From Flammeovirgaceae bacterium (GTDB taxonomy: Bacteria; Bacteroidota; Bacteroidia; Cytophagales; Cyclobacteriaceae), in contig CP054185.1 in the NCBI GenBank assembly GCA_015180985.1, positions 744,001 through 808,000 of the forward strand: a stretch of DNA of 64,000 bases, given 5' to 3'. The position numbers and the translations under genes were made by a program. Shown one piece after another: positions 1 to 64,000 of this stretch (within the stretch, counting starts at the first letter, position 1; each line of letters begins with the position of its first letter). A model generated the notes under the pieces. It had not been told where the DNA came from. It was given only the letters and a program-made list of their open reading frames with translations, and searched no databases.

Positions 1-1040
1 TTTTCGATAATGTTCGTGGTATAGATCAGCGTTCGGATTTCGATCGGATAATCGAAGAAGTGCGTGAGGTTATCCCAATTCGTTTTCCACGACTTGATAG
101 CATGCGGATATTTTTTGCCCCATGTTACTTCAAGCTGCTCTAAGGCTTGAGCAGCCAGCTCTTTGTTTGGTGCTCCGTAAACAGTCTTCAAATCGGCTAC
201 AAATTGTTTCTTGTCTTTCCAGACAACGTAGCGAAGCGCATTTCTGATCTGATGAACTACACAAATCTGGGTTACCGATTGGGTAAACACGCTGGTGATT
301 GCATCGGTGAAGCCCTTCAGATTATCGGTGCTGGTGATGAGAATATCTTCCACGCCACGGCTTTTTAAATCAGTAAGTACACTTATCCAGAATGAAGCAC
401 TTTCGCTTTCACCCAGCCACATGCCCAATACTTCCTTAAACCCCTGAGCATTAAGGCCTACGGCCAGGTAAATGGTTTTGTTGATCACCTTCCCATTCTG
501 CCGGACTTTGAATACGATCCCATCCATCCACACCACAAAGTACACCGATGAAAGAGGCCTGCTTTGCCACTCCGTTACCAACGTATGTACCCGCGAGGTA
601 ACGTTGGAAATAGTGGCATCCGAAACATTCACACCATAGATTTCCCGGATTTGTATTTCAATGTCGCGTACGCTCATACCCCGGGCATATAAGGAGATGA
701 TAATTTCTTCGATGCCTTCTACGAACCGGCTGCGCTTGGGAACCAGGACGGGCTCAAACGTGCTGTTCCGATCCCGAGGTACTTCTATCTGTAGTTCACC
801 TCGCGTGGTCTTGATGGTCTTACGGGTTTTTCCGTTCCGTGAGTTCCCGGAGTTAATCCCTTCTGGTGAATGTTTGGCATAGCCCAAATGGCCATCGAGT
901 TCACCTTCCAGCATTTGCTCCATGCCCTTTTTGAAAAGTTCATCGATAAAGCTGTTGAGGTCTTTCGAATTCTTAAATTGCTTGAGAAACTCAGGGGTGA
1001 GCATCTCTTTGAGTAGTGGGTGTTGTTCTTGATTTTCCAT
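1..1040 (-). CDS. IS256-family transposase, 3' end outside window
   Basis: This encodes the DDE transposase of the element and moves it by cut/copy-and-paste of its inverted-repeat ends. The start is taken at the ATG of MENQEQHPLL, because the longer frame upstream reads through the left inverted-repeat region. The first two catalytic Asp residues are visible in the motifs WMDG and STDNLKG. The catalytic Glu (NIIENLN) lies at the window edge. The translated part matches copy 2 wherever I compared them, so this copy was probably active recently. Family assignment rests on the MULE-type DDE motifs and the Nterm GHLGYAKHSPEG region typical of IS256. Confidence 0.92.
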   Translation of the reverse strand, partial: MENQEQHPLLKEMLTPEFLKQFKNSKDLNSFIDELFKKGMEQMLEGELDGHLGYAKHSPEGINSGNSRNGKTRKTIKTTRGELQIEVPRDRNSTFEPVLVPKRSRFVEGIEEIIISLYARGMSVRDIEIQIREIYGVNVSDATISNVTSRVHTLVTEWQSRPLSSVYFVVWMDGIVFKVRQNGKVINKTIYLAVGLNAQGFKEVLGMWLGESESASFWISVLTDLKSRGVEDILITSTDNLKGFTDAITSVFTQSVTQICVVHQIRNALRYVVWKDKKQFVADLKTVYGAPNKELAAQALEQLEVTWGKKYPHAIKSWKTNWDNLTHFFDYPIEIRTLIYTTNIIE

Positions 1041-1159
1041 GGTAACTGTGTTTAAAGTTAAGTCTTTAAATGCAACCGATTCGGCTGAAAGTGGTACATT
1101 CCACATCCCCTTTCAGCAAGGCCGAATCGGGCCTTTACACAGTTGCTTAGTCGTTACCC
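1..1159 (-). mobile_element. IS256-family insertion sequence, copy 1, cut by the window edge
   Basis: This is the transposase-start side of an IS256-family element in reverse orientation. It runs from the window edge to an inverted-repeat end at 1132-1159, whose outer bases read CGTTACCC on the plus strand. It aligns without gaps to the second copy (position x here matches 44695-x there), and every stretch I compared was identical. About 214 bases of the element, including its other end, lie outside the window, so its target duplication cannot be checked. Confidence 0.93.
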
Positions 1160-1230
1160 TGGATTATGATCCGTGATTCTCAAAAAAACCAGGTACTCCA
1201 ACTGATGTACTGATACAGGCGTATTGATAA

Positions 1231-1263
1231 ACTCCTTGTTGGAGAAGAACGCCAACAAGGAGT
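1231..1263 (-). terminator. Hairpin terminator of the aminotransferase gene
   Basis: A perfect 12-bp stem (ACTCCTTGTTGG at 1231-1242 with its complement at 1252-1263) has a 9-base loop. It begins 16 bases past the stop codon of the class V aminotransferase, read on the minus strand. The following T-run is weak on that strand (TTTATC). On the plus strand the stem is followed by AAGATATTTTT, so it may work in both directions and insulate the IS element. Confidence 0.65.
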
Positions 1264-1278
1264 AAGATATTTTTAATG

Positions 1279-2541
1279 TTACCCCGCCAGTGCCCTCACA
1301 ATGCCCAGCGCCTTGTCCAGTTCCTGCTCGTTGTTATAAATGTGCGTGCAGTGGCGCACACCAAATTCATCGCCCTGCGAACGGGGGCGCATGCGGGCGC
1401 GGTTCCAGAATTCATCCTGGAGTTTTGCCCCTGTGAGGCCGGCCGCGTTGTACACGGTAATGCCTGCGCACATGGTTTCATCAACCGGTGAGAAGATTTT
1501 TACCTTCGGCATCCTGCGCAACCCATCGCGCAGGTAGTTGCCTAAAAACTTAATGCGATCGTATACGCGCTGCGGACCGATTTCGTTGTGAAAATCCAGC
1601 GCGGCATCCATGCCAATCATCACCGAATAGTTTCCCGTACCCCGTTGTGTAAACCGGAAGCCCTCATCCTCGTGGTTGTTCCACTGGTAGCTGCTCACAG
1701 TAGTCCACAACGATTTGAGCAGTTCGGGCCGCACCCACATAAAGCCCGTGCCGGGCGGTGCGCCAATCCATTTATGAAAGCAACCCACGTACGCATCGCA
1801 GCCGATATCGGCCACATCTACTTTAATTTGCCCGATGGTCTGCGCGCCATCCAGTACGGTGATGATTCCTTTGGCTCTTGCCTCCGCGCAAATCTCTTTT
1901 ACAGGAAGGATGGCCCCGCTGCCGGTAATCATGTGCGAGAGCATAAGCACTTTCGTTTCGAGAGCGAGGGCTTTGCGAATGATGGACAGTACTTCATCGC
2001 TGTTTCGGATCGGTTTGGGTAATGCCACTTCACGGTATTTAATGCCCTCGCGCTTTTCGCGCACAATCCACGAGCTTCGGCCGCCTCCGTGCTCCTGGTT
2101 GCTGGTGAGCACTTCATCGCCCGGTTTAAGTTCAAGCCCCATGGCGATGTAGCTCATGGCGCTGGTTACATTGTCGGTTAAAGCGATGCTGGCGGCATCG
2201 ACATTGATAAGTTGCGCAATTTTTTTCCGGATGTCCGGCATCGGGTAGTACCCGCTTATCCAGCCGATGTCAACCTTGTAATCCCAGTCGGCCACATCGG
2301 TGGCCAGTTTTTCAAAATGCTCAGCCACTTTTTGCACAACTACCTTCGGCATGGCGCCTACCGTGCCCGTGTTGAAGAACACTTTGTCTTTCGACAGCAT
2401 AAAGGCATCACGGATTTTTTTCCAGTAGTCGGGGTCGTTGACATCGGGGAGTTTCGGGGCGGGTTCACCGAATGCATTCATCACCGGCAACGCCAGCGAG
2501 GAAAGGGCGAGTGATTTGAGGACGGTTCTGCGGGTGCTCAT
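1279..2541 (-). CDS. Class V aminotransferase-like PLP enzyme, Tat-exported
   Basis: A 420-residue PLP-dependent enzyme of the class V aminotransferase / isopenicillin-N-epimerase-like / cysteine-desulfurase fold. The likely cofactor lysine is K257 in CFHKW, and the PLP-binding Asp is in LDGAQ at 231-234. The N terminus carries a twin-arginine signal (TRRTVLKSLAL, then a hydrophobic stretch to about residue 24), so it is predicted to be folded with PLP in the cytoplasm and exported to the periplasm. It follows ridA on the same strand after 56 bases that contain a strong palindrome. The exact substrate cannot be read from sequence; epimerase, lyase and transaminase activities all occur in this fold. 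Confidence 0.85.
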   Translation of the reverse strand: MSTRRTVLKSLALSSLALPVMNAFGEPAPKLPDVNDPDYWKKIRDAFMLSKDKVFFNTGTVGAMPKVVVQKVAEHFEKLATDVADWDYKVDIGWISGYYPMPDIRKKIAQLINVDAASIALTDNVTSAMSYIAMGLELKPGDEVLTSNQEHGGGRSSWIVREKREGIKYREVALPKPIRNSDEVLSIIRKALALETKVLMLSHMITGSGAILPVKEICAEARAKGIITVLDGAQTIGQIKVDVADIGCDAYVGCFHKWIGAPPGTGFMWVRPELLKSLWTTVSSYQWNNHEDEGFRFTQRGTGNYSVMIGMDAALDFHNEIGPQRVYDRIKFLGNYLRDGLRRMPKVKIFSPVDETMCAGITVYNAAGLTGAKLQDEFWNRARMRPRSQGDEFGVRHCTHIYNNEQELDKALGIVRALAG

Positions 2542-2555
2542 GTCTGAAATTTTTA

Positions 2556-2594
2556 CACCCCCTGTCCCCCCTTGAGGGGGGACACAGGGGGGTG
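2556..2594. repeat. GC-rich palindrome between ridA and the aminotransferase gene
   Basis: The left arm CACCCCCTGTCCCCC pairs with a G-rich right arm ending in GGGGGGTG around a TTGA loop, giving a hairpin of about 16 bp. A related sequence lies at 35462-35503 in the start of another gene, so this looks like a dispersed palindromic repeat and not only a local terminator. Lying between two co-directional genes it could also attenuate the downstream gene. Confidence 0.8.
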
Positions 2595-2597
2595 TTA

Positions 2598-3110
2598 CTA
2601 TTCTACTTCTACAATCATCTCTACCTCAACGGCAATGTTGGAAGGCAGGGCGTTCATACCCACGGCCGAACGCGCATGCATACCTTTGGGGCCGAACACG
2701 GCCACCATCAGATCGGAAAAGCCGTTGATAACCTTAGGCTGGTCAGTAAATCCTTCGGTGCAGTTTACCATGCCCAGTACTTTTACAATGCGTTTTACTT
2801 TTTTCAGGTCACCGATTTCGGCTTTCAGGGTGGAGAGCATCGCAATGCCTACCTGCCGGGCGGCCATGTAGCCTTCTTCCACCGAAAGATCCTTTCCTAC
2901 CTTGCCCTGGATGTTGGTGCCATCGGGTTTGGTGGGTCCGTGACCGGCCAGAAAGACCAGGTTACCTGTACGCACCGCGCGCACATAGTTGGCCATGGGA
3001 GCCGGGGGTGTGAATAATTCGATTTTCATTTCCTTGAGTTTGGCCTCCGGATCCTGCGCCAACATCATTAAGGGTGAGATGAGCAGAAGTAGTAAAAGAA
3101 GTGGCTTCAT
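2598..3110 (-). CDS. Secreted RidA/YjgF/YER057c-family protein
   Basis: RidA-family trimeric proteins hydrolyse reactive enamine/imine intermediates released by PLP enzymes. The start is placed at MKPLLLLLLLISPLMMLAQ, a clean Sec signal peptide; a frame running 31 codons further upstream looks untranslated. The mature domain of about 150 residues carries the conserved end of the family: an Arg followed by VGMNALPSN and VEVEMIVE, where RidA has its carboxylate-binding Arg. It sits upstream of an exported PLP enzyme on the same strand, which suggests they work together outside the cytoplasm. Canonical RidA is cytosolic, so export is notable. Confidence 0.85.
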   Translation of the reverse strand: MKPLLLLLLLISPLMMLAQDPEAKLKEMKIELFTPPAPMANYVRAVRTGNLVFLAGHGPTKPDGTNIQGKVGKDLSVEEGYMAARQVGIAMLSTLKAEIGDLKKVKRIVKVLGMVNCTEGFTDQPKVINGFSDLMVAVFGPKGMHARSAVGMNALPSNIAVEVEMIVEVE

Positions 3111-3148
3111 GGTATTGCAATTAAGTTTTACAGATTCATTAAGTTGGT

Positions 3149-3168
3149 GCTGACACAGCGCTGTCAGC
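3149..3168. promoter_or_regulatory. Inverted repeat in the divergent ridA/tag region
   Basis: Seven-base arms GCTGACA (3149-3155) and TGTCAGC (3162-3168) flank a GC-rich centre in the 95-base space between the divergent genes. The position would suit an operator or a cruciform. No regulator is encoded nearby, so the role is only inferred. Confidence 0.4.
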
Positions 3169-3205
3169 CTTATAAACTTAGTTTCTTCTGTTAACATCAA
3201 CAACT

Positions 3206-3784
3206 ATGCCTGTAAAAGAAAAAAAACGGTGTGCCTGGTGCCTTAAATCCGAAGAATACATCAATTACCACGATACCGAATGGGGGGTACCTGTACATGA
3301 CGACCGGAAACACTTTGAGTTCCTGATTCTTGAAGGGGCGCAAGCGGGATTAAGCTGGTCAACCATTTTGAAAAAGCGGGAAGGCTACCGAAAGGCTTTT
3401 GCTGATTTCGATCCGCAGAAAGTGGCCCGCTATACCGAAAAGAAACTGGAAAAAATTCTGCTTGACCCGGGCATCGTTCGGAACCGGCTCAAAGTATTTG
3501 CCGCGGTAAACAATGCCAAACGCTTTCTGGAGGTACAAAAAGAGTTCGGCAGTTTTGATGCCTACATCTGGCAATTTGTTAACCACAAGCCCATCGTAAA
3601 CAAATGGAAGACATTAAAACAGGTACCGGCAACCACGAAGGAATCGGATGCGCTGAGTAAAGACCTCATTAATCGCGGGTTCAAGTTTGTGGGCAGCACG
3701 GTAATGTATGCACACATGCAGGCCTGCGGACTGGTGAACGACCACCTGGTGGATTGTCTTCGTTACCGGGAAGTGCAACAGTAA
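3206..3784 (+). CDS. tag: DNA-3-methyladenine glycosylase I
   Basis: Tag removes 3-methyladenine from alkylated DNA as the first step of base-excision repair. The 192-residue length fits the family. The zinc-binding ligands of E. coli Tag have clear counterparts: Cys9 in RCAW and His22 in YHDTEWG keep the 13-residue spacing, and the C-terminal pair is in HLVDC. The signature EGAQAGLSW, containing the catalytic-pocket Glu, is present. It is transcribed away from ridA and stands alone; the next gene converges on it. Confidence 0.95.
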   Translation: MPVKEKKRCAWCLKSEEYINYHDTEWGVPVHDDRKHFEFLILEGAQAGLSWSTILKKREGYRKAFADFDPQKVARYTEKKLEKILLDPGIVRNRLKVFAAVNNAKRFLEVQKEFGSFDAYIWQFVNHKPIVNKWKTLKQVPATTKESDALSKDLINRGFKFVGSTVMYAHMQACGLVNDHLVDCLRYREVQQ

Positions 3785-3793
3785 ACGGTCGGA

Positions 3794-4510
3794 TTAAAAG
3801 CCAAGGTTATAACCTACGCTGAAGAGAACCGGTATTACAAATTGATTCGTTGCCTTTGCATAATTTACAAATTCCTTATCACGAAAGGGAATTAAAAAGG
3901 CTAATGAGGTATAATTCTTTTGGCGATACTTGCCGGTAAGTTTAACCCCCATTCCAACGGAATAGCCATAGTATGTTTTCTCATCTTCGCCCCCTACAAT
4001 TACTGCATTGTACCCATACATAGCCGTAATAAAGGCGGTTGTGGTTTTCCGGGGAGTAAATTTGATATCGAATCCAACATTGTAGCCCAGTCCCTCAAGG
4101 TTATAACCCAGCCCGACAAAAAGGCCAACCGGTTTGGCTGTTAGCAGCGATAACTTTGTTCCAAAGCCGCCATATTCCAGGCCCACACCAAATCCAAAGC
4201 TACCATTCGAGGTATATTCGGTGTATTCCTTTGGCGCTTCTATCGGGGCAAGCCGTTTTTTCTTCAGATAAACCGCAATACCATTCGACCGTAATGTATA
4301 CAAGGAAACAGAATCCGGTTCATCCTCCCAAAACGAAATTGAGCGGATTACTTTCAGTGAATAGGTTGATGTCTGGGTAAAGAGCTGAAGATCGGTAACC
4401 TTGGTTACAACAACATTTGCCTTTAGCTCATTATCGAACCGAACGGTGGCCGGCTGGGCCTTCAGAACCAGACAGCCAAAAAGTGCAATATTAATGAGTA
4501 AAAAACGCAC
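3794..4510 (-). CDS. Exported protein, probable small outer-membrane beta-barrel
   Basis: I do not recognise a named family. The 238-residue product begins with a signal peptide ending near KAQ (residues 1-18). The second half is made of alternating hydrophobic and Gly/Tyr-rich strands (FGFGVGLEYGGFG, GLFVGLGYNLEG) and it ends in VGYNLGF. A C-terminal aromatic is typical of outer-membrane barrel proteins. The first 70 residues after the signal look like a separate small domain. It converges on tag with a 9-base gap. Confidence 0.7.
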   Translation of the reverse strand: MRFLLINIALFGCLVLKAQPATVRFDNELKANVVVTKVTDLQLFTQTSTYSLKVIRSISFWEDEPDSVSLYTLRSNGIAVYLKKKRLAPIEAPKEYTEYTSNGSFGFGVGLEYGGFGTKLSLLTAKPVGLFVGLGYNLEGLGYNVGFDIKFTPRKTTTAFITAMYGYNAVIVGGEDEKTYYGYSVGMGVKLTGKYRQKNYTSLAFLIPFRDKEFVNYAKATNQFVIPVLFSVGYNLGF

Positions 4511-4546
4511 AGCACCAAGATACTCAATGTTGCTATGTAATTCACA

Positions 4547-6112
4547 CTATTTTCTGGGAAACTTCTGATCGGCATTGGCGGCCAGCCACGCAAAAGCGGC
4601 CGTCATTACCGCATTGTGTTTCATGTCGCTCTCCACGGCTTTGTCGTACAGGTCCATGCTGGTGTGGTGTGTGCGCGTGCCGTACTCAATCGGATCCTGG
4701 ATGAACTGAAACCCGGGCAACCCAATCGCATCGAATGATAAGTGATCGGTACCTCCTGTATTCCTCAGCGTTAACGTAGATGCTCCGAGCTTTTCAAATG
4801 GCTTAAGCCATTCGCGGAAAACAGGCCGCGCACCTTCATTACCCTGCATGTACACGCCCCGGTATTTGCCTGAGCCGTTATCCATATTAAAGTACACCGA
4901 AAATTTTTCGGCTGCAGGCGTAAGCCGGATGGAATCATAAGGGAAACTCCGGTCGAGGCGCTCGCCATAAACGCGCTTTACATACGATCGAGAACCGAGC
5001 AGGCCCTGCTCTTCGCCTCCCCACAAACCAATGCGGATGGTTCTGCGCGGACTAACACCCAGTGATTTAATGATACGCATGGCTTCCATCATCACAGCCG
5101 ACCCGCAGGCATTGTCGGTAGTACCGGTGCCGCTGTGCCACGAGTCGAGGTGCGCGCCAATCATCACCACTTCATCTTTCAAATCGGTGCCCGGTATTTC
5201 TGCAATCACGTTAAAGCCCTGCTCAGCCGGGTAAAATTCTGTTTCAAGTGTCAGTTCCAGTTTTACAGGAAGCCCCTGCTGAATCTGGCGCACCATGCGG
5301 TTATAATGTTCGGCAGCCACCACAACCTGCGGTAAAATTTTAGGTGCATTGGCGCTGCGCGAAGACAACCTGCCCTCGAAGGGCGTTTCGGGCGGATAGG
5401 GAACGGTAGCGGCTGCCGCCATTACGGTTCCATCTTCAAGCCTGAAATTCGGACTCGCTTCAATGATGGCCACAGCGCCCTCTTTCATACACAAATCCCA
5501 CTTTAGCCACGCCAGGCGTTGCGGCTCGGTGGGCGCCTGAAACCTGCGTCCGGTGAATGATTCGGTAGCGCCTGAGTTGGCAAGTTCCAGTAAATCTTTT
5601 TCATCCAGTCTCCGGGCATCCGGCTCAAAGCCCGGCTTTACCGGTGTGGGTAAACTGAACATTACAATCTTGCCCTTCAGTTTTCCTTTATACTTTTCAA
5701 TATCACTTTCATTTTTAATGTCGAGGTAAACGGCATCGGTGGCGATGGTGCCTTTTATTCCGGGCGACCAGGCCTTGGGGTACGCGATGACCGGAAAGTA
5801 AACCGGTGAGGTTGCCGACAGGCTGAATTTTTTCAACTGCCAGCCGCGGCCAAACTCCTCTCCCCAGTAATCGAAGTGAACGTTCTGCAGTCCCCACGAT
5901 TGCAAGGTTGCTTTGGCATAGTCGGCCGCCTTCTTGTAGCCGGGCGAATTGGTGAGCCGCGGACCGTGTACATCGGTGAGCATACCCAGGATACTCATTA
6001 CCTGTGAACGGTTAAAGCCTTCGTCTTTGATTTTTGGAATCAGCGTGGTGTCGGCTTTCTGAGAAAGTGCAGCAAACGAAACCAGCAATAGAAGCAATAA
6101 TGATGATTTCAT
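4547..6112 (-). CDS. Secreted M28-family zinc aminopeptidase with PA domain
   Basis: A secreted metallopeptidase that should release N-terminal amino acids or dipeptides outside the cytoplasm. The start is set at MKSSLLLLLLVSFAALSQ, a good signal peptide; an in-frame extension of 31 codons overlaps the upstream gene and looks spurious. A protease-associated (PA) insert covers roughly residues 120-290. The M28 metal ligands follow: H321 and nearby Asp in GAHLDSWHSG, Asp in TTDNACG, paired Glu in WGGEEQG, and a late GGTDHLSFD with the last His. Length of 521 residues fits this group. Confidence 0.92.
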   Translation of the reverse strand: MKSSLLLLLLVSFAALSQKADTTLIPKIKDEGFNRSQVMSILGMLTDVHGPRLTNSPGYKKAADYAKATLQSWGLQNVHFDYWGEEFGRGWQLKKFSLSATSPVYFPVIAYPKAWSPGIKGTIATDAVYLDIKNESDIEKYKGKLKGKIVMFSLPTPVKPGFEPDARRLDEKDLLELANSGATESFTGRRFQAPTEPQRLAWLKWDLCMKEGAVAIIEASPNFRLEDGTVMAAAATVPYPPETPFEGRLSSRSANAPKILPQVVVAAEHYNRMVRQIQQGLPVKLELTLETEFYPAEQGFNVIAEIPGTDLKDEVVMIGAHLDSWHSGTGTTDNACGSAVMMEAMRIIKSLGVSPRRTIRIGLWGGEEQGLLGSRSYVKRVYGERLDRSFPYDSIRLTPAAEKFSVYFNMDNGSGKYRGVYMQGNEGARPVFREWLKPFEKLGASTLTLRNTGGTDHLSFDAIGLPGFQFIQDPIEYGTRTHHTSMDLYDKAVESDMKHNAVMTAAFAWLAANADQKFPRK

Positions 6113-6173
6113 GGATAAAATTTTTTGAAAAATAGAAAATGGAGAGATTTTACTGATACCGCTTATGTAAAGA

Positions 6174-6890
6174 TCAATTAACCCGGTAATAATTAATCGT
6201 ATCAACAGGCTGGTTGTTATCGTAAATGATTTGCCGGATACTCAGCAGCCCCGAATTATTGAAGAAACAATCCAGGAATGAAAAATTCTGGTTGAGTGCG
6301 CTTGTCAACCTTACTCCGGCCACATACTCAAATGGCACCCCATTGATTTCAAATACAGGCTGGCAAAATCTGAATGGTTCATCACTGACACAAATCAGTT
6401 CCCGCGAATCATCAAACGAAAGGGCCAGTTCTGTACGAAGCAGGCTCCCTGAACCTGACAGCAGGTATTCAAGTGCATCAGCAGTAATAACTTTCAGTAC
6501 GAATGATCCGTCCTTCAGTTTATTGGGCGTTGATTTAAGCGGTGCAGCCACCAAAACAGGAAAAACTGAATCAGGTCCGGCCGTGCTGAAACGGGTTATT
6601 TCCAGTTCGAGAGTCTCATAATAGTAACAACACTCTACACAACCGGCATCTTCCATCGCCAGCTTAATAATTTCGAACTGTTTACTTACGGTTACGGGGA
6701 ATTGTTCGCCTTCATCGTTTTCAAACTGGATTACCTGACTGTCGGTGTAAGGCAGTAAATGCTTCTGCGTAACTTCAAGCCGGTACGATTTATCTTCGGG
6801 CGTTTTCCAGCAACAGCCCGAAAAGTAAACGAGCATACTCAGCGCGGCCAGGTTAAGGAATAATACAGGAATTGTTTTGAACCACTTCAT
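6174..6890 (-). CDS. Lipoprotein of unknown function
   Basis: A 238-residue exported protein. Residues 1-26 form a signal with a lipobox-like ending (YFSGC), so it is probably a lipoprotein. The rest resembles uncharacterised Bacteroidota proteins made of beta strands; I see no catalytic motif. A short cysteine group (CVECCYYYE) lies near residue 80. It lies upstream of the M28 peptidase gene on the same strand, 61 bases away from its chosen start, and may share its transcript. Confidence 0.65.
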   Translation of the reverse strand: MKWFKTIPVLFLNLAALSMLVYFSGCCWKTPEDKSYRLEVTQKHLLPYTDSQVIQFENDEGEQFPVTVSKQFEIIKLAMEDAGCVECCYYYETLELEITRFSTAGPDSVFPVLVAAPLKSTPNKLKDGSFVLKVITADALEYLLSGSGSLLRTELALSFDDSRELICVSDEPFRFCQPVFEINGVPFEYVAGVRLTSALNQNFSFLDCFFNNSGLLSIRQIIYDNNQPVDTINYYRVN

Positions 6891-6917
6891 AGCCGTGTTG
6901 CCAATCCGTGCAACCGA

Positions 6918-9866
6918 TTAGTTCTTTTTCTTCTTCAGTAAATTCTGGATAGCCTTCACGCCCTCATCCACTGCTTTCTTTTTCGGGTCTTCCGGTTTGG
7001 CGATGCTGTCCTTTTTGGCGCTATCGGATTTAGGCTGGTTTTTATTAAGCAACCCCGATACCAGTTCGTTGGCTTTTTTCTCGGCTTCCTGGGTAACGGC
7101 TGTGGTTACAGCTTGCTGCACCTGTTGTTTCTGCTCCGTCATCAGCAGTTTGGGCTGGGGATTCAGGAAGGATCCACCCAAACCGATATTGAGCGGGATC
7201 ATCGCATTCGGATCGGTTTTGCCACCCGTGTACTGGCTGACAAAACTGTTAAACTGCGTGCCCAGTTTACCGGCCGGAACATCCATTTTCAGGGCATAAT
7301 CAATTGAACCATCAATACCGGTACTCCCGGCAACCGTGGTTTTGTAATTGCCAAACTTTACCTCAAACGGTTTTACACTTAGCCGTCCGTTCTTTATTGA
7401 GGCCGACATGAGTACATCTTTCATCGTTACCTCATTGGTGTTATCCAGCTTGGTGAGCGAGGTGATACCCGAAACAAGTTTGGATTCCTTTAACGCAGCT
7501 TGAGCAATTTTCACCAGGCCATCGCCATTAACCGTTTTCAGGTTGGGCATCATGTTTTGTAACAATTCACCGCTGATTTTGAAATCGGTAGAGAAGTTGC
7601 CGTTAACCAGGCCGGCCACCGGTGCATAGCTGCGCACCAGCGAGAAGGAAGCGGCCGATTGGGCAATGGAGAGATTTTCAATCTTCAGGCCAAAATCGTA
7701 CTTGGGGTGGGCCAGGTCGGTGGGGTTGTACGTTCCGTTTACGGTAAAGGCCCCGCCCAGCATGTTAAAGGATAGTCCGCTCAGGTTGGCGATGCCGTCT
7801 TTTACGATAATATCTCCAGCCGCATTGGTAATGGTAAAGTCCATCATGCGTACAGTGCGGATGTTTGATTTTAACAGGAAGTCAATATTTTTTGGTATCG
7901 CTAGTACACCGTATGAAGTCGTATCGGCTGTTGTCGTTTCCTCTCCTGTATCCGTCATGAATTCATTCAGGTCGAGCAGGTTTGAACCGAACGTCATGCT
8001 GCCTTTGAGTAATTCATTTTTACCGAACAGGTAGCCGATGTAATTTGATACGGCCCCGGAAACATTGAAATCACTGCGGCCGATGGTACCGGTAACCTGC
8101 TTCATCTCAATCTTCTTCGGATCGAAGGCCATTTCAGCCTGCGAAAGTGTTACGGCATAGGGCAGATCGTTTGAGGTGTATTTGAAATCTTTCAACGAAG
8201 CGCTGCCACTGGTAGGAAGTTTATCGTAACGCTCGGCCTCCAGGTCACTCATTTTTCCTTTGGTCTGCAGGTCGGCCTTTACTTTTCCGGCAAGGGTCAT
8301 GCCTTCGAGCGGAAAAATCTTTGTAATCTTTTCAAGGTCGATACCGCCATTGGCTTTTACATCCCAGGTGTAGTCTTCCAGGTTTTGGATTAACAGATCG
8401 GCTGTGAATTTTTCATTATCCATAACCATGGCGAAGTTTTTAACCGCGATGGTGGTTTCGGCCATTTTGCCGGAATTGTTTTTTATGCCGGCACTGAAAG
8501 CCATGTCCTGCAGCGGCAGGGGAAACTCCGATGACTTGACGTACCCGTTTGCCAGCGACATGGCCGCATCAATGGAGGGTATGGTTTTTTTCAGGCTGTC
8601 GTAAACACCTTTTGCTGTAAGGTTAATGGCGTAGTTTCCTTTCAGGTCAAGCCCCTGCACAGGGAACATCTTACTCACTTCGGCCAGGTTTAGTTTTGCC
8701 TGCAGGTTGGCATCAACCTGAGTAGGATAAAGTTTGCTGATGAGGGCGCGGGCATCGAATGGATTAGATCCGAAATCCATGTGAAATTTCTTTACATCAA
8801 TCACCGTGTTATCGATCACACCGTCTTTATTGTCCACCAGCATGTCGAGATTAATGTTGTTAATGGGTGTGGGCAGATCGGGGTATTTAAACATGGCATC
8901 GGTTACCTTGAGGTTTACATTGAACGCGGGCATCTGCTTTTCACTGTAAATTCCTTTTACAAAACCATCAAAGGCCAGTTCCCCATCTGTCTGGATATTT
9001 TTAAAACTTTCGGAATACATGCCGGGAACCAGTGAGAGCAAACTTTTGAAGGTGTTTTCGGGGCTTTTAAATGAAATGTCCATGTCGAAATTATCGTCAT
9101 TCATTTTCAGCCAGCCGTCAAAACTCATGGCGAAGTCGTTAATCTTTGCCGCATTTTCTTTAAAGGTGTATTTGGTGTACTCTTCACTTATCGAAATAAC
9201 GGCATCAATCTGGGCACGCTTGTTGGCCAGGTACATGTCACCGGCATAGCCAACATTAACCGTATCCACCACGGTTGAAGTTTTCAGGTCAAACGAAGCC
9301 TGTGAAAAATCACCGCTTCCTTTGTGATTCATGTTTTTGAGTTCAAGTAAAAACGGAATGGACTTATCGTCATACACCACATCGCCCTCAACCACCTGCC
9401 AGTGATCAATGCCAAATGAAAATTCACCTGCCTCTTCGGAGGTTGCAGTCGTATCGCCCGCAGGAATAGCAATGTCGTAATTGGCGCGGCCGTCTTCCAA
9501 TACACGCACGTTAATAATGGGCCGGATTAATGAAATGCCCTTAATCCTGAGTTTATCGCCAAACAGAATATCTTTCAGGTTTACTTCAACTTCCAGCTTT
9601 TCCGTAGCAAACAACACTTCACCGGCAAAGGGTTCGCGGTTGATCACGCCAAAATCACGCATTTCAACCGTGATGTTGGGGAAATTACGGAACAGGGTGA
9701 GGCTGAACTTATCGGCATCAAATACCACATCGGCATTCACCGATTTGGCCAGCTCACGGTCGATGGCCGCTTTGATGTCATCTTTAAAAACAATCGGCAA
9801 AACGAAAGCAGCGGCAACCAACACAACCACAAAAATCAACAATCCGATGGCAATCTTCTTGAACAT
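6918..9866 (-). CDS. AsmA-family envelope protein
   Basis: A 982-residue AsmA-like protein: an N-terminal membrane anchor (residues 5-26) followed by the AsmA start region (ALAFV-type helix, then LFRNFPNITVEMRDF) and a long series of beta-rich repeats. AsmA/TamB/YhdP-type proteins form hydrophobic grooves thought to carry phospholipids to the outer membrane. The end (about 920-982) is a charged Lys-rich tail with the segment NQPKSDSAKKDSIAKPEDP and no membrane span. It starts just upstream of the lipoprotein gene on the same strand. Confidence 0.9.
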   Translation of the reverse strand: MFKKIAIGLLIFVVVLVAAAFVLPIVFKDDIKAAIDRELAKSVNADVVFDADKFSLTLFRNFPNITVEMRDFGVINREPFAGEVLFATEKLEVEVNLKDILFGDKLRIKGISLIRPIINVRVLEDGRANYDIAIPAGDTTATSEEAGEFSFGIDHWQVVEGDVVYDDKSIPFLLELKNMNHKGSGDFSQASFDLKTSTVVDTVNVGYAGDMYLANKRAQIDAVISISEEYTKYTFKENAAKINDFAMSFDGWLKMNDDNFDMDISFKSPENTFKSLLSLVPGMYSESFKNIQTDGELAFDGFVKGIYSEKQMPAFNVNLKVTDAMFKYPDLPTPINNINLDMLVDNKDGVIDNTVIDVKKFHMDFGSNPFDARALISKLYPTQVDANLQAKLNLAEVSKMFPVQGLDLKGNYAINLTAKGVYDSLKKTIPSIDAAMSLANGYVKSSEFPLPLQDMAFSAGIKNNSGKMAETTIAVKNFAMVMDNEKFTADLLIQNLEDYTWDVKANGGIDLEKITKIFPLEGMTLAGKVKADLQTKGKMSDLEAERYDKLPTSGSASLKDFKYTSNDLPYAVTLSQAEMAFDPKKIEMKQVTGTIGRSDFNVSGAVSNYIGYLFGKNELLKGSMTFGSNLLDLNEFMTDTGEETTTADTTSYGVLAIPKNIDFLLKSNIRTVRMMDFTITNAAGDIIVKDGIANLSGLSFNMLGGAFTVNGTYNPTDLAHPKYDFGLKIENLSIAQSAASFSLVRSYAPVAGLVNGNFSTDFKISGELLQNMMPNLKTVNGDGLVKIAQAALKESKLVSGITSLTKLDNTNEVTMKDVLMSASIKNGRLSVKPFEVKFGNYKTTVAGSTGIDGSIDYALKMDVPAGKLGTQFNSFVSQYTGGKTDPNAMIPLNIGLGGSFLNPQPKLLMTEQKQQVQQAVTTAVTQEAEKKANELVSGLLNKNQPKSDSAKKDSIAKPEDPKKKAVDEGVKAIQNLLKKKKN

Positions 9867-9950
9867 ATTCTTTAAGGTTTAACAGGACTGTAAAAGTACG
9901 AAACCGGCCGCGTAAATGCCGGTTAAGTTTCGGTCAAATCGGGTGCCGGC

Positions 9951-11384
9951 TTACATCCAACGAATAAGCCAATCCATTATTTTTTTTGCCCGATTGGTAT
10001 AGGGTGGGTAAAAAAGTTGAACAGAAGTAAAACCGCTTCGCTGCCGTAATACAGGTTTTTCATTTGAGAATGCCAAAAAGCCGTAATACCCGTGCGATTT
10101 ACCGATGCCGCTGTTGTTTACCCCGCCAAAAGGCAGGTTAGGATGAAGAAAGTGAATGGCACAATCGTTTATGCAGGCTGCGCCTGATGAGGTATTGGCC
10201 AGTATTTCACGCTGTTCTTTCTTGTTGGTACCAAAAATATACAGGGCCAGCGGCTTGGGTTTTTGATTGATAAACCGGACGGCCTCATTGATTGTTTGAT
10301 ACGCAACAACGGGCAGCACCGGTCCGAAAATTTCTTCTTCAAGTACCCGCGAATGTTCCGGAACCTGCGAGAGAATAACCGGATGGATGAGCCGCGCAAC
10401 TGCATCAACCGGCCCGCTCATTTCAACCCGGGCGCCTTTATTTATAGCGTCCTGAACAAGTTCATGGACACGGTTAAAATGCTTTTCATTAACGATGCGG
10501 GCATAGTAAGGCGACTTTTCGATGGAACCATCAACAGCAAAACGTTTTAACGTTTCCTCACACAATGCGGTAACGAAATTTTGCACGACCGATTCGTGCA
10601 CCAGTACATAGTCAGGGGCAATACAGGTTTGGCCGTTATTGATAAACTTGGCCACAGCAATCCTGCGGGCTGCATCGCGCAACCGGACTGAAGGCGTTAC
10701 AATAACAGGCGATTTGCCACCTAATTCAAGTGTAACTGAAGTAAGGTGTTTAGCCGCAGCCTGCATTACTACCTTACCAATGGCCGGGCTGCCGGTAAAA
10801 AAAATATGGTCAAATGGTAGCCCCAGTAATTGCTGCGACACCCCTACACCACCTTCGAAAACAGCAACAACCGATTCGTCAAACAGATCAGAGCAAAGTT
10901 TGGCAACGACAGCCGATGTAGCTGGAGTGAGTTCGGACGGTTTAATAATGGCGCTGTTGCCGGCCGCCAGCGCAGAAACTAACGGGCCGATGGACAGATT
11001 GAACGGGTAATTCCAGGGAGCGATGATGAGGCAAACGCCTTTCGGTTCATATACAATGGCCGACCGTGTGCCCAGCATGGTTACCGGTGCATCAACTTTT
11101 ACCGGCTTTGTCCAGCGATCCAGGTTGGTCAGGGCATGGTCAATCTCAGTGAGTACAGCAAAAATTTCAGTGGCATCGGTTTCAACTTCAGGTTTTCTGA
11201 AGTCGGCATAAATGGCCTGTTGTATAAGCCTGCGGTTCGTTTTAATCCAGCCGGCAAGCGCCTTCAACCGCTTTTTGCGCATCGAAATTGATTCGGTACG
11301 CAATACCCAGACTGATTGCTTTTGCCGGTTGAAAATCTCGTTAATCCTATCTGTGGCTGTGAAATCGCCAATAGCAGCTCTCAT
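9951..11384 (-). CDS. Aldehyde dehydrogenase (NAD(P)-dependent)
   Basis: A 477-residue aldehyde dehydrogenase that oxidises aldehydes to acids. The fold signatures are complete: Asn125 in PWNYPFNLS, the general base Glu220 in TLELGGKSP and the nucleophile Cys254 in NNGQTCIAPDY. The last of these sits in the short variant typical of class 3 / fatty-aldehyde dehydrogenases. The C-terminal motif GGVNNSGIGKSHG is also class-3 like. The C terminus adds a basic, aromatic tail (NRAKKIMDWLIRWM) that could touch the membrane, which would fit long-chain aldehydes. It is a single gene. Confidence 0.93.
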   Translation of the reverse strand: MRAAIGDFTATDRINEIFNRQKQSVWVLRTESISMRKKRLKALAGWIKTNRRLIQQAIYADFRKPEVETDATEIFAVLTEIDHALTNLDRWTKPVKVDAPVTMLGTRSAIVYEPKGVCLIIAPWNYPFNLSIGPLVSALAAGNSAIIKPSELTPATSAVVAKLCSDLFDESVVAVFEGGVGVSQQLLGLPFDHIFFTGSPAIGKVVMQAAAKHLTSVTLELGGKSPVIVTPSVRLRDAARRIAVAKFINNGQTCIAPDYVLVHESVVQNFVTALCEETLKRFAVDGSIEKSPYYARIVNEKHFNRVHELVQDAINKGARVEMSGPVDAVARLIHPVILSQVPEHSRVLEEEIFGPVLPVVAYQTINEAVRFINQKPKPLALYIFGTNKKEQREILANTSSGAACINDCAIHFLHPNLPFGGVNNSGIGKSHGYYGFLAFSNEKPVLRQRSGFTSVQLFYPPYTNRAKKIMDWLIRWM

Positions 11385-11444
11385 AAAGCGAAAGTTGGCG
11401 AATTCTGCGAACCTCCCAAATGTTAATTAAATGTTACGTTATGC

Positions 11445-11474
11445 TTTGATTTTATTAATCTATAATTAATTTTG
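11445..11474 (+). promoter_or_regulatory. Bacteroidota-type promoter
   Basis: A -33 TTTG (11445-11448) and a -7 TAATTTTG (11467-11474) match the TTTG / TAnnTTTG consensus of Bacteroidota sigma-A promoters with an 18-base spacer. Transcription would start near 11481, about 22 bases before the ATG of the following gene. Confidence 0.55.
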
Positions 11475-11502
11475 TTAACATTAGCTTAACATTTAGATAA
11501 CA

Positions 11503-12327
11503 ATGAGGGGGTTGGGCTTGGTTTTAATGTTGATTTGGGCCTTTGGCGGATGGTCGAAACCGATTAATCCGGCAACAGAGCGTTATTTAGCTACTTTTTT
11601 GGCAACCAGCGGAAATGCAGGTGATCATGAGCAGTTCATCCGTCACCTGAATTACTTACAGGGAAAGCACCATAAATTCCGTTCGGAATCAGCGTTTGTA
11701 CGGCACATTTTTACAAGCACGCATAGAAAATTTTTAAAGCATTTCAATGCACAAGCCACCTTCGGCCTGTTGTTTAAGGACGGCTCCTACAATTGCCTTA
11801 CCGGCACAATCCTTTACTCGTTAATTCTTTCCGATTTCAATATCCGTCATCAGGTAATTGAAACCAACTACCACATTTTCATTTTAGTCAATACAGAAGT
11901 TGGTGAGCTTTTGCTGGAGGCCACTGACCCGATAAACGGGCTTGTAATCGGGGCTGACGAAATTTCAAAGCGAATGCGGGCCTATAAAGCCACTGCGCCA
12001 ACATTGACCACTGCGGCAGATGACTACATGCACTATGATTTTTCATTTGACTTGTTTGACACGGTAACCATTGAGGAGTTGGCGGGCTTGCTCTATTATA
12101 ACCTGGCGATTGAAGCGTACAACAAGCAAAACCTGGCACAAGCCGTTTTCTATCTGAACGAATCCATTAGCCGGTATTCATCACCGAGGATTGAAGAAAT
12201 GGCCAGGCTGTTGCTGATAACCGTGCATGAAAGTAACCTGAACGCCAGCGAAAAATCGAGATTCAAAAAGGCGCTTCAGGCGATCCGTTACAAGGCTTTA
12301 CCTGTTGTAGCCAGCCTGGAACCCTGA
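11503..12327 (+). CDS. Exported transglutaminase-like cysteine protein
   Basis: A 274-residue protein with a signal peptide (residues 1-18) and a transglutaminase-like core. A possible Cys-His-Asp triad is visible: Cys98 in GSYNCLTGT, His124 in TNYHIFILV and Asp142 in EATDP. In that fold these residues catalyse amide hydrolysis or crosslinking. The C-terminal part (about 190-260) is helical and resembles a TPR pair. The substrate is unknown; proteolysis or peptidoglycan/peptide processing are possible. It is the only plus-strand gene in this stretch. Confidence 0.72.
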   Translation: MRGLGLVLMLIWAFGGWSKPINPATERYLATFLATSGNAGDHEQFIRHLNYLQGKHHKFRSESAFVRHIFTSTHRKFLKHFNAQATFGLLFKDGSYNCLTGTILYSLILSDFNIRHQVIETNYHIFILVNTEVGELLLEATDPINGLVIGADEISKRMRAYKATAPTLTTAADDYMHYDFSFDLFDTVTIEELAGLLYYNLAIEAYNKQNLAQAVFYLNESISRYSSPRIEEMARLLLITVHESNLNASEKSRFKKALQAIRYKALPVVASLEP

Positions 12328-12328
12328 A

Positions 12329-13030
12329 TCAATTTTGTAAAATGCGCACCTCTACCCTGCGATTAAGTCTGCGGGCCTCCGGTGTATTATCATGCGAAAG
12401 CGGCATGGTGCCGCCAAAGGCTTTCGTTTTTACACGCTCCTTTGAGATTCCCTTTTTTACCAGGTACTCCTTTACTTCATCTACGCGTTGCTGAGAAAGT
12501 TTTTGATTTTTTGCCGGATCTCCTGCATAATCGGTGTGCCCTTCTAACTGAATGACCATGCTTTTGTGTTCATTCATCATAGCCACCAGCAGGTCAAGTT
12601 CCTGGTAAGATGACGGATCAATTTTGGATTTGGCCTGCTCAAATATCAGGTTGTCCAACCGCATTACGGTTCCGGCCGAGTGCTTTTTGCTGACGTTGCC
12701 GGTGGTGTGGTGCAGTTCAATGTCTTTCACAATTTTACCATCGGTTGCTTCGGCCGGGTCAATCATATACTTAGCTGAAGCATAACCGGTAGCTTCAACC
12801 GTAATGGAGTACCGCTCGCCATCAAAGAGCGGAAAACTAAACGTGCTGTTGTTGATAACTCCCATGCGGTTGCCGTAGGGCAAACTCTGGTAGGTTATAC
12901 GTGCCACCAACGGCTCTTTTGTATCGGCATTAAGCACCCGGCCGGAAGCAACTACCGTATTTTCTTCCTGAGCCAACAGGCCTGTTGAACTGAAACAGGA
13001 AAGAAGAATAACAATCCATCTTGCTTTCAT
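12329..13030 (-). CDS. OmpA-family peptidoglycan-binding protein
   Basis: A 233-residue envelope protein. After a signal peptide (1-20) comes a carboxypeptidase-regulatory/Cna-B-like beta domain (about 25-100) and then an OmpA C-terminal domain (about 120-233). The OmpA domain carries the peptidoglycan-binding signature (LEGHTDYAGD, then LSQQRVDEVKEYL and NRRVEVRI). It probably links the outer membrane or periplasm to the cell wall. It lies 11 bases downstream of the larger OmpA gene, which shares both of its domains, so the pair looks like a duplication within one operon. Confidence 0.9.
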   Translation of the reverse strand: MKARWIVILLSCFSSTGLLAQEENTVVASGRVLNADTKEPLVARITYQSLPYGNRMGVINNSTFSFPLFDGERYSITVEATGYASAKYMIDPAEATDGKIVKDIELHHTTGNVSKKHSAGTVMRLDNLIFEQAKSKIDPSSYQELDLLVAMMNEHKSMVIQLEGHTDYAGDPAKNQKLSQQRVDEVKEYLVKKGISKERVKTKAFGGTMPLSHDNTPEARRLNRRVEVRILQN

Positions 13031-13041
13031 GGCTTATGCGG

Positions 13042-15075
13042 TTATAGTTTAATGATTTTAAACTCAACCCTGCGGTTCTTTCTGCGGGTTTCGCGGTTGG
13101 TATTTTCAACAGCCGGTTTGGTTTCGCCAAAAAACTGAACAGCTACCCGCGAAGCCTCAATACCTTTGCTGATAAGGTACTTCTGTACCGACTTAGCCCT
13201 GCGTTCGGATAGCCCCAAATTGTATTGTTCATCTCCGATGTCGCAGGTATGCCCGTCAATTTCAACCTGCATGGCCGGCCGCTCTTTCATTAACGATACA
13301 AGCCTGTCCAGTTCAGGGAAGGATTCCGGTTTTAACGTTGCCTTATCAAAATCAAAGAAAATGTTGTTCAGCGTAATGGTTGCATTTTCATCAATGCGGG
13401 CTACCCGTATGGGTTGCAGGTTGAAGTCTTTATTCTGGATAACCATGTCTGAAGTAATGTTCCGTAAATCCAGGTTCTGGCTTTCGGAAATATGATCTTT
13501 GGCCTCTGCGCGGATGCCATACAAATGGCCGGCCGGCAATTTAATCTCATACTCACCGGTTTCGGGATTGGATTGCGCAATGCCTAACTCGGTTCCATCG
13601 GGCAGGCGCTCATAAATAATTTTAGCGCCAATGGGCTTTCCGGTTTCACCGTCAACCAGTTTACCCTTTACAGTAACCCAGGGTTCAGGACTGCGCATGA
13701 TGGGTAACTTTACTCTAAAAATATCGGTGTTGGTTTCGGTTACGCCACGGGAATAATATGCATATTCACTTTCGGCCGGGATATTGAAAAACAAATCTTC
13801 CAGCGGTGAGTTTATTTCCGGGCCGAGGTTCTCGGGTTCTGACCAATTGGTCCACGTGTCATCCAACCGTTTTGAAACATAAATATCCGTACCACCATAA
13901 CCGCTGAAGCCGTTGGAAGAGAAATACAGCGTCTTATCATCTGCAGCGAGAAAAGGGGCCGACTCTTCCCCTGCCGAATTGACCACCTTGCCCAGGTTAA
14001 GCGGCTCAGTCCACACGCTGTCGTCTTTCATAAATGAAACATACAAATCGCGATCGCCCTGAGAGTCTTCACGCTCAACAGACATAATCAACGTCTTCCG
14101 GTTATTAGTAAGAAAGTAGTTGGCTTTCTCGTTGAAGTTGTAATCGTTGGTAATGTTCAGTGGTACGGGTTCTGTCCACCGGCCGCCTACGTTGGAACTT
14201 ACCGAAACACCGGCCAGCATTTTTCCTTTTGGTAAATATTTGTTACCTAATAACATTACTGCCGTGCGGCCATCGGGTGTAACTGAATTTATAGAGTTAA
14301 CAAAATTGGGGTGCTCGTTATTAAACTGCGGGCCCATGTTTTTGGCCAGTTGCCACTTGCCGTCTTCGCCCAGTTCCGAATACCAGATGTCTTCCTTATC
14401 ATTCACTCCCCCGATATTCTCCGGGTGATTCCTCCGGCTGAAGTATAAGGTCTTTCCATCAGGCGACAGGATAGGATTCAGTTCGGCATACTCACTGTTT
14501 ACTTTTTCATCCAGTTGCTCAATAATGATTCCGGATGCCAAAAGCGAGGGCTTTGGAATAAAAGCGATGATTGGATAGTTTGAGTCGCTGATGGCCACCG
14601 CATCAATTCCGTAATAATCCGGTACAGCCGCTCCATCAAACTCCAGTTTAACTGCAGCCACCTTGTATGGGGTTTTCTCGACAAACAGATTCAGCATGCG
14701 GCCCTTCAGGGGTACAGCCTGCGGATTAAGTGTGCTTACTTCATATTCCTTTCCGCTTTCATCATACAATAATACCTTAAAGAGGGCGCTGGGATTGTGC
14801 GACTCAGCGATGGCGATTTGTTGAATGTTAATGGGATTGTCAAAGCCCAGTTTCAAAAACTCTTTCCGGTTGGGTTTGTCCGGTGCCCATGCGTTGGGGT
14901 TTTGTCCTCCGGCCGGCAACACGTTGGGTTTACCCAGCGCCTGCTGGGCCGAATACTGAACCGGGGTCAGTTCTGATGAAAAGCCCATAACCTTAGAGGC
15001 CCACTGTACAACCTGGGCAGGGGCATGAACAAACACTATAAGTGAGAGAAGAAGGGGGAGTAAAATTTTCTTCAT
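13042..15075 (-). CDS. Large OmpA-family protein with PD40 and Cna-B-like domains
   Basis: A 677-residue envelope protein starting at MKKILLPLLLSLIVFVHAPAQ; an upstream in-frame ATG only lengthens the signal. The order is: signal, discoidin-like region (about 30-160), PD40/WD40-like beta-propeller blades with NPILSPDGKTLYFSR-type repeats (about 195-420), a carboxypeptidase-regulatory domain (about 450-530), and an OmpA domain (about 555-677; IDGHTCDIGDEQYNLGLS). This is the standard build of large Bacteroidota OmpA proteins, several of which work with gliding/type IX machinery. The operon continues into the smaller OmpA gene. Confidence 0.92.
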   Translation of the reverse strand: MKKILLPLLLSLIVFVHAPAQVVQWASKVMGFSSELTPVQYSAQQALGKPNVLPAGGQNPNAWAPDKPNRKEFLKLGFDNPINIQQIAIAESHNPSALFKVLLYDESGKEYEVSTLNPQAVPLKGRMLNLFVEKTPYKVAAVKLEFDGAAVPDYYGIDAVAISDSNYPIIAFIPKPSLLASGIIIEQLDEKVNSEYAELNPILSPDGKTLYFSRRNHPENIGGVNDKEDIWYSELGEDGKWQLAKNMGPQFNNEHPNFVNSINSVTPDGRTAVMLLGNKYLPKGKMLAGVSVSSNVGGRWTEPVPLNITNDYNFNEKANYFLTNNRKTLIMSVEREDSQGDRDLYVSFMKDDSVWTEPLNLGKVVNSAGEESAPFLAADDKTLYFSSNGFSGYGGTDIYVSKRLDDTWTNWSEPENLGPEINSPLEDLFFNIPAESEYAYYSRGVTETNTDIFRVKLPIMRSPEPWVTVKGKLVDGETGKPIGAKIIYERLPDGTELGIAQSNPETGEYEIKLPAGHLYGIRAEAKDHISESQNLDLRNITSDMVIQNKDFNLQPIRVARIDENATITLNNIFFDFDKATLKPESFPELDRLVSLMKERPAMQVEIDGHTCDIGDEQYNLGLSERRAKSVQKYLISKGIEASRVAVQFFGETKPAVENTNRETRRKNRRVEFKIIKL

Positions 15076-15213
15076 GAATGCTGTGGCGGGTTTATTTTGA
15101 GGTTTAAACATAGCTAAATTTTAAAAAACCTCCGAAAAGGTACATGAATTAACCGCCTGCCCCCGGTTGTAGCCATGTATAAAAAGTTCGAATAATTAAC
15201 CCTATAGGGCATG

Positions 15214-17526
15214 TTATTCGAATACATGCTTATTAAAAAGCAAAAATCCTACATGTAGCATTACGCCCAGGCGGTTTTCTTTATCATCATAATAGTTCAG
15301 GCTAAGGCTAACCGGGCCTATGGGCGAGTGGTACACCGGCCCGGTGGTGGCTGCAAAAAATACTTTGGTCAGTTCGCTGTCGATTACCGCTTCCTGATTG
15401 GCCCCTTGCCGGATGTACTCAATAGGCTTGAAGAGGTATCCATCCAATCGCCAGTCCAGTGTTCGGGGCTTGATAATTATAGCATGGCGCAAACCAAAAG
15501 CCAGGTAATTAAATGCCCTGAAGTTTTCGAGTATTACCGTGCGACTATCCTGCAGGGGCAAAAATGCCGGTGCATTAACAACGGTACCAAAGTAATTCCG
15601 AAACACGGGTTGATTGGAGAAAACTGCCTCAACATAATACCCCGGCCGGAACCACCCCTTACTATAAAACTGCTGAGCTGTTACCCGTAGTTGAAACCAC
15701 TGAAGGTTTCGGTTTGGGCTGTTTTGAATGGACGGGTCAGCGGTGGTGCCGGCAATGTACTTTTCAGTTACATTAACATACGCAAGCGCAAGTGAGAATG
15801 CGCTGCCGGCCGATGCATACTGTTTTCTGTCAAGCGTGCTGGACGTAAACTGAAATCCTGTTTTATAACCCGCCAGATCAAGCTTATCAAGTGTATCGGT
15901 ACTGTTAAATGACTTATAATTGGAATACCGGTCCTCGTTATTGAAGCCGGTAAAAGTAACATTGCTTTTAATTGTCCGCCCGATGGGCCAACCCAGGTTT
16001 AACGTGGCCTGGCGATCGAACCGGTTCAGCACGGTGGGTGAGGTTTTCTTCAGTAAATCATTGCTCTCAAGATAATCGTATCCGTTGTACATCACTTCGG
16101 GCTGTACGTAAAACCGACCAAAGAAGGGGAAATCAAGACGTGCACTGGCCAGCACCGATTGATAGAAACTGCCGGTTTGAAACGCGGTATAAAAATGACT
16201 CAATGCCCGGTTAAAATAAAAATAGTTTAAACCAAGATAAATGTTGCTTACGTTTCGGGTAGCCAGCACTCCGCCAAAATCAACCCTGAAATTTTTTTGT
16301 GGTCTCCGGGTTAGGTGCAATCGATAAAGGGAGCCAGAGGTGTCATAAGAAATACTTGGATAGATATTGTTAAAATAAGATTCCGATACCAACTTAAAAT
16401 AACCTTGTTTAATTTCCGACAGGCTTAGCGGATGATTTTCGGGTTTGTCATTAAAGATCCTCCGAATATATTTTCGTTGCTTGGAATTACATGAATGAAA
16501 TAAGAGCGGGCCGAAGCGTAGTGGAATTTTCTGTATGTGAAATGCTTCACGCGCTTGCGTTAGTTCCTGCACGCTGCGCTGCACCAGAATTCGTGATTTT
16601 ATTTCGGGTAACATGCGCAGTGTTTGCCGGTACCCACTGTCAATCAGCGCCCGGGCCTTATCAAAGTCAAAAGAGGTGTAGCCTTTCACGTCAGGCTCAA
16701 TGTAAATACCCATGCTATCCAGGTCGGCCGGATCGGAATTATCGAGCAACATGTACAATAATGAACGGGCAATAAGTTTCTCATCTTCACTGGCAGGATA
16801 CTCTTTATAAATTTTTGACGACACATTGCTGCCGATAATCACATCGGGATGAAACTCCTGGCTGGCCACATCCACGGGAAAATTATTGTAAATGCCCCCA
16901 TCGAACAGGTACTTTCCATCCACCCGGATGGGCGTATAGAAAAAAGGCACCGTTTGTGTTGCCCGTAAGGCATCAGCCAGCGATCCGCGTTTAAGAATTA
17001 CCTGACTTTGCGTAAATACTTCGGCTGCTACCGCCCGAAACGGAACCAATAAGCTATCAAAATTTTCACGGGCAGCTGCCGAGGCCTGCGCCAGTTTTTC
17101 CTGCAACATAAAGTTTAACGAAACATCACTGGCAATACTGGCATTTAGCTGAAATGCCAGGGCCGAATCGAGCGACAGGTTCAGGGTAACAAAATCGGGT
17201 GAGTTGTCCTGACTGTAGTAATGGTAGTTATAACCGCGCTCCGGCAACCCGCGTATCCATCGTAAAAAATCATCAGACAAAACCAGCTTCTCGATTTCTT
17301 CCGGGCTGTAACCGGCCGCATAAAAGCCACCTACAATGCCCCCCATGGACGTGCCCACGACATAATCAATTGGAACGTTATGCTCTTCTAAGGCTTTTAA
17401 TACACCAATGTGGGCAATGCCCTTTGCCGCACCGCCACTTAACACTAAGCCTACTTTTTGCGCAAAAGCGACCTGGGTAATCAAAAAGCCCATTACCAAT
17501 CCGATAAGCTGTGTGTGCCGGCTCAT
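15214..17526 (-). CDS. Patatin-like phospholipase with outer-membrane barrel
   Basis: A 770-residue protein starting at MSRHTQLIGLV with a signal peptide to about residue 22. The patatin domain (25-310) has the oxyanion loop LSGGAAKG, the nucleophile Ser60 in GTSMGG and the partner Asp209 in DGG, so lipid acyl hydrolase activity is expected. A POTRA-like linker (about 340-420) and a C-terminal 16-strand-like barrel follow, ending in LFNKHVFE. This is the layout of type Vd autotransporters such as PlpD, in which the lipase is carried to the cell surface. Confidence 0.9.
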   Translation of the reverse strand: MSRHTQLIGLVMGFLITQVAFAQKVGLVLSGGAAKGIAHIGVLKALEEHNVPIDYVVGTSMGGIVGGFYAAGYSPEEIEKLVLSDDFLRWIRGLPERGYNYHYYSQDNSPDFVTLNLSLDSALAFQLNASIASDVSLNFMLQEKLAQASAAARENFDSLLVPFRAVAAEVFTQSQVILKRGSLADALRATQTVPFFYTPIRVDGKYLFDGGIYNNFPVDVASQEFHPDVIIGSNVSSKIYKEYPASEDEKLIARSLLYMLLDNSDPADLDSMGIYIEPDVKGYTSFDFDKARALIDSGYRQTLRMLPEIKSRILVQRSVQELTQAREAFHIQKIPLRFGPLLFHSCNSKQRKYIRRIFNDKPENHPLSLSEIKQGYFKLVSESYFNNIYPSISYDTSGSLYRLHLTRRPQKNFRVDFGGVLATRNVSNIYLGLNYFYFNRALSHFYTAFQTGSFYQSVLASARLDFPFFGRFYVQPEVMYNGYDYLESNDLLKKTSPTVLNRFDRQATLNLGWPIGRTIKSNVTFTGFNNEDRYSNYKSFNSTDTLDKLDLAGYKTGFQFTSSTLDRKQYASAGSAFSLALAYVNVTEKYIAGTTADPSIQNSPNRNLQWFQLRVTAQQFYSKGWFRPGYYVEAVFSNQPVFRNYFGTVVNAPAFLPLQDSRTVILENFRAFNYLAFGLRHAIIIKPRTLDWRLDGYLFKPIEYIRQGANQEAVIDSELTKVFFAATTGPVYHSPIGPVSLSLNYYDDKENRLGVMLHVGFLLFNKHVFE

Positions 17527-17585
17527 GTTGTAAACATATACGAAAACCTGCACCGTAAAGTGCGCAAAAATTTAATTTTTTGGGA

Positions 17586-18851
17586 TTATAGTGCCGAAGC
17601 CAGAATTACCTGGCTGGCCGATGGAATTGCCTGTAACCGAATCATGATCTTGGTTTTAACTTCATCAAACTGTACACGATTGACAGCCTGAATGGGTTGT
17701 GACGGGGGAAGTTCTACCTTCAGGGCATCAACCTGCTTGCCGTTTTTCCAGAACCGATAGCACAGATGCGGACCGGTAGCCAGGCCGGTGCTGCCTACAT
17801 TGCCTATCCATTGTGCCTGTTTAACGCGCACCCCGCGCTGAATACCGGGAGCAATTTTCGACATGTGCAGGTATTGTGTAGTGTACGTGCTGTTGTGCCT
17901 GATTTTAACGTAGTTGCCGTTATTGGAAGTGTACCCGGCTTCTTCAACAATACCATCGCCAACCGAACGAATGGGCGTACCGGTTGGAGCTGCAAAGTCG
18001 GTGCCCAGGTGTGGTCGGTTTACTTTAAGCACCGGATGGAACCGCTTACCCGAATAACGCGAGCTGATGCGCGTAAATTCAATGGGATACTTGAGAAGCG
18101 CTTTACGTAAACTGTTTCCGCTCTCATCGAAGTAATTAAGCCCTTCGCCCTGATCAAAAGGAATGGCGTAGTAAGGGTTATTGGAATGATTAAAATAAAT
18201 GCCGCTGATTTTCTGGATAGCTATCGGCCTGCCTTCAACCTGAAGTTCTTCGTAAATGAGTTTGAACTCATCGCCACGCTGCAGCCGCTGAAAATCAACC
18301 TGCCAGGCAAAAATATCAACAAACCTGTTGGTAAGTTCATAGGAGATGCCCAGTTGAGCTATGGTGTGGAATAACGTTGTTCCAATTACTCCGCTGATTT
18401 CTTTTTCAATTACCTGCACCTCGCGCTGGCAAACATCTACCCAAAGCGATTCATCAAACCTAAATACGATGTAATCCACCGGATTGGGTTCGTATATAAA
18501 TGCTTTAGGTGTACGTAACGAATCGGCTGAACAGATAAATGTGTACTTCTTATCGGGGGCTACTTTACGTACATCAAAAACCGATCGCGGAAGCGATGCC
18601 ATTTGGTTAATCAGTGCGGCCGGCACGTTAAACTGTCGCCACAAATCAGACAGAAATTGATTTGGCTTGATCTTATCCTCAATAACCAGGTTATTATCTA
18701 TGGGTACCCCGTATCGGGTAACCGGAGCATTCGGGATGCTCACAGGAAAATATACAGCGGCAGGTTGTGCTTCTGATTGCTCAGGTGGATTGACGCTAAA
18801 CAATCCAAGCATCAGGAAGCCGCAAATTGACCCGACAATTACTTTCTGCAT
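17586..18851 (-). CDS. M23-family metallopeptidase (LytM domain)
   Basis: A 421-residue exported endopeptidase for peptidoglycan crosslinks. A signal sequence covers residues 1-28, a long N-terminal region (30-250) includes an OapA/SH3-like part, and the LytM domain covers about 270-385. All zinc and catalytic residues are present: His281 and Asp285 in HLGTD, His329 in YLHM and His362 in GPHLCY, so it should be active and is not an EnvC-type regulator. It sits between the patatin and dsbD genes on the same strand. Confidence 0.93.
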   Translation of the reverse strand: MQKVIVGSICGFLMLGLFSVNPPEQSEAQPAAVYFPVSIPNAPVTRYGVPIDNNLVIEDKIKPNQFLSDLWRQFNVPAALINQMASLPRSVFDVRKVAPDKKYTFICSADSLRTPKAFIYEPNPVDYIVFRFDESLWVDVCQREVQVIEKEISGVIGTTLFHTIAQLGISYELTNRFVDIFAWQVDFQRLQRGDEFKLIYEELQVEGRPIAIQKISGIYFNHSNNPYYAIPFDQGEGLNYFDESGNSLRKALLKYPIEFTRISSRYSGKRFHPVLKVNRPHLGTDFAAPTGTPIRSVGDGIVEEAGYTSNNGNYVKIRHNSTYTTQYLHMSKIAPGIQRGVRVKQAQWIGNVGSTGLATGPHLCYRFWKNGKQVDALKVELPPSQPIQAVNRVQFDEVKTKIMIRLQAIPSASQVILASAL

Positions 18852-18960
18852 TTCCGTGAACTTAGTTCAGCAGTTGTTTAAAAAATACCGGACAAGTTTA
18901 AAAAATGAGTTGTGTAAAGATAAACCTTTTTTGAAATGGTTTAGGATAAAGTCCGGCTGC

Positions 18961-21027
18961 CTACTTGTATAACTCGGCAAACTTCTTCTTGCCACTGTCA
19001 AGAAAGGCAGCAAACTTTTCCACGCTGCGATCGTAGCCATACGGCCAGGCCAGCACACGTTCATCTTTACCCACCAGCACATAAAACGGCTGGGCGTTAT
19101 TATCAAGGTTGGTTATCTGCAGGTCGGCATTTTTCTTGCCGATGGTTTTCTTCACTTTGTTATCGTACGAAGAGGTTATCCATTCGCTTTCGGGAAGCGG
19201 GGTTTTGTCATCCACGTAAAGGGCCACAATCACGTAATCATTTTTCAGCCGTTCAAGCACCAGCGGGTCGCTCCACACCACGGCTTCCATTTCCCGGCAG
19301 TTGGTGCAGCCATGACCGGTAAAGTCAATAAACAACGGTTTGTTTTGCTGTCGCGCACAGTTGAGGGCCTGTTCGTAATCGAAATAACCTTGTAGTCCGT
19401 GCGGAAGGTGCAAAAAGTCGGCATACTTGGGTGCATCGCAAATTTCATTGGCGCGCGTGCTGCGCGTCATGGCTACCAGGTCAAAATCGTGTGTGTGCTG
19501 CGGGGGCAGGTAACCTGCCAGGGCCTTAAGTGGCGCGCCCCACAAGCCGGGTACCAGGTAAATAACAAACGAGAAAACCAGCGTGGCCAATAACAACCGT
19601 GGTACAGAAATCCTCTCAACGGGGCTATCGTGCGGCATGCGGATTTTGCCGAGCAGGTAAAATCCAAGCAGTGAGAAAATGACAATCCACAAGGCAATAT
19701 TCGTATCGCGATCGAGCAGCCCCCAATGGTAGGCCTGATCGGCTATGCTGAAAAATTTCAGTGCAAGGGCAAGTTCAAGAAAGCCCAGCACAACTTTTAC
19801 TGCGTTCAGCCAGCCACCCGATTTTGGCAGGCCTTTCATCCACTCCGGGAAAATGGCGAACAGGGTAAACGGAATGGCAAACGCCAGCGAATAGGAAAAC
19901 ATGGCCAGGATCGGTTTTAAAATCTGCCCACCGGCCGCCAGCACCACTACATTGCCAACAATGGGTATGGTGCACGAAAAAGAAACCAGCACGAGGGTGG
20001 CTGCCATAAAGAAAATTCCGGCCAGGCCGCCCTTTTCTGCTTTTTGATCGGCCTTGTTTACCAACTGGTGTGGTGCAGTGATTTCGAACAGACCAAGAAA
20101 GGAAAGTGCAAACACAATAAAGATGACAAACACAAAAAGGTTTGGGGCCCAGTGTGTAGCCAGCGCGTTAAGTCCTTCTGCGCCCAACAGCACGGCAAAG
20201 AGTGTTCCGGCCAATGTGTAAATGGTAATTATGGAGGTACCAAAAATGATGGCATTGCGAATGCCTTCTTTCTTCGATTGGTTGTCGCGCAGAAAAAATG
20301 TTACCGTCATCGGCACCATCGGGAATACACAGGGAGTGATCAACGAAATAAGCCCCAGTACAAAAGCAAATACCAGGTATCCGAAGAACGATTCATTGTT
20401 CAGGCTATCGGTTCCATCCAGAATGGATTTATCCAATACCGGCCCTTTAACTCCGCTATAGGTTATTTGTGGTTGCACGGTGGTACCTGTTGTTTCATCA
20501 GGTTGAGGTTCGGGTTTGTCGGATAGTGTTTCATGTTGTTGTATTTCAATTTCCTTACCGGAAACAGTTATTCCGGTAAACTCAAAATCACTTTCAAACG
20601 GAATACACTTACCATCTACTTCAGTGCAGGTTTGCCCTTCAATAATACCGGCCAGTTTCAGCTTTGCAGTTAAAACTTTTATCCGTTGCCTGAATTCGCC
20701 CGTGTTCTTAAAAATCTTTACATCGCAGCCGAAGATTTCATCGTGCTTGGCAATGGGGTTAATGGCCTTCAGGTTGCCCACCAGTTCAAATGAATTGTTC
20801 TTCTCAAACGTAACGGTGGTGAGCATCGGCCCGCAATCGGGGTCAAAGTCGTTGGCATACACATACCAGTTTTTGTCGGTTGTTACCGTAAAAATCAGGT
20901 CCAGTTCTTCACCGGTTTTTACGGAATTTTTCTCAGACCGCCACGACCACGTAACCGGTTTAAGAATTTGTGCCTGAAGCACAGAAACGGAGCCAAGGAT
21001 CAGGACTATCAGTATTCTGCCAGCCAT
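18961..21027 (-). CDS. dsbD: Thiol:disulfide interchange protein DsbD family
   Basis: DsbD passes electrons from cytoplasmic thioredoxin across the inner membrane to periplasmic disulfide partners. The 688-residue product has the three expected parts: a signal peptide and N-terminal DsbD-alpha-like domain with the pair in QTCTEVDGKC (about 135-145), a membrane core of about eight helices with its two cysteines in ITPCVFPM and SFSCTIPI, and a C-terminal thioredoxin domain with the pair C574/C577 in GCTNC. It is a full-length member with every redox cysteine. Confidence 0.95.
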   Translation of the reverse strand: MAGRILIVLILGSVSVLQAQILKPVTWSWRSEKNSVKTGEELDLIFTVTTDKNWYVYANDFDPDCGPMLTTVTFEKNNSFELVGNLKAINPIAKHDEIFGCDVKIFKNTGEFRQRIKVLTAKLKLAGIIEGQTCTEVDGKCIPFESDFEFTGITVSGKEIEIQQHETLSDKPEPQPDETTGTTVQPQITYSGVKGPVLDKSILDGTDSLNNESFFGYLVFAFVLGLISLITPCVFPMVPMTVTFFLRDNQSKKEGIRNAIIFGTSIITIYTLAGTLFAVLLGAEGLNALATHWAPNLFVFVIFIVFALSFLGLFEITAPHQLVNKADQKAEKGGLAGIFFMAATLVLVSFSCTIPIVGNVVVLAAGGQILKPILAMFSYSLAFAIPFTLFAIFPEWMKGLPKSGGWLNAVKVVLGFLELALALKFFSIADQAYHWGLLDRDTNIALWIVIFSLLGFYLLGKIRMPHDSPVERISVPRLLLATLVFSFVIYLVPGLWGAPLKALAGYLPPQHTHDFDLVAMTRSTRANEICDAPKYADFLHLPHGLQGYFDYEQALNCARQQNKPLFIDFTGHGCTNCREMEAVVWSDPLVLERLKNDYVIVALYVDDKTPLPESEWITSSYDNKVKKTIGKKNADLQITNLDNNAQPFYVLVGKDERVLAWPYGYDRSVEKFAAFLDSGKKKFAELYK

Positions 21028-21080
21028 AATAAAATTTCAAATACAAAGCATAACGTTAAGTTCGGTAAAAAAGTTGACGG

Positions 21081-22439
21081 CTACGCACGGGCATAGTGTT
21101 TATAAAAGGCGATGATGGTTTCAATGCCGAGCATAAAATTCGTTACCCCGTAATGCTCGTTGGGCGAGTGAATGGCGTCCGAATCGAGGCCGAAGCCCAT
21201 GAGCACGGTATCAAGGCCGAGTTCCTTTTTAAACAAAGCAACAATCGGAATGCTGCCGCCATCGCGAGTGGGTATAGGGCGCTTGCCCCATACCTCTTCA
21301 AATGCAGTGCTGGCTGCTTTAAATGCTTTTGAATCCGTTGGTGTTACGGCAGCCTGCCCGCCATGCAGGGGTGTTACTTTTACTTTTACCGATTTAGGTG
21401 CAATCGACAAAAAATGCTTTGTAAACAATTCGGTGATTTCGTGATTCTCCTGGTTAGGAACCAGCCGCATAGAAATTTTAGCAAAAGCTTTTGAGGGAAG
21501 CACCGTCTTTGCGCCTTCACCGGTATAACCACCCCAGATGCCGTTTACATCCAGCGTTGGCCTGATGCCGGTGCGCTCCAGTGTGGTGTAGCCTTCTTCG
21601 CCCTGCACCTCATCGATGGCCAACTCTTTCTTGTATTGATTCAGATCAAATGGTGCTCTGTTCAATGCTTCCCTGTCAGCCGCACTGAGTTCAACTACCT
21701 TATCGTAAAAGCCGGGAATGGTAATACGGCCGTTCTCATCGTGCAGCGAAGCAATCATTTTCGCCAGCACGTTGATGGGGTTGGCTACTGCGCCACCGTA
21801 CACCCCCGAATGCAAGTCACGGTTCGGGCCGGTTACTTCCACCTCTACATAGCTGAGCCCGCGCAGGCCCACGGTAATTGAAGGATGATCCAATGATAGA
21901 ATGGCCGTATCTGAAATCAGAATAACATCGGCTTTCAGTTTTGATTTATTTTCCTTAATAAAAGTTGCCAGGTTTTCGGAGCCCACTTCCTCCTCACCTT
22001 CTACCATAAACTTCACATTGCAAGGCAGCGTATTGTGCTTCATCATGGCTTCAAACGCTTTTACGTGCATGTACACCTGGCCTTTGTCATCGCACGCCCC
22101 GCGGGCGTAAATCTTATCGTCTTTGATTACCGGTTCGAAAGGCGGTGACGTCCACAGGTTAAGCGGGTCGGGTGGCTGAACATCGTAATGGCCGTACACC
22201 AGCACGGTGGGTAATGATTGATTGATGATTTTTTCGGCATACACAATCGGGTGGCCGCTGGTTTCACACAATTCAATTTTATCAGCCCCGGCCATTGTGA
22301 GTTTTTCCTTCAGGAATTCTGCAGCTTTACGAACATCATTTTTGTGTTTACTGTCGGCACTCACCGAAGGAATGCGAAGCCAGTCGAACAACTCATCGAG
22401 GTAGCGCTGTTTATTGGATTGGATGTATTCTCTGACCAT
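21081..22439 (-). CDS. M20-family dipeptidase
   Basis: A 452-residue cytosolic zinc peptidase of the M20 family, cleaving dipeptides or other small peptides. Metal and catalytic residues are visible: His84 with Asp86 in YGHYDVQPP, Asp117 in GACDDKG, and the Glu pair in EGEEEVGS (E149/E150). No signal peptide is seen. The dimerisation domain covers about residues 190-350. The next gene upstream on this strand is a small monooxygenase-like gene. Confidence 0.93.
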   Translation of the reverse strand: MVREYIQSNKQRYLDELFDWLRIPSVSADSKHKNDVRKAAEFLKEKLTMAGADKIELCETSGHPIVYAEKIINQSLPTVLVYGHYDVQPPDPLNLWTSPPFEPVIKDDKIYARGACDDKGQVYMHVKAFEAMMKHNTLPCNVKFMVEGEEEVGSENLATFIKENKSKLKADVILISDTAILSLDHPSITVGLRGLSYVEVEVTGPNRDLHSGVYGGAVANPINVLAKMIASLHDENGRITIPGFYDKVVELSAADREALNRAPFDLNQYKKELAIDEVQGEEGYTTLERTGIRPTLDVNGIWGGYTGEGAKTVLPSKAFAKISMRLVPNQENHEITELFTKHFLSIAPKSVKVKVTPLHGGQAAVTPTDSKAFKAASTAFEEVWGKRPIPTRDGGSIPIVALFKKELGLDTVLMGFGLDSDAIHSPNEHYGVTNFMLGIETIIAFYKHYARA

Positions 22440-22508
22440 GAAATAACTGGTTTTAGGTAAGGCGTGAAATTAGTGGTTATATTTAATTGAATCAGGCGAT
22501 CTCGTAAA

Positions 22509-22832
22509 TTAGTTAGGATGCGTTGAGGGGTCAGCCTTGAAATACTTTCCAAGCAGCTTCTCGTCAGTCGTAAAACGCTCACATAAGGTGTCGATCTTGC
22601 TGTATTCGGTACTGTTTGCGGCGCGAAATACCTCATACGCTGACTTACTCTTCCACCTATCAATAGTCAAATATTCAAGCGGGTTATCGGCAGACTTCAG
22701 TAAATCAGTGCCCATGTATTTATTTGTTGATTTCCGGAAAAATTTCGCCCATTCGCCATCTGCTGCATACCACTTGAGAAACTCATCGAGAAAGTCAGGG
22801 TTGATTGTATAACGCCAAATGATCCGGTACAT
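22509..22832 (-). CDS. Antibiotic-biosynthesis-monooxygenase-like small protein
   Basis: A 107-residue protein starting at MYRIIWRYTI; a start 12 codons earlier is possible but does not add a recognisable domain. The pattern (strand, helix with EFLKWYAADGEW, strand LTIDRWKSKSAYEVF) suggests the dimeric alpha-beta barrel of ABM-type proteins. Function is unknown; members act on quinones, haem or reactive metabolites, or serve as stress proteins. Confidence 0.6.
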   Translation of the reverse strand: MYRIIWRYTINPDFLDEFLKWYAADGEWAKFFRKSTNKYMGTDLLKSADNPLEYLTIDRWKSKSAYEVFRAANSTEYSKIDTLCERFTTDEKLLGKYFKADPSTHPN

Positions 22833-22871
22833 AACACTGATCTTGCTGAAGTGACCCAAATTAACCACTCA

Positions 22872-25800
22872 TCAGAATCCATCGTCCTCTTCCTTTTTCT
22901 CCTGCTTCTTTTTGGCAGTGCCGGCACTCAGGCTATAGGGAACGTCAATTCCGTAGTAGTCTTTCCGGAACCGGTTAATAAATGCCAGCGTTTCTTCTTC
23001 GGTGCCGGGAATGAAAATCATCTCGCCCACTTTGGCTTTGCCCGAATTGGTACGCTTGGAGACGGTGGTGTTGAATACGTCATTTGATGAATACATGAGC
23101 AGCCGGTTGTCTTCGTACCCGAAGTAATACCATGAATCAGGCGAGGCTTTGATAAACACATTGAACACCGGTGAGCCGTCTTCGTTTTTCTTTACTTCCA
23201 TAAAACCTTCAAAACTTCCGTTGATGTCGGTTCGGTTGATGTTGGAAAGGCCCAGGCTGCCCTCGCTGTAAAAGGCTTTGTGTTTAGGCGACCACTTGAA
23301 ATTAATGTTGGCAAATGTAAGCGGTTTGGCTGTTTCGGGCAGCGTAGCCAGCGATACATAGCCTTGTGTGCTTCGCTTTTCATAGTCGCGCGCAACGCGT
23401 TCGCCCACGATATCGGCAATTTTGTATAGTAGATCGGTGCGGTCGCCCAGTCCTTCTTCCACCGATTCGTTCTTAACGACCGCGGCAATGTCGGCAGCCA
23501 TGGCATCAACCGCAGCCGGGGCAACCGGGGTATTGATAATGACCATCGCGTTCATCTGGATTTCATTGTTTTGCATGTTGCCCTGCCCTATGGCGGTTGC
23601 TTTAACGTTGAAATCTTTGCTGCCGCTAAACAGGTTTACCGGTCCTTCAAAGCGCACCAGCTGGGTCTCATCATTATAGGCAAATACTTTACCGCTCAGT
23701 TTATTGCCGGCCGCCTTTTCCCTGTCTTCAATCTTATACTCCTTGCTGGCAACATCGTAAAACAAGGTGCCGCTGGGCAGAAAGAAGTCTTCGTCCTCAT
23801 CGCGCTTTTCGTTTAAGAATGAAATATAGAGGTTGTTATCAAAGGCTGAGAGGTGCAGCCCGGCCGAAACCCTGCGGCCATCTTCGGTAAGGGCATTATC
23901 AAAATCAATCAACACTTCGGTTTCTTCACCGGATTGTTCGTAGCGGATCCAGGTGTTGTAGCCTTTAATGTTTTTAATATCCAGTTTAACCGAGCCGCTC
24001 AGTTGTAATGCGGGGCGCGTGGCATACATGGTCATATCGCCCTTGTAAAACATGCCGGCTCCCAGCACCAGGTGCATTTGTTCGGTTACGGAGCCGGTGG
24101 CTACGGTTTGCATGGAGGCCGTTGAATTTTTCCGGGGGGTTCGCTTGGAGGAAACAACTTCAGTTACCGGTTCAAGCCTGAAGTCGGTCATTTTAATGGC
24201 GAAGGTGTCTTTCAGGAAGTTAACATACTGATAGGTTGCATGACCACTAAATTCCTTTCTTGAAACAATATCTACTACACCATCGGTTAAGCGGTGATAA
24301 CCGTTTAGTGTGTCTAACACGATCACGGTGTTTTTCAGTGTACCAATGCGGGCATCTTCAAGAACGAGCACCTCGTTGTTCTCGGGGGTGATTTTGGCAT
24401 CAGCAACAATAATATACGGGATGCCACTTACTTTGAGTTGTTGTGTTTTCAAATCATACTCTGCCTTTTCGGCCATGAAATTGAGTGAGTCCAGTTCTTT
24501 GCGGGTAGTGTAGAAGTACGAGTTCTCCAGCGGCACATTGGGGCTTTTGGTCATGGAGATTTTCTGGGTGGTTAAATCCCAGCGCGCATTCGGAATAGAG
24601 GTTTTGAACTGAGCATACGGAAAGTTGATAGCGGCCTCACCTTCAATCTCCGGGCTGATGTCGGCATAGTTCTGGGCCAGGTTAAACTTTATCCGTACAT
24701 CCGTACCGTCAATCAACGGCTTGGAAGGATCGGCCGATTTAGCGCGGAAACGCGAATGCCTCGCGCCAAAATCTTTTGCCGAAAAACTCATCTCGCGCGA
24801 GAGCAACTCCGACCCGCGGGTTTCCAGTTTTCCCGCAGCAGTAACCCCAGTGCGCGAAACGGTTAAAATTCCGTTCAGTTGTGCGGTTGAATCATAAAGA
24901 TTAAATGGCACCGACTGATTTTTCAGCCGCATCTGGTCGCGCTTCGGGTACCACTTCATCTGAAAATCGGGTAAGGATGCCTGCGGAAAGTTTACAGCAC
25001 CGATTTGCTTTTCATCCAGGCGTGCGCGCTGACCTTTGGCAATAACGCTATCAGGATAAAACACAAAATCAGGCGACTTGACCGTAGCGGCCAGGTAGGT
25101 GATGGTTCCGGTTGAGCGGATACCCCGGTTATCGAGTGTAATAACGCCTTCAAATTTTCCATCACCTTTGTATAGTTGATACCCTCCGCGCGGAACGATG
25201 TGTTCAAACCCCAGCGATTTATCGGGCATGGTATGCAACTTCTCTTTGAAACTTGGAAACATGCCGCTGGAAACAAAGGTACCCTCAAAATTAATGGAGG
25301 TCGGATCGGCATCGTTCAGGCTGTCCAGTTTAAACGGAGGCACCACAAAAAATACAGACCGGTCGTACACGCCATTGAGCACTTCGGGCCTGTCAAAATA
25401 AATCACACCACCCGTGGTGGCATCCAGCCTGGGGTAATTGGGTATTTTTTTCTTGCCCGATTTATTATCGGGCCGGCTGATGTACAGGGTGCCCGATGAT
25501 TTCGAAATATCGCCCAGTCCGCCCTCGGCTGCCGCGGTGGAGTCAGCACCTACCATCGAGTTGTTGATTTTTCTGCGCACCAGCTGGCCACGTGCATTTT
25601 TTTCCATCGCATAAAAATTGATGGAGTCAATCTTATTCAGGTTAATAAAAAAGCTGTCGTACTTGAGTGTAAAATCCTTGCCCGTTATTTCAAAGTTCCC
25701 GGCTGTAATGGTGCCGTCAAACTTGATGTCGCGGTTCTGAAGCACGGTAATCACGCTGCTATCGGGTTTGATTACCACATTCAGTGAATCGCTCAAACTG

Positions 25801-27620
25801 AATTCTTCCACACCCCGCACCACCAGGTTGCGGTTTTTAAAACTCAGTGTTGCGTTGGCGTGTACGGGCTTTTTCAAATCGGCCATTACATACGAGCCCA
25901 TAACCGAATGGATCTTCATGTTGTCGTAATCTACTTCGCCTTTGTGTGCCAGGTATTGTGTAATGGCCTTTTCTTTTACGATAGCCAGATCCTTTTCGGG
26001 CCAGTATTCAATCAATCCTTTAATAGCCAGAAACTCGAGTGCTTTCTGTGCATCAAAAATTTTAATGCCGTAAACCTGGGCCAGGTCTCCGCTGTGTACT
26101 TCACGCGTGTTAAAGTCGATACAATATTTAGCTACAACGGCCAGCGGATGAAAATTGAATCCGGAACCATGCAATTGATGAAAGTCTTCGGGATCATAGT
26201 AATCGCGCGATTCCAAAATCAAGGGTACCGTAGAACGCCCGCCAACAGTGGAGATGTCCAGGCTATCGGCCTTCAAATTCCAGCGAATAAGGTTGGCCGA
26301 AAAATCCAGGCCGAAAAACGATGCTGTGAATGGAGTATTTTTTAACGGGCCCTTTTCGCTTGTGATAACGACCGTGTTCTTTGGAAAGTTATAGTACATC
26401 TGCACCGAGTGGTGTGCCAGTGAATCGTTTTGCTGGTAAATGGTAAAGGTCGTACGGTCGGAGGTTACCGTTGAATCCGTAAATACAAACGCACGCGATT
26501 TTGCCTGGAATTGCTTGCTGCCCAGGCTGTCGAGTACATCCAGGGTAGCATACTCATTATTTACGTTGGTGCTCTTTATACGTGTTCCGTGCAACGAAAA
26601 TCCACCACGGTATTTCATGCGCTCGTTGCCAAAGCCCTGTATGGCCAGCGTGTTCTCGTACGAGGTAAACTGAGGCCACGAAGATGGTGTGCCCGGTTTA
26701 CGCGGCTGCGACTTAAACTCAAACTTGCCGTAAATCAATCCAGGTGTTTTACCGGTGTAATTAAACTTTACCAGGTCGGCTTTTAATTCGGGTTTGTTAA
26801 CTCTGAAATTATACACCGTAAAATCGCAGTACACCGAATCCGCACTCAATCCGGCTGACGTCCAGTTAAATTTTCCCTCCTCGCCTACAAACAGGTTATC
26901 AGTTAGCGAAAAAACTCCTTTTGTATTACTCAGCCAAACAGAATCAGCCGGTGTGATAAAATTCAACGACACCCGGTTAAACCGAATTACCGGTCCTTCA
27001 ACCACCGGCTGCGGTGCAGGGGTCATCCAGTATGGTTCAACCACTTGCGGCAGGGTGTCCACGGGTTCATCCTGCCAGTCATCCCAGTTGGTCTCTTCAA
27101 CTGCTGTGGTATCTGCCGGTGGAGGAATGTATTCCATGTATTCAAACCGGTAGTCATCATCACGGGCATACAGCCGGTATGTTTTATCGTAATACAAGGC
27201 ATGATGGAGGAAGAACTGCTTTGATGAAGACAGAAACTTCAGCGTCTTATCCGGCTTGTAATTTTCAACAACTTTATCAACCACATTCAAAAACTGGTTC
27301 AGCGTGGCCATATCAGCGCCTTCAACGCTAACTGCATTAACAATGCAGCCGAAATAATCAACAAAATGCGGGCGCAGTTTATACCCCTTGCGTTTCATCC
27401 GGTAAAACTGGTTTTGAATGCGAAACTGCTGATCCTGGCCAAGGTTATTCCAGGCTGTAGTAAGGCCCCCGCCAATAACCATGGCTTCGGTATTACGGGT
27501 ATTTTCCAGTACAACGCGGATGCTGTCAGGGAAGCTGGTAAAGGTTACCGGCTTATTGCGGTTTTGCGCCAGCACACCCGTTACCAAAAAGAGCAGGGAA
27601 TATTGAAAAAACGCTTTCAC
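22872..27620 (-). CDS. Giant secreted protein of unknown function
   Basis: The 1582-residue product has a signal peptide (1-18) and no membrane spans. I do not recognise a family. Early sequence includes a Tyr/Asp-rich part (about 130-190). The remainder is a long series of beta-rich segments that repeat the theme of a strand, a short turn and a hydrophobic strand (for example SLNVVIKPDSSVITVLQNRDIKFDG split by turns). It ends in a Lys/Glu-rich tail (AKKKQEKKEEDDGF). This style is seen in large Bacteroidota envelope proteins. It sits alone between the small monooxygenase-like gene and prmA, 59 bases from the latter. Confidence 0.75.
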   Translation of the reverse strand: MKAFFQYSLLFLVTGVLAQNRNKPVTFTSFPDSIRVVLENTRNTEAMVIGGGLTTAWNNLGQDQQFRIQNQFYRMKRKGYKLRPHFVDYFGCIVNAVSVEGADMATLNQFLNVVDKVVENYKPDKTLKFLSSSKQFFLHHALYYDKTYRLYARDDDYRFEYMEYIPPPADTTAVEETNWDDWQDEPVDTLPQVVEPYWMTPAPQPVVEGPVIRFNRVSLNFITPADSVWLSNTKGVFSLTDNLFVGEEGKFNWTSAGLSADSVYCDFTVYNFRVNKPELKADLVKFNYTGKTPGLIYGKFEFKSQPRKPGTPSSWPQFTSYENTLAIQGFGNERMKYRGGFSLHGTRIKSTNVNNEYATLDVLDSLGSKQFQAKSRAFVFTDSTVTSDRTTFTIYQQNDSLAHHSVQMYYNFPKNTVVITSEKGPLKNTPFTASFFGLDFSANLIRWNLKADSLDISTVGGRSTVPLILESRDYYDPEDFHQLHGSGFNFHPLAVVAKYCIDFNTREVHSGDLAQVYGIKIFDAQKALEFLAIKGLIEYWPEKDLAIVKEKAITQYLAHKGEVDYDNMKIHSVMGSYVMADLKKPVHANATLSFKNRNLVVRGVEEFSLSDSLNVVIKPDSSVITVLQNRDIKFDGTITAGNFEITGKDFTLKYDSFFINLNKIDSINFYAMEKNARGQLVRRKINNSMVGADSTAAAEGGLGDISKSSGTLYISRPDNKSGKKKIPNYPRLDATTGGVIYFDRPEVLNGVYDRSVFFVVPPFKLDSLNDADPTSINFEGTFVSSGMFPSFKEKLHTMPDKSLGFEHIVPRGGYQLYKGDGKFEGVITLDNRGIRSTGTITYLAATVKSPDFVFYPDSVIAKGQRARLDEKQIGAVNFPQASLPDFQMKWYPKRDQMRLKNQSVPFNLYDSTAQLNGILTVSRTGVTAAGKLETRGSELLSREMSFSAKDFGARHSRFRAKSADPSKPLIDGTDVRIKFNLAQNYADISPEIEGEAAINFPYAQFKTSIPNARWDLTTQKISMTKSPNVPLENSYFYTTRKELDSLNFMAEKAEYDLKTQQLKVSGIPYIIVADAKITPENNEVLVLEDARIGTLKNTVIVLDTLNGYHRLTDGVVDIVSRKEFSGHATYQYVNFLKDTFAIKMTDFRLEPVTEVVSSKRTPRKNSTASMQTVATGSVTEQMHLVLGAGMFYKGDMTMYATRPALQLSGSVKLDIKNIKGYNTWIRYEQSGEETEVLIDFDNALTEDGRRVSAGLHLSAFDNNLYISFLNEKRDEDEDFFLPSGTLFYDVASKEYKIEDREKAAGNKLSGKVFAYNDETQLVRFEGPVNLFSGSKDFNVKATAIGQGNMQNNEIQMNAMVIINTPVAPAAVDAMAADIAAVVKNESVEEGLGDRTDLLYKIADIVGERVARDYEKRSTQGYVSLATLPETAKPLTFANINFKWSPKHKAFYSEGSLGLSNINRTDINGSFEGFMEVKKNEDGSPVFNVFIKASPDSWYYFGYEDNRLLMYSSNDVFNTTVSKRTNSGKAKVGEMIFIPGTEEETLAFINRFRKDYYGIDVPYSLSAGTAKKKQEKKEEDDGF

Positions 27621-27679
27621 ACCGGTAAAAACTCCTGAAATTCGGAAATTATCGCCTCAAGCCCAAACTACCTTTGCCC

Positions 27680-28507
27680 TTACCGGGCCAGCAACAAACT
27701 TGCCCAGTTATCGCGCACATCGGTTTGTACATGCTGTAACGCATAACGAAGCGCTTCCGTGAGTAAATCGGGAATATCTTTTTCATAAAAGCCGCTGAGC
27801 AGCAACCGGCCGCCCGGCTTAAGGTAAGCCACATACTGATGCAGTTCTTCTAACAGGATGTTCTTGTTGATGTTGGCAAGGATGATGTCAAAATCACCTT
27901 CGAAGGTTAGATCACTCAGCTTACCCTGGCGAATGGAAATGTTCGGACAACCATTTAAATCTGCATTTTCTTTACTGTTCAGAATGCTCCACTCGTCAAT
28001 ATCAATTGCCTCTACCCGGCTTGCTCCGAGTTTCGATGCCAGGATGGCCAATACACCCGTTCCGGTGCCGGCATCCATAACAACTTTGTTTGTATGATCC
28101 ATTTCAAGCTGAGATTTGATCATCAGGTAGGTAGTCTGATGATGCCCTGTACCAAACGACATTTTGGGGGTGATAATGATCTCGTATGGATATGTCTTTT
28201 CCGGTTGATGAAACGAGGCCCGAATGAGGCACTTGTTTTCAACAAGAATAGGTTCATAGCTCTTTTCCCATTCTTCATTCCAGTTTTTCTTTTCAACGCG
28301 GTCCAGGTAAAAGACAACCGGTGTTATACCTGAATACTTTTCTTTAACTTCCTGAAGCTTGTCCTTCGTATATTGATTTTTTTCTACGTATGCCTCAAAT
28401 CCCCTTTCGGTTTCCATAAAGGTATCAAAGCCTGCTTCGGCCACTTCGGCCATGAGTATTTCTGAAAACTCAGGTGAACAAACAACCTGCAGGCGGGTGT
28501 AGTACAT
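27680..28507 (-). CDS. prmA: Ribosomal protein L11 methyltransferase
   Basis: PrmA trimethylates ribosomal protein L11 using S-adenosylmethionine. The start is taken at MYYTRLQV, as the upstream 27 codons run into tpiA. The SAM-binding motif I (VVMDAGTGTGVLAILAS) and the later DIILANINKNIL, with the Asn typical of PrmA, are clear, and the 275-residue length fits. The start lies 7 bases downstream of the tpiA stop on the same strand, so the genes are probably one transcript. Confidence 0.93.
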   Translation of the reverse strand: MYYTRLQVVCSPEFSEILMAEVAEAGFDTFMETERGFEAYVEKNQYTKDKLQEVKEKYSGITPVVFYLDRVEKKNWNEEWEKSYEPILVENKCLIRASFHQPEKTYPYEIIITPKMSFGTGHHQTTYLMIKSQLEMDHTNKVVMDAGTGTGVLAILASKLGASRVEAIDIDEWSILNSKENADLNGCPNISIRQGKLSDLTFEGDFDIILANINKNILLEELHQYVAYLKPGGRLLLSGFYEKDIPDLLTEALRYALQHVQTDVRDNWASLLLAR

Positions 28508-28514
28508 GCTCCGA

Positions 28515-29282
28515 TCAGTTGGACCCTGCTCTGATGATGTCAACAAACTCGCTGGGCTTAAGCGAGGCCCCGCCAACCAGTCCGCCATCTACATCTGTGC
28601 TGGCGAACAGTTCTTTGGCATTTGCGGCATTCACGCTTCCTCCATATAAAATAGAAATACTTTCGGCTGTTTCCTTTCCATAGCGGCCTGCAATGTGTTT
28701 GCGGATAACGGCATGCATTTCCTGGGCTTGTTGTGCGGTGGCGGTTTTGCCGGTACCAATGGCCCATACAGGCTCATAGGCGATTATAATTTTTTTTATT
28801 CCTTCAGCAGGCAGGTGAAACAATCCTTCTTCAATCTGCGATTTTACCAAATCGTTTTGTTTGTTGTCTTCGCGTACAATCAACGGTTCGCCACAACAAA
28901 AAATCGGGGTGAGGTTGTTGGCCAGGGCGGCATCAACTTTCTGTGCCAGTACCGCGCCTTCTTCGCCAAAATATTGCCTGCGCTCGCTATGCCCCAGTAT
29001 AACATATTTAATGCCCATAGATTTCAACATAGGAGCAGAAACTTCGCCAGTGTAGGCACCCCATTGATGCTCGCTGCAATTTTGCGCGCCCACCGAAAAC
29101 CGGGCATCATGCTTTGTCAGGTTGACAACCTCGGCCAGATACGGAAACGGAGGGCAAAAAATTACGCGGGGTAACTCCGCGCCCGGCTGTTGAAAGGCCG
29201 CTAATACCTCAGTAGCCAGTTGACCGGCCTCTTGGTAGGTTTTGTTCATCTTCCAGTTTCCGGCTACAATTTTTTGTCGCAT
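28515..29282 (-). CDS. tpiA: Triosephosphate isomerase
   Basis: TpiA interconverts dihydroxyacetone phosphate and glyceraldehyde 3-phosphate in glycolysis and gluconeogenesis. The 255-residue barrel has Asn9 and Lys11 in AGNWKMN, the catalytic His in ILGHSERR, the catalytic Glu in [11 protein letters not shown], and the phosphate loop in [11 protein letters not shown]. It is the first gene of a probable operon with prmA and uses its own ATG. Confidence 0.98.
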
Positions 29283-29333
29283 GGTTATGGGATTGGAGTC
29301 ATCAAAGATAAATAAAGTGCAGTGGAGCCTGCC

Positions 29334-30341
29334 TTATTTTTTTACCGGTTTATACTTCGACTCTTTAAACAACTTGTCGGCATTGCTTAACTGCATCAAT
29401 TGCTGCAGCGTAGTTTCAGGGTGCGCCTTCATGTAACTGTTCACAATCTCCCAACCCACCCATTGGCCAATACGGCCCGGGCACTTGTCGCCTACCTCCA
29501 GGGTCTTTGGCCGATCACCCAGATAGCGCTGTTTAACAAGGTGGCTGGTTTCATACAACACCTGATCCTCAATGAGCCGCAGCCATATCAAATCATGATT
29601 GGCGCGGGCTCCCTTCATTTCCTCCTGCGAGTACCAGATAAAAATGCTGTCCGGAACGCAAGGCAACATGTGTTTGGCAAAATAAAACGACTTGCCATAG
29701 GCAATCATGTCGGCTAAAACGGTTTTATCAGATGGATCCGTAGCATTGTATTGAGCGCTTATCCCATTGAGCAGCATCACCGAGGGTACAATGTTTTGTG
29801 GGGTGTATTGCTGTAAAAGGTATTCGTACATGTTGGGCCGGTAGCGGGCGCCCTTACCCAGATAAAAATCCAGCCCAATTATGATCAGCGAATCGGTTAC
29901 CACCATATCGGTATCCAGGCCGCTGATGGCTGTTATCACCTTAGGAACTTTTGCTTCGGGGTAATAGTAAAGCAGGTTGGTGTAGGCTTGATTTAATTCT
30001 TTTTTAAGTTCCTGTTCATCACCAAACACTCGCCTTACTTCAAGCAACAGTGTATCAAGATAGGGATTGGTAAACCTGCGGTACAGTTCATTGATAAACA
30101 CCGAATCATTCGGATAATCACTTCTGTGAAAAAAATAATCGCGCAATACCGGGTAGCGGGTTAATATATTCACCAGTTCTGTTTTTGAGGTGATGGCCGG
30201 CAGTGAATCGGAAAGCGACAAAAATTGAACCGATACCTGCTTTTCAGGGGCCGGGATGAAGGCACATTTCTCTTCATCACTACCGCAACCGAATACCAGA
30301 AGCGCTGCAACCACAACCAAATACCACGATACTTTTTGCAT
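29334..30341 (-). CDS. gldB: GldB-like gliding motility lipoprotein
   Basis: GldB is a lipoprotein needed for gliding motility in flavobacteria and cytophagas. The start is chosen at MQKVSWYLV so that the lipobox ends at Cys19 (LVFGC). The 335-residue mature part carries the DUF2268/GldB signature, including YRRFTNPYLD, a motif near LDTDMVVTDSLIIIGLDFYLG and the C-terminal GDKCPGRIGQWVGWEIVNSYM. Its neighbours tpiA and prmA are unrelated housekeeping genes. It shares a divergent intergenic region with the acyl-CoA ligase gene. Confidence 0.85.
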   Translation of the reverse strand: MQKVSWYLVVVAALLVFGCGSDEEKCAFIPAPEKQVSVQFLSLSDSLPAITSKTELVNILTRYPVLRDYFFHRSDYPNDSVFINELYRRFTNPYLDTLLLEVRRVFGDEQELKKELNQAYTNLLYYYPEAKVPKVITAISGLDTDMVVTDSLIIIGLDFYLGKGARYRPNMYEYLLQQYTPQNIVPSVMLLNGISAQYNATDPSDKTVLADMIAYGKSFYFAKHMLPCVPDSIFIWYSQEEMKGARANHDLIWLRLIEDQVLYETSHLVKQRYLGDRPKTLEVGDKCPGRIGQWVGWEIVNSYMKAHPETTLQQLMQLSNADKLFKESKYKPVKK

Positions 30342-30426
30342 AATTATCAAACGAGTCGCGCAAATATACATTGCAACCGCCAGCAATAGTTACTACATTC
30401 CTGAACCAAACCCCTAAACCAAAAAC

Positions 30427-32064
30427 ATGGCTACATCTCCGCTGCACCATTTTCTGGCTTGGGAAGCCTCCCAACCCGATGCCATTTTTCTACGGCAACC
30501 GTTTAACCGCCAATGGAAAACCTGGAGTTACCGGCAGGCCGGTGCAGAGATTCGGAAAATTGCGGGCGCCCTCGAAGCGCTTCCTCCAAAATCCAAAGTG
30601 GCCATCCTTTCTAAAAACTGTGCACACTGGATTATGGCCGACCTCGCCATTATGATGGCCGGACACATCTCCGTTCCTATTTACCCGACACTGAGTGCCG
30701 ATGCCATCCGCCCGATACTGGAGCACAGCGAATCGGCCGCCATCGTTATCGGCAAGCTGGATGACTACAAAAATCAACAGGCCGGCATCCCGGCATCGCT
30801 TATGCGGATAAGCCTGGAGGTTTATGGACACCAGGAAGGAAAAAGCTGGGAGAAAATAATCGCAACCGGTATGCCCATAAAAAATCCGGCCACCCCGCAA
30901 CCCGATGATCTGATGACTATCATCTACACCTCAGGCACTACAGGAAAACCAAAAGGAGTAATGCACACGGTCGGAAATTTCAACATCGTGCTGGGCATTG
31001 TAAAGCAAATTCTTCCGCAATTGCCTGACGGCCTGCGCATGTTTTCATACCTGCCGCTGAGCCATGTGGCCGAACGGCTGGGCATTGAACTGCTGGGCAT
31101 TTATAAAGGAGCTACCATTTCATTTGCCGAGACGCTGGATACGTTTGCACAGGACCTTAAAGACACGCAACCGGCCATATTCTTTGCTGTGCCCCGGATA
31201 TGGACCAAGATCCAGGAAAAAATTCTTGCCAAAATTCCGCAGAAAAAACTCGATTGGCTGCTTTCTATTCCGTTAATCAGCACGCTGCTGAAGAACAAAT
31301 TGAAAAAAGAACTAGGCCTGGCCAAGGCTATTTACATCTGCTCGGGTGCGGCCCCGCTGTCCGTTCCGATCATGAACTGGTTTCAAACGCTTGGCATCAC
31401 TATCTATCAGAACTACGGCATGACGGAAGATTGTGTGCTTTCGCACTTTAACCTTATCGGCCAAAACAGAGTGGGCACCGTAGGCAAACCCCTGCCGGGT
31501 GCTGAAACAAAAATTTCATCCGAAGGCGAGTTGCGCATCCGCAGCAAAGCCCTGATGAAAGGCTACTACAAAGAGCCGGGGCTTACAGCCGAAGTTTTTG
31601 ATGAAGAAGGCTACCTGAAAACGGGCGACATGGCCGAGTATGATGCAGACGGTTACCTGAAAATTACCGGACGGGTAAAGGATCAATTCAAAACCGACAA
31701 AGGAAAATACATATCGCCAGCGCCCATCGAACTGATGCTTTCAAAAAACACCGATATTGAACAGGTGTGTGTTGTCGGCATGGGCGTGCCCCAGCCGATG
31801 GCACTTGTTGTACTTTCAGCTTCAGCGAAAACTAAAAGCAAGGAAGCTATAATTGCAAGCCTGAGTCAAACGATTGCCGAGGTGAATAAAAAAGTTGAAG
31901 CCTACGAAAAACTGGAAACAGCCGTGATCATGAAAACCGACTGGACAGTAGATAACGGATTGCTAACGCCCACGCTCAAGGTAAAACGAAATGAAGTAGA
32001 AAAGATTCACCTGCCTAACTATCCGAAGTGGTTCCACCAGGAAGGCCTGGTGGTGTGGGAGTGA
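30427..32064 (+). CDS. Long-chain acyl-CoA synthetase (AMP-binding)
   Basis: A 545-residue ANL-superfamily enzyme that activates fatty acids to acyl-CoA via an acyl-adenylate. The P-loop is at residues 167-177 (YTSGTTGKPKG), followed by the core motif YGMTED and the hinge motif (KTGDMAEYDADGYLKITGR). No transmembrane segment or signal is seen. The catalytic C-terminal lysine region is present, with the sequence DQFKTDKGKYISPAPIE. The next gene, a CBS protein, follows after 85 bases. Confidence 0.93.
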   Translation: MATSPLHHFLAWEASQPDAIFLRQPFNRQWKTWSYRQAGAEIRKIAGALEALPPKSKVAILSKNCAHWIMADLAIMMAGHISVPIYPTLSADAIRPILEHSESAAIVIGKLDDYKNQQAGIPASLMRISLEVYGHQEGKSWEKIIATGMPIKNPATPQPDDLMTIIYTSGTTGKPKGVMHTVGNFNIVLGIVKQILPQLPDGLRMFSYLPLSHVAERLGIELLGIYKGATISFAETLDTFAQDLKDTQPAIFFAVPRIWTKIQEKILAKIPQKKLDWLLSIPLISTLLKNKLKKELGLAKAIYICSGAAPLSVPIMNWFQTLGITIYQNYGMTEDCVLSHFNLIGQNRVGTVGKPLPGAETKISSEGELRIRSKALMKGYYKEPGLTAEVFDEEGYLKTGDMAEYDADGYLKITGRVKDQFKTDKGKYISPAPIELMLSKNTDIEQVCVVGMGVPQPMALVVLSASAKTKSKEAIIASLSQTIAEVNKKVEAYEKLETAVIMKTDWTVDNGLLTPTLKVKRNEVEKIHLPNYPKWFHQEGLVVWE

Positions 32065-32149
32065 TGAAGATCATTGAGGCGCTCTGATTTTGATCAGACG
32101 TAAACTCCGGGCTCCTGGGTATTTTGAAGTCGAACAAACTACCGGAGCC

Positions 32150-32578
32150 ATGAAGAAGAACACGCCCGTAAGCACCATCATGACAAAAAATGTTTTCACA
32201 GTTCAGTTGGACGATAAACTGGCCGATGTGCACGAACTGGTGCGCAAACAGCACATCCGCCATGTGCCGGTATTGCATGGAAAACAGTTGGTGGGCATCA
32301 TCAGCAAAACCGACCTGAACAGGCTTACCTTCAGCAGTTTGTTTGCCGGTGAAGGCGATGCGGATGAAGCGGTGTTCGAAATGCTAAACATCTCGCAGGT
32401 GATGTCGCACAAGCCGCGCGTAGTGAAAGAAACCGACAGTATTAAGCGGGTTGCCGAAATTCTCTCCACCGAGGAATTTCACGCCCTGCCTGTAGTAGAT
32501 AAAAAAGACGAAAGCAAACTGGTGGGCATTGTTACCACCACCGATGTGATAAAGTTTATGCTGGAAGAACTGATGTAA
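32150..32578 (+). CDS. CBS-domain protein
   Basis: A 142-residue protein starting at MKKNTPVSTIMTKNV; 20 upstream in-frame codons do not look coding. It consists of two tandem CBS motifs (about 8-60 and 75-142; VRKQHIRHVPVL and STEEFHALPVV). CBS pairs bind adenine nucleotides and act as energy sensors. With no fused enzyme this is a stand-alone regulatory module, and its partner is unknown. Confidence 0.88.
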   Translation: MKKNTPVSTIMTKNVFTVQLDDKLADVHELVRKQHIRHVPVLHGKQLVGIISKTDLNRLTFSSLFAGEGDADEAVFEMLNISQVMSHKPRVVKETDSIKRVAEILSTEEFHALPVVDKKDESKLVGIVTTTDVIKFMLEELM

Positions 32579-32591
32579 AAAATCGGTCTGC

Positions 32592-33434
32592 TTACTTCAG
32601 CCGTGCTTTAAAAAACTCTACCGTATTTTTAAAAGCATCTTCAGCAAATTCTTTATTGTGCTTCGGGTTGCTGGGGTTAGCAAAAGCGTGGTCGGCCTCA
32701 TAGGCTTTTATCGTCAGGTTCTTTCCGGCTGCCTTCATATTCGCTTCGAACTTATCCATCACCGCTTCGTTAATCCACTGGTCCTGCGTAGGCCAGATGT
32801 TAAGCACATCGCAGTTCAGTGTTTTAAGCCTGTCCACATTTTCTTCCGGCATGCCATAGTACATTACACATGCTGCCGCCTGGGGCCCTGCGGTTAATGC
32901 AGCCTGCAGCGACTGCCCTCCGCCAAAGCACCAGCCTACCGTTCCGATTTTTGCATTTCTGCCGGCATAGGCCAGGGCGCCCTGCACAATGGCGTTACCC
33001 CGATCTTGCTTAAACGCTCCCATTAACTTGCCGGCTTCTTCACGTTTGTCGGTAACCTTGCCATCATACATATCAATGGCCAGTACATTTACATTACCCA
33101 ATGCATTATAAAGTTGCTCCGCTTCGCGTTTGATGTGGTCGTTCAGGCCCCACCACTCCTGGAAAACAAAAATCCAGTTGTTTGTTTTTTTCTTTGCTTC
33201 CAGCAGGTAGCCGTTAGCATCGGGGCCGCTGGCGGTTTTAAACGTGACCATCTTGCCCACCTGGCTTTGGTGCGTATACGGCAGCGGATCAGCATGGGCC
33301 ATATTGAATTCCTTGTTTGAAGCAAACAACGCAAATTTCTCGGTGGCCGGAGTATGGCAAATGGTGATGCCATCCTGGGCCAGGGCAGCAATGGTGCACA
33401 ACAAAATAACTGCAGGTAAATAAATTTTTTTCAT
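32592..33434 (-). CDS. Exported dienelactone hydrolase-family protein
   Basis: A 280-residue alpha/beta hydrolase with a signal peptide (MKKIYLPAVILLCTIAALAQ). The catalytic triad of dienelactone hydrolases is visible: Cys169 in GWCFGGGQS, Asp218 in WPTQDQW and His249 in ADHAFANP. In this family it hydrolyses dienelactones or small esters. An N-terminal piece of about 40 residues before the hydrolase domain is unassigned. The gene opposes the CBS gene. Confidence 0.88.
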   Translation of the reverse strand: MKKIYLPAVILLCTIAALAQDGITICHTPATEKFALFASNKEFNMAHADPLPYTHQSQVGKMVTFKTASGPDANGYLLEAKKKTNNWIFVFQEWWGLNDHIKREAEQLYNALGNVNVLAIDMYDGKVTDKREEAGKLMGAFKQDRGNAIVQGALAYAGRNAKIGTVGWCFGGGQSLQAALTAGPQAAACVMYYGMPEENVDRLKTLNCDVLNIWPTQDQWINEAVMDKFEANMKAAGKNLTIKAYEADHAFANPSNPKHNKEFAEDAFKNTVEFFKARLK

Positions 33435-33445
33435 ATCAGCAGGTT

Positions 33446-33916
33446 TTAATCTTTCCATTGTCCGCGAAGGATGCGATCATACGTTATAAAATCTGTATTC
33501 ACCGGTTCATACCCTTTTTGCCTCATCAGCAACGCCACTTGCCCCCGATGATAGGATGAATGATTAACCAGGTGAATCATAATAGCTTCTACGTTGTTGG
33601 TGTACGGCTCTCCCTTGTAATTCAGGTAACTCAACTCCTCATTAAAGGTATCGTGTTCGGCTACAAATTGCAACCATTGTTTACAGGCCGATTCACTCAT
33701 AGCGGTAATCTCTTCCAGTGAATAGGCTCCCCACAATTTTACTGCGGGCGCAGGCCAATGCTTTACCCGGTGCAGCCACAGCAGTTGTGCAGCCACCACA
33801 TGACCCATGATTTCAAGAATTTTTGAATCCGATACCTGCTGCACTTTGAGTGCCTTCAGCACACGGCTGTTCGCCCATTCGTTGTATTGATACAGTTTTA
33901 AAAAATAGGGTTTCAT
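33446..33916 (-). CDS. DinB-family metal-binding protein
   Basis: A 156-residue four-helix protein of the DinB/YfiT superfamily. The start is set at MKPYFLKLYQYNEWANSRVL. Three metal-ligand histidines are placed as expected: His39 in MGHVVAAQ, and the later pair in HSSYHRGQVALL. Members are thiol transferases, often of bacillithiol or mycothiol, or of unknown activity. It is followed by the dienelactone hydrolase gene, 12 bases beyond. Confidence 0.88.
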   Translation of the reverse strand: MKPYFLKLYQYNEWANSRVLKALKVQQVSDSKILEIMGHVVAAQLLWLHRVKHWPAPAVKLWGAYSLEEITAMSESACKQWLQFVAEHDTFNEELSYLNYKGEPYTNNVEAIMIHLVNHSSYHRGQVALLMRQKGYEPVNTDFITYDRILRGQWKD

Positions 33917-34011
33917 CAACAGGTGCTTCAAAAGTAACAAGAGAAACTGAAAAAAAGAGGTCCTCTGCAATTCATGTGTCCTGTAAAGATGTTACTTTAC
34001 CTGCCGAAACA

Positions 34012-34539
34012 ATGAGTCTTTCAGATCTTTATAAAGAAATAACAACACAACTGGAAGCGCGTGGAATTCCGTATATGGTTTCGGGCAGCATTGCCCTGCT
34101 GGCGTACAGCACTGCCCGAGTAACCCGCGATATTGATGTAGTGATTGAACTGGATGCCGCTTCCCTCGATTTGTTTTGTGAAATATTCAAGGATAATTTT
34201 TTTATCCATCGGCCATCAATAGAAGAAGAAGTACAAAGGCGTGGAATGTTTAACGTTATTGATAACCGTTCCGGGTTTAAAATTGACTTCGTTCTTAAGA
34301 AGAACTCTCCGTACCGGAAGACAGAATTTGAAAGAAGGGTCAGAAAAAAGCTTTTCGGACATGAGGCCTGGATCGTTTCTGCGGAAGACCTGATTCTTTC
34401 TAAACTTATTTGGATTCAGGATATTCAGAGTGACCGCCACCTGGAAGATCTGCGAAATCTGCTGGAGAATCCGGTTGACCATAAGTATCTCCGGTACTGG
34501 TTAATGGAATTGCAACTTAATACCTTTGGGGTATTATGA
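34012..34539 (+). CDS. Nucleotidyltransferase, AbiEii/AbiGii-like
   Basis: A 175-residue minimal nucleotidyltransferase. The start is placed at MSLSDLYKEI, upstream of which the frame reads into the divergent DinB gene. The nucleotidyltransferase signature GSIALLAYSTARVTRDID has the paired Asp residues D40 and D42, and D92 lies in FKIDFVL as the third acidic residue. SAEDLILSKL matches the C-terminal motif of AbiEii-type toxins. It overlaps the next gene by 4 bases, so the two are translated together. It could be a toxin-antitoxin or defence nucleotidyltransferase. Confidence 0.78.
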   Translation: MSLSDLYKEITTQLEARGIPYMVSGSIALLAYSTARVTRDIDVVIELDAASLDLFCEIFKDNFFIHRPSIEEEVQRRGMFNVIDNRSGFKIDFVLKKNSPYRKTEFERRVRKKLFGHEAWIVSAEDLILSKLIWIQDIQSDRHLEDLRNLLENPVDHKYLRYWLMELQLNTFGVL

Positions 34540-34802
34540 CCGACACACCCGATCATATCCGAAAAAAACAAAAGGAACGCTGGCTTTCATTTTCTGATGC
34601 CGAGCGGTTCAGATTGGGTTTTGAAATGATTGATGAAGTAAACGAACAAATCAAATCAAGAATAAGGGAGCAAAATCCTGATTTTACTGATCGTGAAGTT
34701 ACCGCAGAGTTTGTGAGACAACTGTATAAAGAAGAATTGCCTGCCGCTTACCTGGCTGAGGTGCTAACGTGGATTCGCGCCCAGTCAGTCAGCCACACTT
34801 AA
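34536..34802 (+). CDS. Small partner of the nucleotidyltransferase
   Basis: An 88-residue charged helical protein without a recognised domain (RKKQKERWLSFSDAERFRLG, then REQNPDFTDREVTAEFVRQL). The ATG overlaps the nucleotidyltransferase stop, so it is very likely its operon partner. In MNT/HEPN and AbiE systems the neighbour is an antitoxin or a toxin of about this size, but this sequence matches neither that I can name. It is convergent with the oxygenase gene. Confidence 0.65.
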   Translation: MTDTPDHIRKKQKERWLSFSDAERFRLGFEMIDEVNEQIKSRIREQNPDFTDREVTAEFVRQLYKEELPAAYLAEVLTWIRAQSVSHT

Positions 34803-35398
34803 AGCAGAAATTTTTCCTTATCCAATATCCACCCGGTTATGCTTAGCCGCTCACGGGTAGCCGGCAGCACTTCGTGTTCAATACGGTCGCTGCGAAAACA
34901 AACAAGCCGGCCGGCAACAGGCAACACATCGCGGGTGCGGCCGGGCAGGTACATCCGCAATTCGCCTCCATGCTCAGGCTTCCAATCGGTATTTAAGTAG
35001 CAGATAACCGAAAGTTTCCTGTGATCGTCCTGCTTAAACTGGTCGAGGTGGCGTTTGTAAAACGTACCGGCCGGGTAAAAAGTAAAATGAACTTCGTAAT
35101 CTTTAAGACTCAGAAAAAGATTCCGGTTAAGGTACCGGATTAGTTCATCCAGTCGCTGCAGGTAAACTTTTGCGGCTTCCTGCGCAGTGGTTTTATCAAT
35201 CCATTGGATGTAATCGCCCCGGATTTCCTCCTTTACCTGTACCTGTTTGCTGATGCCGGCTTTTTTAAATGTTTCTCTCGATTGAAACTCAGGCAGACCT
35301 AGAATAGCATCCACTTCATTTTGGCTTAAAAATTGGTCGGCAATGGCAAATTCCTGTTCGGCCAAACCGGTTGCAATACTGTCGAAGAGGAGATTCAT
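34799..35398 (-). CDS. 2OG-Fe(II) oxygenase (prolyl 4-hydroxylase-like)
   Basis: A 199-residue enzyme that hydroxylates an unknown substrate using 2-oxoglutarate and iron. Ligands and cofactor residues are present: His117 and Asp119 in RHLDQ, His175 in IEHEVLPA and Arg184 in RLSITGW. The fold resembles SM-20-type prolyl hydroxylases. It has no signal peptide. Its 3' end overlaps the small partner gene by 4 bases in the convergent direction. Confidence 0.88.
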   Translation of the reverse strand: MNLLFDSIATGLAEQEFAIADQFLSQNEVDAILGLPEFQSRETFKKAGISKQVQVKEEIRGDYIQWIDKTTAQEAAKVYLQRLDELIRYLNRNLFLSLKDYEVHFTFYPAGTFYKRHLDQFKQDDHRKLSVICYLNTDWKPEHGGELRMYLPGRTRDVLPVAGRLVCFRSDRIEHEVLPATRERLSITGWILDKEKFLL

Positions 35399-35436
35399 GT
35401 AACAAAGTTAGCACGAGATTGTCTATACTTACGCCA

Positions 35437-35937
35437 ATGGCAATGAAGCGTAAAATCACCAACACCCCCCTTGTTCCCCCCTCGAGGGGGTATAGGGAAG
35501 TGTATCTATTACTATTATTATTCTTTCTTTTTCTTGCCTCCTGCAGCCCAAAGGAAAAAGTAGAGTTGCGCAGAATAAAAGATGTTGTTGTTGAAGTTAA
35601 CACCGAGCCGCTGCTCCGGGCCAATGCGGTACTGTACAATCCCAACAAAATCAGCATGACGTTACGCAAAATTGATATGGAGGTTTTTGTAGATGGTAAG
35701 AAGGCGGCATTGATTGATCAGAAACTGAAAACAAAGGTTCCGGCAAAAGCTGAGTTTACCGTACCGCTTGAGGTAAAACTTAATCTGAAAGAATTAGGCT
35801 TTTTCGATACCGTATTGGCTGTGCTGGGCGGGAAGAAGATGAAAATCCGGTATAAAGGCTCTATCCGGTTTACCTACAAAAGTGTGCCGGTAACTATTCC
35901 AGTTGATTACCAGGATGAAATCCGGGTGCGTATCTGA
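35437..35937 (+). CDS. LEA type-2-like lipoprotein
   Basis: A 166-residue envelope protein. The first ATG of MAMKRK is chosen; the frame before it is not coding. A hydrophobic segment ends in a lipobox (FLASC), so it is predicted to be a lipoprotein. The remainder resembles the LEA type-2 (WHy) fold: a beta sandwich with YNPNKISMTLRKIDMEVFVDGKK and later KIRYKGSIRFTYKSVPVTIPV. A GC-rich palindrome is coded within the first 25 residues, lengthening the n-region of the signal with NTPLVPPSRGYREVY. It overlaps no neighbour. Confidence 0.8.
   Translation: MAMKRKITNTPLVPPSRGYREVYLLLLLFFLFLASCSPKEKVELRRIKDVVVEVNTEPLLRANAVLYNPNKISMTLRKIDMEVFVDGKKAALIDQKLKTKVPAKAEFTVPLEVKLNLKELGFFDTVLAVLGGKKMKIRYKGSIRFTYKSVPVTIPVDYQDEIRVRI
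35462..35503. repeat. Palindromic repeat inside the LEA-lipoprotein gene start
   Basis: ACACCCCCCTTGTTCCCCCC pairs with a G-rich right arm ending in AGTGT around a CTCGAG centre. It resembles the palindrome at 2556-2594 in order of bases and arms, so both belong to one dispersed repeat family. Here it lies inside the n-region of a signal peptide and leaves the frame open. Confidence 0.75.
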
Positions 35938-35970
35938 ACGCAAATCCGTACCTTCATCACTTCGAGTTGC

Positions 35971-36726
35971 ATGAAAGATTTACCTTCAGACCATTCGAAA
36001 CAGGTTGAATTGCTTCTTCAGAAAATTGAAGAACTTACTCAGAGTCAGCGCCACCTGCTCACCATCGCTTCACACGATGTAAAGTCGCCATTTAACCGCA
36101 TGCATGCTTTGTTGCAACTGCTGCAAATGAATGTAACAAACTTAACCGATGAGCAGAGGAACTACCTCGAAAAAATGCACATCGTTATTGCCGATGGCAT
36201 GGCCATGATCCGCAACCTGATTGATTACCGCAACCTGGAATATCAGGGCCTTAAACTGATGCCGGCCCCTTTTAGCCTTCGCGAATTTATCCATACCTCG
36301 CTAAAGGCAATTGATGGTGTGGCACGCAAGAAGCAACTTACACTTATAGCGAGCACGGTTGACGATTGCGAATTGCACACCGACCGTCACTGCCTGCAGC
36401 GTGCGTTTGATAATTTACTCTCCAATGCAATTAAATTTTCCTTTCCGGGAAAGTCGGTACATGTTCAGGCTGCTGTTTCCGGTAACCATGCCTTGATTGA
36501 AGTAGCTGATGAGGCGCGTGGATTTCTGCCCAATGAACGTGCTTCGCTGTTTAAAAAATTCAGCCGGTTTTCCAACCGCCCGACCGGAGGGGAAAGCAGT
36601 ACAGGCCTTGGCCTGTACATTACGCAAGCCATGATGCAAAAAATAAGAGGAGGTGTGGAGTGTCAGACAACCGAAGGTATAGGCTCCGTGTTCCGGTTAA
36701 CGTTTCCGACACGATTGCCGTCCTGA
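35971..36726 (+). CDS. Histidine kinase without sensor domain
   Basis: A 251-residue soluble histidine kinase consisting of a coiled-coil start, a dimerisation/H-box (His35 in IASHDVKSPF) and a HATPase domain. The N-box is at N152 (NLLSNAIKFS), and the G2 box is at 212-215 (GLGL). The G1 box is irregular: DEARG at 180-184 where DxGxG is usual, so ATP binding could be altered. There is no sensor or membrane domain, so the input signal must come from a partner. The last codons and the stop codon (36713-36726) are part of the palindromic repeat that starts here. Confidence 0.88.
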   Translation: MKDLPSDHSKQVELLLQKIEELTQSQRHLLTIASHDVKSPFNRMHALLQLLQMNVTNLTDEQRNYLEKMHIVIADGMAMIRNLIDYRNLEYQGLKLMPAPFSLREFIHTSLKAIDGVARKKQLTLIASTVDDCELHTDRHCLQRAFDNLLSNAIKFSFPGKSVHVQAAVSGNHALIEVADEARGFLPNERASLFKKFSRFSNRPTGGESSTGLGLYITQAMMQKIRGGVECQTTEGIGSVFRLTFPTRLPS

Positions 36727-36936
36727 GCCACACGTAGGACCAATTATCCGAGTCAACAAATTAAATGATGCTTCGCTGAACTCAGCATAACAAAAAAAGA
36801 TTGTCGTCCTGAGCCACGCGAAGGACCTCCTTATCTGGGTCACATAACAAGAGATGCTTCGCTAATCGCTCAGCATAACAAATAAACAGATTGTCTTCCA
36901 TAGCCACACCCAAGCGGGGCGAAGGACCTCTTTACC
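36713..36936. repeat. Palindromic repeat units 1-3 left of the GIY-YIG gene
   Basis: Two complete units and the left half of a third. Each unit has a left half (GTCCTGAGCCACGCGAAGGAC-like), a 20-35 base AT-rich spacer and a right half (ATGCTTCGCT...GCTCAGCAT-like). The halves are imperfect inverted copies of each other (TCCTGAGC..GCGAAGGA against TGCTGAGC..GCGAAGCA), and each can form a short hairpin. Units start at 36713, 36799 and 36889. Unit 3 lacks its right half, which reappears after the nuclease gene. Confidence 0.88.
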
Positions 36937-36975
36937 AACGTTCTAAAAATCTTTTACTTAGTAAGCCATTAATTA

Positions 36976-37326
36976 ATGAACCACCGCTTCTACACCTATA
37001 TTACAACCAACCCATCTAAAAGGGTTCTCTATATCGGCATGACAAATCAGTTGGATCAACGGATTATTGAGCATTACCTGAACAGAGGAAACCCTGAAAC
37101 TTTTGCCGGAAAATATTATTGCTATTGCCTGATCTATTGGGAAGATTTTCAATGGGTTCACGATGCCATTGCAAGAGAAAAGGAACTTAAGGGGTGGACC
37201 CGGAAAAAGAAATTAAACCTGATTCGAAAAAGTAATCCCAACCTGAATTTTTTGAATAAAAGCATTATGCCTGATTGGCCACCAAAAAATGCACAATCTC
37301 GTTCAGCACCGAGGAAGAAAAATTAA
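36976..37326 (+). CDS. GIY-YIG endonuclease embedded in a repeat unit
   Basis: A 116-residue single-domain GIY-YIG nuclease. The signature is YTYI (residues 6-9) followed by LYIGMT (18-23), then R29 in DQRIIEH and the catalytic Glu in AREKELKGW (about 68). It resembles the small GIY-YIG proteins that occur in many copies in Bacteroidota. The gene lies between the left half (ending about 36936) and right half (from about 37335) of one repeat unit, so it may be the autonomous member of that repeat family. It could also be a stand-alone DNA repair or homing nuclease that happened to land here. Confidence 0.88.
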   Translation: MNHRFYTYITTNPSKRVLYIGMTNQLDQRIIEHYLNRGNPETFAGKYYCYCLIYWEDFQWVHDAIAREKELKGWTRKKKLNLIRKSNPNLNFLNKSIMPDWPPKNAQSRSAPRKKN

Positions 37327-37334
37327 TGTATGGA

Positions 37335-37870
37335 ACAAAAGATGCTTCGCTGAACTCAGCACAACAAAAAAACAGATTGTCTTCCGGAGCCACGCCAGAA
37401 GCGGGCGAAGGACCTCTTATCCGAACCAACAAACAAAAGATGCTTCGTCACGCCTTCAACGTGGCTCGGCATAGCAAAAAACTTAGTTGACCCGAGCAAA
37501 ACGAAGAAACTTTGTTAAAATCAAAAAAATTTGTTGTCCTGAGCCACGCATAAGCGGGGCGAAGGACCTCTTATCCAGGTCATAAACAAAAGATGCTTCG
37601 CTAATCGCTCAGCATAACAAATAAAGTTTGCCGTCCTGAGCCACGCCCAAAGCGGGGCGAAGGACCTCCTTATCTGGGTCACATAACAAGAGATGCTTCA
37701 CTACGTTCAGCATAACAAATAAACAGCAAGCCAACAAATTAAGAGATGCTTCGCTCTCGCTCAGCATAACAAATAAGATTGTCGTCCTGAGCCACGCCTA
37801 AGCATGGCGAAGGACCTCTTATCCTGGTCATAAAACAAGAAGATGCTTCGCTAATCGCTCAGCATAACAA
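37335..37870. repeat. Palindromic repeat cluster right of the GIY-YIG gene
   Basis: This stretch begins with the right half of the split unit (37335-37370) and then holds four further units starting at about 37375, 37531, 37626 and 37777, plus an orphan right half at 37742-37775. Left halves read like GTCCTGAGCCACGC...GGGGCGAAGGACCTC and right halves like AGATGCTTCGCT...CTCAGCATAACA. Lengths vary between about 93 and 106 bases with substitutions, so copies are diverged. No reading frame or other gene is supported here. Confidence 0.88.
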
Positions 37871-37883
37871 GTAAAAAATAGCT

Positions 37884-38267
37884 TTAATTGAAGAGGTAAT
37901 AATCTTCATCCTTGCCCTCGAGGATGGCTTTGATGGATTCAATCACGCTGTCATCTTTAATAACGTAATCACGAACCCCCTTCCGGATAAAACTCAGCAC
38001 CAGGTTGCCATCGTCAATAGCGCTCATCATGATGAGTTTGTTCTGATCTTTCATCTTGGCTTTAATGGCCTCGTAAAAATCAATGCCGGTTTTTCCGGGC
38101 AGTTTGTAATCCACAATAAAGGCATCCGGTAACGGGCCGCCATTCATCGCCTTCAGACACTCTTCGGCCGACTTGAAACTCTTTATTTTGAGGTTCGGAT
38201 CCTGCGCAAGCGCCCGCTGAATGAACTCAGCGTAAATCTCATCGTCTTCGATGATGTGAATGGTCAT
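37884..38267 (-). CDS. Single-domain response regulator
   Basis: A 127-residue receiver domain with no output domain, like CheY. The acidic pocket (Asp8, Asp9 in IEDDE), the phosphorylation site Asp53 (FIVDYKLPG), the Ser in MMSAIDDG and the conserved Lys104 (YVIKDD) are all present. It is coded opposite the histidine kinase across the repeat cluster and may be its partner, but being convergent they do not share a transcript. Confidence 0.93.
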   Translation of the reverse strand: MTIHIIEDDEIYAEFIQRALAQDPNLKIKSFKSAEECLKAMNGGPLPDAFIVDYKLPGKTGIDFYEAIKAKMKDQNKLIMMSAIDDGNLVLSFIRKGVRDYVIKDDSVIESIKAILEGKDEDYYLFN

Positions 38268-38419
38268 AGGTAACAGGCCAACTAAATTCTGACGTGCAAT
38301 ATAATAAAGAATCGTTTGGCTGACATCGCTAAAAAAATCAAAAATTTGATTGATTTCATGTAAAAATCCGGGTTTTTAATTGCCGATGGAAGTAAATTCC
38401 TCCCGCAAAAATCAACACC

Positions 38420-40156
38420 ATGAAAAAAATCACTGCGTTTATTACTGTGTTGCTGTTGCTTAGCATCCGCTGCACAACACCTACAGAAAATACAGCCAAA
38501 CTGAAATTCTCCGTTTCCTTCACAGCCGAAATGAGCGACCAGGCGCAGGACGGCCGGCTGCTGCTTATGCTGGCCAATAACGACAAGTCGGAACCGCGCC
38601 ACCAGATTGTTGACGGTCTCTCCACACAACTCGTATTCGGAATTGATGTGGAAGGCATGAAGCCCGGTGATGAAATTACAATTGATGCAACCGCCTTTGG
38701 CTACCCGATACAAAGTTTAAACGATGTACCGGCCGGTGAGTATTACGTGCAGGCGCTGCTTAACCGCTACGAAACCTTTACGCTGAAAACCGGGCACACG
38801 GTAAAACTCCCGCCCGACCAGGGCGAAGGCCAACAGTGGAACAGCAAGCCCGGCAATTTTTACAGCACACCGGTTAAAGTTTCGGTTGATCCGTCAAAGA
38901 AAGAAACAATCCGCGTGGTAATGGACCAGAAAATACCACCCGTTACCGAGCCGAAAGACACGAAGTACGTTCGCCACATAAAAATTCAAAGTAAAATGCT
39001 CACGGAGTTTTGGGGGAGACCCATGTTTCTGGGCGCCCACGTGCTGGTACCCGAAGGTTTTGATGATCATCCGGAGGCGCGGTATCCGCTCATGATTTAT
39101 CACGGCCATTTTCCGAGCGACTTTGGCGGCTTCAGCGAAACTCCGCCCGACCCGAACATGGACACCACCGATTACAGCACCCGGTTTAACATTTACGGCT
39201 ACCGGAAAATACAGGCACAGGAAGCATACAACTTTTACAAACAGTGGACGAGCAAAAACTTTCCGCGCTTTCTCATTATCGAAATACAACATGCCAATCC
39301 CTACTACGATGACTCGTATGCCGTGAACTCAGCCAACCTGGGGCCGTATGGCGATGCCATTATGTACGAGCTTATCCCAGAAATTGAAAAACAATTCCGC
39401 GGCATCGGACAGGGCTGGGCCCGTTTTACCTACGGAGGTTCAACCGGTGGCTGGGAAGCGCTGGCCGTGCAGCTGTTCTACCCCGATGAACTGAACGGAT
39501 GTTTTGCCGCCTGCCCCGACCCCATCGACTTCCGCGCCTACTGCCTGGTGGATATTTATAAAGACAAGAATGCCTATTACTACGAAAGCGATTTTAAGAA
39601 ACTGGAACGCCCCGGTTTCCGCAATTACCTCGGCCAGATTACAGCCACCCTGCGCGAGATGAACCACCGCGAACTGGCCCTCGGCACCAAATCACGCTCA
39701 GGCCAGCAGTGGGACATCTGGGAGGCCGTGTACTCACCGCAGGGTGAAGACGGCTACCCCAAGCGCCTGTGGGATAAAGTTACAGGTGAAATTAACCACA
39801 CCGTGGCTGAATACTGGCGTGAGCACTATGACCTGCGGCACATCCTGCAACGCGACTGGGCCACCCTCGGTCCGAAGGTGCAGGGCAAAATTCATATCTA
39901 CTGTGGCGACATGGATAATTATTACCTGAACAATGCCGTGTACCTGATGGAAGAGTTTTTGAAGAAAACAAAAAATCCGTTTTACGGTGGCGAAGTTGAT
40001 TATGGCGACCGGGCCGAGCATTGCTGGAATGGCGACCACAACAATCCCAACTACATTTCACGGCTGCGCTACAACACCATGTATTTACCTAAAATATTGA
40101 AGCGCATTGAAACCAGTGCGCCCAAAGGAGCGGATTTGAAGAGCTGGAGGTATTGA
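38420..40156 (+). CDS. Exported alpha/beta-hydrolase (esterase-like)
   Basis: A 578-residue exported protein with a signal region ending near SIRC (a weak lipobox with Arg at -1). Residues 25-190 form a beta-rich N-terminal domain. From about 200 the alpha/beta-hydrolase fold is clear: HGHF near 236 and the nucleophile elbow YGGSTGGWEA with Ser341. The His region AEHCWNGDHNN is near the end. The family is close to uncharacterised esterases and trehalose-mycolyltransferase-like proteins. The substrate is not known. Confidence 0.82.
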   Translation: MKKITAFITVLLLLSIRCTTPTENTAKLKFSVSFTAEMSDQAQDGRLLLMLANNDKSEPRHQIVDGLSTQLVFGIDVEGMKPGDEITIDATAFGYPIQSLNDVPAGEYYVQALLNRYETFTLKTGHTVKLPPDQGEGQQWNSKPGNFYSTPVKVSVDPSKKETIRVVMDQKIPPVTEPKDTKYVRHIKIQSKMLTEFWGRPMFLGAHVLVPEGFDDHPEARYPLMIYHGHFPSDFGGFSETPPDPNMDTTDYSTRFNIYGYRKIQAQEAYNFYKQWTSKNFPRFLIIEIQHANPYYDDSYAVNSANLGPYGDAIMYELIPEIEKQFRGIGQGWARFTYGGSTGGWEALAVQLFYPDELNGCFAACPDPIDFRAYCLVDIYKDKNAYYYESDFKKLERPGFRNYLGQITATLREMNHRELALGTKSRSGQQWDIWEAVYSPQGEDGYPKRLWDKVTGEINHTVAEYWREHYDLRHILQRDWATLGPKVQGKIHIYCGDMDNYYLNNAVYLMEEFLKKTKNPFYGGEVDYGDRAEHCWNGDHNNPNYISRLRYNTMYLPKILKRIETSAPKGADLKSWRY

Positions 40157-40161
40157 AGAAC

Positions 40162-40263
40162 TTACGGGTTCATCCCAAACAAACTAGTGGTTACCAGAAT
40201 CATTGCGGCCACCAGTATGCCTATGACCAGGAATACAGTTCTGCGCAAATTGAGGGCTTTCAT
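40162..40263 (-). CDS. Possible 33-residue membrane protein
   Basis: A short open frame with an ATG: basic start (MKALNLRR), then one hydrophobic helix (TVFLVIGILVAAMILVTTS) and a short tail FGMNP. This is the pattern of single-span micropeptides. A ribosome-binding sequence is not clear, and Bacteroidota often lack strong ones. Support is from its composition only. Confidence 0.4.
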   Translation of the reverse strand: MKALNLRRTVFLVIGILVAAMILVTTSLFGMNP

Positions 40264-40618
40264 TGTGTGTACGCCTTATAGACTGCCAATATGAGCAAAG
40301 AGTTGAATGGCTCGCAAATTTTTGTTGCGAATCGTTGGACTGTCGTGACGAACTGTCGTTAACAGGTGATGAGTCAGGGCAGAATTTCTCACAACAAGGT
40401 TTGTTCCTTTAATCATCCAAATGACAGGTAAGGATTGACGAATTAAGTCATAAATTCATCCTATGGATGTGCATTGAATTTTTACCCTCATAACTTATGA
40501 TTGATTTTAATTATGTTTTTATTATCAGCGACCAACCCCAAACTTATCCTAAGCGCGGTAATAGAACTGATTTAATTCTCGATTTATCTAACACGAAGAA
40601 TCGAACGCAAATACATCA
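40264..40618. other. Intergenic space without a gene
   Basis: About 355 AT-rich bases between the small membrane ORF and the HNH gene promoter. I see no open frame with coding character, no long inverted repeat and no RNA signature. The change to AT-rich sequence begins here and marks the left edge of the accessory block. Confidence 0.5.
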
Positions 40619-40650
40619 TTGTTTAAGCGATAACTGTAACTTTACTTTTG
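40619..40650 (+). promoter_or_regulatory. Promoter of the HNH operon
   Basis: A -33 TTG (40619-40621) and an exact -7 TACTTTTG (40643-40650) match the Bacteroidota TTG / TAnnTTTG pattern with a 21-base spacer. Transcription would start near 40656, giving an unusually short leader of about 8 bases before the ATG at 40664. Confidence 0.55.
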
Positions 40651-40663
40651 TAATAGACGAAAC

Positions 40664-41437
40664 ATGAAAGAAGGCCAAAAACTCTGGACGCGTGAAGATC
40701 TGATCCTAACGATTAACCTTTACTGCAAACTCCCCTTTGGTAAACTTCACAGCAGAAATCCTGATGTGATTGAGTTAGCAAACCTGATTCATCGTACACC
40801 CGGTTCGGTCGCTTTTAAACTTGTGAACTTTGCAAGTCTTGATCCGCAACTTAAAGCAAGAGGCATTAAAGGTGCTTCGAACGTAAGTAATTTAGATAAA
40901 GAGATTTGGAATGAGTTCTTCAACAATTGGGATAACCTGTTTATAGAGAGTGAAAATCTATATGCAAAGAAGAAAAAAATCACTGTTGACCGATTATACG
41001 AAATTGACTTAACTGATTTGCCGAAAAGTGGCGAAGAAAAAGAGAGAATGGTTAAAGTAAGAACGAATCAAATTGTGTTTCGAACATTAGTAATGACCAA
41101 TTATGATTTTAGTTGCTGCATCACGGGCATCAATCAACCTGAATTACTGATTGCAAGTCACATTAAGCCTTGGAGTCAGGATACCACTAACAGGTTAAAT
41201 CCTAAAAATGGATTATCGCTGAACGCACTTCACGATAAAGCTTTCGATAACGGACTCATTACCATTACTGAAGACTATAAAGTAAAAGTGTCCTCAATTT
41301 TGCTGAAGAAAGAATCAACCAAAAGCATCAAACAAAACTTTATACAGTTTCATAATAAGCAGATTACACTACCAAAAAAGTTTATGCCCGATCCAGAATT
41401 TTTGAAACATCACAATCATGAGTACTTCAAGAAATAA
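40664..41437 (+). CDS. HNH endonuclease (restriction-type)
   Basis: A 257-residue HNH nuclease. The N-terminal region (1-120) is a family-specific DNA-binding-like part (W8-T-R-E-D-L start, LIHRTPGSVAFKLVNF). The HNH motif is complete: C151/C152 with ITG, H166 in ASHIKPW, N182 in NGLSLN and H190 with D195 in LHDKAFDNGL. This build matches proteins annotated as HNH restriction endonucleases in Bacteroides and other genomes. No methylase is next to it, so a restriction role is not shown. It overlaps the next ORF by 20 bases. Confidence 0.88.
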   Translation: MKEGQKLWTREDLILTINLYCKLPFGKLHSRNPDVIELANLIHRTPGSVAFKLVNFASLDPQLKARGIKGASNVSNLDKEIWNEFFNNWDNLFIESENLYAKKKKITVDRLYEIDLTDLPKSGEEKERMVKVRTNQIVFRTLVMTNYDFSCCITGINQPELLIASHIKPWSQDTTNRLNPKNGLSLNALHDKAFDNGLITITEDYKVKVSSILLKKESTKSIKQNFIQFHNKQITLPKKFMPDPEFLKHHNHEYFKK

Positions 41438-41699
41438 CCTAAAATTCAATTACAAATACCGCGATACAGGTAACTATAAAGTGTTTGGTAATGTGATTTT
41501 TACTAATCCTGATGAATACTCTCTTGAACTCGTTGAGAGTAAACTAAGAGCTTCTTTAATCGATTCTGAATTCTTTGACCCTAATGATTGGAAACTACCT
41601 CGTTTAAAATTTGATGACTGGGTTCCTGATTTGGACCAGACATGGAATGAATATGAAAGTGTTGAGTACACTTTAAAACTTCCAACACAAGAAAGATAA
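41418..41699 (+). CDS. Small protein overlapping the HNH gene
   Basis: A 93-residue acidic protein that starts inside the end of the HNH gene (20-base overlap), so translation is probably coupled. No known domain is seen; it has a Trp/Asp-rich C-terminal half (DPNDWKLPRLKFDDWVPDLDQTW). Its position suggests a regulator, inhibitor or accessory subunit of the nuclease. The codon use is AT-rich like its neighbours. Confidence 0.6.
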   Translation: MSTSRNNLKFNYKYRDTGNYKVFGNVIFTNPDEYSLELVESKLRASLIDSEFFDPNDWKLPRLKFDDWVPDLDQTWNEYESVEYTLKLPTQER

Positions 41700-41834
41700 A
41701 ATAAGTGAATTTATAGAGTTTATTGACAGGCTGCCTCGATATGAACAAAGTCACAATATTTAAATATGCTTGATGTAAAATAAGTTAACCGGTCTGCTGG
41801 CCTAGCTAATTTTTATATTTTGTCTTTAACAAAG

Positions 41835-43541
41835 ATGATTGATAAAAAAATTGCCGTTCTTATAGGGAAAGCTATAAGAGAAGGAAAATATCTAAACATT
41901 ACTTATAAAAATAAGAGTGGAGAGATCACGCCATTCTGGATTAGCATACAAGACATTAATGCAAATGATGAGCTGTATGTACATATGTTTAATGTCACAA
42001 AGGACGAACCACTTTTAAATAAAAAAATATTTATCTCAGGAATTCAGTCAGCTGAAATTCTGAAATTTTCACACTATGAAGTCCCTGAAGAACTAATAAG
42101 AAAACTGGAGGAGGATAAGAGTTTGCAGATCTATGATTTTCACAGGTATGACAATAACATTTTGAATTATTACCTCGAATGCTACAAAGCAAATAGAGAC
42201 CCCTTTCTGCACAAAACCTATCTTATTCAAGGCTTAGATCTCCCAGAATTACAAAAGAAAGCTCCCTATTCATTAACGGATACACAACTAAAGCAAATAG
42301 TTAGGGAGATCTACAACAATGAATTTAATTCCTTCAATGACTATGATTTGGCTTTATGTGAGTTTTCTATTGACTTATTCTCGAGAGGCAAATTTGTAGT
42401 GGCTTTCAGAAAGCTAACGTTTGACCCTGTTCAAAAAACGCTACATCTTGGCAGCAAATCAGAATTTAACCCCAATTTCTACATACAAGGGATTAAGCAT
42501 ACGCTTTCTTACTACACAGATTTAAGTCCGGCTGATTTTGAAGCAATGTATGCCAACAATAAGGCTGAAACCATTGAGCTGTTGAAAGGTAATTTTAAGA
42601 TGGGTGAGCTGCCTAATACAAGACCTGAAGTAGTTGTTTTGGGGTATACTCAGGTTGACATTGCTCGAATTTATGACAACATAAATTCAGATCACAAGAA
42701 CAATGAAGTACAGATTCCTATAAAAGCATTTTTTCAAAACCCCTCACTGCTGGACAGAAAGAATAGAAAAGAGCCCCACATTGTTTTGTATGATAATCAG
42801 GTAAACATCGACCAGCTCCGTACGGTCTACAATGCCCTAAAATACCCGATCACGTACGTGCAAGGCCCACCCGGCACAGGTAAAACCCAAACACTGTTAA
42901 ATATCATTGTGAATTGCCTGGCCAATGGCAAAAAACTTCTGATTTCGTCTAATAACAATGTGCCAATAGATGGCATAAAGGAGAAATTGTATTTAGGCGA
43001 GTATCGTGGAAAAAAAATATTACTTCCCGTAATCAGGTTGGGTAATAACGAATATGTAGCAAAGGCATTAAGAATCATAAAAGCCTTGTATGCATTTGAA
43101 ACAAAGGACGTACCTAAGGAGGAGCTGTTAATTAATTTGAAAGAGAAGTCGAAAGAGAATAATAAGTTATTGCTAAGCAGGTTAAAACAGTATGAGGATC
43201 GGCTTGACGTAAAACAAAACCTCGAATTCGTAAATGGATTATTGTCAAAAGAGCAAAACCACCTGCTGGAAAAGGAAAAGAATAAACTAGAGGAAAAACT
43301 TGCTCAGCTACCAGATATTACCAATGAGGACTTAAAAAACATCTATGAAGTAATCAAGGGCAATCATCAATTGCTTCAATTCTTTTACTTCGAATCATTG
43401 CGTTGCATTAAGCGATTAAAAACCAAGGATTACGCTCCACTTATTGAAATCCTGAATAATGAAGATGAGCAAGCCCAAATAAAAGAATTTAATAAGTGGA
43501 TCGCTGATGATGATAATCTGGAGAAATTCACAAAAGGGTAA
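41835..43541 (+). pseudogene. SF1 helicase, 5' fragment interrupted by IS256
   Basis: The first 567 codons of a large superfamily 1 helicase. ATG 41835 is preferred over the TTG five codons upstream. Residues 1-80 resemble a WYL-like domain (GKYLNITYKNKSGE, then ELYVHMFN). The Walker A loop is at 344-351 (GPPGTGKT) and a charged coiled-coil region covers about 430-500. The frame then enters the IS element and stops within two codons (TKG*). The rest of the gene continues after the element. Alone, this fragment has no Walker B or other helicase motifs, so it should be inactive as a helicase. Confidence 0.88.
43529..43536 (+). repeat. 8-bp direct repeat, left copy (probable target duplication)
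   Basis: CACAAAAG lies directly at the left IS end (its last base is shared with the first G of the inverted repeat). The same eight bases occur at 44938-44945. Both are in the same reading frame of the helicase (Thr-Lys), and joining them restores the gene. IS256-family elements make 8-9 bp duplications. Confidence 0.72.
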
Positions 43542-44908
43542 CGACTAAGCAACTGTGTAAAGGCCCGATTCGGCCTTGCTGAAAGGGGATGTGGAATGTA
43601 CCACTTTCAGCCGAATCGGTTGCATTTAAAGACTTAACTTTAAACACAGTTACCATGGAAAATCAAGAACAACACCCACTACTCAAAGAGATGCTCACCC
43701 CTGAGTTTCTCAAGCAATTTAAGAATTCGAAAGACCTCAACAGCTTTATCGATGAACTTTTCAAAAAGGGCATGGAGCAAATGCTGGAAGGTGAACTCGA
43801 TGGCCATTTGGGCTATGCCAAACATTCACCAGAAGGGATTAACTCCGGGAACTCACGGAACGGAAAAACCCGTAAGACCATCAAGACCACGCGAGGTGAA
43901 CTACAGATAGAAGTACCTCGGGATCGGAACAGCACGTTTGAGCCCGTCCTGGTTCCCAAGCGCAGCCGGTTCGTAGAAGGCATCGAAGAAATTATCATCT
44001 CCTTATATGCCCGGGGTATGAGCGTACGCGACATTGAAATACAAATCCGGGAAATCTATGGTGTGAATGTTTCGGATGCCACTATTTCCAACGTTACCTC
44101 GCGGGTACATACGTTGGTAACGGAGTGGCAAAGCAGGCCTCTTTCATCGGTGTACTTTGTGGTGTGGATGGATGGGATCGTATTCAAAGTCCGGCAGAAT
44201 GGGAAGGTGATCAACAAAACCATTTACCTGGCCGTAGGCCTTAATGCTCAGGGGTTTAAGGAAGTATTGGGCATGTGGCTGGGTGAAAGCGAAAGTGCTT
44301 CATTCTGGATAAGTGTACTTACTGATTTAAAAAGCCGTGGCGTGGAAGATATTCTCATCACCAGCACCGATAATCTGAAGGGCTTCACCGATGCAATCAC
44401 CAGCGTGTTTACCCAATCGGTAACCCAGATTTGTGTAGTTCATCAGATCAGAAATGCGCTTCGCTACGTTGTCTGGAAAGACAAGAAACAATTTGTAGCC
44501 GATTTGAAGACTGTTTACGGAGCACCAAACAAAGAGCTGGCTGCTCAAGCCTTAGAGCAGCTTGAAGTAACATGGGGCAAAAAATATCCGCATGCTATCA
44601 AGTCGTGGAAAACGAATTGGGATAACCTCACGCACTTCTTCGATTATCCGATCGAAATCCGAACGCTGATCTATACCACGAACATTATCGAAAATCTCAA
44701 CGGAAAAATCCGCAAGTATACCAACAACAAACTTTCGTTCCCTGACGACCAGGCGGTGGTGAAAGCGGTGTACCTGGCTTTACGGGAGATCACCAAAAAA
44801 TGGACCTTGCCCGTGAGAAACTGGCCACTAATCGTAAATCAATTTTTAACTATCTTCGAAGGCAGATGCAAAATATAAAACCTTTACGCAGTTGCTTAGT
44901 CGTTACCC
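43536..44908 (+). mobile_element. IS256-family insertion sequence, complete copy 2
   Basis: A 1373-base element with 28-bp terminal inverted repeats (43536-43563 and 44881-44908) differing at one position. The ends begin GGGTAACGACTAAGCAACTG, and GTGTAAAGG sits about 18 bases from the outer end as in IS256. It lies in the opposite orientation to the copy at 1-1159 and matches it over the shared 1159 bases. The bases directly outside the two inverted repeats do not match each other; the likely duplication lies 29-30 bases further out on the right. Confidence 0.95.
43655..44878 (+). CDS. IS256-family transposase, full length
   Basis: A 407-residue transposase. ATG 43655 (MENQEQHPLL) is preferred to the ATG at 43589, whose first 22 codons cover the sub-terminal IS sequence. 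The DDE triad is present: Asp in WMDGIVF, Asp in STDNLKGF and Glu in TNIIENLNGK. The last of these is followed by the C(2)H-like region. No frameshift or stop interrupts it, so the element can probably still move. Confidence 0.95.
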   Translation: MENQEQHPLLKEMLTPEFLKQFKNSKDLNSFIDELFKKGMEQMLEGELDGHLGYAKHSPEGINSGNSRNGKTRKTIKTTRGELQIEVPRDRNSTFEPVLVPKRSRFVEGIEEIIISLYARGMSVRDIEIQIREIYGVNVSDATISNVTSRVHTLVTEWQSRPLSSVYFVVWMDGIVFKVRQNGKVINKTIYLAVGLNAQGFKEVLGMWLGESESASFWISVLTDLKSRGVEDILITSTDNLKGFTDAITSVFTQSVTQICVVHQIRNALRYVVWKDKKQFVADLKTVYGAPNKELAAQALEQLEVTWGKKYPHAIKSWKTNWDNLTHFFDYPIEIRTLIYTTNIIENLNGKIRKYTNNKLSFPDDQAVVKAVYLALREITKKWTLPVRNWPLIVNQFLTIFEGRCKI

Positions 44909-44937
44909 AGCACTTACACACTTAATTAGGCAGTGTC
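44909..44937. other. 29 unexplained bases between IS end and repeat
   Basis: These bases belong neither to the helicase frame nor to the inverted repeat of the element. They separate the right IS end from the second CACAAAAG. They contain an in-frame stop (TAG at 44927). They do not resemble the flank of copy 1 visible at 1160-1188. They may be carried from a previous insertion site or be filler. Confidence 0.6.
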
Positions 44938-46228
44938 CACAAAAGTTTTTCCTGTTATTCTTACCACCAATCTATCCAGCCGTAAACTGGGTAAAAAGTA
45001 TAAGTTTGATTTACTCGCCATTGACGAAGCCGGTCAATGTGATGTAGCAACAAGTCTTATCCCAATTTCAAAGTGTAAGAATATCGTGCTAATAGGTGAC
45101 ACCAATCAACTAAAACCCATTGTTCTTTTCGAGGAAACCAGAAATGAAGAGTTGATGAAACAGTTCGCTGTAAGTGAGCCATATGACTACTTCCATAATT
45201 CCATTCTTTCAACCTACAAGCGAATCGACAACATATCGAGAGATATTTTATTGAGCTATCATTATCGCTGTGGTAAAAAGATAATCAACTTTTCTAACAT
45301 GCGGTTTTATGAGAACAAGTTGAATCTTTCAATGCTTAGTAATATCGGAGAGGTGCGACTGGTTGATGTGAATAATGTAAATCATAAGCTAAAGAATTCC
45401 ACACTGGAAGAGGCACAGGGTATAGTCAACTACATTAAAGAAAATAAACTATCCGATGCATTTATTATTACTCCATTCCGAAACCAAGAAGATGCTTTAA
45501 ATCACTTGTTGCAAGCAGCAAAAGAAAAGGGTGAAATTGATCCCTCCGTAAGTTGTGGCACAATTCATAAAGTTCAGGGACAGGAAAATAAGACTATTAT
45601 TATATCAACATCTATTTCAAGAGATACAACACCTCGTACCTATGATTGGGTAAAGAACAACAGTCAGTTAATTAACGTAGGGGTTACCAGGGCGCAAGAG
45701 AAATTAATTGTATTTACAGATAAAAAAGCTATCGAAAGTTTATCCAGAAAAGATGATGACTTATATGCGCTAATTGAATATGTGCAACAAAATGGAACTA
45801 CACAGGTCTCTCAAAGCACGGTAAACAAGTTCACCATTGGTTTCTCAAATAATTCAGTATTCGAAGATGAATTCTATAAAACGATGAGTCATTACTGTTC
45901 GATTCAGGGATCGAGATTTAAAAGAAATGTAAAACTAACAGACCTGTTTCCAGAAGAGATCAATAATCCAGCTTTAAATAAACGAGAGTTTGATGGTGTT
46001 ATCTATGTGGGTAAAGTACCTCAGATAGTATTTGAGATCAATGGTGCTGATCATTACCACAATAGAAAACGGATGGAGTCTGATAAACTTAAAGGTCAAT
46101 TGATTAATAGCAAAAATCTCAAATTGATTCTAATCCCAAATCAATATGTTAAGCACTATGAATATATACGAGAGTTAATGAATAAAATCAAAGGGGGTAC
46201 TTATCAAAAAACTTTGTTTGAAGTCTGA
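44938..46228 (+). pseudogene. SF1 helicase, 3' fragment with nuclease-like domain
   Basis: The rest of the helicase after the insertion. It contains the DEAG box (LLAIDEAGQ), GDTNQLKP, YHYRCGKKI, TPFRNQ, GTIHKVQGQENKTI and VGVTRAQEKL, i.e. motifs II-VI. The last 120 residues form a DUF2726-like nuclease domain (KREFDGVIYVGKVPQIVFEING), a restriction-endonuclease-like fold. A GTG at 44933 could start translation, but it lies in the extra bases and would give a product lacking Walker A. Codons resemble those of the 5' fragment, and the two halves join in frame to 994 residues. Confidence 0.88.
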
Positions 46229-46396
46229 TTTTTCACTACTCCTTTTACATTTGGTGCATTTTTTAACCCGTAAAAATCAACCCTCATGTACAACGCCCTA
46301 TCGCCCACCTGCTGTTTAAACCTTATTACAGTGAAAACGAACACAGCGGCCAGACTGGGTTAGCTTCAAGCGGCATACAGACAAGCGGCAGTGGGT
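46229..46396. other. Short intergenic stretch without a gene
   Basis: About 170 bases between the end of the helicase fragment and the DUF2214-like gene. I see no frame, promoter pattern or clear hairpin. Base composition returns to that of the rest of the window in its second half. Confidence 0.4.
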
Positions 46397-46843
46397 CTAT
46401 CCAAAATACCCCACCCCTCTCGCCATCAGCCCGGCCAGCAGCGGGATAATGAACAGCAGCACCAACTCCAGCCGCAGCATCCAGATAACGGAGGCGGGCA
46501 CCATCACTTCTTCCTGCGGATTTCCTTTGCGGTTTTTTAAAAAGAAAACTGTAGGGTAGATGGACAGCAGACCAATGGTGATGAACAGGGTGAGTTTGAT
46601 ATGAAAAATCCAGTTTTTGGTATATACCACCGCGGGCTTGCCCACACCGCCCAGCCAAAGGGTTAGTCCGGCAATAAGCAGCACTACAGCCGCCACGCCA
46701 TACACGGCATCAATTTTTGCCAGCCGGCTTAGTTCGCAGCGGGTAAGCGTTTTCTTCAACAACAAATGCTCGGAGGCCAGCGCTGCCACAATGGTAAAAA
46801 TACTGATGAAGTGTATGTAGCGAAGGAAGAGTTCGGTGGTCAT
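46397..46843 (-). CDS. DUF2214-like membrane protein
   Basis: A 148-residue inner-membrane protein with four hydrophobic segments (about 8-25, 48-68, 82-102, 120-145). The start FLRYIHFISIFTIVAALASEHLLLKK, given here as two motifs (RYIHFISIF and SEHLLLK), and the conserved WLGGVGKPAVVY match the DUF2214 family. The histidines could bind haem or metal, as in CopD-like proteins. It stands alone on the minus strand. Confidence 0.75.
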   Translation of the reverse strand: MTTELFLRYIHFISIFTIVAALASEHLLLKKTLTRCELSRLAKIDAVYGVAAVVLLIAGLTLWLGGVGKPAVVYTKNWIFHIKLTLFITIGLLSIYPTVFFLKNRKGNPQEEVMVPASVIWMLRLELVLLFIIPLLAGLMARGVGYFG

Positions 46844-46871
46844 ATCGTTTGCTTTTTCAAAAGTACAACTC

Positions 46872-47942
46872 TTAACGGGTTAGCCACGAAGCCACTCCAA
46901 AACAAACTTTCCGCATCAGCCGGTAGTGTGGCTTGTCTTTAACCAGGCGGTTGTGAAATCCCTCTTTCCATTTCTCCTTGAAACTGACCTGCATCAACTT
47001 TTCTTCTGCCTGGCTTATCGTTAACTGAATTTTTTCAGGCTCGTTGACATCAACTTTTTCCAATGCATCAAGAAACCGGTTGTAAAAAGAGTCGCGCATC
47101 ATGCGTTGCTGTTGATGATCCTTTGTGATCTTCCGGGGCGGCCGAACAAAGGCCGGGTTCAGGTTAATCTCCCACAGTTGCAATTTACCGTTAACCAAAG
47201 CGTAATCAGCCCGGCCATAGGTAATGCCGGCTTGCGCGAAAATGGTTTTCAACCAGGCTTCATGAGGATTCGTTTGCATATACGTTTCCACTTCGGCCCT
47301 ACGGCTTCGCATCAGGTCATCATTCGCGTCAACCATCGATTTCACCTTCCACGAACGGCTGAAGTTGAGGTATCGCGGCATTACCCTGTCGCCCAATACA
47401 AAGGCGGAATATTTTGAATAGATCCCATTATCATCCGCCACATCGAGGTACTCAATAATCAGCAATTGGTTGGTTCTGTATCCGAGCAGATTCAGCTTTC
47501 GAAGCTCGTGTTTTATTTCATCGGTACTGTACAATAACGTGGTTAGCGGGCCGGTATGCCGATCGGCCTCACGGATAAACACGGGATACCGGAGGTACCC
47601 CAACGGTCCATCGGCACGGGTAACGTCAAAACTGTTGACTCCCGATGCCGCCATTCTTTTTAGCAAGTCGTACCGGAGCAAAACCTTTTCAGGATTGTTG
47701 AGCAACCTGAGATGAGGGTACCTGCTGTAAAGTTGGTTGTAAATCTGCTTTGCAACCTCACGCTGTTCACCATTCAGAAAGTCAATGTCTGAAAAGATAA
47801 AACTACCCGCCCGTAAATCCCGCAGTTGTCCGATTTGTTCCCACGGAATAATGCGTATCCGATCGGCAAAAATTTTTCCGCGTGAGCGCAGGAAATTCCG
47901 GATAGGAAAGCTGTTGCGCGTAGTAACCAGAAAGTAAATCAT
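46872..47942 (-). CDS. ATP-grasp-like protein
   Basis: A 356-residue cytosolic protein with ATP-grasp traits: the lysine of NPEKVLLRYDLLK near 86, YPVFIREADRH near 120, and the metal-binding motif WEINLNP with Glu258 and Asn260. ATP-grasp enzymes join a carboxylate to an amine or thiol. The product is unknown. It overlaps the upstream transporter gene by 4 bases and so is coupled with two transporters, which suggests it modifies or uses their substrate. Confidence 0.7.
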   Translation of the reverse strand: MIYFLVTTRNSFPIRNFLRSRGKIFADRIRIIPWEQIGQLRDLRAGSFIFSDIDFLNGEQREVAKQIYNQLYSRYPHLRLLNNPEKVLLRYDLLKRMAASGVNSFDVTRADGPLGYLRYPVFIREADRHTGPLTTLLYSTDEIKHELRKLNLLGYRTNQLLIIEYLDVADDNGIYSKYSAFVLGDRVMPRYLNFSRSWKVKSMVDANDDLMRSRRAEVETYMQTNPHEAWLKTIFAQAGITYGRADYALVNGKLQLWEINLNPAFVRPPRKITKDHQQQRMMRDSFYNRFLDALEKVDVNEPEKIQLTISQAEEKLMQVSFKEKWKEGFHNRLVKDKPHYRLMRKVCFGVASWLTR

Positions 47943-49177
47943 AACCGGGTAGATTCAACAGTTACCGATTGAGTTGCTGCAGGGGTTGCTGTTCCCCGAA
48001 GCATAACTGACGTTACCGTGCCAATTTCCGTCACATTCAGCACCGTTTTGAATACATCCGGAATAGCATCCACGGCTTTTAAGACCATCACCCCTTCCAG
48101 CGGAATGCCTGCGGCAAGAAACACGGGCAAGCTGTACACTTTGCCCATCTGGGGCAACCCCGGACTGCCAAAGCTTGTAATCATCATTAAACCAAGGAAC
48201 ATGAGCAGGTTTGGCCACTCCACGGGTAAGCCATACAAGCGCGAAAGCAGGAAAAACGAAAACGGATTGGCTACCATGAGGTTGATGCGAAAAAAAGAAA
48301 CAAACAGGGGCACCGCCATACCGGTTATCTTTTCCTCGCCTGTAAACTTTGTTGTGCTCACCAGCAGTGCCGGAAGTGATGCCAGGGATGAACTGGTGCT
48401 TGCAGCCAACAGCTGTGACGGAAGCATTGCATGCGCAAAATGGCGTACCGGAGTTGAGCCGAAGAGCAGCACAACCACATACATCAGCGCTGTAACTACC
48501 ACCAACACGGCACAAACACCTGCCACATAAAATCCAACCGTACCCGCCAGTTGCAGTCCGTTTTGACTGGTAATCACAAATGCAATACAACCGACTGAAA
48601 GGGGCAATGTCTGGAACAGGATTTTCAACCAGTTAAACAATTTTTTTACAGCACGGGTCAACCGGTCAATAACCGGGTAGCGGAAACCTTTTCCAATGCG
48701 ACTCAAAATTATCGCACCAACAATTGAACACAGGATAGCAGGTATAATAAAACGCGTAAGCAATTGTTGCGTCTCTGCCATTACCGACAGAATCCTGAAA
48801 GAAACCGTGTTATGAAGCGCAGTGGTTGATGCAAATGCGGTAGAAGGCAGACCCCGACTCAGAAAATAACTTAGTCCAACCGATACCACCGCACCTGAAC
48901 CCAATAACAGAATATGAACAATCAATCCGCGCACAGCCAGTTTTCCAAACAGGCTTGCCTGGAGCAGTGTTAAAAAGCTGATAATCAGATTACCAGCCAC
49001 CAGCGGTATCGCCAGTACAAGCAAAACCAGTATCCAGCTTCTTGAAAAGACTTCCGCGCTCAGAAACAGAAATTCAGTCAGAGGGGTACTTTCCGAATAC
49101 AATCCGGCAGTAATTCCAATCGTCAGACCAAGCAATGATCCAATCGAAATCCAGTGTGAGGGTTTAGGCATTTTCAC
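47939..49177 (-). CDS. DAACS-family cation:dicarboxylate symporter, copy B
   Basis: A 412-residue inner-membrane carrier of the dicarboxylate/amino acid:cation symporter family. The serine-rich hairpin (ASTSSSLASLPALL) and the C-terminal substrate-binding region (GSPGLPQMGKVYSLPVFLAAG, given in parts; VDAIPDVFKTVLNVTE) are both recognisable, with Asp in the cation site. It is translated after copy A with a 4-base overlap. It has diverged clearly from copy A. Confidence 0.85.
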   Translation of the reverse strand: MKMPKPSHWISIGSLLGLTIGITAGLYSESTPLTEFLFLSAEVFSRSWILVLLVLAIPLVAGNLIISFLTLLQASLFGKLAVRGLIVHILLLGSGAVVSVGLSYFLSRGLPSTAFASTTALHNTVSFRILSVMAETQQLLTRFIIPAILCSIVGAIILSRIGKGFRYPVIDRLTRAVKKLFNWLKILFQTLPLSVGCIAFVITSQNGLQLAGTVGFYVAGVCAVLVVVTALMYVVVLLFGSTPVRHFAHAMLPSQLLAASTSSSLASLPALLVSTTKFTGEEKITGMAVPLFVSFFRINLMVANPFSFFLLSRLYGLPVEWPNLLMFLGLMMITSFGSPGLPQMGKVYSLPVFLAAGIPLEGVMVLKAVDAIPDVFKTVLNVTEIGTVTSVMLRGTATPAATQSVTVESTRL

Positions 49178-50445
49178 ACCCGGGTTGTAGTTGACGAAAC
49201 CACGAGTTCAAGTTTATTCGATCGGGTAACCAACGAAGCGATGGTCATCCCTTCGGTAACATTAAGCATTGTTTTAAACATATCGGGAATAACGTCAATG
49301 GCCTTGGTAAGTACAATCATTTCGAGCGGAACACCCAGTGCCAGAAACACCGGCATTGTCGCCAGTTTACCACCACTCGGCAAGCCAGGACTGCCAAAAC
49401 TCAGTATCAAAATAAGACCAAGAAAAAGCAGCGTGGATACCCCATCAGTCGGGATAGCATATAATGCAGTAAAAAACACATACGAAAAAACAGATGTGAT
49501 TGCCCTGTTCAACCGGAACACGGAAACTGAAAATGGAATAACCAACCTGGATACCGATGGAGGAATGCCTGCCCCCTGTTCGGCACTCGTTAGCAAGGCA
49601 GGCATGGTGGCCAGTGATGACCTTGTGCTGGCCGCAACGAGTTGTGCTGGAAACAACGCTCGGGCAAAAACTCCGAACGATACTGCACCGAAACTTCTGG
49701 CAATCAGGTAAAGAACCAGGGTGAACGCCATCAGCATCCCGATGAGTGCCAACACATACTGGCCCATTATTCCCGCCAACGTGTATCCATGCCTTGCCGT
49801 AAGCGCGAATGATAAAGTGAGTGCAGCAACCGGCAGGAGAAGCAGCAATCCATTCATTGCCGTTGTTGCTCTTTCAGAGAGATTGTGTACACGCTCAAGC
49901 CAACGATCACGTTTGAGTTTGTAAAACCGGGTGATGATCAACGCGGTTACTGCGAATGCAAGAAGTGCGGGAAGTATGATCCGGGCGAGTGATGTTTGTA
50001 CGACATCCGTCCAGATAATGAGTTGATGAACTGCCCCAGTCCCATCCGTTGTTAAATCCGGGCCATCTGTGTGCAAAAGCAACGTAAAACCGTACGTTAT
50101 GTAGTTGGTAATGGCGTAACCTACCGACAGAGTAAAGCACATGCCCAACAGCATGATCAGTACATGAAATACCAAGGCATGCCATCCTATCTTTCCGGCA
50201 AGCCTTCCACCGGACATGGATGAAACAATACTGAAGAGATACGCACCTACCAACGGAATAGCCACCGTGATCAACAAGGTGAGCCACACCTTACCGGTTA
50301 ATTCCGCCCAGAAAATAATGTCATTCCAGTTTTTCTGATGCTCACTCACCAGCCAGCCCGATACGAATCCGGTAATGAGTGCAAGCATTGCAATTAACGC
50401 ACTGTTGAATGAACCTTTGTTTGTAATTACCGCCATTCCGGTCAA
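49174..50445 (-). CDS. DAACS-family cation:dicarboxylate symporter, copy A
   Basis: A 423-residue carrier of the same family as the next gene. It has STRSSLATMPALL at the HP1 position, the FGSPGLPSGG stretch and VIPDMFKTMLNVTEG in the C-terminal binding region. Both copies carry the same IPDxFKTxLNVTE signature, a variant of the usual D-x-R-T-x-x-N of glutamate carriers, so the substrate may not be a dicarboxylate. It is the first gene of a three-gene coupled operon. Confidence 0.85.
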   Translation of the reverse strand: MTGMAVITNKGSFNSALIAMLALITGFVSGWLVSEHQKNWNDIIFWAELTGKVWLTLLITVAIPLVGAYLFSIVSSMSGGRLAGKIGWHALVFHVLIMLLGMCFTLSVGYAITNYITYGFTLLLHTDGPDLTTDGTGAVHQLIIWTDVVQTSLARIILPALLAFAVTALIITRFYKLKRDRWLERVHNLSERATTAMNGLLLLLPVAALTLSFALTARHGYTLAGIMGQYVLALIGMLMAFTLVLYLIARSFGAVSFGVFARALFPAQLVAASTRSSLATMPALLTSAEQGAGIPPSVSRLVIPFSVSVFRLNRAITSVFSYVFFTALYAIPTDGVSTLLFLGLILILSFGSPGLPSGGKLATMPVFLALGVPLEMIVLTKAIDVIPDMFKTMLNVTEGMTIASLVTRSNKLELVVSSTTTRV

Positions 50446-50516
50446 AAATGAAATTTAGCAAACGTCTTTCAGCAGCGCTGTACCGGTTATCAATAATTTT
50501 CGTTAGTTAGCAATTC

Positions 50517-51416
50517 ATGCACCAGCCCATTCAGCTACACTTTACCACCGGCAACACCTGGGTACTTAATTTTTGCCTGGCGGTAATTATGTTTGGCGTT
50601 GCCCTTCAATTAAAAACCGATGATTTTAAACGGTTAAGCAAAACACCCCGCACCGCCATGGCCGGCCTGGTGGCACAGTTCTTGGCTCTGCCTGCCATAA
50701 CCTACCTGCTGGTACTTGTTATTAACCCCTCGCCCGCCATGGCACTTGGGCTTATTCTGGTTTCGGTATGTCCGGGCGGAAATATTTCCAATTTTATGTC
50801 GAGCCTGGCAGGCGGTAACGTTGCGCTTTCGGTGGGCCTTACGGCAGCCGGTTCGTTTCTTTCAGTTTTTTTAACACCGCTCAACCTGCAATGGTGGGGC
50901 AGTTTATATGCACCGGCTTCTGCGCTGCTGCGCGAGGTAGAAGTGAGTTTCTCCGAAGTGTTCATCACCATTTTTCTGATTGCCGGTATTCCGCTGATGT
51001 TCGGCATGCTCATTAATCACCGGTATCCGCTGGCGGCAAAAAAAATCAGCCGGTGGCTCAAGCCTGTGTCTGTTCTGCTGTTCATCGGGTTTGTTGTTGT
51101 GGCGTTTGCACAAAACACCGATGTCTTTCTTAATTATATTCACCTGATTTTTTTTGTTGTGCTTGTTCACAATGCGCTGGCGTTCACCACCGGCTACTGG
51201 GTTGCAAAAATCGGGCGGGCCGGTTATACCGATCAGCGCACCATTGCCATCGAAACCGGCATTCAGAATTCCGGGCTTGGCCTGGTGCTGATCTTTTCCT
51301 TTTTCAATGGCCTGGGCGAAATGGCGCTGGTGGCCGGCTGGTGGGGCATCTGGCACATTGTATCAGGCCTGGGCCTGTCGTATTATTGGTCGCGCAACCC
51401 GGCTCCGGCTGTATGA
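50517..51416 (+). CDS. Bile acid:sodium symporter family protein
   Basis: A 299-residue transporter of the BASS/SBF family with about nine or ten membrane segments. The family signature is clear: VSVCPGGNISNFMSSLAGGN near residues 82-101 and the later EtGIQNSGLG-like motif (IETGIQNSGLGLVL). Substrates in bacteria include bile salts, keto acids or pantothenate-like acids. The stop overlaps the acyltransferase ATG (ATGA), so the genes are coupled. Confidence 0.93.
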   Translation: MHQPIQLHFTTGNTWVLNFCLAVIMFGVALQLKTDDFKRLSKTPRTAMAGLVAQFLALPAITYLLVLVINPSPAMALGLILVSVCPGGNISNFMSSLAGGNVALSVGLTAAGSFLSVFLTPLNLQWWGSLYAPASALLREVEVSFSEVFITIFLIAGIPLMFGMLINHRYPLAAKKISRWLKPVSVLLFIGFVVVAFAQNTDVFLNYIHLIFFVVLVHNALAFTTGYWVAKIGRAGYTDQRTIAIETGIQNSGLGLVLIFSFFNGLGEMALVAGWWGIWHIVSGLGLSYYWSRNPAPAV

Positions 51417-52462
51417 ACAAACTATTGTATTACTTCCTCCGGATTTATGTATGGTGTGCCTTACACATCTACTTTAAAAAAATTATTGCACGCCAAACCG
51501 AAAACATCCCCCGCAAAGGGCCTGTGCTGTTTCTGGCAAATCACCAAAACGCCTTGCTGGATGCCCTGGTAATAGCGGTTACTGCTCCGCGCTACTGTTA
51601 TTTCATTGCCCGGGCCGATGTTTTTAAAAACAGCATCGCTGCCCGCCTGCTTAGCCTGATTAATATGCGGCCCGTGTACCGCCTGCGCGATGGCATAAAA
51701 TCCATACCCAATAACAAATATACATTTACATGGGCCAGCAGCGTATTGTTACGAAATGAATGCCTGTTATTTTTCCCCGAAGGCAATCACAGTTTGTTGC
51801 GAAGAGTGCGACCGCTGAGCAAAGGCTTTACCCGCATTGTAGGTGAAGCGCTGGTGAACAACCCCTCATTGGATTTACAAATTATCCCGGTGGGCATTAA
51901 CTACACCAACCATACCGGGTTCAGGGGCTCAGTAAGTATTTATTATGGCAAGCCGGTCGGGGCCAGCCTGTTCAAAAACAACCTGCTCCCGCTTCGTGAT
52001 GCAGTGGAAGAAAAATTAAAATCATTAACCACGCATGTTGAGGATGAAGCAACCTACCATAAAGTAATCGGCAAGCTGGAACAAACTTTACCCGACTACC
52101 TCGATCCAATCGAAACCAATCGCAGGATCAGGCTGATTGAAGAGGGCCTGCCGGTGGATACAGCCGTTGTAAAGAGGTCTTCAAAATCACCCTTCCGGTA
52201 TATGTTGTACCCGCTCTACTGGCTGTGCCTGCTGGTTAATGTTATACCCTTGCTTCTGTGGAAGTGGCTGAAGAAAAAAATAACCGATCCGGTTTTTACC
52301 GGCACCATCCGGTTTGCCGTAGGCATTACGGTAGTGCCGGCAACATACATGACTGAAATTTTAACTATAGGCGCATACTCCTTTTCAGGAGGTTTTGCTT
52401 TGGGTGTCTTTTGTTTGTTGTCGTTGCCACTCGGGTTTTACCTCAAGAAACAAATTGCTTAG
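51413..52462 (+). CDS. 1-acyl-sn-glycerol-3-phosphate acyltransferase-like
   Basis: A 349-residue membrane acyltransferase. The catalytic HX4D motif is H44-x4-D (NHQNALLD at 43-50) and the FPEGNHS motif follows near 121. It would transfer acyl groups to lysophosphatidate or a related acceptor in phospholipid synthesis. The C terminus has two membrane segments (about 265-285 and 305-340). It begins at the overlap with the BASS gene and ends 37 bases before a lipoprotein gene. Confidence 0.9.
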   Translation: MNKLLYYFLRIYVWCALHIYFKKIIARQTENIPRKGPVLFLANHQNALLDALVIAVTAPRYCYFIARADVFKNSIAARLLSLINMRPVYRLRDGIKSIPNNKYTFTWASSVLLRNECLLFFPEGNHSLLRRVRPLSKGFTRIVGEALVNNPSLDLQIIPVGINYTNHTGFRGSVSIYYGKPVGASLFKNNLLPLRDAVEEKLKSLTTHVEDEATYHKVIGKLEQTLPDYLDPIETNRRIRLIEEGLPVDTAVVKRSSKSPFRYMLYPLYWLCLLVNVIPLLLWKWLKKKITDPVFTGTIRFAVGITVVPATYMTEILTIGAYSFSGGFALGVFCLLSLPLGFYLKKQIA

Positions 52463-52499
52463 GTAGCAAAAAAGATTCATATCTTCGAATAGCCTTGCC

Positions 52500-53159
52500 A
52501 TGATGAAACCATTTACCCTGCCCGCGCTCAGCATTGTAATGCTATCCTCCTGCGCCACCCTTACTGATTCTCCCAAGTATCAGTTAAGCAACGGCCATTA
52601 CGATTTCCGCCAACAAGGCAATAAATACACAAAGGTGTTTGTTGAGGTTACCGATGACTCGGTGAAAATCTACCCGAGCAATGGCGAAACCATCAGCATC
52701 ATTCCTTCAAAAGATGAATTTTTCAGAACGAAAAATTTTGATCTGGATGTTACCACCATTGGTTTCCGGTACCGGCCGGCCACACAAAACCTGCCGCGTC
52801 AGCTCAATGCCAACTTCAACGGCAACTTGTATTTTGGTTACCGGATTGATCGCTTCCAGATTGATTTTTTGGAGACACCTGCCGGTATTAAAAAAATACA
52901 TCGCCACCGCGCCTTTACCATTGGCGCTTTCGGTGGAATGGGCTCAACGTTTGTAAGTCCGTGGACAACCAACAACCAAACAACCGATGAATATGATGGT
53001 TTTATTCTATCGCGCGGGTTTGCTGCCATGGCCGGCATCAACAACTTAACGGTAGGTGTTGCCCTGGGTTGGGATTACCTCACCGATCGCGATCAAGATG
53101 TTTGGATTTACCAGAACAAACCGTGGCTTGGTTTGATGATTGGGCTGAACATTAACTGA
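52500..53159 (+). CDS. Lipoprotein of unknown function
   Basis: A 219-residue protein with a lipobox (MLSSCAT, Cys18) and no recognised domain. It alternates beta strands with aromatic residues (GNLYFGYRIDRFQIDFLE, then TIGAFGGMGSTFVSP), and ends in MIGLNIN, as a small barrel or lipid-bound protein might. It follows the acyltransferase gene on the same strand. Confidence 0.65.
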   Translation: MMKPFTLPALSIVMLSSCATLTDSPKYQLSNGHYDFRQQGNKYTKVFVEVTDDSVKIYPSNGETISIIPSKDEFFRTKNFDLDVTTIGFRYRPATQNLPRQLNANFNGNLYFGYRIDRFQIDFLETPAGIKKIHRHRAFTIGAFGGMGSTFVSPWTTNNQTTDEYDGFILSRGFAAMAGINNLTVGVALGWDYLTDRDQDVWIYQNKPWLGLMIGLNIN

Positions 53160-53163
53160 AATT

Positions 53164-53646
53164 TTAAGCTGATACCTTCTTCCTGTAAAACGTATCGCAC
53201 GCAAAATGGCCGGTGTTGCCGCACGGGCCCGGGATTTTTTCAAACCCGTTTCTCTCATACAGTTTCATCGCCTGCTTCATGGTGTTAAAGGTTTCGAGGT
53301 AGCAGTATTTAAAACCAATGGCCGTTGCTGCTTCCAGGCATTTGTCCAGAACCCGTTGGCCCAATCCTTTGCCCCGGCCTTCGGGTAAAAAATACATCTT
53401 CTTCAACTCGCAGGTGTCTTCATCACCCTGCTCCAGCGGGGCCACACCTCCGCCACCCAATATTTTTCCGTTTTCTTCACAAACAAAATAGGCGCAGCGA
53501 GGTCGGTTATATGCACCATACATATCATCCACCTCCTTGTCATGAATGGCAAAGCCTTTTCCGCTGGCGCCAAACTCCGGCATCACCGTACGGATGATGG
53601 CAGCCACCTGCGCGTTGTCTTCCTTTCTTATAGGCCTGATGGTCAT
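53164..53646 (-). CDS. GNAT-family N-acetyltransferase
   Basis: A 160-residue acetyltransferase with the acetyl-CoA binding motif A (MYFLPEGRGKGLGQRVLD, near 88-105) and a later Y-x-x-N-G-F motif. It moves an acetyl group from acetyl-CoA to an unidentified amine. It converges on the lipoprotein gene with a 4-base gap and is divergent from the S9 peptidase. Confidence 0.9.
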   Translation of the reverse strand: MTIRPIRKEDNAQVAAIIRTVMPEFGASGKGFAIHDKEVDDMYGAYNRPRCAYFVCEENGKILGGGGVAPLEQGDEDTCELKKMYFLPEGRGKGLGQRVLDKCLEAATAIGFKYCYLETFNTMKQAMKLYERNGFEKIPGPCGNTGHFACDTFYRKKVSA

Positions 53647-53708
53647 TCGTGTAAATGCCGGTCTGTCGGTGCCAATTTAGTTTAACTTGGCAGCAAAACT
53701 AAATTCCT

Positions 53709-56054
53709 ATGCGCCTGGCCTTTTATTTTTTTCTGCTTGCTGCAACAGCAACCGCTCAGCAACTCACTGAACTTACCGTTGAAAAAATCATGCGCGACCC
53801 GAAATGGATAGGCACCGCGCCATCGAACATCCGCTGGTCGCACGACAGCAAAACGGTGTACTTCAACTGGAACCCCGAAAAAGCACCGGGCGATTCACTT
53901 TATAAAATCACGCTCACCAACCGGGTGCCCCAAAAAGTTACGAAGGCCGAACGGCTGGCACTGCCTTCGGGCAACGGCACGTACAACAAAGCCTTTACAA
54001 AATTCGCCTATGAAAAAAATGGGGACATTTATTTGCTGGATGTACCCACCGGCCGAACGATACAGATTACCAATACATCGGGTCGCGAAAGCAATCCGTA
54101 TTTTTCGGGTGATGAGAAACGCATCGTCTTTACTTACGAACAAAACCTGTATGGCTGGGAAATAACCACCGGCAATGTAACCCAATTCACCGATTTCAGG
54201 CGCGGCAAAAAGCCCGGCACACCACCGGCCAGCGACCAGGAAAAATGGCTGAAAAACGACCAACTTGCCTACATCCGGGTATTGCGCGAACGCAAGGAAA
54301 ATCGGGATGCCGCTCAGAAAAAACAAAAAATTGAAGAGCCCAAACGCCCCAAAGAAATTTACCTGGACGACCGCACACTGAGCCAGTCTCGGCTAAGCCC
54401 CGATGGCAACTTTGTAACTTTTGTGCTCACTAAAAATGCTTCAGTAAAAACAGCCATTGTTCCGAATTATGTAACCGAATCGGGATTTACGGAAGACATC
54501 AACACCCGCACCAAAGTAGGCGCCCCGTTAAGCACGTCCGAGTTATTTGTTTACGATGTGAAGCGCGATACCGTGCTGCAGGTTAAAACCGATGAGGTGC
54601 CCGGCATTTTTGATCAGCCGGCTTACCTGAAGAGCACTTCAAAAAAAGACGATGGCAAGGAGAAAAAGCCGCAACCCCGTCCGGTAACATTTTTTGGTCC
54701 GATCTGGTCGGCCGATGGTGCCTTTGCCGTAATGCAGTTGCGCGCTGCCGACAACAAAGACCGGTGGATTATGCTGCTCAACCCGGCAACGCAAAAGCTT
54801 ACGTTGCTCGATCGCCAGCACGATGACGCCTGGATTGGCGGCCCGGGTACCGGAGGTTTCGGGGGTGCAGGCATCGGGTGGCTGGCCGATAACAAGAGCG
54901 TGTGGTTTCATTCGGAAGAATCGGGTTATTCGCACCTGTATGTAGTGGATGTAACCACCGGCAAAAAGCAGGCGTTAACAGCAGGCACTTATGAGGTGCA
55001 GTCGGCCCAGCTTTCGCGCGATAAAAAATACTTCTATATCATCACCAACGAAGTGCATCCCGGTGAAAAACATTTTTACCGGTTGCCGGTAACGGGCGGC
55101 AAGGCCGAACGGCTCACCACTATGACGGGCGCCCACGAAGTTGAACTGTCACCGGATGAGAAGATGATTGCCTTTCGCTACTCGTACAGCAATAAGCCGT
55201 GGGAACTATTTGTACAGGAGAATAAAGTTGGTTCAAAGCCTCAGCAAATCACCAACTCGGTAACCGATGAATTCAAATCGTACCCGTGGCGCGACCCGGT
55301 GGTAACCACATTCAGGGCGCGCGATGGCGCCCAGGTATACACCCGTTTGTACAAACCGGCCAAGCCCAATGGCGCTGCCGTAATTTTTGTACATGGTGCC
55401 GGCTACCTGCAAAACGCACACAAGTGGTGGAGCAGCTACTTCCGCGAATACATGTTCCACAACCTGCTGGCCGATAAGGGATATACCGTGCTCGATATGG
55501 ACTACCGCGCCAGCGCAGGCTATGGGCGCGACTGGCGCACCGGCATTTACCAGTTTATGGGCGGAAAGGATTTAACCGACCATGTGGATGGCGCGGCCTG
55601 GCTGGTAAATGAACACGGTATTGATCCGAAACGGATCGGCATTTATGGCGGATCGTACGGTGGATTCATTACGCTGATGGGCATGTTTACAACGCCCGAG
55701 GTATTTGCTGCCGGAGCGGCATTGCGCCCGGTTACCGATTGGGCGCATTACAATCATCCGTACACATCAAATATTCTTAATCTCCCCTATACCGATAGCC
55801 TGGCCTACGCGAAGAGTTCGCCCATCTACCATGCCGAAGGATTAAAAGGCGCCTTGCTGATTTGTCATGGCATGATTGATGTGAACGTGCACTTTCAGGA
55901 TGTGGTACGCTTATCACAACGGCTTATTGAACTTGGAAAAGATAACTGGGAACTGGCCGTGTATCCGTTAGAGGACCACGGCTTTGTTGAACCCAGCAGC
56001 TGGACTGACGAGTACAAGCGGATTTTAAAATTGTTTGAAGAGAACCTGAAGTAG
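53709..56054 (+). CDS. S9-family serine peptidase (DPP-IV-like)
   Basis: A 781-residue exported peptidase: signal peptide (1-16), an eight-bladed propeller-like region with WSHDSKTVYF-type motifs (40-520), then the catalytic alpha/beta-hydrolase domain. The triad is Ser649 in GGSYGGF, Asp724 in MIDVNVH and His757 in EDHGF. It should cut dipeptides from peptide N termini, often after proline. The inserted Gly-rich loop (GGPGTGGFGGAGIG) is a short low-complexity part. Confidence 0.93.
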   Translation: MRLAFYFFLLAATATAQQLTELTVEKIMRDPKWIGTAPSNIRWSHDSKTVYFNWNPEKAPGDSLYKITLTNRVPQKVTKAERLALPSGNGTYNKAFTKFAYEKNGDIYLLDVPTGRTIQITNTSGRESNPYFSGDEKRIVFTYEQNLYGWEITTGNVTQFTDFRRGKKPGTPPASDQEKWLKNDQLAYIRVLRERKENRDAAQKKQKIEEPKRPKEIYLDDRTLSQSRLSPDGNFVTFVLTKNASVKTAIVPNYVTESGFTEDINTRTKVGAPLSTSELFVYDVKRDTVLQVKTDEVPGIFDQPAYLKSTSKKDDGKEKKPQPRPVTFFGPIWSADGAFAVMQLRAADNKDRWIMLLNPATQKLTLLDRQHDDAWIGGPGTGGFGGAGIGWLADNKSVWFHSEESGYSHLYVVDVTTGKKQALTAGTYEVQSAQLSRDKKYFYIITNEVHPGEKHFYRLPVTGGKAERLTTMTGAHEVELSPDEKMIAFRYSYSNKPWELFVQENKVGSKPQQITNSVTDEFKSYPWRDPVVTTFRARDGAQVYTRLYKPAKPNGAAVIFVHGAGYLQNAHKWWSSYFREYMFHNLLADKGYTVLDMDYRASAGYGRDWRTGIYQFMGGKDLTDHVDGAAWLVNEHGIDPKRIGIYGGSYGGFITLMGMFTTPEVFAAGAALRPVTDWAHYNHPYTSNILNLPYTDSLAYAKSSPIYHAEGLKGALLICHGMIDVNVHFQDVVRLSQRLIELGKDNWELAVYPLEDHGFVEPSSWTDEYKRILKLFEENLK

Positions 56055-56065
56055 CCGCTCAAAAA

Positions 56066-57826
56066 TTACTTCGAAACTACCGGCAACACTAACCGCGAAG
56101 AGAAATTCATTTCGTGAAATATTTTTTGCTGAGCCGGTTGAAGATTCTTCTCACTGGCTATTTCCGTTCCGGTACCAGGGTTTGGATCATAATGTGGCGC
56201 CTTGCTGCTGGTAATCTGCAAGCGGATTCGATGGCCTTTCTTAAAAACATTGGCGGTATATAAGGAGCCGATTCTGATTGGATAAACTTTTCCCGGTTCC
56301 ATCAATTCCTGTTTATCGAATCCGTTACGGTAGCGCATGCGCAGATAACCGGCATCCAGTCCGGATAAATTAATCGAACGACCATCGGGATATACATCGC
56401 ACAAGGTTATGGAAAAATCGGTGTCGCGGGCCGATGAACTTACAAACAACTCAGCAATAACTTCACCTACCACTTCAAGATCTTCCGTTAACGGATCGGA
56501 TGTATACACAAGTACATCCTTGCGCGATTCTATTTCACGTTGATCATATGGGTACGACTTCTCGTACGATTTATCCCACAATGGATTTGCCGGGTCAAAA
56601 ACGTAGGCATCACTTTTTTCTTTTCCGGGCACTGACAGGCTCAACCGGCCATCTGACTTATCTGCTCCTGCATTGCCCTGGCTGTGCAAATAAAAAGCAA
56701 CCGGTTTCACTCCGGGCAAGGGCCACTGTTGTTCATGACGCCACTTATTTTCACCCATTACAAAAATATTCACGGGCGCTAATGCATCCCCGGAGTGTTT
56801 GTCTTTCAACGTTATGTCATACCACTCCAGCAGCGCCTGGTTGTAATCGAAACCGGCTGAGGGACCGAAATCAATTTCTCCAAAACGAGTTTTGCGGGTT
56901 GTAACGGTGGTGTGATTCCACGGTCCTAAGATGAGTTTGGTGTGTTCACGGGCTGCCTTTGCTTCGCTTTCTTTCATGATTTTATTGTATGCCCGTATAG
57001 CTCCCTCCGGCCCATAGGCAGCATCATACCAACCGCTGAGTAAAAAGACCGGGGCCTGAATTTTTTTGAAGTCATTCTGAATCTCCACAAACGACCACCA
57101 CGCAGAGGAATCCGGGTGAGCCAGCCATTCATAATACTCCGGTGCATATTTTTTCAGTAAAGGCAATTCCATCAGCGGTCGGTAGCCATACCACTTTTGC
57201 TTACCCTTTTGCCACTCTTCTTCGGCAACATCATCGCTCCATGTTCCCGATGTATCGTTAGCCCGCTGGCGTTTGTCGGGAATAATTAACGTTGTAAACC
57301 AATCAAGCCAGGGAAACGAGAACGCACCACCATAGTAAAAAAAATGATGGCTGCCGATGGGTGTCATTTCCGGTGCGGCCGCTTTCAACGAGGGTGGCGC
57401 CTGCGAAAGCGCCTGCCACTGCACAATACCCGGGTAAGAGCCGCCATACGTACCCACCTTGCCGTTACAAAATTCATATCGGGCAGCCCACTCAATCACA
57501 TCATAACCGTCCTGCTTTTCATTTTTATAAGCTACAAATTCTCCTTCGCTCGAATACCTGCCTCTAACATCCACCAGGAAAACAACATAGCCGTGCTTAG
57601 CCGCCTTTAACGGAAATTCGGCATAGCCATCATAATTCTGAGCTCCGTAAGGCGTCCGGTAAACAATGGCCGGGAATCTTTCATTTTGATCAGGCCGGTA
57701 AACAATGGCACCCAGTTTAACGCCATCGCGCATGGGTACCTGTATTTGCTCGCGGACCACATTAAATGTGTGTTGAGCGCTTATTGAATTTACTGCCAGA
57801 AAAAATAAAAGAACTATATATCGCAC
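56066..57826 (-). CDS. CocE/NonD-family hydrolase
   Basis: A 586-residue secreted hydrolase. After a signal peptide (1-17) comes an X-Pro dipeptidyl-peptidase S15-type catalytic domain with the nucleophile Ser130 in GTYGGSYPG, a helical cap, and a C-terminal jelly-roll (about 430-580). Members include cocaine esterase, glutaryl-7-ACA acylase and S15 peptidases. Substrate is unknown. It converges on the S9 peptidase gene. Confidence 0.9.
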   Translation of the reverse strand: MRYIVLLFFLAVNSISAQHTFNVVREQIQVPMRDGVKLGAIVYRPDQNERFPAIVYRTPYGAQNYDGYAEFPLKAAKHGYVVFLVDVRGRYSSEGEFVAYKNEKQDGYDVIEWAARYEFCNGKVGTYGGSYPGIVQWQALSQAPPSLKAAAPEMTPIGSHHFFYYGGAFSFPWLDWFTTLIIPDKRQRANDTSGTWSDDVAEEEWQKGKQKWYGYRPLMELPLLKKYAPEYYEWLAHPDSSAWWSFVEIQNDFKKIQAPVFLLSGWYDAAYGPEGAIRAYNKIMKESEAKAAREHTKLILGPWNHTTVTTRKTRFGEIDFGPSAGFDYNQALLEWYDITLKDKHSGDALAPVNIFVMGENKWRHEQQWPLPGVKPVAFYLHSQGNAGADKSDGRLSLSVPGKEKSDAYVFDPANPLWDKSYEKSYPYDQREIESRKDVLVYTSDPLTEDLEVVGEVIAELFVSSSARDTDFSITLCDVYPDGRSINLSGLDAGYLRMRYRNGFDKQELMEPGKVYPIRIGSLYTANVFKKGHRIRLQITSSKAPHYDPNPGTGTEIASEKNLQPAQQKIFHEMNFSSRLVLPVVSK

Positions 57827-57926
57827 GATTAAATATGGGATTCGTTGAGTTGGTAATGCCGGGTAAAAATAAGGAAGGACTCCTCCCGGAATCCCTCCAT
57901 CATCAGAATATTTATTGCTTCAGTAT

Positions 57927-60900
57927 TTAATTCGTTATAACAGCCGGGATATTAAATTCCTTATACTGTTTGTTGTAATTAGCAATGTCGGTGCTGATTA
58001 GCCGGTTCATTTGTTCTTTATAGGCGCTCCACTGCTTTTCCAAATCCGTAAACCGATCGCGGGCGCCTTGGGTTACCCGCGGGTCGTGGGTATCCGCTAC
58101 GGCACGTACGGCAAAGAATTCGGTGTTGAGCTTGCTCGGAAAATTGATTACATCCTGAAAGTTTTTCTGTTTGGTTTGCACTACGTTCTCCTCCCATTTG
58201 TCAATTTTTTTAATCAATTCCTTTCCGGATGTTACCACATCTTTTGCTTCGGCACGGTCTTTCAGCAGGTCGTTGTAGTTTTCAATCTGCTTTTTCACTT
58301 TGCGCATGGTGTTAACAGCCGCACTGATTTCGGCCAGGCGGGCTTCAACCTGCTCCATAAACTGTTGCTGTGCAGCCCAATCAGCCGGAGAAACTTTCAG
58401 GTTGGGGTCCTGCGTAATTTCAAAATCAACTTCCGATGTTTCTCCTTTGTAGGTAATCCGCGCCTTGTACTTTCCGGGTGCCACACGGTGGCCGCGGTAA
58501 TCGCCATACACATAGGCGTTATCAATAGCCGGCAGCGTTTCGGTTCTGAAATCCCACGCAAACCGGTTTACACCGGCTTCTGAAGGTATAACTGCCGGTT
58601 CGGGCGGTCCTCCGGGAAAACGTTTAAAGTTCTCATCCTTTTTGTTGGTAAAACTTCTGATCTTTTTACCACCCGCATCCAGTATCTCCAGCCGGACGGT
58701 ATTTGTATCGGCCTTCTCTTTCAGGTAGTAATCCAGCACCACACCGTCCATCGGGTTCATGCCCAGGCCGGGAATATTGCCCATCCATTCCGGAATGGTG
58801 ATAGCCGGATACCGTACCGTAGGCTTCGGCTGGTAGAGTTTTACTGCACTGCTTCCAAAATTTCCTTTCGCTTGCTGAATCGCGCTGAGGTCGTCCAGAA
58901 TCCAGAACGAACGGCCCGCAGTGGAAGCAACAAGATCATTTCCCTGAATAATCAAATCGGTTACGGGAACAACCGGCAGATTAAGTTGCAACTTGTTCCA
59001 GTTCGCTCCGCCATTAAACGAAACATAAAAGCCGCGCTCAGCGCCTGCATACAGCAGGTCTTTAACTTTTTTGTCCTCGCGTATCACTTTAATGAAATCA
59101 TCGGCATCCACACCGGTGCTGATTTTCGTCCACGACTTACCGTAGTCGGTGGTTTTGTACGTCATGTTGGAATAGTCGTTGAACTTGTAGCGCGATGCCG
59201 AAATGTAGGCCGTTGCTTTATCGTGTGGTGAAACTTCTATGGAATGAATCATGCACTCCGGTAAACCGGCAGGCGTAATGTTCTGCCAACTCGCTCCTCC
59301 GTCTTTGCTAATATGTACCAGGCCGCAGTCGCTGCCGGCATACAGCACGCCTTTTTCATGTACGGATTCAATGAGGTAGTAAATGGTATTATAGTTCTCT
59401 CCGCCCGCTCCTTCATTTGTAATAGGTCCGCCTCCCTGTTGCTGTTTGGTGGTATCGTTTCGGGTAAGGTCGGGGCTAATCACCTGCCAGTTTATTCCTC
59501 CGTTGGTCGTTTTAAACACCACGTTGGATGCGTGGTAAATTGTAGTCGGATCGTGCGGAGAGGCAATTAACGGAGCATTCCAGTTAAACCGGTATTTCAT
59601 GTCTTTGGCGCGGTAGGCCAGGTTGGTGGACGGATACTGCATAATATCCTTGCGCTCGTTGGTGCGTGTATCAAGTACATCAATATTGCCCTGGTAGCAG
59701 CCGCCATACATCAGCACCGGGTTGTTCGGGTCGAAGGCGATGTAAGCGCTTTCGCAGCCGGGTCCTTCAAACCAGTCCTGCCCGGTAATGCCAAAACTGT
59801 TGTTCCGGCTTTTGATGACCATCGAGGTATTATCCTGCTGCCCGCCATAAACCCGGAACGGAAAAAGATTATCAACGTTTACGCGGTAAAATTGTGCAGT
59901 TGGCTGATTGTTTAATGGCGACCAGCTTCTGCCTCCGTTAAAGGTTACTTCGCCTCCGCCATCGTCACCCAAAATCATATTCTGGTTGTTGTTGGGGTTA
60001 ATCCAAAGGTCATGCGTATCGCCATGGCCCACGCGAACATTCTGAAAGGTTCTTCCGCCATCAATGGATTTCATCATCGGTGCATTAAGTACATACACCA
60101 CATCGGCATTTTGCGGATCGGCAAACACTTCCATGTAATACCACGAGCGTGAAGTAATGTTCTGATCGCTGGAAAGGTGATTCCATTTTTTTCCTCCATC
60201 ATCCGACCGGTACAATCCGTCTTTACCCTTTTCTGCTTCCACAATGGCATATACCCGGTTTGGATTGGCCGGTGAAACCGAAACCCCGATTTTACCCATC
60301 AGTTTGGGCAGGCCTTCATTGATCTTCGTCCACGTATCACCCCCATCGGTTGATTTCCAGATGGAACATCCTGCTCCACCGCTTTCTACCTTCCAGGGGT
60401 ACCTGCGGTGTTGCCAGGTGGCGGCATACAGAATGCGCGGATTGGTTTTATCCATAGACAGCGATGAAGCGCCTGTGTTCTCATCCACATACAATACTTT
60501 TTTCCAGGTGGCACCACCATCGGTTGACTTGTAAATTCCCCGGTCGGAACCAGGCCCGTGCACGGGGCCTTGCGCAGCTACGTAAACAATATCCGGATTG
60601 GTGGGATGAATAACCACATCGGAGATGTGGCGCGTTTTTTCCAAACCCATGTTCTTCCAGGTTTTTCCTCCGTCAACCGATTTATACACACCGTCACCAT
60701 ACGATGTCATTACACCCCGCACGGCATGTTCGCCCATGCCCACGTAAATCACATTCGGGTCGGCCTCGCTTACCGCGATGTCGCCTACCGAACCGGTTTT
60801 GAAAAAACCATCCGAAATGTTTCGCCATTCAATACCTGCATCCGTTGTCTTCCAGAGACCACCGCCCGTGTAACCGGTGTAGTAAACCTGGTCATTCCCT

Positions 60901-61088
60901 ACCACACCCGAAACGGCATTGGAGCGGCCGCCCCGGAACGGCCCGATGTTGCGCCACTTCAGGCCTTTGTATAAATCGGCATTGAACGCAGGTGCCGGAA
61001 CTGCAGCTGATGGTTTTGATTTCTGCGCAATGGATACCGGTGGCAACACGAATAATGTGCACACCAATAGGGTAAAAATTCTTTTCAT
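57927..61088 (-). CDS. Secreted VPS10/sortilin-like BNR-repeat protein
   Basis: A 1053-residue secreted protein starting at [14 protein letters not shown]. The main part (40-750) consists of BNR/Asp-box repeats (SxDGGxxW, e.g. [25 protein letters not shown]) that fold as a ten-bladed propeller as in sortilin and some glycosidases. A C-terminal part (about 800-1050) includes a helical segment ([17 protein letters not shown], about 940-1000). Many similar proteins in Bacteroidota are called glycosyl hydrolase on weak grounds; no catalytic residues can be named. Confidence 0.85.
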
Positions 61089-61169
61089 ATGGTTGGATTT
61101 AGAGGCGGAGAAGTACGGAATTTTTTTCCGGTTCGCCAATTATCTTTTACCCTTGCTATCAAAAGATGA

Positions 61170-62984
61170 TCAGCGGTTTTTTAACTCCTTCATGGCGTTG
61201 GAAAAAGCCGTTTTGATGACATGCCCGTTTTGATGATGCTGATTCTTTACCACCCATTTTCCGTTAATGATAGTACCCAGGTTGCGGCTTGAATCGGACG
61301 TGTACAGAATTGACGGTAAAAGATTGTCCTTTGAAGTGTCGGCAAAGAGATGGCTGCCGGCATTGATAACCAGCGCATCAAGCGGCTGGCCAACTTCAAA
61401 ATGCCCGGATGTGTTGCAGCCCATAGCCAGCCGGCCCCGCATGACCGACTCTGAAATAAAATAATGAGCCGCGTTACCGCTTACCGTATTGCGCTTGTTG
61501 GTAACCAGGCGCTGGCGGTAGTCAATCATCCGGAATTCTTCAAACGGGTTTAACCCGATGTGGCTGTCGGTGCCGATGCACCAATGCCCGCCCAGGTTTA
61601 CATACTCCTTCATCCTGAAAATGCCATCGCCCAGGTTACCTTCGGTTGACGGGCACAACACTACATTGGCTTTTGACGCTGCTAATCGTTTTAATTCATC
61701 ATCATTCAAATGCGTGGAGTGCACGAGGTTGAACCGCTCATTTACCGGCAGGTTATCGAGCACCCATTGCATGGGGCGCTTGTTGCAGAAGGCGAGGCAA
61801 TCTTCAACTTCCTTTTTTTGTTCAGCGACATGCAGGTGAAACGGAATGGTTGATGGTCCTTGCTGATGGGTTTTGATAATATCATTCAGATCAACTGCCC
61901 GTAACGAGTGTACACTAAAGCCCAGTGAAGCATGCTGAAAATCTTTTATCGCAGCAGCACTGTCATCCAACAAATGAAAATAATCATCAATTGTTTTCGA
62001 GATAAACCGCCTCTGCCGTGGCTGTGGCTCCAGTCCGAACCCGCCCTTCTGATAAAAAACCGGAATGAGCGTTATTTTGATTCCGGCTGCTAAAGCGGCT
62101 TCTACCATCCGTTCGCCCATCTCGGCCAGGTTCGCATACGGTTTTCCGCTTTTATCATGATGGAGATAATGAAACTCGGCTACATGCGTGTACCCCTGCC
62201 TTACCATTTCAGCATAAAGCATGGCGGCAATAGCCTGGGCCTGTTCCGGATTGACCAGCAGCGCACATTTGTACATTTCTTCGCGCCAGGTCCAGAAGTC
62301 GTCATCCGTTCCTGTGGGATGGTTCTCGGCAAGGCCGGCCATAGCATATTGAAAGGCGTGCGAATGAGCATTCTGAAATCCGGGTAGGGCCAAACCATTA
62401 ACCGCTTCAATGGCTACCGGAGTTTGCGGTGGTTCGGATGACAGGTAAAAAACACAGCCGGACTGATCCACACCCACATAAGCGGGACTAATCCAGCCGG
62501 AGGATTGGAGGAGGGCGTTGAAGCGGAAGAATTTACCCTCACCCCCACCCCTCTCCCTTGGGAGAGGGGTGCCCGAAGGGCGGGGTGAGGGCCCTACCCG
62601 CTCTTTCAACTTCTCTGCAATCTTTTCCAAAACCTTCTCTGTTTGACTAATTACTTCCTCATTCGAAAACCGTATTACCTCAATTCCAAAATTATTCAAA
62701 TAGGCGGTGCGTTCTTCATCATACTTTACCTGTTTCATCTTGCGATGAACAGGCCCATCAACCTCTACACCAAGTCTGCCTGCTTCGCAGTAAAAATCAA
62801 GAATGTACTTCTGAATAGGCTGTTGCCTCCGGAACTTAAACCCATTTAAATTCCTGCTTCTTAAAAAATTCCAAAGGATTTTCTCTGCTTCAGTAGACTC
62901 TCTTCGCAACTGCCGTGCATTTGCCAGCAACCCATCGGGCACCTTTTCCCGCGGCCATTGCCACTTCTGATAATCCTTGCTCAT
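61170..62984 (-). CDS. hutF: DUF559 domain fused in frame to formimidoylglutamate deiminase
   Basis: The N-terminal 125 residues are a DUF559 (Vsr/restriction-like) nuclease domain: KFRRQQPIQKYILDFYC with Asp63, then GVEVDG with Glu74. Residues 130-150 are coded by a palindrome (GPSPRPSGTPLPRERGGGEG). From 151 (KFFRFNALLQSSGW) it is HutF, the deiminase that turns N-formimino-L-glutamate into N-formyl-L-glutamate. Its metal ligands HSHAFQ, FHLHVAEQ, HSTHL and GTDSHIG are all there. It is 1 base after the hutG stop. It is either a fusion by insertion of a repeat-linked DUF559 gene, or two genes read as one. Confidence 0.85.
   Translation of the reverse strand: MSKDYQKWQWPREKVPDGLLANARQLRRESTEAEKILWNFLRSRNLNGFKFRRQQPIQKYILDFYCEAGRLGVEVDGPVHRKMKQVKYDEERTAYLNNFGIEVIRFSNEEVISQTEKVLEKIAEKLKERVGPSPRPSGTPLPRERGGGEGKFFRFNALLQSSGWISPAYVGVDQSGCVFYLSSEPPQTPVAIEAVNGLALPGFQNAHSHAFQYAMAGLAENHPTGTDDDFWTWREEMYKCALLVNPEQAQAIAAMLYAEMVRQGYTHVAEFHYLHHDKSGKPYANLAEMGERMVEAALAAGIKITLIPVFYQKGGFGLEPQPRQRRFISKTIDDYFHLLDDSAAAIKDFQHASLGFSVHSLRAVDLNDIIKTHQQGPSTIPFHLHVAEQKKEVEDCLAFCNKRPMQWVLDNLPVNERFNLVHSTHLNDDELKRLAASKANVVLCPSTEGNLGDGIFRMKEYVNLGGHWCIGTDSHIGLNPFEEFRMIDYRQRLVTNKRNTVSGNAAHYFISESVMRGRLAMGCNTSGHFEVGQPLDALVINAGSHLFADTSKDNLLPSILYTSDSSRNLGTIINGKWVVKNQHHQNGHVIKTAFSNAMKELKNR
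62536..62591. repeat. Nested palindrome at the DUF559-HutF junction
   Basis: An outer pair CCCTCACCCC (62536-62545) / GGGGTGAGGG (62582-62591) encloses a perfect 24-bp palindrome at 62547-62570 (core CTCCCTTGGGAG) and a small hairpin GCCCGAAGGGC at 62571-62581. The whole could fold as a cloverleaf or a long hairpin. It lies in frame between the two domains of the fused protein and is a different family from the repeats at 2556 and 35462. Confidence 0.8.
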
Positions 62985-62985
62985 C

Positions 62986-63789
62986 TTACCTGCTCAACTG
63001 CTCAGCTAATGCAGCCAATGTTTTCAATAGTATCCTCTTGATCCGGTTTGCCCTCGATTCATCGTAATGCTTCTCGGTATCATCCATGTAATTTACCTTA
63101 CTCATCTCCAGTTGCAGGGCATGCTGGTCATCGGCAGGCTTACCGAAAAACCGTGTAATGTAACCACCTTTAAACGGGTAATTATGACTAACAGAGTAGC
63201 CGTTGCCCTCCAGGTTTTTAATGGCTGTTTCAATCAGCCCGGGTGAGGCGGAAGTGCCATCGGCATCACCCAGAATCAAATCGGGAAATTTTTCTTTGTG
63301 AATGGTGGGCACATGCTGACGAATGGAGTGGCAATCCCACAGCAGCACGTTTCCGAATTCTTGTTTCAGGTTATTGAGTAATTCCTGAAGTTTATTGTGA
63401 TATGGGCGATAATACGCCTCTATCCGCCTCCTTATCTCCTTATCCTCTACAACTTTTCGGTCATCCCTGTAAATTGGCTCACCGAAAAAAGTTGTGGTGG
63501 GGCACAGCGTGGTAATGATTCTCCCATCGGAGTAAAGTGGTTTGTCGTTCGGGTTGCGGTTTAAATCAATAACCCAGCGGCTATACACAGCATGGATAAG
63601 CGTAATGCCCATGGCCGGGGCAAAATTATACAAGCGGTGAACAAACCAGTCGGTATCGTCAGGGGCGAAAGCAAGTTTTGGGTTGAATTCATTCTTTAAT
63701 TCATCCGGAAATGCCGTTCCGCAGTGCGGTACGCTAAGCAGGATGGGCACACGCCCGGATGCAGGTTCAATAACCTGATAAGAACTCAT
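62986..63789 (-). CDS. hutG: N-formylglutamate amidohydrolase
   Basis: A 267-residue member of the FGase family that hydrolyses N-formyl-L-glutamate to formate and glutamate, the last step of the HutF/HutG branch of histidine degradation. Conserved points include LLSVPHCGTAFP at the start, DTDWFVHRLY with metal-associated residues and LLWDCHSI. It lies directly upstream of the deiminase gene on the same strand with a 1-base gap, so the steps are co-transcribed. The rest of the hut pathway is not in the window. Confidence 0.9.
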   Translation of the reverse strand: MSSYQVIEPASGRVPILLSVPHCGTAFPDELKNEFNPKLAFAPDDTDWFVHRLYNFAPAMGITLIHAVYSRWVIDLNRNPNDKPLYSDGRIITTLCPTTTFFGEPIYRDDRKVVEDKEIRRRIEAYYRPYHNKLQELLNNLKQEFGNVLLWDCHSIRQHVPTIHKEKFPDLILGDADGTSASPGLIETAIKNLEGNGYSVSHNYPFKGGYITRFFGKPADDQHALQLEMSKVNYMDDTEKHYDESRANRIKRILLKTLAALAEQLSR

Positions 63790-63791
63790 GG

Positions 63792-64000
63792 CTATCTCCC
63801 CGATTTCTTTTTCTGCGCTTCTTCCAGCGCTTTTATGGCTACATCGCGTTGTCGATTCGCTTCCTGTAGTGCCCTCTCTAAGGCCTCCTTCATTTTTTCG
63901 ATGCGCTCACCGGCTTCCTCAGCATCCACAATGGCTTCTTCGTATTTTGCTTTCCATTCCGCGGTTTCACGTTCAAGTTTGCTGGCCTTGCTGTAACTGT
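63792..64000 (-). CDS. C-terminal end of a coiled-coil protein, cut by window edge
   Basis: The last 69 codons of an open frame on the minus strand. The end is a charged heptad-rich helix (AEWKAKYEEAIVDAEEAGER, then EKMKEALERALQEANRQRDV) closing with AQKKKSGR. It has no recognised domain. It is followed 2 bases later by the hutG start, so it may be in the same transcript. Confidence 0.65.
   Translation of the reverse strand, partial: SYSKASKLERETAEWKAKYEEAIVDAEEAGERIEKMKEALERALQEANRQRDVAIKALEEAQKKKSGR

Follow-up and report, generated by a model that had tools for sequence, protein, structure and literature searches.

The window, a stretch of 64,000 nucleotides from a Flammeovirgaceae bacterium (contig CP054185.1), holds an array of short inverted repeats at 36716-37869, within which a GIY-YIG nuclease gene (36976-37326) is bracketed by one pair of left and right repeat halves. 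Direct reading and a script resolve the array into seven left halves of the TGTCGTCCTGAGC..GCGAAGGACCTC type and eight right halves of the AGATGCTTCGC..GCTCAGCATAACA type, the latter approximately the reverse complement of the former. The features are listed below; the script placed every half, including those on lines without the mark "script".

36716..36743, plus strand: left half 1, overlapping the stop codon of a histidine-kinase-like gene (35971-36726)
36766..36792, minus strand: right half 1 (script)
36802..36829, plus strand: left half 2 (script)
36852..36880, minus strand: right half 2 (script)
36892..36930, plus strand: left half 3; the GIY-YIG gene starts 45 nt downstream of it
36976..37326, plus strand: single-domain GIY-YIG nuclease gene, 116 aa, PF01541 at E 1.3e-13
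37340..37366, minus strand: right half 3, 13 nt past the GIY-YIG gene
37378..37416, plus strand: left half 4 (script)
37438..37476, minus strand: right half 4, diverged
37532..37570, plus strand: left half 5 (script)
37591..37619, minus strand: right half 5 (script)
37629..37668, plus strand: left half 6 (script)
37691..37717, minus strand: right half 6 (script)
37744..37771, minus strand: extra right half with no left partner (script)
37780..37818, plus strand: left half 7 (script)
37841..37869, minus strand: right half 7, 14 nt ahead of a response-regulator-like gene (37884-38267)

The sequence-only reading had described seven units of two inverted halves. All seven pairs stand, and one unpaired right half (37744-37771) has to be added. 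That reading also placed the gene inside a split unit, and a left half (36892-36930) indeed precedes it and a right half (37340-37366) follows it. The right-half core occurs eight times with at most two mismatches, against a mean of 0.07 in shuffled sequence. Two stricter cores match seven and six times in the array and nowhere in the remaining 62.8 kb of the window. The window halves are an atypical variant of the wider family, with a TGTC/TGCC/TGTT tag, a GTCCT stem and long loops; an Rfam search of 36600-38000 returned no match.

The nuclease and its relatives

The protein belongs to the GIY-YIG superfamily (PF01541, 51.5 bits against a cut-off of 22.6). This is the sole domain found by Pfam, and no intron or additional DNA-binding domain was seen. 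Across an alignment of 33 proteins of the clade, Y8, G21, R29, H33, E68 and N87 are invariant and Y19 nearly so; by analogy with the superfamily at large, these seven are putative catalytic residues. Genes of this clade are annotated merely as "GIY-YIG nuclease family protein" and are scattered, with up to eight per genome. The window genome has seven other GIY-YIG matches, namely UvrC and more distant ones that include other small GIY-YIG genes (one under the Pfam cut-off), and GTC-tagged halves were found at none of the seven.

Only two solved structures match at E 0.001: 1zg2 (BH0048, E 7e-11) and 1ywl (EF2693, E 3e-7). Both are prokaryotic Slx1-like/UPF0213 solo proteins, likewise single-domain, and both are distant matches. 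In the consulted part of a 2006 survey (PMC1564403) the Slx1 lineage is listed with "no C-terminal Asn", whereas the window clade keeps an invariant Asn near its C terminus (N87), possibly at another position. The nuclease could be a host-serving manager that resolves repeat cruciforms or hairpins and safeguards replication, its linkage to the repeats being selected without any mobilisation. The nearest structures are classed as Slx1-like in that survey, and SLX1 has been called a promiscuous structure-selective endonuclease (PMC9071465, seen in part). However, a trans-acting resolvase has no need of a place inside a unit, and the patchy presence of the gene (68 of 147 relatives), together with the site polymorphism described below, fits a mobile gene better. 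We regard this explanation as distinctly improbable.

Tagged repeats beside the gene across phyla

We examined 61 regions from related genomes (set A) and 80 loci from many phyla (set B) with a detector requiring GTC, a 5-bp stem and C, which was built after reading flanks from part of both sets. Homologues elsewhere do carry such repeats, as the sequence-only reading required: 48 of the 61 set A and 74 of the 80 set B loci have GTC-tagged palindromic halves no further than 300 bp from the gene, with none detected in that range at 13 and 6. In Sphingomonadales, which were looked at only once the detector had been settled, 28 of the 30 loci were positive, with 83 GTC-tagged halves, where each of eight other tags gave 2-7.

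The association is specific. Half density within 300 bp is 4.7 (A) and 5.2 (B) per kb and drops to 0.14 and 0.27 more than 1.5 kb away, a 19-35 fold enrichment of halves with a GTC tag and C tail. Eight other tags reach 0-0.23 per kb near the gene in both sets and show no enrichment; with G instead of C as its last base, the detector still scores 1.43 per kb in set A, where 12 loci contribute. Counts independent of the motif agree. In set A, self-repeats make up 49% of bases within 250 bp and 2-4% beyond 1 kb, with a repeat in 56 of 61 regions; in set B the figures are 34% against 2.6-3%, with a repeat at 70 of 80 loci. Inverted-repeat scoring of the flanks exceeds the control 99th percentile at 19 of the 61 set A and 26 of the 80 set B loci, but not in the window; this measure is weaker than the tag test because the halves are short and diverged. 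Compared in direct orientation, upstream and downstream flanks again resemble each other (median 31, controls 11), as expected from arrays. A palindrome caller with 8-nt stems was noisy, at 3.2 per kb near and 0.48 far.

Repeat stem and protein covary. Stem sharing stands at 7% for proteins 35-40% identical and climbs to 92% where identity exceeds 70% (Mantel r 0.37, 0 of 999 permutations, uncorrected for phylogeny), and the lowest bin (below 35%) stands at 13%, above the next one. Repeats and small genes might simply pile up by chance, or at a shared insertion hot spot, in permissive intergenic DNA, and halves are indeed more frequent in intergenic than in coding DNA. Yet within intergenic DNA alone the density is 5.4 (A) and 7.2 (B) per kb near the gene against 0.34 and 0.74 at a distance, that is, 10-16 times higher. 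The lack of enrichment of other tags, the covariation and the position of the gene, which occupies the spacer of a unit with the same ends as gene-less units, also argue against a hot spot. Its probability is practically negligible.

Repeat load and gene also co-occur among 196 Sphingomonadales genomes, in statistics that ignore phylogeny. Of the 99 genomes that have the gene, 13 contain at least 40 copies of one repeat type and 18 at least 20; among the 97 that lack it, the counts are 0 and 1. Zero copies of that type were counted in 58 of the 99 gene-bearing genomes, which perhaps carry other stems instead. Conversely, at least four copies occur in nine genomes where the gene is not matched at E 1e-20; three of the nine have weaker gene matches, and one of the nine (G163) has 35 copies with no gene match even at 1e-8. 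The pattern CTGAGC..GCGAAG suits the stem type of the window genome and is no measure of repeat load in relatives.

Units with and without the gene

Porphyrobacter sp. AAP60 gives the clearest view of the unit. All 21 adjacent repeat pairs have their tags outside. Spacers measure 35-42 nt in 20 of them, and the remaining one, of 313 nt, is the GIY-YIG gene, whose ORF begins at an ATG directly after one half. The ends TC|GTCATTGCGAG..CTCGCAATGAC|GA are common to all 20 units read of the 21, the gene-bearing one included. Gene-less spacers are unconserved except at their ends; the gene thus takes the place of a mostly non-conserved spacer between conserved halves.

The comparison of empty and filled sites called for from the sequence could be made within AAP60, between units with the same ends, and between species at orthologous sites. 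The site of the AAP60 gene-bearing unit is empty in four congeners (G368, G403, G147 and G404), where the halves are missing too. It is filled in G392 by an open GIY-YIG frame of 113 aa (E 1.4e-33) and in G385 by another in the opposite orientation. No clean target duplication was found at the empty sites, where the flanks differ over 5-39 nt, so that insertion or excision need not have been precise. The sister species G003 has one bare pair at the window site and no homologue of the gene at E 1e-6; in nine congeners both repeat and gene are missing from the site. No congener with the gene here but without halves was found, in line with the sequence-only reading. Seven other sites of the window genome were compared with G003: four (425k, 661k, 1691k and 2304k) have no repeat there, 2190k is different DNA, 1468k a remnant and 911k a degenerate shared pair. 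Intergenic DNA of the two species is too diverged for exact mapping of target sites. A gene-less repeat cluster at 2173-2177 kb of the window genome holds no GIY-YIG relic (best E 0.13).

The register of the unit needs care in the window genome. Of the isolated pairs counted by eye there, about ten run right-then-left, with tags inside, and one, at 661 kb, runs left-right, so that in this genome alone the gene could also sit between units. Isolated pairs are mostly tags-outside in set A (16, with 5 inside and 1 tandem) and in set B (22, with 5 inside and 5 tandem). Together with the single left-right pair of G003 at the window's site and the unambiguous Porphyrobacter units, they indicate that the left-right register is general. 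The nearest halves face each other across the gene in 36 cases against 7 in set B and in 15 against 3 in Sphingomonadales; the bias is not clear in set A (13 against 9, p 0.26).

A nuclease gene that looks mobile and lies within a possible target recalls GIY-YIG homing endonucleases of the I-TevI type; the T4 Seg type is counted among these enzymes too. The window protein differs in being single-domain, and its flanking repeats have many gene-less copies. As a homing parasite, the gene would cut gene-less pairs spread by other means and copy itself into the spacer, with the halves as homology arms. Its exact position between conserved halves, like that of a homing gene in its target, speaks for this, as do the bare pair of G003 where the window holds the gene, genomes with repeats and no gene detected, and the known homing role of the fold (PMC1564403, seen in part). 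On the other hand, gene-less spacers are unconserved apart from their ends and hence offer no fixed target for the gene to interrupt. In many regions the gene lies within an array of further pairs, high copy number accompanies it, and in the four congeners where the site of the AAP60 unit is empty the halves are absent along with it. We consider homing unlikely, though it is the rival we weigh most.

A candidate enzyme for the repeats

We propose that the array belongs to a REPIN-like family with a single-domain GIY-YIG nuclease as its dedicated enzyme. The association is observed; mobilisation is, on the sequence comparisons, the likely explanation. Since relatives of the gene in many phyla adjoin repeats of this design or are enclosed by them, the nuclease is a strong candidate for the enzyme that spreads them. 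The unit would consist of two inverted GTC-tagged palindromes with tags outermost (GTC-hairpin ... hairpin-GAC). Most units would have a short spacer without a gene and some a single-domain GIY-YIG gene as spacer; the window unit 36892-37366, set among further pairs, would be of the latter type. The nuclease would recognise the palindrome cognate to it, probably folded into a hairpin or cruciform, and may cut in the tag or close to it. The pair, with the gene if carried, could then be copied or moved to fresh intergenic sites by repair or strand transfer. Gene-bearing units would be autonomous and gene-less pairs non-autonomous, comparable to RAYT genes and REPINs for GTAG repeats. The idea that a GIY-YIG nuclease mobilises or maintains the repeat family, and that units with the gene are its autonomous form, thus gains support, the movement itself being what we infer. 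With regard to transposable elements in the strict sense, the ends are constant in 20 of 20 AAP60 units and sites are polymorphic; no clean target duplication was found.

The parallel with REPINs and RAYTs lies in short inverted palindrome pairs, dispersed gene-less units and an enzyme gene adjoining repeats (PMC3733652), and in covariation of enzyme and repeat (PMC6006769), as far as the consulted parts of both papers go. The enzyme there is HUH/Y1 and the tag GTAG, whereas here they are GIY-YIG and GTC, and the GIY-YIG gene can itself be the spacer of a pair. RAYT-type Y1 transposases might still move the repeats, with the GIY-YIG gene as passenger. The clade is rich in Y1_Tnp genes (found in 108 of 147 genomes, with two in the window genome), but none of the 19 Y1_Tnp loci examined has a GTC-tagged half within 300 bp; other repeats lie there. 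Moreover, G043 and G073 carry the GIY-YIG gene and repeats with no Y1_Tnp match. We therefore rejected RAYT as the mover, an explanation with very little probability left.

Solo GIY-YIG nucleases are not known to run any other repeat family in prokaryotes. Among the matches listed in PubMed Central, whose scope leaves out subscription papers and preprints, no paper linked GIY-YIG with REP or extragenic palindromic repeats. Among the closest published relatives are the CGTC REPs, present in many bacteria, a superfamily of four families in five phyla that, in the consulted part of its description (Di Nocera et al. 2013, PMC3733652), apparently lacks a dedicated transposase. They have a CGTC tag (or TGTC/CCTC), a stem starting with AT, a tail containing C and spacers mostly of 20-100 nt; tags-outside pairs, termed HH, predominate (PMC3733652). 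GIY-YIG-linked repeats share with this description the GTC tag, the tail and the pairing, and in the named species also the stem and loop, but sit at loci from many more phyla. The tag, AT stem and C tail are found in the family at large and only as a variant in the window; for their tags, GTCCT stem and long loops, the window halves are not filed as CGTC REPs proper. Tags lie outside in sets A and B and in AAP60 (21 of 21), the window genome being the exception.

On balance we lean, by a narrow margin, towards the broader proposal that solo GIY-YIG nucleases mobilise the whole CGTC/TGTC REP superfamily across bacteria. It would then be an unrecognised transposable class parallel to RAYT/REPIN with an unrelated nuclease, its autonomous element being a pair of inverted, tagged hairpins spaced by the nuclease ORF. 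The tie to one nuclease clade across phyla provides a concrete candidate enzyme for CGTC REPs, turns their origin into a bench question and offers a reason for the scattered, multi-copy nuclease genes.

Loops reach 10-30 nt in the window and at many other loci, whereas the named proteobacterial records read have the published stem of 8-9 bp and loop of 4-5 nt. Relatives of the gene were examined on six named replicons. On five of them the detector finds CGTC halves no more than 400 bp away, and on the sixth a pair was recognised by eye. The forms at the gene are CGTCATTCCCGC..GCGGGAATCCA in Neisseria and Aeromonas records, and the same tag with a CCA tail in A. lipoferum, S. meliloti and Rhizobium.

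The window array and its surroundings

The array lies between two coding genes of the window, and the features of the locus are:

35971-36726, + strand: histidine-kinase-like gene (named by eye from its ORF)
36716-37869: repeat array of 7 left and 8 right halves, between the kinase-like and response-regulator-like genes (by reading and script)
36976-37326, + strand: GIY-YIG nuclease gene
37884-38267, - strand: response-regulator-like gene (named by eye from its ORF)

The left half reads TGTC-GTCCT-GAGC..GCGA-AGGAC-CTC and the right half is approximately its reverse complement. One left/right pair brackets the GIY-YIG gene, whose 116-aa product matches PF01541 at 51.5 bits. Two stricter cores of the repeat had no match in the remaining 62.8 kb of the window; queried against its own genome (3.38 Mb, single contig), the array gave 22 matches at E ≤ 1, counting itself and chance-level ones. 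Another large cluster of this family, without a GIY-YIG gene, is located at 2173-2177 kb of this genome, and a search of it for a relic of the gene found none (best E 0.13).

Elsewhere in the window, an HNH-like ORF (40664-41437) stands upstream of region 41820-46228, where ORFs 41820-43541 and 44933-46228 resemble fragments of a single helicase-type gene on either side of an IS256/mutator-type-transposase-like ORF (43589-44878, + strand); all these names were given by eye from the translations alone.

Association of the gene with GTC-tagged halves

The gene is matched at E ≤ 1e-6 in 68 of 147 genomes, the window's own and related ones. Set A comprises 61 regions, the window and 60 fetched ones extending as far as 7 kb to either side: for the most part the strongest matches, with some from the same genus, and thus a part of all places matched. 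Set B holds the best 80, by similarity, of at least 575 encoded relatives from a scan of one genome per bacterial or archaeal species, in which 24 aligned set-A proteins served as the query. Its labels span Bacteroidetes, Chlorobiota, Chloroflexi, cyanobacteria, Brocadiaceae, Phycisphaerae, Alpha- and Gammaproteobacteria, Campylobacteraceae, Leptospiraceae, Fibrobacter, Clostridia and several candidate phyla.

In a motif-free test on set A, the share of self-similar bases falls with distance from the gene: 48.9% in the first 250 bp, 26.6% between 250 and 500 bp, 7.5% between 500 and 1000 bp, and 1.9-3.8% farther out than 1 kb. A self-repeat falls within 250 bp in 56 of 61 regions, and self-similarity is higher near than far in 55, lower in 2 and equal in 4. 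Set B gives 34.4% near the gene and 2.6-3.0% at distances over 1 kb; 70 of its 80 loci have a repeat.

Flanks read by eye (16 and 20 loci of set A, 29 of set B) show a repeat body that varies from genome to genome and a constant design: GTC, a stem usually starting with AT, a loop, the complementary stem and C. The detector composed after these readings requires GTC, a 5-bp stem, a loop, the stem's complement and C. Within 300 bp of the gene it reports 187 halves for set A, in 48/61 loci, and 252 for set B, in 74/80 loci. These counts correspond to 4.7 and 5.2 per kb; farther than 1.5 kb from the gene the densities are 0.14 and 0.27. In intergenic DNA alone, near and far densities are 5.4 vs 0.34 (set A) and 7.2 vs 0.74 per kb (set B). 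For eight other tags the density near the gene lies between 0 and 0.23 per kb in both sets, and for final letters other than C between 0.19 and 0.39, with one exception: GTC/G in set A, at 1.43 per kb from 12 loci. Among 30 previously unseen Sphingomonadales loci, 28 have a half within 300 bp; these total 83, versus 2-7 for each of the eight other tags. On this evidence it is close to certain that this GIY-YIG clade is associated with GTC-tagged, CGTC-type REPs.

Near the window's own gene the exact detector finds one half only, because the stems of the window repeats vary; the window is therefore an atypical member.

At genome level, the gene is present at E ≤ 1e-20 in 99 of 196 Sphingomonadales genomes. 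The repeat type GTCATTGCGAG..GCAATCC counts 1250 copies in these 99 and 116 in the 97 without; ignoring kinship, at least 20 copies occur in 18/99 vs 1/97 genomes and at least 40 in 13/99 vs 0/97. This repeat type is missing altogether from 58 of the 99, and nine of the 97 others carry at least four copies (maximum 35, in G163); three of these nine have weaker gene matches.

Repeats and proteins also covary: a shared stem is found in 7% of protein pairs at 35-40% identity and 92% above 70%, with 13% in the lowest bin (<35%; Mantel r 0.37, 0/999 permutations, 125 genes, kinship ignored). Around the seven other GIY-YIG matches of the window's genome, which include UvrC and one below the Pfam cut-off, no GTC-tagged half lies within 1.5 kb on each side.

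The gene within a unit, and empty and filled sites

Isolated pairs have their tags outside in 16 cases, inside in 5 and in tandem in 1 (set A), or 22, 5 and 5 (set B). Those of the window's own genome (L222, L225, L227-L230, L232, L233, L014) mostly have tags inside, an unexplained exception to the arrangement prevailing elsewhere. The nearest halves point as left-gene-right in 36 vs 7 loci of set B and 15 vs 3 in Sphingomonadales; in set A the count is 13 vs 9, not significant.

The clearest anatomy comes from Porphyrobacter sp. AAP60 (locus L210, genome G148), which has 57 copies of GTCATTGCGAG..GCAATC. With this pattern 21 adjacent pairs can be made out, every one with its tags outside, and the remaining copies have no partner. 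Spacers measure 35-42 nt in 20 pairs and 313 nt in one, which holds the GIY-YIG gene. Nineteen units are 98-113 nt long and the gene-bearing one 371 nt with identical ends; TC precedes and GA follows all 20 units read. The ATG abuts one half (..GCAATCC-ATG) and the stop codon the tail of the other: the gene is therefore the spacer of the unit.

We read nine orthologous places of this gene-bearing unit (L354) in congeners. Four are empty (G368, G403, G147, G404; 5-28 nt), with no trace of a repeat half. Two, G392 (L397) and G385 (L396), are filled with a repeat-bounded insert of ~390 nt containing an open GIY-YIG frame, in the same orientation as in AAP60 in G392 and the opposite one in G385. 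G376 (L398) and G355 (L395) have 129-138 nt of another sequence, largely common to the two, which suggests reuse of the site by unrelated repeats; G364 has 377 nt of other sequence.

Gene-less units vary likewise. At site L341, G386 and G384 have the unit and G351 and G377 lack it; L360 is filled in G386 (with a second, repeat-free match elsewhere), G358 and G374, reduced to a remnant half in G371 and empty in the five others read. L346 is filled in G360, L350 and L345 are empty in G368 and G401, and of L342 a remnant half is left in G393. The flanks of empty sites differ over 5-39 nt, which prevented the calling of any target duplication.

For the window locus, 13 junctions were legible among 15 other congeners with the response-regulator gene. 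The sister species (G003) has a single degenerate pair in left-right order and lacks the GIY-YIG gene, and in nine congeners the two coding genes stand end to end. In G007, G001 and G010 (L129, L130, L131) the junction holds a different palindrome, GTTGCCTGAGGC..GAAGGCAAC, whole or in part, which again overlaps the kinase-gene stop codon.

Relation to known REP families

According to Di Nocera et al. 2013 (PMC3733652), most REPs are GTAG repeats, with RAYT transposases, or CGTC repeats. The latter, as described there, include TGTC and CCTC tags, occur mostly as pairs with tags outside, and apparently have no dedicated transposase; S. meliloti, A. lipoferum, N. aromaticivorans and Neisseriae are named as hosts. 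From 32 matching records we chose six named replicons in which the gene has a relative. Detector-positive CGTC halves lie within 400 bp of the gene in five, e.g. CGTCATTCCCGCGCAGGCGGGAATCCA, and in the sixth, N. aromaticivorans pNL2, an inverted pair of type CGTCGCCCCGTG.. is seen by eye. The candidate enzyme gene thus adjoins the orphan repeats in organisms from which these had been reported.

We consider it fairly probable that the GIY-YIG nuclease is the dedicated mobiliser of GTC-tagged, CGTC-type REPs. The main rival reading takes it for a homing-type gene with the repeats as its landing sites; either reading can be tested. The protein has two solved relatives, 1zg2 and 1ywl, grouped with Slx1-like proteins in a 2006 GIY-YIG survey (PMC1564403), and another paper (PMC9071465) calls SLX1 a promiscuous structure-selective endonuclease. 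On that basis, the most natural guess is that the nuclease would recognise a hairpin or cruciform.

At Y1_Tnp (RAYT-type) loci of the same clade, a GTC-tagged half occurs within 300 bp in 0 of 19, and self-repeats of other kinds make up 39% of their near flanks. Y1_Tnp genes of this clade (L238, L252, L255) adjoin palindromes of their own, e.g. GACCCC..GGGGTC and AGTCCCG..CGGGAC, apparently separate RAYT-type families.
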